This document shows, piece after piece, positions 1-64,000 of a DNA stretch of 64,000 nt. The translations under genes were made by a program, and so were the position numbers. Origin of the DNA: Melanopsichium pennsylvanicum. Taxonomy: Eukaryota; Basidiomycota; Ustilaginomycetes; Ustilaginales. A model generated the notes under the pieces. That model searched no databases. It had not been told where the DNA came from and was given only the letters and a program-made list of their open reading frames with translations. Position 1 is the first letter of the stretch. Each line of letters begins with the position of its first letter. The stretch lies in NCBI GenBank assembly GCA_900208305.1, contig OAPG01000006.1:900127-964126 (forward strand). The letters run 5' to 3'.

Positions 1-192
1 CGTTAGCGCATCCACCTCTACATTTAAACCCGACGTGACTGCTGTAGAGGAGCTAATCAAGCAGGCAGCCCCGATCAAGATGGCCCCTTGGTGGCTGACA
101 CCCAAATTGCCGAGGCCGTCCAACCCTCGGTTGTTGATGTCGAGAAGCAGGTCGGTTGGACAGATCTCAAAAAGCGTCCGACCTCTTCTTAA
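1..192 (+). CDS. 3' end of an unrecognised gene (partial)
   Basis: Two frames look protein-like here. From about position 64 one frame reads without interruption to a TAA at 190-192 and ends in ...VEKQVGWTDLKKRPTSS. Upstream of that a different frame (from position 2) also looks coding. Either the window starts inside an intron whose 3' end is the CTAAT branch-like site near 53-57 followed by AAGCAG at about 58-63, with the last exon starting at 64, or there is a one-base indel around 75-80. I prefer the intron reading because the branch site and acceptor are well placed. The family is not recognisable from about 40 residues. The gene would be transcribed toward the alcohol dehydrogenase. Confidence 0.4.
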
Positions 193-1568
193 CTATGCTG
201 GGCATCCTCGCAAGCATTTATAAATTCGAATGAAAAAAAAAGGTATGAAGCATCACACAGTTCATGATTTTCCAGTTGTGTCTCAATCATTACAGACCGG
301 AAGCCGTGCTGCCCACGGGACCTTCTGAACTCCCCCACCTATGCTGTGCAGTTTGATACTGAATGACACTTTATCTGTTGTTTTTTATTGGCAGCAGGTC
401 TGTTGGTTTTGATACAAGAGCTCTTCAAAATCAACCGGCTTGCTGTGCCTTTCAATGTGCCTGCTTTCCAACAGGAAAAGGAATAAAATATTTAGAAAGG
501 GAACCAGCAGCCACCCGTGAAGGACCTTGGCAGCCAGCCTGGGTTGGGTGGCTGCTATGGTGGCTTGATGCAATTGAGCCAATCGAGGGTAGCTGCTTGG
601 GTGGCTGTAAGAAGCCAATTCTGACCAAGACAAAGAAAGCCAGACACCTTATGTGACATCTGTCTATCCATCAGACACAAAACACAGGACAGCAAGAGCA
701 TGCCCCTGTGATAGGGGAAGGTTCAAAGAGTGCAACAACATCATGACCTTTGTGACCCAAAGTACTACAACCAGATGAAAGAATGGAGTTTGATGGGCGC
801 AGAAGCCAGCAAACAACCAGCTGTGTCTTGGAGCATCTTGCCACAATGGCCTTGCAATGAGGCTGGCTCAGCATGTAAAGTAGTGTGAAGAGAAAAGCCC
901 ACATCAAATGTCTGCGCAACTAGTCTCAAGGGCAAGCCTTGAGCCCACACATCTGGGACCTTGTGTCTTGTGACCATATCTCACAATGTCTACTGTACTG
1001 TGCAACTCCTGTGGAAGCCTTCTGTGTACTTCTTGTGCGCACAGACTGGTCACAAAGACAGTTGCTGTTTGTAATTCAATTACAACAACGCGGAAGGCTT
1101 GCAAATTGGTTGGGCACTTGAGCCGGTCAAGGTTTTACCGAGCAGCCGGAATCCAAAAAAACGCCCACGAAATGAGGTTGTGCAGTTGTTGACAGCCGAG
1201 GTGGCAGCCTCTTTTGTGGGGTAAGTAAGTGTACGAAAGAGGAGCGGCGGTGCATGCAGGGAGAGACATGTTTCTGCGCACAGACTCCGTTGATTGGCGC
1301 TGTCTCACTCCACTGTGTGTTTTGCCTCTGACTGATTGCTGGACTGATGATGTAGTCAAGGCGAGGAGGCGATGGATGTCGTGCGACGATTCTGTAGCAG
1401 AGGCGCGGAGATTCAGTCGTGCTGTGATGCTGTGCGATACTTATATACCGTGCATTCCAAATTTTCAACATCTTGTCATCGTTACCCTCTCGTTTCAAAA
1501 TCTCTTTGAGGGACCCTTTAGCTCTGACCCAAGCACAAACTCAAACCCACCACACACAATATCCGAAG
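193..1568. other. Intergenic region with a CpG-poor stretch and ADH promoter
   Basis: No supported gene. Positions 361-900 are strongly CpG-poor (about five CpGs in 540 bases) and rich in TGT/CAAG words, like the LTR-derived blocks near the telomere, so this is probably decayed repeat DNA. From about 1080 the composition returns to normal and the region serves as the promoter of the alcohol dehydrogenase. Small open frames here have no codon bias or family features. Confidence 0.5.
1441..1449 (+). promoter_or_regulatory. Probable TATA box of the alcohol dehydrogenase
   Basis: TTATATACC lies about 120 bases upstream of the ATG at 1569, followed by a C/A-rich leader. Position and sequence suit a core promoter; this is inference from spacing only. 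Confidence 0.4.
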
Positions 1569-2999
1569 ATGGTTCAAGACCCTAGAGAAACCCAGCTCGA
1601 TCTCCCTCCCAAGAACCGCGTCGCCATCTTTTACGAGAACGGTGGACCTGAAAAGATCTCTATCAAGGAGCTTGACAATGTCAAGCAGTCCGATTTGAAC
1701 CCGGGAGAGGCGCTCGTTCGCGTAAGTTGGACTTCTTTGTCCCCATCTTTCCTTGATCTTCATCCATATCAGAGCATGGTTATCTGACCTAACCTCATTG
1801 CTAACCCCTCCTGAACCCTCTGACATGGGATGGAACAGGTTCTTTACACGGGTGTTTGCCACTCGGATCTGCACGCTTTGCAAGGCGATTGGCCAGCACC
1901 TACTAAACTGCCCCTTATCGGTGGACACGAAGGCGCTGGAGTTGTGGTCGCCGTGGGTCCTGGCTCCGAAGAATACGTCAAAGTCGGGGACAGAGTAGGG
2001 ATCAAATGGATTGCCGATGCATGTCTCAACTGCGAGTACTGCAGGCTTTCGCATGAAATCAATTGCCCCGCATACAAACCTAGTGGTTGTAAGTCTCTCT
2101 CATCTCGCTGGATTGTGACGATCCGACTCGGGCTCGCTTTGCTGACATTCCGCTCTGTTCTGCGATGAAATGATACCCCCATGGCGGGACAGATGCGGTC
2201 GATGGCACTTTCCAACAGTATGTCAGACATACAGCTCGGTACTTGACAAAGATCCCCGACACCCTCGCCCTCGACCAAGCAGCCTCCATCCTCTGTGCGG
2301 GAGTCACCATGTATCGCGCGCTCAAAGAGGCCCATCTGCAACCGGGCAACTGGGTTGTAATTCCTGGCTCTGGAGGCGGCTTGGGACACTTAGGCGTACA
2401 ATATGCTAAGAATGCCGGGTTGAGGGTCATCGGAATCGACACTGGTGCGGATAAGAAGAAGATGAGCGAAGCGTTGGGTGCTGAAGTCTTGTAAGTGTTG
2501 CTCCGTAGCAAAACCCCCCTCCACCTCGGCGTTGCCCTTCCCATCGTCGAAGTTGCGACTGACACTTGAATGTGCATTTCTATCATCTTTTGATATTGTA
2601 CGAGGCAGTGTCGACTTCAAATCGACCTCCGACATCGCCGCAACCATCAAAGAGGCCACTGGAGGCATCGGTGCACACGCAGCGGTGGTCGCCGCCGCCA
2701 GCGGTGCCGCCTACGAACTGGCCTTGGACTATATCAGGCCTCGTGGCACCCTCGTCATCGTTGGCATGCCCAACTCGATTCTTCCCTTGTCGATCTTCAA
2801 GACGGTGCTGATGACGCACAAGATCGTGGGCAGTGCAGTTGGAAACAGGCAGGATGCCGTCGAGGCTTTGGAGATCGCCAGCAGGGGTAAAGTCAAGGTG
2901 ACTTTCATTTTGAACGGATTGAGCGACCTGAAGGATGTCTTTGAGGACATGATTCATGGAAGGATCGCTGGCCGAATTGTGCTCGATGTCGATAAGTAG
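1569..2999 (+). CDS. Zinc-dependent alcohol dehydrogenase (four exons)
   Basis: Medium-chain NAD-dependent alcohol dehydrogenase, interconverting primary alcohols such as ethanol with aldehydes, probably cytosolic. Exons 1569-1721, 1839-2088, 2193-2490 and 2609-2999 join in frame to 363 residues, the usual length of yeast-type ADH. Introns have GTAAGT donors and CAG acceptors, and the first has a CTAAC branch site. Visible residues: catalytic zinc ligands Cys58 (TGVCHSD) and His81-Glu82 (GGHEGAG), the third ligand in [12 protein letters not shown], and the structural zinc cysteines 113, 116, 119 and 127 (CLNCEYC...C). The Rossmann motif is [10 protein letters not shown] with an acidic residue after the second strand (IGIDTG), which favours NAD over NADP. 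The start is the ATG followed by VQDPRETQ; the open frame extends upstream but a TATA box sits just before it. The exact physiological substrate is not determined. Confidence 0.93.
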
Positions 3000-4854
3000 G
3001 GAAGCGAAGTGAGGGTCTGCTGTCACAAATATGTGCAACATGCACGGTACAATATTCAGCAATCGCTGTTTTTCCCGACCTTTTGACGCCTTTGCTGAGC
3101 ATATCAGCTGGACCAAAAGAACTCAAGCGGCATATGAGAGGCTTCGCTTCGTAGTTCAGCGTCACGTTGTGCGTGTCAGCCGGAGCTCTGAGCATTCGTC
3201 TCGTTAATTAAGTGAATCAATTTATCCGACCAAAAGCACCTCAGATGCCACTCCCGATCGGCTGCCTCCTTTATGGAACTACAACAAAAGGGGGAGGCCT
3301 GCTTAGTTTTAGAATCATCACTTAGCTTTTCTTTAGCCATTGAGGTGTAAGAATCGAATGCAAGTGGCAATTATCGTTTCTGCCCAATCTGCGTTGCTTT
3401 GTGATGGGGGAATGGTGACACAAATTTGTACGAGACGAGATGAATTCATCTGGAATCCGTGCCTTATGCGCAAAGCCGCCTCAAACTGGAATCAACAGGC
3501 GTCCATCGCTTCAACAATTCGGGAAACCGATAAATTCCAACTGTACAGCTTACTACAAGACTCCAGGCTGATACGCAAGTGAAGCAGAATCACATCGCTG
3601 TCTTTTGATTTCCGCCCTCCCAAGTAGATCTCGCACCTGACGTGATAAGCGCACCCACCCAGCCCATGCCAGGTTGATCAGCTGATACAAGATAGCACTC
3701 CACATCCATGCCTATCTCTGACGCCAATCTGTCCCGTTCTTAGTCCAGTCAGATGCCGGGAACTGCGGCATTCCCCGCCGCCAGATGCTATCAAGTTCAC
3801 AATATCGTTGATAAGATACCACGAAGCTCCCTCGTACTGTACTGTGCTTATCTGGCCTGGATGCAAAGAGAAATCCATCTGGAGGCTGTGTGCCTCGTTG
3901 TTCGATATGGCGTCGAACTTATTGGCCTCGTCACTGAACGATTTGTCGTGAGGGCCATGGGACTATCACAGCACTCTGTTCGCACTTTGAGAGGTGATGA
4001 TGCAAAACGGATTGAGATTCGATTAGATGGCAGTGTAGGTAGGTAGTATTACAACATGTCGGAGTTGTACAGATGCGAGTGTTGCGGATGATGCAAGTTT
4101 GCGAACGAGAAGAAGTTATCAGAATGCAGTGTTGAAAGCGGGTAACTGATGCGAGGATATGTGTGTGAGTGAGAGAGAAGAGAAAATGCGAGAGAGTGAG
4201 ATGCGATGACAACGGCAAGATATCGAATTGAAGGGCAAGGCAAAAAAATGGGCAGAGATGGGAGGTCAAAGGAACTCCGAGAGGCCAACGTAGAAAGTTC
4301 AAGGAGTAAAAAGGCCATTCGCAACTGCCACAAACACTTACGACGCTAATTCAAGAGGACGTGTCCCAGGAGAAAGACGCCGTTCGTGTGATGTAGCAAG
4401 TGTTTGTAAAAAAAAGGTGGACGGTGGAGAAAGCAAGTGCAAAAGGGGATGGCATATTGAAGTCGTAACAGTAAAGGGGGAAAAGAAGGGGGAAAAGCCA
4501 AGGGTATGTAGAAGGATTGTGAACCGGAACGAAAAGAGCATCGCATGGGTATTGCAAGAACAGAGGTCCGACCCCCTCTGTTACTCCATCTCCCATCCCG
4601 GTTCAGGTATTCAAGACGTTCGCCTAGTGTTTGATTTGTTGAAGAGTTGAGCTTGATCACTCGCAAGATTGAGATGCTGAGCCTGACAAAGGCGCGAGTA
4701 AGGGGTCGTTTAAGGTGATGAAGGGTGGAAGTGGTTTGGGGCCAAGCACAGCAGAGACGGCCAACCATCGACTTAAGAAACTAGCGACGGAACGAGAAAC
4801 GGAGACGAAAACGAGAAACGAGATCTAGAGTCGAATGACTCAAGTGCCAGTACA
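3000..4854. other. Intergenic region between convergent genes
   Basis: Lies between the 3' ends of the alcohol dehydrogenase and the cystathionine beta-synthase. Short open frames on both strands lack family features; those at 4340-4770 lie in the probable 3' UTR of the synthase. I see no RNA gene or repeat. Confidence 0.5.
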
Positions 4855-6063
4855 TTACTGGAAATTGTCAAAGTCGATCTCGGCCTCGCGACGTTCAGGC
4901 TTGGCATCGGAGACCAACCAGGGCTTGGTGATGTAGTTTCGAATGCTGTCAGGCAGAACGACAACCGCATTGAGACCAGCTTTGGAGCCAAACTTTTCGT
5001 AGCCGGCACCACGGGGCTTGAGCCAGTTGATAGCGGCGCTGACCGCAGCACCGGACGAACCACCAGCAAGGAGGCCCTCTTCCTTGATGAGGCGGCGAGC
5101 GTAGACAAAGCTCTGCTCGTCCTCGGTCTTGAACCACTCGTCAATGACCTTCTTGTTGAGCGTGTTGGGGTCAAAGTCGTAGCCAATGCCCTCGACTTTG
5201 TATGAGCCATCGCAACCCTCGGGGATGGCGTTGAGGGTGGCAGGGAGGGCGAGATCGGAACCGATTGGATCGACACCGAGCACGTAGCAGTCGGGATTGT
5301 GATCCGGGCGCTTAAGGCGGGACGCGATACCGCTGATGGTGCCGCCGGTACCGACACCGGCAACGAAGACGTCAACCTTGTCCGAGTAGGTTTGGGTGGA
5401 GCCGTTGACCTCGTCAGCACCGCGGTTGGAGTCAGGGGTGAGTGGGCGGGCAGAGTCAGTGGGCTCCTTGTCATCAGAGAGCTTGAGGATGCCCATGCCG
5501 TGAAGAAGCGAAGCGGAAGAAGGAGGAGCGGGACCGGCCTTGATGGCCTCGATGATCTCCTCAGCGGTGGCCCAGTGAGCGGTAGGGTTGTTGATGTTGT
5601 TGTATTGATCCAAGATGACGGCGTCGGGCATCGAGTTTGCAAGACGACGGGCGACCATAATGTTGGAGCGGGGATCGTCGTGAGCAGCCTCGGTGGGTGT
5701 GCGAATGACTTCGGCACCCAGCGCACGAAGTGTATTGACTTTTTCTGCAGACATCTTTTCGGGAAGAACGATGATGCATCTGTAGCCTCGGATGGCGCAG
5801 GCTAGAGCGAGACCAATACCCGTGTTCCCACTGGTCGGCTCGACAACGACCGACTTTCCGGGGATGAGGGTGCCATCTTGTTCGGCCTGAAGGAGCATGC
5901 GGCGAGCGATACGGTCCTTGACACTTCCGCCGGCGTTGAAGTACTCACACTTGACCATGACGTTGCACTTGATGCCCTCTGATTGTGGGATCCGATTCAG
6001 TTGAATGAGCGGCGTCTCACCCACAGCGGAGAGGGCATCTGGCAAGATGGCTTGGGGTCTCAT
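4855..6063 (-). CDS. CYS4: Cystathionine beta-synthase, catalytic core only
   Basis: PLP-dependent enzyme condensing serine and homocysteine to cystathionine in transsulfuration, cytosolic. The 402-residue intronless product follows CBS rather than O-acetylserine sulfhydrylase in motifs: ETPLIQLNRIP at the N-terminus, PLP lysine Lys49 in GGSVKDR, substrate loop PTSGNTG at about 77-82, RGYRCIIVLPEKMS, and the phosphate-binding GVGTGGTISG near 240, then VEGIGYDFDP and LPDSIRNYITKPWL. The protein stops soon after the catalytic fold, so the C-terminal tandem CBS domains that regulate many eukaryotic CBS enzymes are absent. A hydrophilic insertion of about 40 residues (near 195-235) precedes the phosphate loop. 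It is transcribed away from the channel gene. A cysteine synthase annotation is the main alternative. Confidence 0.87.
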   Translation of the reverse strand: MRPQAILPDALSAVGETPLIQLNRIPQSEGIKCNVMVKCEYFNAGGSVKDRIARRMLLQAEQDGTLIPGKSVVVEPTSGNTGIGLALACAIRGYRCIIVLPEKMSAEKVNTLRALGAEVIRTPTEAAHDDPRSNIMVARRLANSMPDAVILDQYNNINNPTAHWATAEEIIEAIKAGPAPPSSASLLHGMGILKLSDDKEPTDSARPLTPDSNRGADEVNGSTQTYSDKVDVFVAGVGTGGTISGIASRLKRPDHNPDCYVLGVDPIGSDLALPATLNAIPEGCDGSYKVEGIGYDFDPNTLNKKVIDEWFKTEDEQSFVYARRLIKEEGLLAGGSSGAAVSAAINWLKPRGAGYEKFGSKAGLNAVVVLPDSIRNYITKPWLVSDAKPERREAEIDFDNFQ

Positions 6064-8920
6064 GGTGTCAGAGACAAAATTTGATGGGCGTTAGGAGAAG
6101 GAGGTTTGTTTGTGAGAGACCTGTTTGAGTAAGAAGAGACGAGGAAGTAGCGATTGGGAAAGGGTAACCTGACTTTCGATCTGTTGGAGATACGAAAGAA
6201 TCAGGACGAGCGATTTGCGCCTAGGAAAGGGGCAAAAAAGCGACAGCGAGCAAAGGTTCGAAGAGAGTTGGGATGGTGGTGGTGAAGAAGGGAAAGAGGC
6301 GTGCGTGCTAAGATCTCATAACGCTCCTTATGTTCTCTTTGGTGAATGTGCGCTGTGCTGTTCTGTGCTGTGCTGTTCTGTGCTGTGCTGACTATTTGCT
6401 CAGTCCACCTTGGCAGGCTGGCAGGCGTCCTGGGTCTGACAGACATGTTCACGAGGCACCCTGCCGCTGTCAGGCTGGAAATTGGAAATGGAAACACGCA
6501 AAATGAAAAAAAAAATAAAAAATAAAATAAAAATAAAAGGTAAACGATCCGGTCAGAAGTGGTACACGCACGCAACTCGACCCTCGGTTCAGCTCTTTTT
6601 ATTCAAAATTTTCGCTGCAGCGCTCTTTCGCTGCTGCTTGACTGCTTCGTCACAAATTCAGCTGAACCTGCGTACCACAAAACTTAGGGTCATTTCTTTT
6701 GAATAAGGTAGGAATAAAACTCTTGTAAACAGAGTTTTGATAGTGGACCGAATCCTATCCCTTGTCCATTATTGGGAGACAAGATTGCCACAAAACCACC
6801 ATTCCTCAAGCCCTTGGGCAACCGGATGCGAACGAGATCGTGAGAATGTGATTTCTCAGATTGAATGACTGCGAGTTCTAAAGGCATCGGATTGAGCCGC
6901 AGTCGAGTCGAGTCGAGCCAACCAGAAAGCTGGACGCTGCTGAAATGCACTGTTACTTTTCGGAAAAGAGTCTCAATAGACCATTTCTGGCTCGGTCACA
7001 ACGGCTTTAGTGGGCCTTTGATCTCGATTCATTTGCCCACTGACCCTCTATACCCAAACTCTGTTGCAAAAGCGCTTTGATCGCATTTGTCCGTTCTCAT
7101 GTTGCTGTCTGTTCGGCGCAGAAAAGAACATAACGAATTGCTTGTCTATCCTTAACGGTACTGTACATGAAGACTTTTGCGCTCTACATCCCAAGAGGGC
7201 AATTCTAGAACGAGCTGTGCGGATATGCCGACGCTACTGACAAAAGGTGCAAAGCTCGAAAAGCGACAATTCGGCTCAGGTGGTGATGATGGTCGTCCGG
7301 CGTGTTCTTTGCTTTTTGGTGAGTGGCGACGCAGACGAGCAAAGAGGTAACTTAGTTGTACAGCACCGAGCTAGGTTCACAAATTCACAGGTTGACGCCA
7401 GAAGCTGAATCAAGCACGCACGATGCGGATCAGTGCGTTGCCGTTGCGCAACTCAGAGCACGCAACCGAGGATCCGAAATGACTTTGACATGAGCAAAGG
7501 GTCCACAACATGCATCGCTGTTGAGCCGTTGGATCGGGTGCCGATGTCTACAGTAGTTGGTCGATAGCCATTTGCACGTGAAGCCTGTCTGGGGAGCAAC
7601 AATCATTAGCTAGAGACGCGCGCCCTTTATCGAGCTTTGTACAGTAAAATGTAAAGTGACTGCGAATTTATGATACAGTAGATTACCTCACTGTAACCTT
7701 GACACCACCCCTGCTTTCTTCGCTTCATGCTCACTCGGCAGAACCCCGAATCCAATGTTTCGCGTGCAATGCACCCCCAAATTGGACCCTAACCTGAACA
7801 AAGTCAGATCTCTCTCTTCGTCAGCAAAGCCAATCTTACAAAATTCAAGAAAAAGCGTGGTCGGTACCTCAATTGTAACTGCACGAAACTGAACAAAGAA
7901 AAAAGGATCCGATCATTAGCATTCTTGCCATTGATCGGGATTTCGACCACAGTTGACAATCATCGCATATCTGCATGAAGCTTGCAAGCTCCAAGCCCCC
8001 TTGTCTGAGAGCTACCTCACTACGGTTCAGTATAGTGAAGTACATTACATAACTGTATTGCACGAGTGCGTGTGATCATGAAGGCGGATTCAAAGTGTTC
8101 CAATGTTGTGCCTCGCTGTGCAGTACATTGCAGCTCCGCAGGTTTTTGGGTTTTTGAATTCAATCACCAGGTCGCAGACCGCGATGATCATGTGCTGTTG
8201 TGCCTCGAGTATTTCCTCTGTGCTGTACTGTAGATTCCACAACTTTCGCGAAAAAAAAAAAAAAAGAGAACAGCGAACGCATTGTGACATATACTGTGCT
8301 CTTTTGCCTTTTGTTTTTCCTCGAGGGCAAAAATGTCGAAGCCTCTTTGTTGCATGATTTCACGTTTCGTTAAGCGGCGAGATGAGTGTGCATCCACAAC
8401 TACGAATCCCCGCGTCAGATGTTGGGTGTTGCTGCTGCTTTAACCGTTTCGAGCGCATCCCTGACACTCTGGCTACACTCAAGTCATCGCTCTGGCCATC
8501 TTCTGCAAGCTGGTCAAACTTGACATCCTACGTTCGTATCTTGCATACTTTACTAGTTTCCTCATCCTACACCATCACACTCGCCCTGTATCGCATCCCG
8601 TCAAGAGCATCGGGCTCGGCTTGATTCGAGTCCTCGTACACCTCGTTTGCGGCTACTCCTACGCAACCTAATCAGCATCCATATCGGCTCGCGCGACTAC
8701 TCTTTCGGTTCTTCCGATCCCACTGACTCATAACACATCTCTATCGGGTCACACTGCTGCGCTTTTGCTTTTGCTTTCACTCGAGCAACGCTCCACTGCT
8801 TGATCGCTTTGCCGTCATGCTCAATCTCTAGAGTTCCATCGTGTCGTCGCCTCATCGATCGCTCCCCCCTTTTTCTGATCATCCTACGCTTCACACCCAC
8901 TTCGGCGTCAAGCAGCCAAC
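6064..8920. other. Long divergent intergenic region
   Basis: 2.9 kb between the divergently transcribed synthase and channel genes. It holds a 15-bp minisatellite (6354-6390), an A-rich run (6510-6540), a poly-A tract near 8249-8263 and a C/T-rich leader before 8921. No open frame with coding character and no tRNA-like fold was seen. Confidence 0.5.
6354..6390 (+). repeat. 15-bp minisatellite
   Basis: Two perfect copies of TGTGCTGTTCTGTGC followed by a partial third (TGTGCTG), within the leader region of the cystathionine beta-synthase gene. Confidence 0.85.
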
Positions 8921-11900
8921 ATGGCGGACGCATCAGAAAGGAGTATCAACACCAGCTTCCAAGGCCTGGTCTCCACTTGCGTCATCTTTGCCGTCGTCGG
9001 CGGTATATCTGCCATCACCTACGAATCCACTCGTCAGCTTAGACGCCTTCCACGCACACGCTTCTCCAAATTTTGGCGCAAAGATGCGACTCGCCGCCAT
9101 CCTCCAGGTGGCGTCCACGATCACCCCGCCCACACTCGGGTGAAAGACACATGCGAAGATTGGGAGATGGGTCACTTTTATCATTCCCGCGTCTTCCATG
9201 CATCTACCCCATCACCGCCATTACCACGATGGCCGTTCGCTTGGGTCAAATCCGCCATCACCTTCAAGGATGAGTGGTATGCGGAGCACACCGGCATGGA
9301 CACGGTTGTCTACGTTCGCTTCCTTCGCGCTTGCCTCTGGTGGGTTTTTCTCCATACCCTGACCACTGCTCCCATCCTTCTCGCCATTCATATCAGGTTC
9401 AGTCGAGGCGTCAACTCTACCGACATGGCACGTGCTTCCCTTTCTTACCTTGTCAGCACACCCGCATCCAACTGCACCGAGGAAAAGCTCAGCGAATGCA
9501 GCACAGTCCCAAATGAACAAGGGAGATCACTTCTCTGGATTCACCTAACGCTCCTCTGGTATCTCAGCATCACCTGGATCCTGGCACTCTGGTGGATTGG
9601 CAAAGGCTCGCTTCGAGTCCGCAGAGCTCAGATCGAAAAAACCAGGCAAAAAGTTATCGAGGCCAAAGAACAAGCTCGCAACCATACCACCACCTCAGGA
9701 CTGCCTTTAACTTCTATCGATGCAAAGCCTCTGCCTCGAGACCCTCACACCACTCTCACCGCTGCACACGCTTTGACAGCCGATAACAGCGATGGCTGGC
9801 GCCAAAGAACGCTGATGGTGATGAATCTGCCCGGGACCATGCGCGACGAAGCCAGCATTCGCCGCTACTTTGAAGAGTTCTTGCGGCCTGATGACGATGA
9901 CGACTCAATTCAAGACGGTCACGGTGACAAGTACAGTGACAATGGCGCCTACCGTTCCCCTGCTTCTCGCTCGCCTCATGACACCTGCGACGATGCACAT
10001 GCCCAACATACTTCGGGCTCTGACTCAGTCCACCGATCCGACGAACGCCGCGCTGGCGTATCTGCCCATAGCAATGATCCTGATGGACTCCAACCCGACC
10101 TGCATCCCGACCGCCATCTCAAAAGTCCCGTTCAGACCGTTGTGCTCGTACGCAAGATGAATGAGCTGGCATCCATGCTGTCTCGTAGGCAAGAAGCGCT
10201 CACCCAGCTTGAAGCTGCACATATCAAGCTCGCCCAGGAAGTGCTCGTCACAGTCGGTCGTCGCACCCTCAAGATACGCAAGCAGGAGCAAAAGCAAACC
10301 AAGATGTATGGGAACACCAATGACGATCGCCGTTCGCCTTCTCCCTTCAAACGATTCACTGCATCCCTGCGTCGTCACCTCAGTTTCCACAAGCAGTCCA
10401 AGCACGCTCAAGCTGCCAGTGGCTCCAGCTCCAGCGTTTCGACGTTTTCCGACCAGCTCCATCCCGACATCGAGAAGCTCGGTCCCGCACAACGCACTGC
10501 TGGCAAAGCGCTCGAAGAGGAGCTCGCACGAAGACTTGCTCGCTTCTCTCCCGCCAATCGCGGCATGCACGGAAAGCAGGCACAGGCGATGGGAAGCGTT
10601 GACGGTGACGCTGAGCATGAGATGCCCGAGACCATCTGGGAGGCTCTTCACCACCTTCCTCGAGAGCTGCTCGATCCTTACCAGCCAGCCACGAGACTGT
10701 CGGCGCTCTTCCGAGGTCAGACCGTGCCAACCATCGACTACCTTCTCACGAAGCTCAATCTGCTCACAGCGCTTGTCACAGAGATGCGCTCCAGGCCTCC
10801 CACCAGCTACGAGCCCACCTCAACTGCCTTTGTCACCTTCCGCGATCCACGACAGGCACGCATGGTGTGGCGCGAGCTCAAGGATCAGATCGTCGTCAAG
10901 GTCCGTCTGGCTCCCGAAGTCAAGGATCTGGACTGGGACCGTCTCATGAAAACGTCCTTCACTGCCAACGTCGTGCGTGGTTTCGGTGTCAGCGTCCTTA
11001 CTTGGGGCTTCACCATCTTTTGGGTCATTATCATCAACGCCATTGTGTTGGGTATATTCAGCATTGACAAGCTTAAACAGATCCCCGGCCTTGGCAGCTT
11101 TTTCGATGCCAACCCTAAGCTCGCTGGATTCGTCACCATCACTTTGCCACCTTTGCTCGTATCACTGGCTTCCATGTCGGTCCCCGAGCTCATCTTCCAG
11201 GTAAGCAAGCGTGCGCAGGGCTTCGTCACCTTCAGCGCGCTCTACGACATGTGTCTCGCTCGTTACTGGAAGTTCGTCATATGCAACGTCGTCATCTTCT
11301 TCAGTGTCGGCTCAACCGTCATTGTCACCGTGCTCACCAAGGTCGGCAACTCGAGCGGTATCCTCAACACGGTGGCGTTTGCGTTTCCAAGTGCAGCGCC
11401 ATTTTTTGTCTCCTACTTGATCCTTCAGTTGGCCTTGCAGTCCGGCTTCGAGCATATGGGCTTCATGATTGCGCTGTTGCAGCACCTGGGCGCTAGGAAG
11501 GCAGCGACACCCAGAATTCGAGCAATCAAGACGCTCCCGCGCAACTTTAACCGATACTACTGGCTGCCATTGCACCTCAACATCATGGCCATCGTCTTCA
11601 TCTTTGCGATCCTGAACCCACTCATCATTCCATTCGCTCTCGTCTACCTTGCGCTGGCCTTGGTCATCTTCAAAAAGAACTTTGCGTACCACTACTACCG
11701 GCGTTTCAACGAGATGGAGGGCGTCATTTACTACACGCGATTGCTGCGATACAGTCTCGATGCCATCATTGTGATGCAAGCTGTTCTGCTTATCTTCTTC
11801 TCAGTCATCCGCCGAGGGCCGGTGTACATCGGCATGTCGGCCGTGCTGATCCCTCTCACCGTCATCACCAAGCTGATAGCTACACGGCTGTGGAGGTCGC

Positions 11901-23466: not shown

Positions 23467-24297
23467 ATGGGCAAGAAGACAACGAAACCTGCATCCGTAT
23501 CGGTAACGACGACGTCGAAGGGAGATAGGGGGGAGATTGATGATATCTTTTCAGCCGCCGGTGGTGGAGTAGGATCTCGCACTTCGACTTTCACTTTGAC
23601 TGATCTCGGTAAATCGGCTTCGGTCAAAGCGAGTGGTGCGACAAAGTCAAAGGAAGAGGATAAGAACATAGTTAGGATGAGTCAGAAAAAGGAGAAGAAG
23701 GCAATGAAGCTGAATGATATTGACAGCCATATGCCACCACAAACAGCAACGACAACCACGTTGCCGTCATTGGGCGCAAAAGCTGTGCAGGAGAAGAAGG
23801 AAAAGAAAAAGAAGGAGAAGAAGAGGAAGCGCAACAACATCGAAAACGATGATGATCCTCAACCCAAATCCTCCTCAACCTCCTCCTCCTTGCCATCATC
23901 ATCATCATCATCATTGTCGAAGCCTAATTCTTCCTCATCCAAACCAAATTTGACTGGTAGGTCTGAAAAAAAAAGTAGACCCGAAAACAAATCCAAATCG
24001 AGCCAAAAAAATCGTCCAACAGTTCAAATCATCACAGATACCAGCGACCTTACGCAAAAGTTGTCCCAACCCAATAAAAGTATAACAAGCTCTGGCGGTG
24101 TGGATATGGGTTTCAAGAAGAACAACAATGTGATGGTGGATGATGATTTGGACGAATTTATGGATTCCAGAGGTAGATCGAGTAAGAGGAAACGTACTGA
24201 AGATGGTTTAAGAATTTTTACGGTTGAAGAGTTGGGTTTGGGAAAAGGGAATGGTGATACCAAAGATTGTCCTTTTGATTGTCAATGTTGCTTCTAA
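23467..24297 (+). CDS. DUF1764 family protein
   Basis: 276 residues from ATG 23467 (MGKKTTKPASVSV). The open frame continues upstream, but the earliest codon there is TTG. Most of the protein is low-complexity Lys/Ser-rich sequence (KKEKKKKEKKRKR at about 120; a poly-Ser block at about 145-170), suggesting a nuclear or nucleolar basic protein. The recognisable part is the C-terminus: a conserved strand (EDGLRIFTVEELGLGKGNG) followed by DTKDCPFDCQCCF at the very end, the hallmark of DUF1764. Function of the family is not known. The Cys-rich end could bind a metal; that is inference. Confidence 0.82.
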   Translation: MGKKTTKPASVSVTTTSKGDRGEIDDIFSAAGGGVGSRTSTFTLTDLGKSASVKASGATKSKEEDKNIVRMSQKKEKKAMKLNDIDSHMPPQTATTTTLPSLGAKAVQEKKEKKKKEKKRKRNNIENDDDPQPKSSSTSSSLPSSSSSSLSKPNSSSSKPNLTGRSEKKSRPENKSKSSQKNRPTVQIITDTSDLTQKLSQPNKSITSSGGVDMGFKKNNNVMVDDDLDEFMDSRGRSSKRKRTEDGLRIFTVEELGLGKGNGDTKDCPFDCQCCF

Positions 24298-25076
24298 AAT
24301 CCAGAAATTTCTTATATGATTACCACCTTGTTAGAAACCAAGATCAACAGCGCCCAAATTTGAGATTGATGATGATTATACGCTAATCATTGCAATGTGA
24401 AAAGATGGACTGTGCCAATCAAGTTTGATACTGATTGGTTTCAATTGCAATTGAACCTTTTTTCTTGATTTCAATGGTACCTCACTGCACTGCTAATTAC
24501 TGAATGCAGGTAGAAGAATGTGCACAGCAACAGGTCTGCCAAATTTGTTGACACAACATGCAACCTTTGTAATGGACAACACCTGCTTTCACCACAATTT
24601 CAGTATTTCGTTTCATGGTCTTCTCATTCAATCAAACACACCATCCACAAAAGTGATGTCACAGCAAAGCAATTTGGATGGCTAGCCAACCCTCTTGGGC
24701 TGCAATCATGATACCCACCACTGCTTATTCAGCCATTTTCACATCTGATTTTTTTTCCCATTTCCCAATATTCCAAAATCTCATGTAATAGTCCAATTTT
24801 AAACGTCAATCTTACTTCGCAAACATAGCCAATCTTGGCAAACAAACACCACTAAACAAGCTCAACATCATTTCAACTTGAACATGAATCAAATTGTAAA
24901 AAGACAACAATAACAACAACAAAACAATCAATCAGTTGTGTTCAGGCTTTGCTCCCAAATCGTGTCAATGGTTTCCAAGACCATATTGATGATTCAAATC
25001 AAGTCAACAGACAAAGGGGGCATGACCACAGTTTGCAAAAAAAAACAAAACAAAAAAACAAAAAAAAACCCATGTA
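24298..25076. other. Intergenic region, CpG-poor middle
   Basis: Between convergent 3' ends. Positions 24395-24605 contain no CpG, like the repeat-derived blocks elsewhere; 25038-25070 is A-rich. No coding sequence, LTR ends or target duplications recognised. Confidence 0.45.
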
Positions 25077-28000
25077 TCATGATGCATCATTCGTGTCCGT
25101 GTCCACGTTCGTCGTCATTGTTGCCGTTGTCGCCCTTCCCACCCCCATACCCACCCTAACGAGAGTCTCGATCGCCGCTTTACCATTATCAATCAAATCC
25201 CGGTCCCATTCCACTTTTCCTTGCTCAAACACCAGCACAATTGTACTTCCACCAAATTTAAAGTATCCAAATTCATCCCCTCTTTTCACCTTCTCTCCCC
25301 GTTTCACCGTCAACACGGTAGACCCTACCATCATGGCTCCAATGCACACCGCGTAAAACGTTCCAAACTGCTCGCTGTGGAAAGGTACAACGCATCGAAT
25401 GTTTTCCCCATACACATCGATCGCACTGCGGATGGCCATAGGGTTCACCGTATAGTATTGACCCGTGATCCACGTAATGTCACCCACAACCGCATCGACC
25501 GGACAGTGGAATCGATGGTAATCCTGAGGCGCTAAACGGAAGATGGCCAAGGCTCCACCATTCTGGTATCTATCCAAGTCGAGATTCTTGGCGGCGGCAT
25601 CACCAAGCAGACGAGCCACACTGAAATCGCGTCCCTTGATCCAGATCCGCGTCGCCTCGGAGATGCTCTCAAATGTCATCATCCGACAATCGGCTCCCGA
25701 AACCAATCTACCCGGATTGTCCGGCTCCTCATTCGGTCGTGCGTCCGATTTCAACTTGCGGTAAAAGAACTCGTTGAACGTCTTGAAACTGTCCAGAGGT
25801 TCCCTGATCTCGTCCACATTCAAGTTGTGAAATGCAATAAAATTGGGGATCTCTCGCGCTGATGAAGGGCTGTCGAATTTGACTCCTTGCTTGACCGACA
25901 TATTTTTCAACATGCGTTTCACTCGCGCTCCTTCCATACGTGACCTTGCTCCTTGGTAAAGCAGTCTGATCCCCAGACGCACGTACACTTGCATCTTTTC
26001 CTCCATCAACTCTCCCGAAATTCGGTCCTGCACAATAATGTTGGCCGAGTTGGCTCCGAGGCTATAGTTGCCCTGGCTGATCTTGTTGACCACCTTGGTA
26101 TACCATTTGCGGTGCGCTTGAGACGCAGTCACGTAGTTTCGAACAGTGAGCGAATCCACTCGTCGCCAATCTTGAGACGCACAGACGGCAAGGTGGGTGA
26201 TGATGTCCATCTCGCCCTTCTTGTGTAAACGCGGCATGTGGCAGAGTGGGCAGGATTGGAGTCGAACCACGCGTTCAGGGGTATTGGCTTCATCGGACGA
26301 AGGGGCCTCGTCGATGCTGATCTGCGGTGGAGTGGGGCTGGTGCTGAGCATACCGGAGGACGAGCCGGAAAGGCTTCGAGGTTTTGCGGGTTGGGCATTC
26401 GAGATGGGACAAAGGGCTGAGGAGGAAGAGTCGGTCGACGATGTCATGGATAGCGCTGAAAAGTCGCGATCCGGAGTGCGCAGCATGCCGCCCGAATTGG
26501 TCATGGACGAGTTGGGCAAGTCGACGCTACCACTAACAGCAGTGGAGGTAAGCGGAAACGGTTTACCATGAGCAGATTCTTGGGAAGCAGGCGCATCAGC
26601 ACCAGTAAAGTCCATTTCACGATTCACATCCGTGCCGATGTCCACGACACCTCCGGGCAGCGCCGGGGTTTGAGTTCCACTGTTCAAGCTCGACCTTGGC
26701 GCGGCTTTACGCTTGAGGTTCCACGGTTTCTGCACTTCCGCCTCGAGCGCAACGATGGTCTCCTCAAAAGTCAGCTCGTCCTCCTCGGGGTTCTTGTCAA
26801 CTTCCAAAAAGAAGCTGTCGAGTGTCTTGGTACTCAGGGTACTGCCCAAGCTGTCGAGCATACTAGACAGTTCAAGACGGGAAAGCGTGCCAGAATCGTT
26901 CGAGTCGAACTGCTGTGCGAGTTGTCGCCAGAATCGCTGACGGAGCGCATCGTAGGGTGTGAATTTGGCCTGGATGGTGAGTGTAGGTGGTTTCGACGTC
27001 CTTCTGAACTTGACTTGTTCGTCCTTCTCCACGCGGGAGAGAGGAAGGACAAATTGGTTCATGGATCCAAGGATGCCTTCTTCGTCGGCCTTGTACAGTC
27101 CTGTTTGTGGATCGGGTTTGGGCGCAGCATCGAGCAGATCTGCAATCGAAATATGAGCACCTCCAACGTAATCATTAGACGACATGCGATCCCAGTCGTA
27201 GATCATAAACTTGGTTTGAAAGTTGGTCTCGTGCCTCCTGACATGGAACAGCAACTTCTCGTTCCAAGTCGGGTTTAGAGTATGACGAGCAACACGAGTG
27301 CGGAAGATCTTCTGACCGAAGCTGATGATGGCGAAAGGATCCATATCGAACCCGGTGTGGGTCATGTTCGACCAGCGCGGAAGGTCAGAAGCGCCTTTGA
27401 CCTCCATCATGACGATACCAATGATGTCCATTCCCATCTCGGCTTTGAAGGCGAATTCTCCGCGGTTGCGATGCTTGCCATCCGGGCGTCTGATGCGGCG
27501 AGGTGAAGGGGAAGTAGCAGCAGAGGTGGCACCGTAAAGGTGGGAAGCGGAAAGTGGGATTGCGGCGCTTTGTTTGACACGCTTGACTCCAGGGAGGCGG
27601 CGTCTAATGCGTTGTTTCGAACCGGTGGCGGAGGTGGATCCAATGGAAGTGGTGGTGAGGGACGGGTCGAGATAAGAGGTGGTGTTGTCGATGGGGGTAG
27701 CGGCGCCCGAGTTGGTGGTTGACTTCAAGCTTCTAGTGCGGGAGAAGATTCGGCCAAGCTTTCCGCCTGATGGTTGGGGTGGCTGCGCCGCAGGAAGAGG
27801 AGGAGTAGGAGGAGGTGCGAGTGATGGACCTGGTTGGGTTACATCTGCGTGTGCTCCGGCGATGGTCTGATAGTGCTGATCGTAGACGATTTCATCATCC
27901 GAGTCAAACTCTAGCCCATCCTCTAGACCGAGATCGCTAGGCTCACCTTCGGATGTAGCTCGATCGTCGTCGTCATCGTCATCGTCATCGTCATCTTCGT

Positions 28001-29156
28001 CGTCGTCGTCGTCGTCGTCATCGTCATCGTCATCGTCTTCGTCATCGTCGCTATCGCTGCTCAGACCGTCGTCGATAAAGGCTTCTGCAGCGGCGGTAGT
28101 GCCGACCGATTGGGATGCAGGGATAGCACGAACAGCAGCGCCCTGAGTGCCGAGAGCGGCGAGCACAAGACGGTTGTAGACCTCGTCGACACCCCAAGAG
28201 CGTGGAGCTGAAGCGGTTTGAGGCTGGTGCTGTGTAGGTGGGTGTGCAGGGACAAAGCCGATCTTGACGTTCAACTCGCCGCTGATCTTGGCGTTGGAAT
28301 GAGACGACTCAAGAGGCAGCCAAAGAGACTGCGCATGTGACCACTCGACAGAGCCATCTGCGCACCACTGGGCTATCGAGAGCGAGCATTCGCCCATGTA
28401 GTCGTTGGCCGAGAAACGATCCTTGTCCCAGATGACGAATTCGAGGGAGGACACCATACCGTTGGAGACGTCGAGCTGAATGGAACCTCTGGGCGGCTTG
28501 GCTTCTTGCAAAGACGCACTATATTGTGAGAGCGCCAAGGCTTGATCAGCAAGTGGGGAGGAGGAGGAGGAGGATGCACCACGAGAACGTGTGCGAAGAC
28601 GCATGGGTTTGGGCATCTGCCTACCGACGACGCGTGCACCTGCGGCACCAAGCCTGACTGGTGCGACGAGGATCTTGGAAGCAGCACCCTGAATCTTTTT
28701 GGTGGATGCTGATCGTAAGGTGAGGCGAGGTCTTGGTTTGGTGAGCGCATCTTGGCAAGAGTTGTTGTTTGTGGCGTGTTGAATGGCAGCGCGCACATCG
28801 CTGGAATCCATGTCATGGGTGGCTATTGCGGCAAAGTTGGGTCCGAACCAATCGGGTAGGACGGGGAAGTCGAAGGTGGCCTGTTCAGGTTTCCAAACTG
28901 GGTCGAGCGTGTTTTGCTTTACAGTTGTATGTGTGTTGTTGGCAGTAGAATGATGTGACGAAGCTAAAGAGCCAGGTAAGTTGACGATGACAAAGGGATC
29001 AGACTTGCCATTACGATCCTTGGGTGCTAAATTGCGAGCGGAGAGGACTTGCACACGGAGGGTGCAAAGGGGTGCTGAGGATGAAAATGGCGATGATGAC
29101 GACGTATGGGAAGGTGGTGAGGAGGGCCAAGATTGAGAATGTGAGTAGGATGCCAT
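25077..29156 (-). CDS. PSD2: Phosphatidylserine decarboxylase, type II with two C2 domains and an EF-hand
   Basis: Converts phosphatidylserine to phosphatidylethanolamine in Golgi/endosomal membranes (location from the family). 1359 residues, no intron. Order: N-terminal C2 (LCTLRVQVLSARNLAPKDRNGKSDPF, split here only by loops), a run of about 25 Asp/Glu near residues 372-398, a second C2 (about 520-640; DMDPFAIISFG), an EF-hand-like loop (DSNDSGTLSRLEL), a Cys/His cluster (CPLCHMPRLHKKGEMDIITH), then the catalytic domain from about 1050. Catalytic marks are FHCPVDAVVGDI, VPFHSEQFG and the GGST motif near 1302, where self-cleavage should create the pyruvoyl group. The first C2 is interrupted by a long insertion. 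Its promoter is shared with the MLRQ gene and now carries a copia element 450 bases upstream. Confidence 0.93.
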   Translation of the reverse strand: MASYSHSQSWPSSPPSHTSSSSPFSSSAPLCTLRVQVLSARNLAPKDRNGKSDPFVIVNLPGSLASSHHSTANNTHTTVKQNTLDPVWKPEQATFDFPVLPDWFGPNFAAIATHDMDSSDVRAAIQHATNNNSCQDALTKPRPRLTLRSASTKKIQGAASKILVAPVRLGAAGARVVGRQMPKPMRLRTRSRGASSSSSSPLADQALALSQYSASLQEAKPPRGSIQLDVSNGMVSSLEFVIWDKDRFSANDYMGECSLSIAQWCADGSVEWSHAQSLWLPLESSHSNAKISGELNVKIGFVPAHPPTQHQPQTASAPRSWGVDEVYNRLVLAALGTQGAAVRAIPASQSVGTTAAAEAFIDDGLSSDSDDDEDDDDDDDDDDDDDEDDDDDDDDDDDRATSEGEPSDLGLEDGLEFDSDDEIVYDQHYQTIAGAHADVTQPGPSLAPPPTPPLPAAQPPQPSGGKLGRIFSRTRSLKSTTNSGAATPIDNTTSYLDPSLTTTSIGSTSATGSKQRIRRRLPGVKRVKQSAAIPLSASHLYGATSAATSPSPRRIRRPDGKHRNRGEFAFKAEMGMDIIGIVMMEVKGASDLPRWSNMTHTGFDMDPFAIISFGQKIFRTRVARHTLNPTWNEKLLFHVRRHETNFQTKFMIYDWDRMSSNDYVGGAHISIADLLDAAPKPDPQTGLYKADEEGILGSMNQFVLPLSRVEKDEQVKFRRTSKPPTLTIQAKFTPYDALRQRFWRQLAQQFDSNDSGTLSRLELSSMLDSLGSTLSTKTLDSFFLEVDKNPEEDELTFEETIVALEAEVQKPWNLKRKAAPRSSLNSGTQTPALPGGVVDIGTDVNREMDFTGADAPASQESAHGKPFPLTSTAVSGSVDLPNSSMTNSGGMLRTPDRDFSALSMTSSTDSSSSALCPISNAQPAKPRSLSGSSSGMLSTSPTPPQISIDEAPSSDEANTPERVVRLQSCPLCHMPRLHKKGEMDIITHLAVCASQDWRRVDSLTVRNYVTASQAHRKWYTKVVNKISQGNYSLGANSANIIVQDRISGELMEEKMQVYVRLGIRLLYQGARSRMEGARVKRMLKNMSVKQGVKFDSPSSAREIPNFIAFHNLNVDEIREPLDSFKTFNEFFYRKLKSDARPNEEPDNPGRLVSGADCRMMTFESISEATRIWIKGRDFSVARLLGDAAAKNLDLDRYQNGGALAIFRLAPQDYHRFHCPVDAVVGDITWITGQYYTVNPMAIRSAIDVYGENIRCVVPFHSEQFGTFYAVCIGAMMVGSTVLTVKRGEKVKRGDEFGYFKFGGSTIVLVFEQGKVEWDRDLIDNGKAAIETLVRVGMGVGRATTATMTTNVDTDTNDAS

Positions 29157-29603
29157 GATTTAGCTCAGGAGGGGGTTGAGCAGATGAGTCAGATATGTGG
29201 CTGAGTGGTTTTACGGATGCGCCGAGTGATAGTGGTGATGTGTGGTTTTAGTAGATCAAAGAGAGCGCTGCATGGTGTTGATGTGATCAGATGCGATGAT
29301 GGAGGAGGGGAGAGAGAAAGAGGGTATGTATGGGATTGAATATGCGGTTAGGCTGATCCGAGCGTGATTCTTTGATATGACACACGTTTGGCTTGGGGAT
29401 TGCCATACCTAAGGTCTTAACAAGATCACACTTTTCTGCTTCGGATTCGGACTGTACAGTCTAGTTACGCGGGCTTCGCTTAAACCGACGACATTGAAAA
29501 AGTTGATGGTGAGCCAGCCATTGATTCTCTATACTGTCACACTACGAACTATATATTCAGCCGAGTTTTATTTAATAAGAATTTTATGAGGTTGGTAACT
29601 GTG
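29157..29603. promoter_or_regulatory. Upstream region of PSD2, cut by the copia insertion
   Basis: 447 bases from the PSD2 start codon to the target duplication of the retrotransposon. Together with 34588-35012 this was a single divergent promoter of about 870 bases before insertion. No clear core element identified. Confidence 0.5.
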
Positions 29604-29608
29604 AATTC

Positions 29609-29944
29609 AGTTGAAGATATTGCGCCGACCGAATTAGATGGGCAGATGAATTAAGGCATGAGGCGAATAAAGCTGAATGCGGACAAAGCGAAGAAACTGA
29701 AGGCGATGATGAATGTCAGGGGTTCGAGCCCCCTATTGGGAGCCATGAATGTCAGGGGTTCGAGCCCCTGACATTAATAAGAGGGAAATATTGTAATACG
29801 TGTATAGCGAACGATACTTGACAAGATTACCCTGTCTTTGCCGAATTTTGGGGGCCGCGACGAAGGTATATAAACCCGAAGATTCAGCATGTAAATAGTC
29901 AGAAAAATTAAGCAAATAAGAACCAAGAATAACAACCTTCAACT
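29609..29944 (+). repeat. 5' LTR of the copia element
   Basis: AGTTGAAG...CTTCAACT, 336 bp. Contains two T-arm/B-box-like sequences (29712-29775) in U3 and a TATA box TATATAAA at 29867-29874, which places the transcript start near 29895 and leaves a short R-U5. Confidence 0.96.
29712..29775 (+). other. tRNA-Lys 3'-end-like sequence and second T-arm copy in U3
   Basis: 29718-29734 forms a T-arm (AGGGG, loop TTCGAGC, CCCCT), followed by ATTGGGA as the 3' acceptor strand, discriminator G29742 and CCA at 29743-29745. The T-arm region is very close to that of yeast-type tRNA-Lys. A second copy (29748-29775) is a perfect 11-bp hairpin, AATGTCAGGGG pairing with CCCCTGACATT. Both contain GGTTCGAGCC, which fits the Pol III B-box. 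The same sequences recur in the 3' LTR at 34350-34413. Confidence 0.75.
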
Positions 29945-29958
29945 GATTAAGAGTCTGA
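29945..29958 (+). other. Primer-binding site, complementary to tRNA-Lys(CUU) anticodon arm
   Basis: GATTAAGAGTCTGA follows the 5' LTR directly. Its complement TCAGACTCTTAATC reads as a 5-bp stem strand, the seven-base loop CTCTTAA with anticodon CTT, and the first bases of the 3' stem. It does not start with TGG, so it does not match a tRNA 3' end. This is the half-tRNA arrangement known from Drosophila copia (there initiator Met). Confidence 0.65.
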
Positions 29959-30019
29959 ATGCTCAGAACGACGAGCTAACAAGAACAAGAAACAAGAACA
30001 AGAAACAAGAACCAAGAAA

Positions 30020-30994
30020 ATGTCCAGCGTCGAACCACAGACTATGCCAGTCGAGGCTCAAGGCATAGCTAAGAAAACTCGAGCAAGAAGAAACAAGAAC
30101 ACCGCCCCCACTCATAACGACGATGAAGAAGAACTCGAAGACGAGTGTGACTTCCAGCCGATCCGAAACCTCGACCCAATCATCATGCAGAAACATTTCA
30201 GCAGCCTGGGCGAACTTACGAGCAAGAACTGGGGATTTTGGAATTCAGATTTTGAACGACTAATGTTATCCCTCGAGGGAGTCGCCGAATATATTACAGG
30301 CGAGAAAAATCCCAACAGCGAAGGTTGGAATAAACATTTGGATAACATGATGTGTTCAATCATCATTAGCAAGATGAAAACCGGAGGCGAGGATGGACTC
30401 GACTCGCTCAAGAGCAAAATCATCGGATTAAAAGTTGCTCATGTTGGAAAGCTCTGGAAGCTGATCAGAGAAGATCTCACGGTCGACAACGAAGAAAGGA
30501 TTAAATTGATCCTGGATCAAATAGTATGTGCGAGGGTCCTTCACAACGATGTGAGGAAGTACATCAAGTACATCGAGGACCTTTCCAACGAGGCAACCTT
30601 AATTGGATATCCGTTCATCGACCACACTCTTACGCATTACGTGCGCCAGCAACTGTACGGAAACCCAATTTACCAGGTAACCTTAGATATGCATCCGACT
30701 TCCTCGTTCAAAGCTCTTTGCACGGCTTTAGAATCCAAGCAGATCCAGCACGAGACACTCGGACCTGGTACATTTGTTAGAAGAAACCCAATCCATTATC
30801 AAGCTCGGGCAGCAAATGTAAGTGGTCCCAAGGAGGCCAATACTCCCTACTATTGGCAAGGACGGCGCGATCCCAGTAAGCCTAATGAGAGGCCGAAATG
30901 TTATAGCTGTGGACAAGTTGGGCACATTGCTAGGCAGTGCTCATACCAGCAACAAAACAACCAGCCGGCCCCGGACGCCAAAACGAGCCAGTAG
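30020..30994 (+). CDS. copia Gag
   Basis: 324 residues from ATG 30020 to TAG 30992-30994. The N-terminus is Lys/Arg-rich, then a UBN2-like capsid region (LGELTSKNWGFWNSDFERLM; MMCSIIISKMKTGG) and a single CCHC zinc knuckle near the end (CYSCGQVGHIARQC). Gag assembles the virus-like particle. Pol continues in the same frame directly after the stop. Confidence 0.92.
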   Translation: MSSVEPQTMPVEAQGIAKKTRARRNKNTAPTHNDDEEELEDECDFQPIRNLDPIIMQKHFSSLGELTSKNWGFWNSDFERLMLSLEGVAEYITGEKNPNSEGWNKHLDNMMCSIIISKMKTGGEDGLDSLKSKIIGLKVAHVGKLWKLIREDLTVDNEERIKLILDQIVCARVLHNDVRKYIKYIEDLSNEATLIGYPFIDHTLTHYVRQQLYGNPIYQVTLDMHPTSSFKALCTALESKQIQHETLGPGTFVRRNPIHYQARAANVSGPKEANTPYYWQGRRDPSKPNERPKCYSCGQVGHIARQCSYQQQNNQPAPDAKTSQ

Positions 30995-33900
30995 GAATTT
31001 TGGTGCACCCTCACGAGCTCGCACAAAGAAATTAACCCAGATACTTGGGTTGTGGACTCTGGTGCGAGCATGCATATGGTAAATGATTTCTCATTGCTCG
31101 TTGACCCAAAACCTTTTTCAGGCCAAGTTCACACGGCCGGAGAAGGATCATTGGAGATCAAAGCAATTGGAGATATATTCGCTCATGTAGGCATTATGCA
31201 AGTTCACCTGCGTAATGTATTATATGTTCCAAAAGCGAATATAAAATTATTATCTGTTATTGCCTTGATGAAAGAGAGTGGTGCACGAGTGATTTTTGAA
31301 AATTCAGGAGGAAAGATTTATTTCCCAGATGGTGTGATTATTGGAGTAAAAGAAAATGTTGAGAGAAATTGGTTGGAAATTCGTACCAACCAGCGTGAGA
31401 ATTATGGGCTACATCAGACAGAAGAATTATTCGAATGCCTACCAGAAAAAATGCAAATTCGCGAACCGAGCAGAAAAGTATCCAAGGAACACCTATGGCA
31501 CGAAAGGCTCGGCCACCCAGGCCGAGATAAAGCTAGAGCAATCATCAAGAGATTTAGTGAATCAAGCGAAGTCAAATTGGACCCTGAAGATTCATTGGAT
31601 TGTCACGAGTGCATCGCTGCCAAAAGCACACAGGCAAGAATGGGAAAGGGCAGTGGAGAAAGGGACAGCGAAGTACTCGGATTAATTCACGTCGATTTAA
31701 TTACAGATTTATCAGGGACATCTGAATATCGGAACATCCTTGTAGCTGTTGATGACCATAGCGGGTACATATTGGCTACGCCAATTTTCAAGAAAAGCGA
31801 TGCACTCGGGTGCCTACAAAATTGGACGAAATTCATGGAAAATCAAACAGGCAACAAGGTCAAAAGAATCAGGTCAGATAATGGTGGAGAATGGGCCAGC
31901 ACTCTAGCAGATCAATGGAGCGCGAATGAAGGAATTCTTTGGGAAAAGACCTCGCCATACACCAGTACTCAGAATGGGCGTGTAGAGAGGATGAATCGCA
32001 CACTCATGGAGAGAGTGCGAGCGCTGCTTAGCCAACGAGAATTACCAGCAAACCTGTGGCCATTTGCAGTCCAAGCAGCGGCTTTCACCATTAACCTCAC
32101 TCCAGACCAACATGGACTCACACCGTACGAAAAGGCATTTAAACGGAAACCGGATCGATTTGTCCAACTACTCAGGGTATTTGGTTGTCTTGCATGGGTA
32201 TTTATTCCTAAAGGAAGGCGGGAACACGGCAAAATCGACGCTCGAGCTGTTGCGGCGGTACTGCTTGGATACAGTCTGACAAGGAAAAGTTGGCTATTTT
32301 ACAGTCCAAACTACAAACCGGATTTATTCTGGAGTAATTCGGCTAAATTCCTCGAACAACAAAGTTGGCAAGATAGAACAGAGTTCCTCCCATTAAAAAT
32401 CTATCCGCCAAAAGCACCGGTTGACAATGCAGAAATTCCAGATCTAGGATACGAGGATCAAGACGCGAATTACGAAGATTACGAGGATGCCCTAAAACAC
32501 CTAGTGGATGATGATTTCCCAGAAAACCAAGGAGAAATTCAGGAGGAGATTCCATCTGAAGAGCTTCAGCGCGAGGAAATCCCTAATTCGTCAACAGGAG
32601 CCAAAATCGATGAAAGCGAGAATAAAGCAAGAAAATCATCAAATGATAGGCGAAAATACGCTCTCATCGGTAATCCCAAAGTAGAGACGCTAGATTTGAT
32701 GCCCACGGTCAAAGAGGCGATGGCACGCGAAGATGCACAAAAGTGGAGAGAAGCGATAATGAAAGAAGTCGAGGGATTAGAAAAGAAAGGGACATGGGAA
32801 ATTGTTGACAGACCATTAAACGTAAGGCTGGTTGATTCCAAATTAGTACTCAAGATCAAGACGGATGCAAATATGAAACCAACAAAATACAAGGCAAGAC
32901 TGGTAGCACGAGGATTCACACAACAGCAAGGAATTGACTATGACGAAATATTTGCGCCGGTTGCACCTATGGAAGCAATACGAGCTGTGCTCGCGATAGC
33001 GGCGTTCAATGATTGGGAAATTGATTGCATTGATGTGGTTCAAGCATACTTGAACTCAGAATTGCATCACGAGGTGTACCTCAAGCCCCCGCAGATTACA
33101 CAAGTACCGGAAGGTAAGGTTTACAAATTAAAGAAAGGACTTTATGGGCTCAAGCAATCTGGGCGAGAATGGAATAAAATATTGGATCAACATTTGAAAG
33201 ACATAGGTTTTAAGGGACTACCTTGTGCGCCGTGCATCTACCTCAAAGGACAAGGCGATAAAATGGTAATTATCACCACCTATGTTGACGATATGCTGAT
33301 AATTTCTCCAGACAAACGAGAAGTAAACAAAGTAAAAGACGACATAAGGCGAAAATGGGAAATTGAGGACAATGGACCCGTAACCGAATTTTTGGGTATA
33401 AAAATTACCAGAGACAGATACAAGAAAATCCTCGATCTAGATCTAGCAGCATACATCAAGAAAATGATCAGTAAGTGGCTACCAAACGGCGAGAAATCAT
33501 GGCGACCAATGATATGCCCACTGGACGCAGAAGAAACAGAAGAAATAATTGGGGAAAAAATCGAAGAATTATCAGGAATTGGTTGGTCAACTATTATGGG
33601 TATCAAATACAGTGCGACCAGACATAAGCTTCGCCGGTGGGTCATTGGCGAGGTACATGTCGAAACCGAGGGAAGGAGCTTGGGAAGCAGCTATTCAGGT
33701 ATTAAAGTATTTAAATCAGACAGCCGAAAACACTTTGCGATACGAAAATAAAGAGGAAAATAAGCATCCAATAACAACGTACACAGATGCGAATTGGGCT
33801 TCAGAGAGGGCGACGAACAGAAGGAGTACCTCAGGATCCACGACGTTCATTTTCGGGAATTTGGTCAGTTGGAAATCGCAGGTACAGAAATGTGTGTCGC

Positions 33901-34292
33901 TATCGGCGGTGGAAGCAGAATTCGTGGCAGCATCAGACGCGGCGAGGGAGGCATTATTTTTCAAATATTTGCTGCGAGATTTGGGGGTTTCCGAAGAAAA
34001 ACCGTTAATGTTGACCGATAGCATGGGATGCGTCCAAGTCAGCAAAGACGCGGCGAAACATTGGAAACTCAAACACATTGATACTCGGTACCATTTCATT
34101 AGGGATAATGTGCAATCCGGATCGCTGGAAATCAAGCATATCAGGACCGAAGAAAATTTGGCGGACATGTTGACCAAACCAGTACCAAAGGCAATCATTA
34201 TGCGAACGTGTAACGGGATAAATATGGTACGGCCGGCGAGGGGGGGAGTTGAAGATATTGCGCCGACCGAATTAGATGGGCAGATGAATTAA
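30995..34292 (+). CDS. copia Pol (protease, integrase, reverse transcriptase, RNase H), frameshifted
   Basis: Open in the Gag frame directly after the UAG. Protease active site VDSGAS at 31052; integrase zinc finger (HERLGHPGRDKA...CHEC) and DDE core (DLITDL, RSDNGGEW, then NGRVERMNRTL) at about 31490-32020; reverse transcriptase from about 32700 (KARLVARGFTQQQGIDYDE; YVDDMLIIS at about 33280). The frame then runs to a stop at 33751, but RNase H coding (VGQLLWVSNTVRPDISFAGG onward, YTDANWAS, SLSAVEAEF) is in the next frame, from about 33560 to TAA at 34292. The switch lies at GGGGAAAAAA, 33551-33560. Nearly all catalytic residues are present, so only the UAG and this indel separate it from an intact element. 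Confidence 0.92.
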
Positions 34293-34582
34293 GGCATGAG
34301 GCGAATAAAGCTGAATGCGGACAAAGCGAAGAAACTGAAGGCGATGATGAATGTCAGGGGTTCGAGCCCCCTATTGGGAGCCATGAATGTCAGGGGTTCG
34401 AGCCCCTGACATTAATAAGAGGGAAATATTGTAATACGTGTATAGCGAACGATACTTGACAAGATTACCCTGTCTTTGCCGAATTTTGGGGGCCGCGACG
34501 AAGGTATATAAACCCGAAGATTCAGCATGTAAATAGTCAGAAAAATTAAGCAAATAAGAACCAAGAATAACAACCTTCAACT
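34247..34582 (+). repeat. 3' LTR of the copia element
   Basis: Same 336 bases as the 5' LTR, shifted by 4638. The pol frame ends inside it at 34292. It lies 431 bases upstream of the MLRQ start codon and its TATA box (34505-34512) points toward that gene. Confidence 0.96.
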
Positions 34583-34587
34583 AATTC

Positions 34588-35012
34588 AACAGTAGGAAAG
34601 TCTGCTCCACATTTTCGAAAAATTGCATGAGAGCCAGGTCTGTGAGTAAAGTATGTGTGTAAATTTTGTAAGCGCGGGTGTGAATCATGTTACTTTTGAT
34701 TCGGGCGAAAAGCTTCAAAGTTTGAAAGAATTAGGAGATCTAACATGGTGGGTGGGGATGAAAAGGTTTTCGGTTCCGAAAACCGGTCAAAAACGGGGAA
34801 TTCGAAATGAATCCAACATGTAGTGTGGCAACCAATTCCGTGCGAGTGCGAGTGCGAGTGCGCTACTGCCAATTGGAATGCGAGCAAGAGAGGTTGATGA
34901 ATGATGCGATTCCCCATCAACACCATCACATTCTCTCTTTCTTCATTACCCTTATTTTGTTGGATCCCAAATCGTACATCCTCACACACACACGCAAACA
35001 AACACATTCAAA
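34588..35012. promoter_or_regulatory. Upstream region of the MLRQ gene
   Basis: Between the copia target duplication and the MLRQ start. Contains a GTGCGA hexanucleotide run (34839-34862) and CACA-rich leader. No TATA box evident. Confidence 0.5.
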
Positions 35013-35756
35013 ATGGCAGGTCCAGCAGCTCAGGCAGCCAAGAACAAGGCTCGTCAAATCTTCATGAAGAACTGGTTCGTTTCACAATCCACCATGACTG
35101 TAACAATGGCATCGGACCATAGTATTGATTTTGTATTATTATTATTATTATTATTATGATGATGATGATGATGATTTGGTTTTGGTTGAATCTTGGTTGG
35201 ATAGGTACGCACCTGAAGTTCTTCCCATCTACGTTATTACTGGTCTCGCTGCAGGTGGTGCCACTTGGTAAGTTATGCATTTCCTCACGTATCCACAAAC
35301 TATCTTTCAAACCACAATTCACGCCGTAGGAACATCCGATCAGGCTATTCGCACGCCATACACACATACACACACTCAACACACATTCTGCAGTGCTGCT
35401 ATCTCTGCCTTAGCCTTGGAAGCACATGATATGCTCATTCAAATCACACCACTTAGACCAACTCGTAGACCACTTTTCAACTGCCACGTTTTCTCTTACC
35501 TTTACTATCGCTCTTTTTCATAACATTCGGACGTACTCATCACAACTTTTTTTTCTTCTTTTTTTGTTCTCGTTGGTTGTTGGGCAATAATGTTAATGAT
35601 GATAGGTACTTGACCCGACTTGCACGTGGACCAGACGTGATTTGGGATCGTAAAAACAATCCTACTCCTTGGAACAATGTTGAACCTGGTACAAACACCA
35701 AAATGATGTCGGTCAATCAGCAATTTGATAAACAGTACAAGCGCGATCGTCTTTAA
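35013..35756 (+). CDS. NADH-ubiquinone oxidoreductase MLRQ/B12D-type subunit (three exons)
   Basis: Small inner-membrane protein of the respiratory chain (MLRQ/NDUFA4, B12D family). Exons 35013-35074, 35205-35267 and 35606-35756 join to 91 residues; both introns split a TGG codon in the same way (TG|G), each followed by Tyr. The protein has a short basic N-terminus (MAGPAAQAAKNKARQIFMKN), one membrane helix (VLPIYVITGLAAGGATWYL) and a conserved tail with GPDVIWDRKNNPTPWNN and MMSVNQQFDK. Intron 1 (130 bases) has a GTTCGT donor and carries (ATT)n followed by (GAT)n. Intron 2 is 338 bases. No single long reading frame exists; the gene is visible only after splicing. The association with complex I or complex IV differs between studies of the family. 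Confidence 0.88.
35133..35174 (+). repeat. Intronic ATT and GAT microsatellites
   Basis: About eight ATT units (35133-35156) run directly into six GAT units (35157-35174) inside intron 1 of the MLRQ gene. Confidence 0.85.
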
Positions 35757-36164
35757 AAAAAAACCCCTCTTTTTTTTCCTTGTATCAAGGTTGGCTTTTG
35801 TAATTCAATCATCTCTGGTGGAATCGCGTTTTTTTTTTTTTTGTCTTTGATGTGTGTGTGTTTTGGTGATTTTGAGAGACTACTGTATGAGTTGGTGACT
35901 AGATGCCATGGGATAAACAACAGATAATAATAATGAGAGGTGTCTTACATTGCGCTCATATGATACAAACTCAAATGAAACTAGGGTTAAGTTGGTCATT
36001 TGCATTAAAAGAATGATATTCTATTTGTAAAACATTCCCTCATTTGAGAAAGGAAGCAAGAGAAAAATGTAGTAGTAGAATGGAGAGCGAGTCACTTCAA
36101 GGTGTTTTTCTTTTTTTTTCTAAGGGTTATTTTGTACGTTCCTTTGTATGGGTTCTAGGTAGGA
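35757..36164. other. Intergenic region between convergent genes
   Basis: 3' flanks of the MLRQ and glutamate dehydrogenase genes with several short poly-T runs. Nothing else seen. Confidence 0.5.
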
Positions 36165-37529
36165 TTAAAACCAATCACCATGTTCTCTCATAGCATCAGC
36201 CACCTTTTTGAAACCTGCAATGTTAGCACCACCTACCAAACTTGGCAAGTTTTGTGCCACATTATCACCTTTAGCTGGGAAGTTTTTACCAGTTTCAAAA
36301 CAGTTTTGGTATGCATTCTTCATAATATCCTTCAGCTTTTGATCCACCTCTTCATGTGACCATGTCAATCGAGCCGAATTTTGTGCCATTTCAAGTCCAC
36401 TCACTGCTACACCTCCCGAATTCGCAGCTTTACCAGGTCCATACCAACAAGCGTTAGAGCTAGTCAAACGTGAATTTTCAAAAACGTCAATGGCAGATTG
36501 GGTAAGTCCCATATTAGATCCTTCTGCAACGTATCTGCAACCAGCAGAGATTGCAAATTTGGCCTCTTGTTCGTTCAACTCATTCTGAGTTGCACATGGA
36601 AGTGCAACATCGTAAGAAGAGATAAGAGTCCAAGGTCGTTTATCTTGATGAAATTCCAGAGCACCAGAAGCGTCACCGAAAGACGAAAGTTCTCCACGGT
36701 TGTACTTGATCTGTGCAATCTTTGAAATCATTTCAGATGTAAATCCTTTACCTTGCTTAGCGATCAGAGAACCTTTGGAATCGGAAAGTGAAACAACCGT
36801 TCCACCAAGTTCAAGAACTTTGAGAGCTGCAAATTGAGCAACGTTACCCGAACCTGAAATCACAACTTTCTTACCCTTGAAACCATTCAAACTTTTTTCA
36901 ACATGGTTAATCATATGTTCAACGTAATAAATCAAACCATAACCAGTGGCTTCAGGACGAATGTTACTTCCACCCCAATCCATTGCTTTACCAGTGATCA
37001 CACCTGTCCATTCGTTCTTCAATTGTTTGTAAGTTCCAAAAACAAATCCAGCTTCTCTGGTTGAAAATCCAATATCTCCAGCAGGTACATCCGTATTAGG
37101 TCCAATATGTCTCTGCAACTCAGTAGCAAAAGCTTTACAAAACCTTCTCACTTCACCATCACTCTTACCCTTTGGGTTAAAATCACTTCCACCTTTACCT
37201 CCTCCAATGTTGAGTCCCGTTAGAGCATTTTTGAAAATCTGTTCAAATCCAAGGAATTTGAGAACAGACAAGTTGACAGTTTCATGAAGACGTAATCCAC
37301 CTTTGTAAGGACCCAAAGCAGAGTTGAATTGAACACGATATCCACGGTTGACCTGCGAAACGTGATTATCATCCTCCCAAACAACGCGGAATTGAATGAT
37401 TCGTTCGGGAATCTGAATGATTTCAAACGCTTTGTTGTATTCAGGGTTTTGTTCCAGGAATGGAGTAAGCGTGGTGGAGAGTTCGTTGAGCGCTTGCTCA
37501 AATTCGGGCTCGCTAGGTAGGTTGGACAT
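36165..37529 (-). CDS. GDH1: NADP-specific glutamate dehydrogenase
   Basis: Reductive amination of 2-oxoglutarate with ammonium and NADPH, the main ammonium-assimilating step; cytosolic hexamer. 454 residues, the normal fungal length, intronless, starting MSNLPSEPEFEQAL. The frame is open for 60 further codons upstream, but those read as an untranslated leader rich in Phe/Ser. Motifs: QFRVVWEDD, GPYKGGLRLHETVNLSVLKF with the substrate lysine, GGGKGGSDFNPKGKSD, PAGDIGFSTREAGF, GGSNIRPEATGYG, and the Rossmann motif SGSGNVAQFAALK. It ends AMREHGDWF. It is transcribed divergently from NAR1. Confidence 0.95.
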   Translation of the reverse strand: MSNLPSEPEFEQALNELSTTLTPFLEQNPEYNKAFEIIQIPERIIQFRVVWEDDNHVSQVNRGYRVQFNSALGPYKGGLRLHETVNLSVLKFLGFEQIFKNALTGLNIGGGKGGSDFNPKGKSDGEVRRFCKAFATELQRHIGPNTDVPAGDIGFSTREAGFVFGTYKQLKNEWTGVITGKAMDWGGSNIRPEATGYGLIYYVEHMINHVEKSLNGFKGKKVVISGSGNVAQFAALKVLELGGTVVSLSDSKGSLIAKQGKGFTSEMISKIAQIKYNRGELSSFGDASGALEFHQDKRPWTLISSYDVALPCATQNELNEQEAKFAISAGCRYVAEGSNMGLTQSAIDVFENSRLTSSNACWYGPGKAANSGGVAVSGLEMAQNSARLTWSHEEVDQKLKDIMKNAYQNCFETGKNFPAKGDNVAQNLPSLVGGANIAGFKKVADAMREHGDWF

Positions 37530-38432
37530 GGTCAATAAGTGGGTGATGGAGGCGGTTGTATGTAGTAGCGTTTGAGATGCGAGTTGATGTTTATTGTGAG
37601 AGAAGAAGAAAGGAAGAGATGATTCTAAAGATAAAGCAAGTGCGAGGAAAGAAAGAAAAAAAGTAGGTGCTTTATACGATGACAAAGTGTCTCTCTCACA
37701 CATACACACGCGGTACTGTATCGATCAACAAAACTTGTATAGGTCTAAGGGTGGGGGTTTGGCTCTTCACAAGACAAAATTTAGGGATTGAGCGGTGAGT
37801 CACATCATCAAACAAGTCATGAGTGAATAGCTGGTTGGAAATGAATCAAAGTATTCCACAGTGCGGGATGCAACGGAATCTGGGTTTTGATTTGATTTTT
37901 TTGACGGCGATCCAAGAAGAAACAAAGTGGAGACAAGGATTTGGCGATATATGATTCGTTGATACAACGTCAAAGATAAGGGAAAAGATCTTGAGCCATG
38001 TCCAATCACATGGTAAATTTACTGTACAAAGTAAGCCGTAGTATGCGAGTATGGTTTGTGCGATTCGCCGTGTCTGACGTCGTCGTCGTCGTCGTCGGTG
38101 CGTGATTTCCGCTTAATTCCAACCGAGCAATCCTTTCAAATCATAAACAAATCCTTCTCTTCAAATCGAATATGAAATTCAAAATTTCATTAAGAGAGTC
38201 AATTTTTTCTTTTGTTTATCATAATCAATTCATCTTTCTAACATTGCTACAAAACATCGATCTAACATCTTCCTTCCACTTTACTACAATTAATTGTGGC
38301 AAACAATTTTGAAATTCACCGAACATGATACCGAACTTACTCAGCCTTGAAATTCATATCGATCCTTTTATTGCACACTCATGATCACCATAACCTATCA
38401 TACATCATCCAAAGTCCACTACAACACACAAA
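37530..38432. promoter_or_regulatory. Divergent promoter region of GDH1 and NAR1
   Basis: 903 bases between two start codons. Contains CGTCGTCGT repeats (about 38078-38097) and an AT-rich stretch toward NAR1. No TATA box or binding site can be assigned with confidence. Confidence 0.5.
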
Positions 38433-41183
38433 ATGGCATTCTCAGGTGCTTTGACTTTAACGGATCTCAACGACTATCTCGGTCCATCACAAGCATGCAT
38501 CAAACCAGTCCAAGGTGCAGATACTCCCAACCATAATGTCACCACCACCATCGATCCCATCCATCCAGCCGCTTCCGCATCAACACAAATTGCAATCGAT
38601 CACGATGGATCCTATTACGAATCATTTCCTTCTTCTTCTACTTCTTCTGCTGTTGCGAGCACCAAACCTGACGATACGACCCAACCAAAACACAGAACAA
38701 AACTCGAAACCGCACAAATCTCACTCAATGATTGTCTGGCGTGCAGTGGTTGCGTAACGAGTGCAGAGAGCGTTTTGATCACCATGCAGAGTCACCAAGA
38801 ATTACGCAGAGCCGTCACAGAGATCAACGCCTCCGATCAACCCAAACTGCTCGTCGCGTCCATCAGCACTCAATCACTCGCTTCCTTGTCTGCAAACTAC
38901 ACTTTTCAACACCACCATCAACAGCACACATCGCCCAACAACCCAGCAGCTCAACCCCAAACTTCAACAACATCATCTTCTTCATCACCACAACAGTCAA
39001 AACCACCACTTCCACTACCAGTGCTCCTACATCGCATTTCTTACTTTCTCAAGACTGTTTTCAAGTTTGATCACGTATACGATACCACCTTTGCTCGTCA
39101 CATTACCCTCAAAGAGCATCAAAGAGAGTTTTTCCAACGTAGAGCAAACTCGTACAACCCTTCCAACACCAACACCAACCACCATGACTACACGCGTGCA
39201 CCCACACTCCCCATGCTCGCTAGTGCCTGTCCAGGCTGGATCTGTTACGCCGAAAAGACTCATCCAGAGCTTTTACCCTACATCTCCACCACAAAGTCGC
39301 CTCAGCAAGTCGCCGGTGTAATTGCAAAACGCTTTCTTCCACACAGAATCGGCTTGCTCTCCAACTCGCACTCTGCACAAACATCATCATCATCCATCCA
39401 GTCCACTAGATCATCCATCCAGTCCACTAGAATCTACCACGTCACTGTCATGCCTTGCTACGACAAGAAACTCGAAGCATCGCGTTCCGATTTCTACGAC
39501 GAAATCACAAACACCAAAGAAGTAGATTGCGCATTGACCACGGGCGAACTCGACAAGTTGATGTTGGACGAAAACTTTGATATTTGCACTCCCGTACCCG
39601 GCGAGCAACAAGCCCTGCAACAATCTTTCGCCGATCTTAGTCTTGAGCACGCTCTGAATGCATCTTTAAATCAAACTGCCCTTGACGATTCAGTCTCCGT
39701 CCTGCCGCACTTTCCTCAATTGCTCGATCAACCGGGTAGTAGCAGCGGTGGCTACCTTTTCAACCTTATGCGTGCTGTATGGCTCGATTGGATCTCGCAA
39801 CATTGGCAACAATTTCCTCAATCAGTACGCGATCAAGCCGTTTTGCCCAAACTCGACGTCCGCGTCATTCGTACCGCCGATTTTACAGAGTATGTCCTGC
39901 GAGCGCCTACGATCAAGTCGGAAGCACAATCACCACCGTCATCATCATCGTTTTCGAGCAGCAGCAGCAGCAGCAGCATCCTCTTCCGTGCGGCGCAATG
40001 CTATGGTTTCCGCAATCTGCAGAATCTCGTTCGCAAGTTGCAAAAGCAGACGGGCGTGCGCAATGCTCGAGGAGCAGCTGCAAGGTTGGTGGATTCGAAT
40101 GGTAATGCGGTGGTCAAGACAGGTACTGCAGGTCGTAATCGCGCTTCCGCAGCCAGAGCAAGGGTACGTGGAGTTGGTGGTATGATTAGGAGAGGTCGTG
40201 GAGTTGCTGCTGTTGAATCAGCGTTTGTCAACAAGAGTAGTCCGCTCAACCCAGATTCGGATGCAATAGCCTCGTTATCGAACAATCAGCTCAACACGGC
40301 GCATGAGGAGGAAGAGAGGGGTTACGATTACGTCGAAGTCATGGCTTGTCCCTCTGGATGTGTCAATGGTGGTGGTCAGATCCGACCTCCTACTCAAGCC
40401 GATGTTGTGACTAACCATTATGATGATATCACGACGAAAACGGATCCAGAAGGGTATACTCAAGGTGGTTGGGTGGTCGAACAGAGCAGCAGCAATGCAG
40501 CACAACCACAGCTGGAAGACGAGCTCGATTCCATGCTCAATAACAAGAGTTGTATAAACAAGTCGCAGCAGCAGCGTCACAACATTGATGGTGAGCATGT
40601 TGAAATTGATGGTGTAGATATGATGCAAGATGAAACCAAAGGAGAAAAACAGATCAAGGGATGGCAAGGTACAAGCAAAGAGTGGGTTCGACGCGTTGAA
40701 GAGGCGTATTGGCAAGGATCAAGGGTGGCTCATACCAATCTCAGTGCAAATGGTGAGGCGATGGGGGATGGTTCTGGTGCGTCTACACCCACATTGGTTA
40801 ATGCGAGTGGTGCGAATACTCCACTTTCGAATAGTCATTCCAAATCGATTCGGGTTCAAGATCATCAGAGGTTGCTCGAGTCTCTCGCCATTACTCAACA
40901 GAATTGGCCTAGAGACGAGAGCAACGTTGACTTGAAGATCAACAAAGTGTACAAAATTGGTAAGTCTGAGGAGGAAGAGGAGGAAGTTAAGATGGGTCAA
41001 GATACGATGGCCTATGCTGACATTTTGGCCGAATTGGTGGTGAGAGAGTTGTCCACACTTGGCTTGCCTGGTGGTAGTGTCAAATCCGAGGTGGAATTGA
41101 ATAGCGTTAGAGACAGGTTGTTTCGAACGCAGTACAGATCGGTACAGGATGAGACGGTTAATGGTCTTGCTGTTCAGTGGTAA
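38433..41183 (+). CDS. NAR1: Cytosolic Fe-S cluster assembly factor NAR1 (iron-only hydrogenase-like)
   Basis: Essential component of cytosolic iron-sulfur protein assembly, linking the scaffold to the CIA targeting complex. 916 residues, intronless, against about 500-600 in most fungi. N-terminal cluster cysteines: one in QACIKP and three in CLACSGCVTS. C-terminal cluster cysteines are found in ACPGWICYAEKTHPELLPY, VMPCYDKKLEASR and MACPSGCVNGGGQ. All eight expected cysteines are therefore present. The excess length is low-complexity insertion: Ser/Thr/Pro/Gln tracts at about 165-190, a poly-Ser tract at about 510-525, and a poorly conserved stretch after the last cysteines (about 670-830). 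The family's C-terminal tryptophan is retained as the last residue (VQW). Confidence 0.93.
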   Translation: MAFSGALTLTDLNDYLGPSQACIKPVQGADTPNHNVTTTIDPIHPAASASTQIAIDHDGSYYESFPSSSTSSAVASTKPDDTTQPKHRTKLETAQISLNDCLACSGCVTSAESVLITMQSHQELRRAVTEINASDQPKLLVASISTQSLASLSANYTFQHHHQQHTSPNNPAAQPQTSTTSSSSSPQQSKPPLPLPVLLHRISYFLKTVFKFDHVYDTTFARHITLKEHQREFFQRRANSYNPSNTNTNHHDYTRAPTLPMLASACPGWICYAEKTHPELLPYISTTKSPQQVAGVIAKRFLPHRIGLLSNSHSAQTSSSSIQSTRSSIQSTRIYHVTVMPCYDKKLEASRSDFYDEITNTKEVDCALTTGELDKLMLDENFDICTPVPGEQQALQQSFADLSLEHALNASLNQTALDDSVSVLPHFPQLLDQPGSSSGGYLFNLMRAVWLDWISQHWQQFPQSVRDQAVLPKLDVRVIRTADFTEYVLRAPTIKSEAQSPPSSSSFSSSSSSSSILFRAAQCYGFRNLQNLVRKLQKQTGVRNARGAAARLVDSNGNAVVKTGTAGRNRASAARARVRGVGGMIRRGRGVAAVESAFVNKSSPLNPDSDAIASLSNNQLNTAHEEEERGYDYVEVMACPSGCVNGGGQIRPPTQADVVTNHYDDITTKTDPEGYTQGGWVVEQSSSNAAQPQLEDELDSMLNNKSCINKSQQQRHNIDGEHVEIDGVDMMQDETKGEKQIKGWQGTSKEWVRRVEEAYWQGSRVAHTNLSANGEAMGDGSGASTPTLVNASGANTPLSNSHSKSIRVQDHQRLLESLAITQQNWPRDESNVDLKINKVYKIGKSEEEEEEVKMGQDTMAYADILAELVVRELSTLGLPGGSVKSEVELNSVRDRLFRTQYRSVQDETVNGLAVQW

Positions 41184-41869
41184 TAAATATTTTTTTTTTT
41201 TTTTTTTTTTTTTGTATGGGCAACAATTTTTGAGTGTTTGAGTATTGTTTTTTTTTTCTTTTCATGTTTTTTTTTTTGGGGTGTGATTGAAAATGATGCT
41301 TTCCAAAATAATAATAATTTTATGGATTCACGATGCATTGTAGGCTTAGCTGCAAGATGGATTGTGTTGATGATAGTTGTTTTTTTTTTTTTTTTTTTTC
41401 TTTTGCAATTTGAAAAAGGACAAATTCTGATGTGATACCATTTCCAACTCAATTTTTTTTTTTTTTTTTTTTTTACTGGTTTTGAACAACTTTGTTCAGA
41501 GCGCCCACACAGATGTTGTTACAACTTGCCACAATGCACAAGTGATGTTAGTACAAGTGTAAATGAAAATCCTGAAAAAAAAGCCTCCTAATTCATTTTG
41601 AGAAGCTGTGTTTGGGGACACATGTGCCAAAAACCCAAGTAAACTGGTTTGAGATACAATTTGTTACTTGGTTATGGAGGTTCCAATGAAACATGCAGGG
41701 TTGTATGTACATTTGTTTGAGGTTGGGTGAAATTGTACCAAGTCAACTAGTCACTGTGAACACAAGGTTCAGAGGTAATCCAGCCTGTTTGAATAATATA
41801 CAATCTTCATCTTGTACAAGTGTTCTTAATGCAACTGCTGGTCATGGTGCAAGACTTCTCCTGAGAGAA

Positions 41870-43039
41870 CAGGATCTGTTGTTGCTGTTGCTGATGGCTA
41901 CAGTTGAGGTTCTGCCCTACAGTTGAGGCGCTGTAGTGTCAGTAGAGGTGCTGACATTTTTGGTGATGTTCAACTACTTCATGCAAGGAGAACACAGACA
42001 CTTGATTGCTGCAATACCAAACAATTGCAGCAGCTGACAATATGCTAAATACAAGACTGGGTGTATGAATAGCAGAGTAGATGAGCACCGCTCCTCCACA
42101 ACCAAAACAACTATGTCCTTATATACTGTGGCTGTCCTGTCCCTTATCTCAATACTAGCTTCTCCAATTGCACTGTACGTGTTACAGGAAAATGCGAGAT
42201 CAGCAGTGAATGTGCCTTGCCGCCTGTCTCAATATGGATTGGCGGTCAGGTTTAATGAACACCAATCTTGATTCTGGTTGGCTCCATGGGCCAAACTGCG
42301 CCAGGAAAACCACTTGGTACACAGGAGGACTCCAGGAGCCTGGAGTAGGAGGTCAAAAGGACCAACCACGGTTTGGATGAGGGTTAGGAAGGCCCCGGCA
42401 GGCAAACTGGCAAGGACTAGCCGTACAAAAGGGTTACACATGCAGGATGTGGGTCAATGACCAGATGAGGTCAAGTGGGAGGATAACCAGTAGTCTGGAG
42501 ACTCTGGAACAGCCCCAGGGAAGAGGAGGGATATATACTGGGTGACCATTGAGCTCATCCACTCTATCATCTTATCAAGTACCAAAACGTATGCTCTAGC
42601 TCCACAAGCTCACTGTACGTTAACTATTCAAACTTGCAATTCAGCGTATTGCAAGCCTCTTGTGTATCTCCATTCAAGTTGGAGTACAAGACAGTCCAGT
42701 ACAATATGCCTCTGTTTGAGTTGGAGAGTGTTTGTCAGTACCAACGTTGATATCCTAGCATCCTGCTAGTTGTATCATGGGCGTTGCCGACACATATTCA
42801 GTGCAATACCTCCGTTGCCCAGGCAGTTGCTCACCCTTGCCAAGAGCGATGCGTTGTGTCATATCTGAGTGTGCCGTGCAACCTCTGAACGGGGTGACAA
42901 CAGCAGTAGCCGGGATAGGCATTAACAGGTCATTACGCCAAGTTCAATCAATTTCAGGTGTTGAATCACCATTAACGCCAAGGTCATTCTATATGGACTC
43001 ACCGCTAACAGTACGCAAACCTGGGCCCTGTACTTATCA
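41870..43039 (-). repeat. Decayed LTR, subtelomeric family, split by a nested LTR
   Basis: Read on the minus strand it starts TGATAAGTACAGGGCCC (43039 down) and, after removal of 42180-43010, continues through a GGAGGAGCGGTGCTCATC core (42080-42100) and CCTCAACTGTAG near 41910. It aligns along its length with the copies at 62816 and 63411. The outer end near 41870 is approximate. Probably a solo LTR of an unidentified retrotransposon. Confidence 0.7.
42180..43010 (+). mobile_element. Nested solo LTR (831 bp) with 5-bp target duplication
   Basis: Begins TGTTACAGG and ends CGCTAACA (5-bp terminal inverted repeat TGTTA/TAACA), flanked on both sides by GTACG (42175-42179 and 43011-43015). Removing it restores continuity of the surrounding LTR relic. 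It has a TATA-like GATATATAC near 42529. No coding sequence inside, so this is a recombined single LTR. Confidence 0.85.
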
Positions 43040-44207
43040 GTAACTGACAGCAGCTGGGCCACATACATGCTATCTTATATGCCTAGGCATTCCATACCAG
43101 ATGGAAGCCTAGTATCTTGTACTGAGGCCCTTGCTAGCCCCATTCCTTATCTGTTGCTTTTGGCGGATTTCTAACCAAGTTTGGCTAGAACTCCCTATCT
43201 TATTGGAAGTCAATAGGAGTTTTATCCAACTTGATGTTTTGCGCCCTGTAACAGCAAGCATGTGAAACTGACAGAGACTATGCACAAGACAAGGAAAGCA
43301 AAAGAAAAAGAACAAGGTGCTTTTACATGCCAGAGAAGGTGTCACAATGGAGGGGTGCGAGTGGAAATTGTGACTACAGTCAAGGTGCTGACAAATTGTT
43401 TGATAATACACTTCTCCTTGAATCAAAAAGGACTCAACCAATAAGTTGCTACAATACCATATATATATGATTGCAACTGCCAGACAAAATCTGAATCCTT
43501 CAAAAGACTGTGAAGTAGATTGGACAAGCACCAAAAACAAGTGAATGCTTGTGAATTCAGCTCCCCAGGACCTCCTTGTCAGTAAATTGTGTCCTTATCT
43601 TGGTGCAACTGTACAGTGGTGCTTATCAATGCTGACAACGACCATCAACACCTCAGCAGCAGACCAATTTTGTAGACCCAAGCCAGCATTTGGGCTTGCT
43701 TGTATCATGCCAGCCAGCTGTCTGTTCCCCTTTGCCAAGCATACCAATGTTATCCTAGACAATATCATTTGCTACCAACACAGTTGCAGTCAAAACACTA
43801 TAAAACCAATGGTTCGATTGCAAGCCCTTGTGAGATCCAACCAATTAAACCTCAGGTTTCATCCAATCTGACTCCCACTTCCAGGGACAATGCGTCACCA
43901 CTTGGTACACCATTTTTTCTTTATCAACATCACAGGACTGTATGGTAAATTCAACTTCAACACATCTCTCAATCAAATCTTGTCAAGCTCAATTAGTTGA
44001 GGTTTTCATCTCTGCACCTATCTCACAGGATTGTATTTTTTTTACAAATCCGTTCATTTGTATTGACAGAGAGAAAAGCATGTGTGTACCTTAAAGCAAA
44101 CCCTTCAGAGTGACATTTAATTGTCTCAGAGCCGCAAATCAGAGTTTTGAGCCTTGAGCTGTTGCAGTTGCGTCAGTAGCAATGCAGTTGGGAAGAATTT
44201 GGAGAAC

Positions 44208-47200
44208 TTATTCGGCTGTCTCCATGGTAGTTGCCATTTTCACGACCCGCTTCATGAATTCTGGATGAATGGTGCCAAACAAAGCACAACGGTTATCATC
44301 CAGAAAGCTTTTCTTGTCGCCATTGCCGCTCAGCCACAGGTCATGGCGCTCGAGATGGTCGCTCTTATTGACGTAAACTTGCTCAATGTCCGTCATCTGC
44401 TTTTGATTTGTATCCTTTTCCGGAGGATCGATGACCCTATCGAGCCAAGGGGCGGACACAGGGAACGTGAAATCAATCGAGACGACCATGTGTGAGCGGT
44501 ATCCTATTTTACTCTGACCCTCCGCATCACCGCGATCTTTGTTCGTAGCAGCAACTGTCCTGTGTTCCTCGACTCGACTCCATGTCAGAACTGCTTCCGT
44601 CGAAGCATCATCAGCCGCATGCAGCTTTTCCGCACTGGGTGGGAGGTCACTTTGCTGGTCTGGGTGCTCGTTGTTCAAAGATGGCAATGTATGGCGATCG
44701 TCGCTCGCCTGCATCGAGTCTGCCGGTCCCGTCTCCTTCTGTACCTCTTGCATGTTTGTGCAATCTTGATGATCTTTTTCTAGGTCCGTTCTGGGCGGTC
44801 TGACCCGCACAATCACATATTCGAGCCAGTCCGGCTCAAAGGGATGAAATGCAAACTCTTTACCGCGATGAACCGGAATCACTAGACTCCACTTTTCTCG
44901 TCCCGAGTCTTCGGCCATCCATGCGCACTGACGAATCCACCCATCAGCCAGCGTGCCCAGCGGAAGAGGCTCTCCTGGCTTCCAAGCTTGTGGCATCTTC
45001 AATATGTGTGCAAAGTTGGTCAATCTAGTTCGCATCCATAGGAGGGTGGGCTTTCCTGGCTCGGGAAAAATCTTCGTCCATCTGAATCGACGTTTCGATT
45101 CAGCAGAACGTCGATCAGCCTCCAAAATGGGATGGGATCGAGGAGACCATTGATTTGACGCTCGAGAATATCATCCACAGGAGTCTTAAATCTGTAGGAA
45201 AGGGGTCTGTCAGTGCTGAAGATTTCATGGGCGATACCGCTCGCAGCGAGGAAGATAACCGTTGCCAGACATCCAAAGCAGTTGACTGGCCTATTGTCCT
45301 TATCGCCGTTATAGCAGAATGCCGTAAAGTTGCCTGCGGCGTAGTTCCAATGCATTCTCGTTTGAGCGCGGAAAATGTACGCAGCCAGAGCGCTACACAC
45401 GGGCTCGTCTAACCCCTCTGTTTCTACGATCGACAACTCTTCTTGTGCTGCATCGTGTTGGACGTTTCTTGGGAAGCGCTTGATTTTGCGTGTGCCGAAC
45501 GTGACTTTTCTGCGTTTGTAAGAGTAGTACCAACAGTTCACACTGTAATGCTTAAAGTACTGAACGCGGAGACTAAACAAGAGCTCCATGAGATAACGCT
45601 TGCCGCCCTCTTTATCGTCACCTAAATTGGTCAGATGAAGCACATCTTTGTAAACACGAAGCAGCGACACGGGACCAAACCGCGGCTTGTTTATACTGGT
45701 GAGATTCTCGGCCATCCACATGGGTCGACCGTACCGCAATGATACCCACTCCAGGGCGGCGAACGTCATTCCCCGCAGCTGGGCCACCGTCTGAGCGGAA
45801 GACGACGGTGGCGAATCCTCCCAAGCCGCGTCATAGGGTAAGTCCACAAAGGCATCGTGCATGAAGAGTAGATATCCGCTGAAGAACGGCTGAGATTCTT
45901 GCCGCTTCATTTGGGATTCGTAGTCGCTGCTCCACATGTTGATTTTCTCGCGGTGTTGAGTTCCATGACCAGCCAGGATCATCCACAGGCCAGGGCGCTG
46001 GAAATGCTGCCATACTCTGAGCAGAGTCTCTTTGGCTGGTTCTGTGAGTCGATCGTGACCTTTGAGCGCATAGAAAAAGAGTGGACGCTTCTAAATATTC
46101 TCAGAACCTAGAATCGAGGTCAAGAAGGCTGGAAGACTGTCGAGCTCGGAGACGTCTTGGGAGAAAAATCGCCCGAGCTTGCTTGCAAAAATTTCGGTCG
46201 CGTCAAAGGTGTCCTTGGACGTTTCCGTGTGCCATGTTGGATGACTTTCGGTGAACAGGAGAATCAATGTGATTGCTGTACCACGTTTTTTGGGCCAGGT
46301 CTGTATGAGCTCCGGTAGCTGGTTTTGATCGAATGGATTCCCAGTCTCGTATAGCGCTTTGGTCTGATGAAGGACCGTTTGCTGCCAATTTTCGTTCGTG
46401 TTCTCGTCTTCAAAGATGTTTTGCGAGATCGGACGTACAATATGGTCGTGCCAATCTTGCAATGTGAATTCATGTGTGGCATGCTGCAGCTGGAACTGTT
46501 TGAGCAATTTTCGCGCCAGTCTGGTCAGCTGGATTGAGACAGCGGCAAGGGGACAAGCAATGAAGCAAGCACACTGCGAAGCACTAGGTTCCTCAGTACG
46601 ACCATATGGAAGGGTCAGGAACGGGTGCCATGCGTGTGTATGTTGAGAGGCATTTAGATCAAACACGGCTCCGAGCATCTTATGCTTTGCGAGCTGGATC
46701 AACAACGTGGTCTTGCCCGAGCCTTTGTTTTGAAACACGGGAACAATGTTGGTCCAGGTGGTTACGGCTCCTGTCGGATCGGATCTCTTTGTGTTGACCG
46801 AGTCAGAAGCGGGAGGGTCGTCATGCGATTCGAGGATCTTCTCTGGGTCAGTCATGAAGATATTGATCGGCTGAGTAGCGGCGCGAGCTTGGCAGGACTC
46901 GAGATGTTTGAAAAGCTTTCGGACTGTGCCGTGAATTGGAAAAGGAGGATGCTACCGCCTTTAGAATTCGTTTCGAGCTTTGAACTGAGCTGGTTGTGGT
47001 TCAGCCTCGCTGTAAGAACAGAGAACGCTTGGAGCTTATGGATTATTAGACAATGTGAACAGGGTGTTTGAGTCAGATCGTAGACATGAAACGACAACGA
47101 AGCAGAAGCCGTAAGTAAACGATGAGGTGCTTGTGACTTACAACTGTATTGGGACGAGACCAGCAGATGCTGCATGAGATCGTAGATTGATGCTTGAGGA

Positions 47201-47607
47201 AAGATACGAATGAAATAGACAGCGATATCGTGATAGTCTTTCCAACTGTACCAAGGAATGAGGTTGTTGGTATCAGGATAGCGAAGTTGGACATTTTGTT
47301 CCTTTGAGAATCGAATGTCACTCAAGCTGGTTCGGAAGAAGAAAAGAACAAATTTCGGCAGCAGATCACATTTTATGGGATTGTAGAAGCAGAGCGAAAG
47401 CTGGAATATGGTGAAGCGGAGAGCGACGACGGCCCACTTTGGGTAGGAGCAAATTGCGTCTGGACAGAAACGAAAATTGGTGCGTTGATAAAGATCATGT
47501 TCGAGGGTGGGTAAGAGCAGTTTGAGCTTCTCCGAGCGCTGGTTTGCTTCCTGAGTCCACAATAAAGGATGCATTCGTGGAGGCCCAAGTGGTGTGGACG
47601 ACATCAT
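44208..47607 (-). pseudogene. Decayed P-loop NTPase-like gene (possibly Crinkler/RHS-like)
   Basis: A gene of about 1050 codons with at least two lesions. Exon 1 is 47142-47607. A GTAAGT donor at 47141 and an acceptor CACAG ending at 46924 join it in phase to the next frame, which carries Walker A (QNKGSGKTTLLIQLAK) near 46715. That frame meets TAG at 46091-46093 and resumes in the same frame with KRPLFFYALKGHDRLTEP and LWMILAGHGTQH. A further frame change occurs near 45060-45090, close to TTTTTCCC, into the frame that ends at TAA 44208-44210 (RWTKIFPEPGKPTLLW onward). After the PLFFYAL strand, where Walker B acids would be expected, there is KGHD. Large P-loop proteins of this layout include Crinkler/RHS-type proteins of fungi, but I cannot prove membership. 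Subtelomeric context fits such expanding families. Confidence 0.55.
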
Positions 47608-48897
47608 GTTGAGCTGTGCGTCAAAGATGAGCTACAGAAAGCAAAGGCAGACACGTTAGAAATGAAAGAAGCAAAAGAGAAGCGGTGCAATTGGTGGTGA
47701 TGGTGGTAGATATGATGATGTTGGATTAGAGAAATGACAAGTTAGTTTATGATGCTCATACTGTATTTGGAATTTGGCTGAGGCGTGCTTTCAGGGAGAG
47801 AATTGTGACAATAGCGTGTGAGACTCAAAAACTGCGACAAATTGACATGAAGAGTTGCTTCCTGTGATGTTAAAGAAAATCATTGTTAAGTAAAGTAGTG
47901 TAATGTTACTGTGATGTATGCACAATGAAAACCATTCATACGATTACAAAATCGTGTTGACGGGAGCATGAGCGGAATGAAGCCGACAGAGTTCTAGTCT
48001 TGGACGGATCACAAATATCGCCAAAAAGGAATCACAAGCGGCCAAAGAGGATACTAGCTATGAATATCGGTTCAGAAGCCGATACCTGCATGGAAGAGAA
48101 CATACAGACAGATTGGTAATTGTGACGAAGAAATAGAAGTGTGATTGTAAAAAAAAAGAAAAAGAAAAGAAAAAGTTGAGCTGCTCAACCTGCGTCTTGT
48201 TTCTCAAAAGTGACTCTGATATTGAGTGATATCCCATGCTAAGTTAGCAAAGCACATCACCGCTTCTTTTCACGAGCATTATTGATCCTTCCTTATCCGT
48301 ATGCAAGTTTGCAAAATCCGAAACACCACCTCGCCGCCAATTTATCGCATCTCGACGCTGTGGTCACCACGCGTGCTTGGTTTATCATCACATCGAAAAG
48401 CTCAACTATATATTGTAAATAGGGGTTGCGGCTGCTCTACATGCGCCAAAGTTACTCACAGTATGCAGCCACACCAGCCACACCAGCCACATTCCACGGC
48501 AGCCAAGACGGGACACAATTTTCAACTCTCTCTCCGGTTTCAACTCTCTCTCCGGAATGCACTGCATCGAGATGTGCATCCACATACTGCACAGTGCCGT
48601 AAATGCGATCAGCTTTCAATTCAGATCAACATTTTAACGCGACGGAAATCAAACTCACCACAATGTGTCCAAAGTATGTGTATACCGACACAGACACAAG
48701 ACTTGCAAACTTGACTTGACAAAGATATTTACACAAGGGCATCTGTACCAAAAGCATAATAATTTTCAACGGATTAAGAACCTCATTCGCTGAGACAATC
48801 AGTATAGGACTATTTTATCGATAAGCATATCCATATCTCGCTCCAAGAGAAACTCTGCCAAAATCCTCTCGCAAAGAGTATCCATGTCAGCAAAATT
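47608..48897. other. Intergenic region
   Basis: No gene supported. Holds an A-rich run (48150-48175), a GCCACACCA tandem at 48470-48496 and a 17-bp direct duplication (TTTCAACTCTCTCTCCGG type) at about 48522-48556. An open frame at 48301-48714 overlaps these repeats and lacks family features. Confidence 0.5.
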
Positions 48898-50379
48898 TCA
48901 TCTACAAAATTTTCTGATGCGATCCATCTGGACAAGTTGAAACGATGAAGGCTCGCAAATCGTCGTGTCTTTCGAAACACACCCTAACCACATCTTCCTG
49001 CGATGTGTGCGAGAAGCCTCCCAGAAAACGGCTTCTGGCGTAAAGGATTCTACCACCATCACTTTCACCGTGATCTCACCACCCTCGCTAGAGACGGGCT
49101 TCGAGATGGGCTTCCAGAACGTCTGTAGAGCTCGCTTCAGCTCGCTTTCCTGTTGAACTCCCGCAAGAATGTGAATGGTCACCCAAAAATGTGGTGCCAA
49201 GAGATCTTGCGCAAGCTGCAATACCGGCAATACGTCGAATCGAAACCATTCGTCGAGGGTTACCTGGTCGCCCAACAGCCGAGGCTCGTAGCGAAGACGT
49301 CGTGAGATCAGGTCGAGTTTGTTGAGCTCCGGGTGATGCTTTCGCACGTGCAGCATGGCGTACACGAAAGCCGCGCTGATCTGAAGGCGCGAATACCACA
49401 GAACGATCGAGAGCGAAGAGAGGTTCGGAGCCGCCGTCATCAGACTACATTCTTGCTTGCCATAAGCCTGACAGGGTCCATTCGAGAATGAGTTTGAGTC
49501 TGAAATCGAGGTGGGAAAGCAAGACACAGCGAGCTGATCAGGTCGCACCAGGAATAGGTTTGCATAATCATCGACCGAGATACCATTGTTGCCGTCCATG
49601 AAAAGGACGTTTTTGAGATGAGGAAATCCAATGCCAACCGCCTCAGAGCCTTGAATGGCAAGCGGAGAACGTACGATACGGTTGAACTGGTGAAAGAGCT
49701 GCTTGGGTGCGTCCTGTCCAAACGTGTCCGTGATAGTACCGATCAAGTCATTGTACCAACGATACTCTTCGACAGGTTCGGCAGATAAGGCTTCTAGTAA
49801 CTTAGAGCAGGTGAGGTCCAGCGGAAAAGGCTTTGTTCCGTCGAAATCGCGGAAGGGACTACCAAAGTTTCCCCCCTCATCGCCTTCATTCAAAACAAGG
49901 TCACCCCACTCGAGCGATTCGAGAGAGGTGGCACCAAGGCAAAGCCGAGAGATATGAGCGATCCAAGCAAACACGTTTTTGCCCCGCTTACAGTATGCAT
50001 ACCTTTCCGACAGCTCATCGAAGTTGATGCGTAGGTGTCGAAGTTCTGCTAAGACAGGAGCAAAGTTGAGCGAGCACATTGCAGCCAAATTTTGGTCTGT
50101 CATGGAATCAATACCGTCTTGGGGCAGAGAAAGGGTAGGGAGCATGATTGGTGCTAGAACGTGCAGGAATCGCGTGTGAACGGTTGGCAGGCATCTGGTC
50201 AGCCACAGCATTGATCTAGTAGGGCAGTCAAGCGAGCATTTCTGGTGGGAAGAGAACATGCAAGTCTCCATATGCGGTCCAGTGCACTCGAACACAATGA
50301 AATCGAGAATGTATTGAAAGATTTCGGGAGGAAGGTCAAAGAGGCCATTGCTGGTAGCTGCGTCGGTCGGGTGATTCAT
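48898..50379 (-). CDS. F-box-like hypothetical protein
   Basis: 493 residues from ATG 50377-50379 (MNHPTDAATSN); the frame extends upstream only to a TTG. The N-terminus has an F-box-like segment (LFDLPPEIFQYILDFIVFEC) followed by a Cys-containing stretch and leucine-rich, repeat-like segments (LAELRHLRINFDEL; GATSLESLEWGDL; FPHLKNVLFMD; APNLSSLSIVLWYS; HPELNKLDLISRRL). F-box proteins of this layout recruit substrates to SCF ubiquitin ligases; the substrate is unknown. The reading frame is intact although the neighbour is decayed. Smut and mushroom genomes contain many such F-box/LRR-like hypothetical proteins. Assignment rests on pattern only. Confidence 0.65.
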   Translation of the reverse strand: MNHPTDAATSNGLFDLPPEIFQYILDFIVFECTGPHMETCMFSSHQKCSLDCPTRSMLWLTRCLPTVHTRFLHVLAPIMLPTLSLPQDGIDSMTDQNLAAMCSLNFAPVLAELRHLRINFDELSERYAYCKRGKNVFAWIAHISRLCLGATSLESLEWGDLVLNEGDEGGNFGSPFRDFDGTKPFPLDLTCSKLLEALSAEPVEEYRWYNDLIGTITDTFGQDAPKQLFHQFNRIVRSPLAIQGSEAVGIGFPHLKNVLFMDGNNGISVDDYANLFLVRPDQLAVSCFPTSISDSNSFSNGPCQAYGKQECSLMTAAPNLSSLSIVLWYSRLQISAAFVYAMLHVRKHHPELNKLDLISRRLRYEPRLLGDQVTLDEWFRFDVLPVLQLAQDLLAPHFWVTIHILAGVQQESELKRALQTFWKPISKPVSSEGGEITVKVMVVESFTPEAVFWEASRTHRRKMWLGCVSKDTTICEPSSFQLVQMDRIRKFCR

Positions 50380-51144
50380 GTCGACTTGGTTGTCGTTTGA
50401 GTCGGACTTCTGTATAGTGATGGGAGCGAGATAGAACAAGAAATGAAAGAAGGGGGAAAGTTGATCTGCTCAGGTTTGTTAAAGTGCTCCAGGTCCAAGT
50501 GCAGGTTACTGAGCCACAGGTTACTGAGCCACGACTGCGTAACGACAATACGCGTTGAAATTGGGGGCGCATCAGCGCAACCAATGCTCATCTCTCCTCA
50601 TCCACTTCGTCTCTTTCACTTAATGGCCTATTCCCATTTGGCTTTTCCTCTTGATAGTCTTGGATCGTCGTTTTCTTTCTTGACAGTATCATTGTCTGAC
50701 CTCTTGATAGTACCATCTTCTTCCGTCTAGGTGGTCTCATCGTCTTCAACATACGAACTTTGTCTTCGACTCCCCGTCAAAGCCTCCTCTTCTAACGCGA
50801 ACGTCGCTTTGTTGACTTATTGACGAGCTCGCAAATGCTTGCTGGCTCATTCGTTTCAATGCAGCCTTGCAAAATGACCTTCCATGCGCCGTATTCCGAC
50901 TAAGTTTTTTTTGGACATTTCATTGCATCCCTCCCTGCGTAAACCTCGCGATAAGCCCTGTGAACGGTGAAAGACAAACAGAGTGGATTGAGCTGACTTG
51001 CAAAAAATGCAGCGCCTCTGTGTGCTTAGCAAAGGAAAACGGTGTCAGACTCGAACTTGGTAAAGTATCGGTACTGACTAAGATTCCTCATGATGTGATC
51101 ACGACGTAATTCATGATGCTGCCCATAACTTTGAAGAGCCTAGC
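50380..51144. other. Intergenic region with a 16-bp tandem duplication
   Basis: Promoter side of the F-box-like gene. CAGGTTACTGAGCCA is repeated in tandem at about 50504-50534. No coding sequence supported. Confidence 0.55.
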
Positions 51145-51426
51145 TTAAGCCTCACGAGCAGCCTGAGCGAAAGGTGTAGCTCCTAGATTGTCACCTCGAA
51201 AGGACCAAAGAGTGCTCTTGAGCATCATTTCGGCAGGCCGAGTGGTTTTAAATCGTGGGTTAGGTGCGGAAGACATTGATGATGTGCGCACTGTTCCTAT
51301 GAGTGATCTTGCCACTCCTGATCTGGAAAAATAATAGGAAGTTTCGGTCCGTTGTCGCACGGGTGTCCGGCTCGCATCATTTGCACCCCAGACAATGGTG
51401 ATGATGGTGGTGGTTTGGAGCGTCAT
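51145..51426 (-). CDS. Possible small hypothetical protein (93 aa)
   Basis: ATG at 51424-51426 to TAA at 51145-51147. The first part is Thr/Ile/Arg-rich (MTLQTTTIITIVWG). The second part, from an internal ATG, reads more like conserved protein (MSSAPNPRFKTTRPAEMM then KSTLWSFRGDNLGATPF). CpG and codon composition are normal, unlike the repeat block that starts 110 bases further on. An arginine- and serine-rich N-terminus could be a mitochondrial presequence. I do not recognise a family, and it may be one exon of a larger gene or chance. Confidence 0.3.
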   Translation of the reverse strand: MTLQTTTIITIVWGANDASRTPVRQRTETSYYFSRSGVARSLIGTVRTSSMSSAPNPRFKTTRPAEMMLKSTLWSFRGDNLGATPFAQAAREA

Positions 51427-53051
51427 CTGGGTCGCGCACTTTCGAGCTCAAATAGTAGGGAGGTTCCGAGACGCTATGAGGTTGAATATGAGGATCAGTT
51501 TGGCCTCCCTGCATGAAGTCATCTCATCCCCTCCCCGCGGTTTTAGTAAAAAGTCTTGGACTTGATTTGAGACAAATCAAATGCATAAGGTGTCTTTTGG
51601 GTCAGAACACTTGGAACCAAAAAGTTGGCATGATGAATAAGCATTACACACTAAAGATGCATCACCAAACTCAAGTCCCAAGCCATTGCATTCTCATCCT
51701 GCTTTCAAACCAGCATCCCTAGTGAACTGAGTTCTGCACTGACTTTTGGTCAAGTTCATCTTGTTGTTATTCTCATTCTGCAACCAATACTTACCTAATT
51801 CCAAAAACTTTACAGACAATGCATTCATGCAGGAGATACCAATGTGATCAAAAGAGTGGGACCAATGAGCATCCAATATGAGTAGAGCAGTTTGGTGCTC
51901 ACCATCTTGATGGGATGGGTTCTGTAGCCAAGGCTGGGATTTGAAAGATGGTGGTAGGCTGGATTGATTGGATTGATTGTTTGTCTTGATGAGATACACA
52001 TCTCAATGAATTCAGATTTTGGACTATGTAACCATTATTTCTCATACAAGCACACCATTGCAATGCTGTCAAAGCTTGCATCAGCTGTCTCAACCTTGCA
52101 CAGGATTGTTTGGCAGCTTTGAATGGATATCATTCTTGCATGACACCCAACTACTGTTAGAATACACCAAGGGTCTTATACCATTGGTGCACAGGAGTGC
52201 TGGACAACTTGGCATGGGAAGGTCAGAGCTTGCAGGAGAGGTATCTACACAATGGCGGTGATCAGGAATAGTCTACTTGTATTGAGCAGTGCTCTCCTCA
52301 GGGTGGTACAGCTATATAATACAATTGACAACCTCCAGGAAGATGGGCACCAGAGGTCAGGAGAAGGTAGGGGGCTGCCATGCTGACTGCGCAGATCATG
52401 CAGGTTCTGTAGGATTCCTGCAGGTTGCGCAGAAGATCTGGAGGTGCCAGGTGCAATCTTGCCAAAACCACTGCGGCAGCTCCTAGCTTCATCAGGTGTG
52501 CCATGAGGTGTGCCATGACAGGTTGCGCTGTGGCAGGGTCCTAACAACTACACACATGTTACCAAATGATATATTCTACCTGCATCTCTTCTTTGCTGTC
52601 TGCCATTGTCTGTGATCAACACCTGTATCAAGAACACTTGTACACCCTGAAGGTTGTATGCTATCCAGATGGGCTGCATTGCCTCTGAGTGGAGTGTTCA
52701 TAGTGACCAGTCAACTTGGTACCAATCCATTGGATATCAAACAAGATTGCATGGAACCACATGTTTCATTGGTTCTCAGATCAAGTTACAGTAGAACAGT
52801 CAGCTTCAGTATATCTCAAGCTGGTACTTGGGTTTGGCACATTGGTCCCTGACACTAAGCTCCTTAGCCAGTGCATGCTCAGTCTATCTTTTCACTTTGC
52901 TTTGTACCTAATTTGTATGTTCTCTTGGTATCACACAATCTCAACATCACATTCTTTCCTGTTGCCAAGTAAATAATATCAGTATGCGCTGACAGCTACA
53001 GGACATGATTCAATACAAGGATCAGAGCCTGACATGGATGCTTGACCAAAA
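51427..53051. other. CpG-free repeat block
   Basis: 51541-52255 and 52551-52986 contain no CpG at all; between them lies the solo LTR of 52155-52546. No gene is supported. The normal-composition GT2 gene begins right after it. Confidence 0.75.
52155..52546 (+). mobile_element. Solo LTR (392 bp) with 5-bp target duplication
   Basis: Starts TGTTAG and ends CTAACA, a perfect 6-bp inverted repeat, flanked by ACTAC on both sides (52150-52154 and 52547-52551). A TATA-like GCTATATAATAC lies near 52310. Its only CpGs are five, all in GCGG or GCGC context. No internal coding sequence. Confidence 0.8.
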
Positions 53052-56000
53052 TCAGAAGGAGAAGCGCAGCAACGCTGGGTTGAGCACGATTGGGTAGATG
53101 AGGTGTGATATGGCGGTGAGGAGGAGGGGCCAGTAGGTGAAGAAGCCCTGAATTGACCAGTCGAGAGGCACAATAGCTGTGATCTGCATCACAATGACTG
53201 CTGCAATGGTCACTATACAGAGCATAATGACAAACCGGAATCGTTTCCAGATCAGAGGCACTTCCAAGAAAAAGTTACTGTCCGCCAGATCCTTATTGGT
53301 GGCTCCCCACGACATGTCGATACCCAAAGGATGCGACAACAGCGCCATGGCAACATGTAATGACAATCCACCAAAGAAGACAAACATGCAAGGCAGCCAT
53401 ACCATGTGCTCCTTGATCAAGTTGAAGAGGCTATCGACTTTGGCACGGTATCGAGCAATGATTTGAGCGAAGTTACCGCCGAGCGTGAAAACCACCACCA
53501 CAGAGACCCAAATTTTAAAAGGCGTCATGAAGGAGGGATCGAGTATCGGGAAGAACCATCCTTCGACCAAATACAGAACCCACGTCAATGGGAAAGCGGC
53601 TCCGATGGCATAGTAACTGAAAATGTAACTGCTGGCGGAGAACTTGTAATGGATCGGTGCCGAACTTTTGAGGAAGGTCTTGAAGAGAGGAGTGAACAAT
53701 CCCTTGGTAGGCCACTCCCAAAGACGGTGCAGAACCAGCTCGGAACATCCGAAGGCGTACTTTTGCCATCGATTCAGCTCGTCATCGCACGTCAATGAGA
53801 CTCCTTCTTCAAAGCCATTGTTGGAGTAGGTTGCCCATCGAGTGATGTATCCCGACATGAGCAGTCGAAGCGCCATATCGAAATCCTCAGAAACATGCGA
53901 TTCGGACCAGTACTTACGAACACCATCCTCAGGATCAACGAATGCAGCTTCCTGCATCGCCGACCATCGTAAGATGGCATTGTGACCCATGAAAGGTGCT
54001 ACATCCCCGTTAGCTACTGTGAAACTGATGGCAAAGTTGACCAGACGCGTGAAGAAAGCGATGCAAAGCTCAAAGTAGCTATCCGAGACCAACATGACAC
54101 CCGAACAGTGCTGCAAGACTCCGATGTCGGGACACAGCGTCATTTCGGTAGCGGCATCCAAGAAGCAGTCCTCGGGAACTCGAGTATCGGAATCAATCAT
54201 GAGAATCAGCTGTCCAATACGGATGTCGCCTTTAGCTTGAGCGAGGCGGTGCCTGCGTGGAAGACAGGCTTCGAGACATCGTCGATACAGTTCGATCTCA
54301 TCAGCGTCTGTCCAGTCCTCAGGTCCAAGTGGCCCCAAATCATTTTCAGACGACCCTTGCAATCGCGATGCTTCGACTGATTCGGCTTGCTTCTCGGCTT
54401 CTTGGACTTTGTCGGTATCTTGCTGGCCGACCTCAGCGACTGTGGGCGACTTGAGAAAATCTGGATCGGTTCGGAACCTCTCTAGCTCAACAAGGGTGTT
54501 TGGCCTCGCCTCGATCATCATCTTTTCAACATCCATGGATAGGTGACAGGTGAAGTTGAGGTTGGATGCCTTTTTGAATCTACCTTTTCGGACGTAGCCT
54601 TCCTGATTGTGACCTGGGCGTGCAACCCAGCTGACATTGTTGCGCTCGTAGAACTCCTTGCGAATCTTTTGCTCTTGTTCGTCGAGCAGAAGCATGCCAT
54701 CCTCGGATACAATGATGCCGGCGGTACCGCCCTGCAGCTCGTAGGTCGTAATGGCCCTCTTGACCGATTCAATGGTAGGCATCAATACACCTTGTAGCGA
54801 CTCCTTGTATACCGGCATTTGAATTGTAATGTGGGGGAGATCACCGGCAAGTTTGCGCAGGGGAGCCTTTCCGGAGTAATAGAGCGAGTTTTGGTGAAGC
54901 TGGTTAACGGGGCCGACGATCTGCATGATGATACCGATGATGTTGTCGCAGAAGAAGAGAATGACTGGAAACATGATGATCATGATTGGCGTCAGGGCAA
55001 TACGAGACCAGTCACCATCCTCCAAGCAGTGCTGAAACAGCTTGGAGGTGAAAAGGAAACAGATTAGGATGTCGAGAGCCACTGCAAACCCATGCTGGAG
55101 AGGTGCGAGGAAACTCAGCGTTCTTTGCTCGTAATTCATTTCCTGCTTTTCGTGATCCATGTCGCTGTCAACGCTTGCAGGTGTGCCTTCCCAGTCCTTC
55201 TCATTCTCCTCCTCCTTCTCATCGCCGAATGAGAACGATGATTGCGAAGACACCGATTGAGACACCCTCGACTCGTAAGTGGTGTTCTTGCTACATGTGT
55301 TGACCACGGCAATTCTAGGTTGTGTGATGACGCCGATTGCCCGGTCTGGAAAGTCTAAGTTGGAGGATGTTGAAGTCAGCGCTTGTTCGATCTCCTCGAC
55401 ATGCTGGATTCCAATCTCGCGAAAATGCGACTCTGTGCGAGAATTCGAAAAGGAGACGTGCCTTGAATTGCTATTGGGTCGAAGCACGGCTGAAGTGGGC
55501 GACGATGGAAAGTCTGAAAGATCGTCGCTGAGAACCTTCTTGCCTTTTCCACCCATAGCGCCGTACACACTGCCAATGCTGGTGGCAGTACTCTGACGAG
55601 CAAACGAAATCTTGTCTCTGAAGCTTCTCTGATGATTGCGAACTTTATCGAGGTTGTTTTGGTTCAAAGGCGCGAATGATGCCACCGAAGAAATGGACGC
55701 GGAGGATGAGGATGTTGGCAAAGCGGGGTTGGAGGCAGGTGTCGAAGTAGCGCGAGAAGTGGCGGTGGGCGAGGCCAGGCCAGGCGTCGAAGCTGCTGCC
55801 ATAGTAGCCACTAACAGGTTGTTGGCGTTGTTACGATAGCTACTAGTCCATACGAACATCAACATCTTGTCCTCGAGATCTTTGGCACGCTCTTGCAGAA
55901 TTTCGACTTGGTCTACCCACACAACCAGGGTGTTTTCCGATCGAATGAAGCATGCTTTCTGCGCCTTTCTTGCCCCAGCCAGCGCTGCCATGCTGTTGAC

Positions 56001-56744
56001 TACCTGGATGTTCTGGGAAGGTGTGATGGGAACATGGGTCATAGAAGGGGTGAGACGAGTCGTAATGGCGGCCACGACCGATGAAGTGATCGTCATGGCA
56101 GCTTCGCAGTTGAGAACTGCAACCGACTGGCAAAAGTCGTCCAGACGTGCATCGTCGGAGGGACAAATGACGTACTGCGCCTTTGCGTATCGGATTGCAA
56201 CACCGCTGGGCACTTCGAGTCCAGTCACTTCGTTGACCTGGCCGAACAGACTCTCTCGCTTGAAGGCACGCCACAGGTGCATGGCCATCAGCTGATAACC
56301 CTCACGGGCTTCGATCCAACTCGAAATATCAGACGGTGTCGCTGCTGCCGGAGCATCTGCATGCGCTGGTACGAGTGCTCCATCGTTCGTGCTAAATTCA
56401 TTTGCAATGTCTACCTGTGCGATCCTTTCAGATGACGGGGATGTTGTGGATGTTGTCTTGGCGAAAGTGAGGTTAATGGGTGATGATGGCAGCGATTTGG
56501 ATTTTGACTTGAAAATCGAGTTTCGCGAGCCTTTAGAAACTGCTCGTGTCAGTTTTGGCGGGCGATTTTGGACTGCCCTTTCGCGAGTCTCGCTACTGAC
56601 CTCCTCGACTGACGTGCTAGCGGTAGGGCTAAGCGGTGCAGAAGCAACCACCGGCTCACTCCTGCTATCACAAGGGTCGATCGTGATGCTGTACTTTTCG
56701 AGCTGGTCCGACAAGGATCCTTTTGAATAGGGCGTCATTTTCAT
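53052..56744 (-). CDS. Long family 2 glycosyltransferase, multi-pass membrane protein
   Basis: Processive-type GT2 enzyme of the fungal group related to Zymoseptoria GT2, expected to make an extracellular polysaccharide from a nucleotide sugar; product unknown. 1230 residues from ATG 56742-56744 (MKMTPYSKG), with a second ATG two codons later. Order: Ser/Thr-rich start; a conserved N-terminal domain (about 150-320; REGYQLMAMHLWRAFKRESL); Ser-rich linker; membrane segments at about 545-620 (FAVALDILICFLFTSKLF; TPIMIIMFPVILFFC); catalytic domain with ITIQMPVYKESL, VSEDGMLLL, the DxD in IDSDTRVPEDC near 850, and the general base region SEDFDMAL near 950; Q/RxxRW-like NRWQKYAFG; and at least five C-terminal helices. 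It ends PIVLNPALLRFSF. Chitin synthase motifs are absent. Subtelomeric position is unusual for a basic wall enzyme. Confidence 0.85.
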   Translation of the reverse strand: MKMTPYSKGSLSDQLEKYSITIDPCDSRSEPVVASAPLSPTASTSVEEVSSETRERAVQNRPPKLTRAVSKGSRNSIFKSKSKSLPSSPINLTFAKTTSTTSPSSERIAQVDIANEFSTNDGALVPAHADAPAAATPSDISSWIEAREGYQLMAMHLWRAFKRESLFGQVNEVTGLEVPSGVAIRYAKAQYVICPSDDARLDDFCQSVAVLNCEAAMTITSSVVAAITTRLTPSMTHVPITPSQNIQVVNSMAALAGARKAQKACFIRSENTLVVWVDQVEILQERAKDLEDKMLMFVWTSSYRNNANNLLVATMAAASTPGLASPTATSRATSTPASNPALPTSSSSASISSVASFAPLNQNNLDKVRNHQRSFRDKISFARQSTATSIGSVYGAMGGKGKKVLSDDLSDFPSSPTSAVLRPNSNSRHVSFSNSRTESHFREIGIQHVEEIEQALTSTSSNLDFPDRAIGVITQPRIAVVNTCSKNTTYESRVSQSVSSQSSFSFGDEKEEENEKDWEGTPASVDSDMDHEKQEMNYEQRTLSFLAPLQHGFAVALDILICFLFTSKLFQHCLEDGDWSRIALTPIMIIMFPVILFFCDNIIGIIMQIVGPVNQLHQNSLYYSGKAPLRKLAGDLPHITIQMPVYKESLQGVLMPTIESVKRAITTYELQGGTAGIIVSEDGMLLLDEQEQKIRKEFYERNNVSWVARPGHNQEGYVRKGRFKKASNLNFTCHLSMDVEKMMIEARPNTLVELERFRTDPDFLKSPTVAEVGQQDTDKVQEAEKQAESVEASRLQGSSENDLGPLGPEDWTDADEIELYRRCLEACLPRRHRLAQAKGDIRIGQLILMIDSDTRVPEDCFLDAATEMTLCPDIGVLQHCSGVMLVSDSYFELCIAFFTRLVNFAISFTVANGDVAPFMGHNAILRWSAMQEAAFVDPEDGVRKYWSESHVSEDFDMALRLLMSGYITRWATYSNNGFEEGVSLTCDDELNRWQKYAFGCSELVLHRLWEWPTKGLFTPLFKTFLKSSAPIHYKFSASSYIFSYYAIGAAFPLTWVLYLVEGWFFPILDPSFMTPFKIWVSVVVVFTLGGNFAQIIARYRAKVDSLFNLIKEHMVWLPCMFVFFGGLSLHVAMALLSHPLGIDMSWGATNKDLADSNFFLEVPLIWKRFRFVIMLCIVTIAAVIVMQITAIVPLDWSIQGFFTYWPLLLTAISHLIYPIVLNPALLRFSF

Positions 56745-59700
56745 GTTTGAAGTCACTTATGTAACAAGCGTTGCTCATGCGTGGTTGGGAACAAGTGCCG
56801 TTCAAGTCTTGGAGGTGCTTGCAGACCAAAGGGGGATGGGAATCAGTGAGGGCGCTTTGTCGCTGTGATCAAGTCTTAAGTATGTTTAGCGTGACTTTGA
56901 GTCTTTGCGTCTTTTGATACAGCTTCAACAATCTCCGGAGAACAAGATACTACGATACTAGACGTTGGCCAGCAGCTTTGCTTTTCCAAATTGCAGCTGC
57001 TCCAAAGCAGAGGGCAATCCACATTTTGCTGAAACTTTTTGAAAAATGCGCTGCAATCCGCTATATCGCGACGTCAGGATCACCAAGTCTCCGACCTGAA
57101 CTCCTCTTTGCTCGCAAGGACAGCAAACTGAATACCTGAAGCGTACAGCCGGGCTTAAAACGCGAGAGTCGGACGGATCTTGCTCCACAAACGGTCTTGT
57201 AAGAAGATACCAAATGCGGGAATCCCAAGGAATCTTCCCTCCTCACAAATCAGAGCTGTGTCGACTGTGCACACACCAATTGTCCTTATTCCACGTGTGT
57301 AGGCATGGTCGTCTTGATGCCTCGTGTGCACAAAGTGAAGGCTCAGACGTGGGAAAAGGGAAAAGAGAATCCGATCTTTGCCACTGTACAATTGGAGGAG
57401 GGATGCGGCAAGGTGTGAGAAAGTTCCGAAACCACCGGGCTCGAGTCCCTTCTCTCTCGTGGCTGATCATCGCTCATGCAAGGGTAATTGGTAATTAATT
57501 GTGGTACGACTGCGTCAGAGAAGGAGTGCTAACAAAAATCTGCGCATTGAAGAGATTGTACAAAGAGACAGAACAGTCAAGAGTGGTACGCAGCGCGCAA
57601 GGCTGTATTGTTTAGTGGAACAGCCGTTCCGCCACCTGTTAGCCACGTAGCAAACTCTACTGAGCGTGACCAGTATCTGCTCTTCTTGAATAGATGTCGG
57701 GGCGGCAATTCAATCCGTCCCTCAGGCATGGGCTGCTATTTCAGCCTTACAAAGCTCTGCATGCGGATCTTGTGAGGCGATTGTACAGAGCCTGTGCTGG
57801 CTTTGCTCTTCTGGTTGCCCTGAAAGAGCAAAGGGCTCCTTGACATGTCTTGAAGAAAGCGGTGACAAGCGTTTAAAGACTCCGAAACACAACCACAATC
57901 AGCCCTCACCTATTAGTGAGACACCACGAGAATACTCCATTTGTTTCGTAGAGGTCGGCATGCTTGCACATCAGGGAAGGAGACGGTGACACAATTTCTA
58001 GCAAGTGGATGTGGGAGATCCGGAAGATTTACACCATGAACGGGCTTTGCGACCCAAAATTCCGGAAAAGATGACCCGAAAGAGCAATGGTGCGCCTTGA
58101 AACGCTATCAACCTTGGCAGGTACCTGTGACCGCAGCGCAGTCCCTTAGCCGGGTACCAGAAAGATCATGAAGCGTACGCTACCAGCTGCCTGCCGTAAA
58201 CCCGCGGGAACATACTCCTAGTCGTGTAGGATGCTCAGTCAAAGGCCGAAACGACATCCATATGGTCAGACGGCAGACACCGGATTAGCCTGGGACTATG
58301 GACAATTTCAGCGATCAATGCAAATGATTCCGCCATAGAACCACTCGGACGAGGTCAGGACAATAGATTGAGAAGTGGGATAAGCTATTCTTGAAGCTCA
58401 CGCTGTTTCATTGGCAAGGGGAAAAAAAAGGTGGAGGAATAAAGGACGCTGAAGCGCTTAGTTCGAGCGGCGCCGATTACTCGTGCAGCTGTCCTTCTGG
58501 GCATGACCTGCTCTCTTTATGCTCTAATTTACCTTCTGTTGACACTCCGAAAACCGACACTGAAACCCAAAAGGGAGATTGGGTGGCATATTTTGCTCGA
58601 TTCTTCGTCGGAAAGGTGTAAATGTGTAGAATCACTTCAAGACCAATCACCGACAGGTACATAAAGCATGCAGCTGATTGGGTTCATCATAGTTTTTAAA
58701 GAGATACTCACCGAATCAAGGTGCCAGATTCGTGGTTCAAAACGTCAACATTTCCTTTCAAGTTGCCATTGCACAGTACACGTCTCAGAAGTTGCATGAT
58801 GCCTTATCTCCAAATCGACGAAACCATTTTGATTCTCCGACAACGCTTCTTTGGTAGGGTCTGAAGGGGCTTCAGACTGCACATCCCCCTTTTGGGACCA
58901 ACATGTGTAGGCCGCCGGTCAAATTCAACAGAAAGAAACATGTGCAAAAATAGCATTTCTACGATGCATCACCGGGCTTAGCCGCCCTTTGATCACAAAA
59001 ATTTGCAACACCGAAGGCTCCCAAACTTCTGTGAAATGCCTCCATTCCTTTATACCTTATTTGTTGTAGATTTCTTCTTTACATATATATATATTTAACA
59101 GGTGTTCTATTTTTTTTTTCGCCTTCGGCTTGTATGATCCCGTATCAACACTCTTTCAGTCACTTGCAATGATCTTTGTCCGTACCCATGCTGCCAAAAT
59201 TCAGTTCGGCACACTTGGAATCTAGCAAACGACCTACTCCCTCTAGCGAATTCGACATTCACTCTTGACCGCTCATCCTCTTCTATGTAGGTAGGTGTTC
59301 AGTTGGTCCGATCTGCTGAGTTTGAATCGTGCCGTCGCTACTATATTCACTGCACTGCAGATTGCTGTACAAACCAAAAAGATCACCTTTCTGTTTGGGT
59401 TGAACACAGAAAAAGAAAAAAGCGTGGGCCATCTAGCCGCCACACTTACCTCTCCATCCCCCACATCTTGCCTTGCTGCGAGATGCGCTATACAATGGTG
59501 ACCAAAGAGCAATGAAAAGGTTTAGTACACACTCCGCTCATGGTGCCACCGTTTTCACGGCACGTCCGGATGATCCTGCCCGAGCTTAGAATCTTACCTT
59601 GGACGCATCTATATCAGTTTCATTTTGTGAACCGGCAACCACGAGATAGTCAATCAGGTCCGAGCGGTTGCCTGGGATCCGGCAACCACGAGATAGTCAA

Positions 59701-60807
59701 TCAGGTCCGAGTGGTTGCCTGTTGTGGACCCTGACACTCACCCACTGAGACAACTTCTGCTCAGATCCTTCCTGTATTTGGCTGTCTCAAAAACCTTTTG
59801 CCACCGACAAGCAGCCAGAGCACTTTTGCCACGCTCATTGTGAGCTCGGCAATCTCTTGCATTGTTATCCTAAACCCTAAGTTCGGTAACACCCTTCCGC
59901 ACTAGAAGCTGCCTTCCGCATTCGTCTCCTTCACGCCTTCCAACAGTCTTTGCAGCAGGGAATGATGAGATTGCAAAGCTCATTGGACCATGTGTGGCTC
60001 GCCTACGTCTCGGTCAGATCTGATCTGTTTAGACCAGCAAGCCACGATTCACTGTGCCTTTCCCTAAGAACATCTATCTGATTCAGTTCAGTATAATTCG
60101 ATGGACATCCCTTTTCAACCACCTTGTGCAGATGGCGTGGATCTATGGAGCACACTGGGACTAGAGAGGTGGAAGACTGGCTTGGCTTGTTCCTCTAAAA
60201 GATCAAGCTGACTCAATGGGGCCGCCTCTCACCCTCTCTGCGCAAGCGCAGCTAGAAAGGAGTGGATCATGTAATGAACCACGCATCCATGAGAAAAAGG
60301 AGAGGAGCGGTAAGCCGCCCTTCCTGGTGAAGGATGCCCCGGGAACTGATGAATCTGTGATGAGCAGTGGAGCGCAAGTGTCTCAATCCGGCGACCATCA
60401 CTCCTACCAGCGTGCAGTGATGCCGCCCAAGCTCTGGTTCTAAATGCAGCTGCAATTTTCAGCTAGACAGCTGAGGAAAGACAGTTCGAGGGCTTTCCAC
60501 AGGTCCAACAAGCGCAGACGAGCAGCTCCCGCTAAACGAACCTTGATGACCACCTCTAAGATCAACAAACAAGAGGGCACTGATCTTTGACTGCTTATCA
60601 GTTCACTCCGCTCGCCGCGGCTGAGAACAGCTGACCTTCCTTATAATACGGACAGCCTTGACAACGGCTTACTAGCTGGCTCCCATCATCAGTCGTCAAA
60701 TTTTGCAGCCTGTTTCGACGATAACAATATTGCAGGCAAATCATCAGGACCAGGTCAATTTTTAAACATCAAGACAACAAGCTGGTCGCTTTTCCAAAAC
60801 GCTCAAC
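56745..60807. other. Long intergenic region
   Basis: 4 kb of normal CpG content between divergent start codons of the GT2 and GH16 genes. It holds a 47-bp tandem repeat with inverted ends (59632-59724) and an (AT)n run near 59083-59093. Small open frames have no family features. No tRNA seen. Confidence 0.5.
59632..59724. repeat. 47-bp tandem duplication with palindromic ends
   Basis: Two copies, offset 47, of a unit that begins CCGGCAACCACG and ends GGTTGCCTG; the ends of each unit (GGCAACC and GGTTGCC) can pair. The copies differ by one base in the part compared (GAGCGG against GAGTGG), a CpG to TpG change. Confidence 0.85.
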
Positions 60808-62535
60808 ATGGTTGGCAAAGCTCGAAAGCCGATGACATCCACTCTCAATATCCATGACATCAACAGCGAAGCCGATCACAAAGGCGCAGAAGACCACCTG
60901 GAACATGTCCACGAGATGCCTAGCATCAATTCAGTCATCAGTCAGGCAAGTCAGGACGGCTGCGACCTCACACCTCCTCTGTCGCCTTCGCATTCCATTT
61001 CGGCTCGGGCCTGTGCAAATACATCAGTTAGGAAGACAAAGACTCGACCACCTCCGCTGGCTCAAGTTGGTCTAGCTTCCTCATCGACGCGGTCGTGGTC
61101 GTACGGAGTTGCCTCGCCTAGGACACCTGTATCCAATTATCTAGAAGCCGAACGCAATCGCTTCTACAACAGCTACCCATCGATACCCACGACTCCCTAC
61201 AGCTTGTACTCGAAGCGAGCCTCCACGCCGGAAGCAGGAATGTACCAGGCCTCCATCAACACCTCGCTCACAAACGTCGCACTCAAACGTCGCAAGCCTT
61301 CGTCGGCACGCCGTGGACCAATCATACAAATACAAGAAAAGCCCGAAAAGCCGTGGCTGCAAGACAAGAAACGTCAGAGGATGCACCAATACGCCAAGTG
61401 GACCTTTCTGGCTGCGGCTGCGACAGGCGTGGTAGGAGCAGTGCTGCTAATGTACTTCTCCTGGGCGGCGGTACCTCGAGACAAGTACTGCTTGGTGTTG
61501 GAAGAGCACTTTGACGGACCTGAGCTCGACAAGAGCATCTGGTTTCACGAGCAAGAGACGGGAGGATATGGTAACAATCAGTTTGAATGGACAACGGACA
61601 GTACCAACAACACATTTGTTGAGGATGGGCACCTCTACATTGTACCCACACTCACCGCCGATCATGTTGGCGACGAGGCTGTTCTGAACGGTTACACTCT
61701 GAATTTGACCGAAAGTGGTCTGTGTACGGCGAAGGTGAAGACCAACTCGAGCTGTGCCGTGATCTCGAACTCGACCACTGGTGTCATCCTGCCACCTGTC
61801 CAATCGGCTAGGATCATGACCAATCTTTCGCGCACAATCAAGTATGGGCGAGTGGAGGTTCGTGCTAGAATGCCAACTGGCGATTGGTTGTGGCCTGCCA
61901 TTTGGATGTTGCCCAAAGACTCCGTTTACGGAGACTGGCCAAGATCAGGCGAGATCGACATCGTCGAGACCAAGGGCAACAAGCCTCGCTTCCGTGGGGA
62001 CGATGCTTCCAACAACATGCACTCTACACTCCACTTTGGACCCGTCTGGCTGTTTGACGGGTTCGGCTTCGCAACCAAGATCCGCAAGCTTTGGCACAAA
62101 TATTACAACGAGGAATTCCACACGTTCGGTCTGGAATGGACAGAGGACAAGATCTTTACGTGGGAGCGTTCGCCCGTATGGCGCAACATGCAGGTCGACA
62201 TGAAGCCAGGTGGATTCTGGAAGCTCGGGCGTTTTCCGCAAAGCATGACTAACGGTACTTTGCTCGACGATCCATGGGCAGGCCGCCCGGATCCCTATGC
62301 GAGGTCGGCGCCATTTGACCAAGAATTCTACCTCATTATGAACGTAGCAGTCGGTGGTACCAATGGCTTCTTTAAAGACAGTCAGGGAGACAACAAGCCA
62401 TGGTCCAACGACGCCGAAAATGCTCGAGCTCAGTTTTGGACGTCGAGAAATCAATGGTTGCCAACGTGGCCGGAGGATCCCCGTCAACGCGGCATGGCCA
62501 TTGACTACGTCAAGATGTGGCAAAAGTGTTCGTAG
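60808..62535 (+). CDS. Membrane-anchored family 16 glycoside hydrolase (beta-glucan-modifying)
   Basis: Type II membrane protein acting on wall glucan, of the KRE6/SKN1-like or related GH16 group. 575 residues, no intron, ATG 60808. A Ser/Pro-rich cytosolic part (1-195) with basic stretch KKRQRMHQYAKW precedes one membrane helix (about 197-220; AAAATGVVGAVLLMYFSWAA). The luminal GH16 domain starts EEHFDGPELDKSIW, with the catalytic motif GEIDIVETKG: nucleophile Glu382 and acid/base Glu387 with Asp384 between. It is followed by MHSTLHFGPVW, FHTFGLEWTEDKI and FYLIMNVAVGGTNG, and ends YVKMWQKCS. Several N-glycosylation sites are visible (TNNTF, LNLTES, TNSSC, TNLSR). It is the last gene before the telomere and points toward it. 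Confidence 0.9.
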   Translation: MVGKARKPMTSTLNIHDINSEADHKGAEDHLEHVHEMPSINSVISQASQDGCDLTPPLSPSHSISARACANTSVRKTKTRPPPLAQVGLASSSTRSWSYGVASPRTPVSNYLEAERNRFYNSYPSIPTTPYSLYSKRASTPEAGMYQASINTSLTNVALKRRKPSSARRGPIIQIQEKPEKPWLQDKKRQRMHQYAKWTFLAAAATGVVGAVLLMYFSWAAVPRDKYCLVLEEHFDGPELDKSIWFHEQETGGYGNNQFEWTTDSTNNTFVEDGHLYIVPTLTADHVGDEAVLNGYTLNLTESGLCTAKVKTNSSCAVISNSTTGVILPPVQSARIMTNLSRTIKYGRVEVRARMPTGDWLWPAIWMLPKDSVYGDWPRSGEIDIVETKGNKPRFRGDDASNNMHSTLHFGPVWLFDGFGFATKIRKLWHKYYNEEFHTFGLEWTEDKIFTWERSPVWRNMQVDMKPGGFWKLGRFPQSMTNGTLLDDPWAGRPDPYARSAPFDQEFYLIMNVAVGGTNGFFKDSQGDNKPWSNDAENARAQFWTSRNQWLPTWPEDPRQRGMAIDYVKMWQKCS

Positions 62536-62815
62536 GCCTGAAACAATGTCAGCATGACAGACCCTGACTTTTCCGATATCAGAGCGGCTTCGGCCTCGTC
62601 GTTGTTGCTGGAATCGAACTTGAAGGTTCAGATGATAGTCGTTCGGGGATACCAAGGTGTTGAGCTCGCTGTTCATGCCCGGCTCGGCTTGCGGATTCGG
62701 ATTCGGATTCGGATTCGGAATCCTTTCATTTCATTTCTTTTATTTAACGTCACGTCTAAATTTTGATTAAATAAGCATTTGAACACCCTTGGGACCATTT
62801 TATGGAAGTCTGTAC
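62536..62815. other. Gene-to-repeat boundary with hexanucleotide tandem
   Basis: 3' flank of the GH16 gene; at 62693-62722 GGATTC is repeated about five times. CpG disappears from about 62755 onward, where the telomere-adjacent repeats begin. Confidence 0.6.
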
Positions 62816-63160
62816 TGATAAGCACAGGGCCCAAGTTTGCATACAGGGCAATAAGAGGCATTAGTAGGTAGATAATCAGGACAGCCATATTGTATAAGGG
62901 CATTGTTGTGTCAATTGTGGAGGAGCAGGGCTCATCCACTCTACCATTCATACACCCAGTCTTTACCTTACAAGTTGTTCCCACTATCTCAGTATTTAAG
63001 TATATTGTTAGCTGCTGCAATCATATAGTATTGCAGCAACCCAGCACCTGTGTCCTCCTTGCCTGAAGCAGTTTAGCATCACCAACAGCTGTCTGCACCT
63101 CTACTGATGCTACAGCACCTCAACTGTAGGCAGAACCTCAACTGCAGCAATGGAGCTGTT
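62816..63160 (+). repeat. LTR-like subtelomeric repeat, CpG-free copy
   Basis: Starts TGATAAGCACAGGGCCC and includes GGAGGAGCAGGGCTCATCC (62919-62937), a TATA-like TGTATAAGG upstream of it, and CCTCAACTGTAGGCAG near its end. It matches the copy at 63411 in the same orientation and the inverted copy at 41870-43039. 62755-63196 has no CpG. The right end is approximate. Confidence 0.75.
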
Positions 63161-63410
63161 ACAGGGACTCAGAATGAGTCCAGAAGAAATCCTTGACGTT
63201 ATTGGGTACCATATTGAGTTCCGGTAAAAAGGGAGGGTTTCCAGCTGTTTTGGTGGGACACTTGCCGGAAGCCGTGGGCGGAGACCAGAGGCTGTAGAGG
63301 GCCGCTACAGGAGTTGGAAGGATCTCTGGCAGGTACAGAGGGTCCAGATAACAGGCTTGGTAGGATTTGGGCTCAAGCGATAAGCAGCTACTGGCTTGGG
63401 TAGCCAGCAC
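63161..63410. other. Spacer between two LTR-like repeats
   Basis: 250 bases with moderate CpG content and no coding potential. It could be internal sequence of a short non-autonomous element, but the two flanking repeats differ too much to be a fresh pair. Confidence 0.4.
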
Positions 63411-63785
63411 TGATAAGCATGGGGGCCAAATCTGGTGTACACAGGCACAAGGCAGCTAAAGAGACTAACCGCCAATAAGGGGGCCCCTGATAAGAGGGAT
63501 CCTGATCAGGACTTCAAGCAGGGCTTGAAAGATATAAGAGGGCATTTGTTCCAATCATGGAGGAGCGGGGCTCATCCACTCTATTATTCATTACCTTAGT
63601 TATATGTTATAAATTTCTCAGTATCTACTTCTTGTCTCCGCTGCAATCACCAGGTATTGCAGCATTACAGTGTTTGTGTCCACCTCATTGGAGAAGCCAA
63701 ACACCATCAACAATTGTCAGCACCTCTACTGACACTACAGCACCCCCATTGTAGGCGGAACCTCAACCGCGGCAACAGAACCCAC
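63411..63785 (+). repeat. LTR-like subtelomeric repeat, CpG-retaining copy
   Basis: Starts TGATAAGCATGGGGGCC, has GATATAAGAGGGC near 63530 as TATA-like element, GGAGGAGCGGGGCTCATCC (63559-63577) and ends with GGCGGAACCTCAACCGCGG at about 63754-63772. It lies only about 60 bases from the first telomere unit. Confidence 0.75.
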
Positions 63786-63845
63786 ACTGTACCCTTTGTC
63801 ACGGGAGCGGGTCCCAAGAAAGAGGTCTGCGCAGACCAGAGATGG

Positions 63846-64000
63846 TTAGGGTTAGGGTTAGGGTTAGGGTTAGGGTTAGGGGGCTGGGGTTAGGGTTAGG
63901 GTTAGGGTTAGGGTTAGGGTTAGGGTTAGGGTTAGGGTTAGGGTTAGGGTTAGGGTTAGGGTTAGGGTTAGGGTTAGGGTTAGGGTTAGGTTAGGTTAGG
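63846..64000 (+). repeat. Telomere, (TTAGGG)n
   Basis: Six perfect TTAGGG units (63846-63881), a short interruption GGCTGGGG (63882-63889), sixteen more perfect units (63890-63985) and three terminal TTAGG units to the end. The G-rich strand runs 5'-3' outward, so this is the right chromosome end. Confidence 0.98.

Follow-up and report, generated by a model that had tools for sequence, protein, structure and literature searches.

A CCA-bearing 3' half of tRNA-Lys(UUU) in the LTRs of a young Ty1/copia element of Melanopsichium pennsylvanicum, with a proposed origin from a cut primer tRNA

How does the 3' end of a mature tRNA, with its CCA, come to stand in the promoter region of a retrotransposon? 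The question is raised by a locus in the window, i.e., the whole analysed stretch of 64,000 nucleotides of M. pennsylvanicum DNA (C6:900127-964126).

The copia element in the window and the source of its insert

The retrotransposon in the window is a young Ty1/copia element with a primer-binding site (PBS) of the half-tRNA type. It spans positions 29609-34582, and all of its features named here lie on the forward strand. Two identical LTRs of 336 bp (AGTTGAAG...CTTCAACT; 29609..29944 and 34247..34582) are bordered on the outside by the TSD AATTC. The gag reading frame (30020..30994) encodes 324 aa with a zinc knuckle; its one close relative was an M. pennsylvanicum protein, with 68 % identity across 68 % of the query. 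In the pol region (31052..34292) the integrase lies upstream of RVT_2: a Pfam search placed rve at residues 209-304 and RVT_2 at residues 581-809 of one pol frame, which is the Ty1/copia order. The LTR pairs also agree with Ty1/copia, 5-bp TSDs matching in 8/8 unbroken pairs of the family. Directly after the 5' LTR follows the PBS (GATTAAGAGTCTGA, 29945..29958). The LTR ends, fixed by the 5-bp TSDs, read AG...CT and not the usual TG...CA (29609, 29944). The pol of this copy looks frame-broken, presenting two overlapping frames (31052-33751 and 33549-34292), and the second piece had no match in a Pfam search at E 0.001. Two scans of IMG/VR for relatives gave no hit in one case and 11 pattern matches, none of them confirmed, in the other.

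The insert of the 5' LTR (29707..29775) consists of TGA, nt 41-76 of tRNA-Lys(UUU), nt 41-63 of the same tRNA, both in sense orientation, and TGACATT, an arrangement referred to below as state C. A TATA-like box (TATATAAA, 29867..29874) is located about 90 bp downstream, thus the insert lies in U3. The earlier note had read a T-arm, an acceptor strand, a discriminator G and CCA at this place. All of them are present: the T-arm AGGGG TTCGAGC CCCCT at 29718-29734, the acceptor 3' strand ATTGGGA at 29735-29741, the G at 29742 and the CCA at 29743-29745; the exact match begins two bases earlier than described, at 29710, and comprises 36 nt (29710..29745). The partial second copy occupies 29746..29768, and TGACATT (29769-29775) completes an inverted repeat with AATGTCA. 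In the 3' LTR, where pol ends short of the insert, the same 36-nt sequence is found at 34348..34383. Immediately before the insert, U3 (29609-29706) is variable and repeat-rich and differs between subfamilies, as seen against two related LTRs (L022, L023).

Comparison with the host tRNA-Lys genes confirmed the piece in U3 as the 3' portion of a mature tRNA-Lys with its CCA. The tRNA-Lys(UUU) has the matching acceptor strand and T-arm, and its nt 41-76 are identical to the insert in 36/36 positions. Only the acceptor 5' strand that had been predicted, TCCCAAT, differs from the host sequence TCCCGAT, which forms one G-U pair. The 3' halves of the UUU and CUU isoacceptors differ at 5/36 positions and the insert has the UUU sequence; with five mismatches, tRNA-Lys(CUU) was rejected as its source. 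One gene for tRNA-Lys(UUU) was found (C5:136903-137006, minus strand, intron after A37) and five genes for tRNA-Lys(CUU). The single UUU gene rests on tRNA searches plus the pattern TCCCGATTAGCTCAGT, found once in the genome. The whole-tRNA DNA query was not exhaustive, the five CUU genes being absent from its matches, and the Rfam tRNA search scored 63 of 1080 candidates, with none of the six tRNA-Lys gene positions in its table. ARAGORN reported no tRNA in the window or in L021, although L021 holds the intron-bearing gene; intron-bearing tRNA genes are therefore missed by ARAGORN here.

The CCA is not encoded by the tRNA-Lys(UUU) gene, as the earlier note had supposed: the discriminator is followed by TCT. 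A DNA copy of the gene was rejected on this ground and because the empty site in related LTRs contains no TGG (see below), and the case for an origin from mature tRNA is strong. A search for box B and CCA at tRNA spacing gave 38 matches genome-wide (5 in the reversed control), which were the 33 LTR matches described below, a further sequence present in four copies and an isolated match. A tRNA-like gene with CCA directly 3' in the DNA was noted at L080, C2:1617528, C3:733331 and C5:248747, of which L080 was read. It looks as if an encoded CCA occurs beside another tRNA in this host, not at tRNA-Lys(UUU).

Distribution and forms of the insert in the genome

The whole 21.1-Mb assembly was searched. 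TATTGGGAGCCA had 33 matches and its reversed control none; 33/33 lie in 20 LTRs of this copia family (L001-L020), with two matches in 13 LTRs and one in seven. For GGGGTTCGAGCCCC, 38 matches were obtained (control 0), 37 of them in the same LTRs; the remaining match is the host tRNA-Lys(UUU) gene. As both reversed controls were 0, a chance match was rejected. An assembly artefact was rejected as well, since every one of the eight unbroken LTR pairs has its own flanks and matching TSDs; two solo LTRs have matching 5-bp TSDs, too. Outside the insert, the 20 LTRs represent only three distinct sequences with two variable positions of 266. With copies so nearly identical, all captures may be one event.

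The inserts exist in three forms. State A (13 LTRs) reads GGCGA, antisense nt 76-41, antisense nt 76-43 and AATAAG, with AACAAG in one LTR pair and two substitutions in the first copy of the C12 pair. Its members are five LTR pairs and a solo LTR, all with matching TSDs, and a copy whose two parts lie on C1 and C5. State B is a solo LTR with a single antisense copy (nt 76-43). State C, the inverted version in sense orientation, comprises six LTRs of three elements (window, C4 and C17). The tandem, antisense insert, present in 13/20 insert-bearing LTRs, had been overlooked in the earlier note. TGG opens each of the two antisense copies of state A, and the first copy is longer by two bases (CA, nt 42-41). 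Two TGG starts and unequal lengths are expected of two separate copies, not of a simple duplication.

The split state A copy has its 5' part in L091 (C1:1991300-1997300) and its 3' part in L092 (C5:496600-502600). The break lies at element position 4237/4238, and CAAAC stands on both outer flanks; either a translocation took place within the element or the assembly is wrong here. Another state A element is apparently nested in an LTR of a second copia family (L104, C12:60050-60500; TSD GTTAA).

Seven relatives are free of the insert (L022-L028). Four of these (L024, L025, L026 and L028) could be read across the site, where GGCGA (GGCAA in L026) stands beside ATAAA or ACAAA, and no TGG is present; the site is rearranged in L022 and L023, and L027 is truncated. 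The empty site without TGG indicates that the tRNA sequence arrived by insertion and brought the TGG, i.e., the CCA, along. The comparison of related LTRs suggested in the earlier note thus found the motif in 20 LTRs and an empty site in four older ones.

A clean inversion of state A would not give state C. Both have the tandem junction and the right end in common, but state C has one acceptor strand, not two, and an inverted duplication, an irregularity that counts against the course proposed below. Our best guess is a derivation by strand switch at the T-arm, which is nearly self-complementary. State B could have lost a repeat that state A has, or it could represent a stage before it. A comparison of internal sequences (about 1.5 kb from each end, nine copies; the 3' piece of the split copy was excluded, as it runs into unrelated sequence) gave no clean tree, hence the order from A to C rests on the junctions and the numbers. 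State C shares some sites with state A, as recombination would give.

Priming and the origin of the insert

The PBS lies flush with the LTR end and is complementary to the anticodon region of a host tRNA, as in half-tRNA-primed copia elements: 14/14 positions pair with nt 27-40 of tRNA-Lys(CUU). The paired stretch spans the splice junction, which implies that the tRNA was spliced, and as LTR and PBS adjoin without a gap, the primer would end at C40. tRNA-Lys(UUU) pairs with the PBS as well, save for one G-U at wobble base 34; the duplex has -32.7 kcal/mol with CUU and -30.1 kcal/mol with UUU, and the better fit of CUU counts against the course proposed below. The earlier assumption of the same tRNA species in PBS and insert did not hold at the level of isoacceptors, the PBS fitting CUU and the insert being UUU. 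Its suggestion of a captured second half fared better, for the boundary of the clearest copy coincides with the presumed cut at C40/T41. This copy, the first of state A, extends from A76 to T41, which is exactly what a cut between nt 40 and nt 41 would leave of the tRNA, and the TGG of the following copy adjoins it directly. For the second antisense copy two readings are possible: an end at nt 43 plus one additional A, or an end at nt 41 with a base lost. A clean T41 boundary is thus present in only one of two copies, which weakens the case for a cut half. As it pairs with the PBS but for the one G-U, tRNA-Lys(UUU) could be subject to the same cut.

We propose, with somewhat more confidence than doubt, that two 3' halves of mature tRNA-Lys(UUU), left from a primer-type cut, were reverse-transcribed into U3 end to end; the cut half as template, the strand copied and the route of inversion are what we infer. 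The element would prime with a 5' half of tRNA-Lys ending at C40. tRNA-Lys(UUU) would be cut at the same place, C40/T41, so that its 3' half (nt 41-76) would remain in the particle. The antisense orientation of the copies on the plus strand suggests a jump to the CCA end during plus-strand synthesis: the reverse transcriptase would meet a template break at GGCGA, jump to the CCA end of the 3' half, copy it to T41, jump to a second 3' half and then return to the element at ATAAG. Transposition would then multiply the antisense tandem, and a rearrangement by strand switch at the nearly self-complementary T-arm would yield the inverted form of the window. A58 of the T-loop, usually methylated in mature tRNA, was faithfully copied in each copy, an observation that counts against this proposal.

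Another reading, possible though doubtful, is that a whole mature tRNA-Lys(UUU) was copied and no cut half existed, the stop at T41 being a coincidence of pausing or microhomology. It accounts equally for the mature origin and the CCA, and it agrees with a second copy that, on the simplest reading, ends at nt 43 and not at 41, and with an insert isoacceptor that is not the best match to the PBS. Against it, the junction copy stops exactly at T41, beside C40 as the presumed end of the primer, and the passage to the following CCA end resembles a run-off from the template. We know of no hard-stop modification at nt 40-41 of tRNA-Lys, which likewise counts against copying of the whole molecule. 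Unlikely is an entry of cDNA of tRNA ends by end-joining into a chromosomal double-strand break in one LTR, from which the changed LTR spread later. Such a repair would be consistent with the intact flanks of the site (GGCGA/ATAAG), and orientation would be free, but both LTRs must have taken up the change afterwards, and the tandem of two tRNA ends as well as the match with the primer boundary are left unexplained.

The insertion of a tRNA gene or a tRNA-type SINE into the LTR, as proposed for Helenus, has a precedent in fungal LTRs with tRNA-like sequence, as far as the accessible text reports (PMC10886601). For the present insert we regard it as most improbable: it contains the CCA that the gene lacks, it is limited to nt 41-76 without the box A part (with the whole tRNA as query, LTR matches extend at most over nt 41-73), and the element has its own gag and pol. 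That the antisense copy is the ordinary PBS of another LTR element, gained by recombination, would suit its start with TGGCTCCCAATAGGGGG and can be dismissed, for the match is 34-36 nt long, where about 18 would be expected, and no copy exists elsewhere in the assembly (33/33 TATTGGGAGCCA matches in these LTRs).

The proposed capture of cut 3' halves has to be seen beside half-tRNA-primed elements elsewhere. copia and Ty5 prime from internally cut tRNA, according to the available part of the source (PMC5371799). Their gene order is that of Ty1/copia, and a PBS against the anticodon region of a host tRNA adjoins the LTR, as here. In the descriptions at hand they use initiator tRNA-Met as primer, whereas the window element would use a tRNA-Lys with a presumed cut in the anticodon stem; the loop cut of Ty5 counts against our model in this respect. 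LTR copies of a tRNA 3' half, as present here, were not found described for copia or Ty5 in the same partial sources.

Known systems, possible function and meaning

Fungal elements offer one likeness. In the accessible text of Kojima (2024, PMC10886601), Helenus and fungal Copia elements share with the window element a tRNA-derived sequence in the LTR, a PBS against the anticodon region and a 5-bp TSD, and the tRNA piece in the fungal LTR and the anticodon-loop PBS are reported as not complementary. Helenus, a TRIM, is described there as non-autonomous and is explained by SINE insertion; its Pol III promoter consists of boxes A and B. The element of the window, in contrast, has gag and pol, and its LTR insert comprises only nt 41-76 with CCA, mostly in antisense. 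Membership in Helenus (TRIMp3) was rejected, as the box A region is absent and gag and pol are present. Chimeras of LINE-1 and tRNA halves resemble the present case in that the halves are mostly antisense and were copied by the reverse transcriptase of a retroelement, as stated in the available part of PMC13174262. They differ in their non-LTR nature and as one-off insertions, whereas the insert here is located in the LTR and inherited by new copies. Chiefly nt 1-37 are reported for these chimeras (PMC13174262); the piece captured here is the opposite, 3' half, which counts against our proposal. Cassandra, too, carries a small-RNA sequence in its LTR, in this case 5S rRNA. The partial descriptions at hand present it as non-autonomous with the 5S promoter kept, whereas the tRNA half in the window lacks a full internal promoter. 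A CCA-bearing tRNA half in an LTR was not recognised in any earlier report of the open-licence literature, represented mainly by titles and the beginnings of abstracts.

The captured half may have become part of replication, as a bipartite PBS of the Ty3 type newly made from the leftover primer half; this is very unlikely. The RNA of the state A U3 would be fully complementary to the 3' half of tRNA-Lys(UUU), with -79.5 kcal/mol (-64.8 kcal/mol for CUU), and state C still reaches -48.2 kcal/mol because the T-arm is nearly self-complementary. A state A genomic RNA could pair with nt 27-40 of tRNA-Lys in the PBS and with nt 41-76 in U3, holding both halves of the cut primer. The bipartite PBS of Ty3 is similar to state A, its U3 being complementary to part of the tRNA with the T-arm included, in the excerpts available. 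According to these excerpts, priming in Ty3 starts at the native 3' end of the tRNA, and initiation involves the pairing with U3. Here, however, the U3 stretch fits UUU best, and state C has the sense orientation. Three elements with the opposite orientation in both LTRs, together with the older relatives free of the insert, indicate that the insert cannot be essential. It is taken as a passenger, and any function is putative.

A second, related copia family in the same genome has the same type of PBS (anticodon of tRNA-Lys(CUU)), and a segment of its LTR resembles the 5' end of tRNA-Lys(CUU). In L093, 22/23 nt counted from nt 1 of the tRNA agree at LTR position 145, and 0/2000 dinucleotide shuffles were as good. 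The agreement is 20/23 in L099-L102 (1/2000 shuffles as good for L101) and 19/23 in L094. The segment stands in sense orientation just upstream of a TATA-like stretch, and a partial tandem duplicate occurs in some copies (L093, L094, L099-L113). A 5'-end pattern search of the genome yielded 34 matches (control 2), six of them the tRNA-Lys genes; 18 of the 28 others were inspected. Among twelve further stretches, chosen because they matched, 11 had a best score of at least 17, while L114 scored 12 and looks unrelated. Subfamilies of this second family read TAGCTCAGTYGTTAGATC, close to the general box A of tRNAs, thus the source tRNA is less sure than in the first family. These similarities hint that tRNA capture by such elements may recur.

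For half-tRNA-primed elements, little is known about primer acquisition, the site at which the tRNA is cut and the fate of the other half. That a genomic copy of a 3' half ends where the PBS boundary lies suggests a leftover half that stays with the reverse transcriptase; the cut site indicated by it, C40/T41, is directly testable. The case also illustrates how host tRNA sequence can pass from RNA into the promoter region of an LTR and be spread from there.
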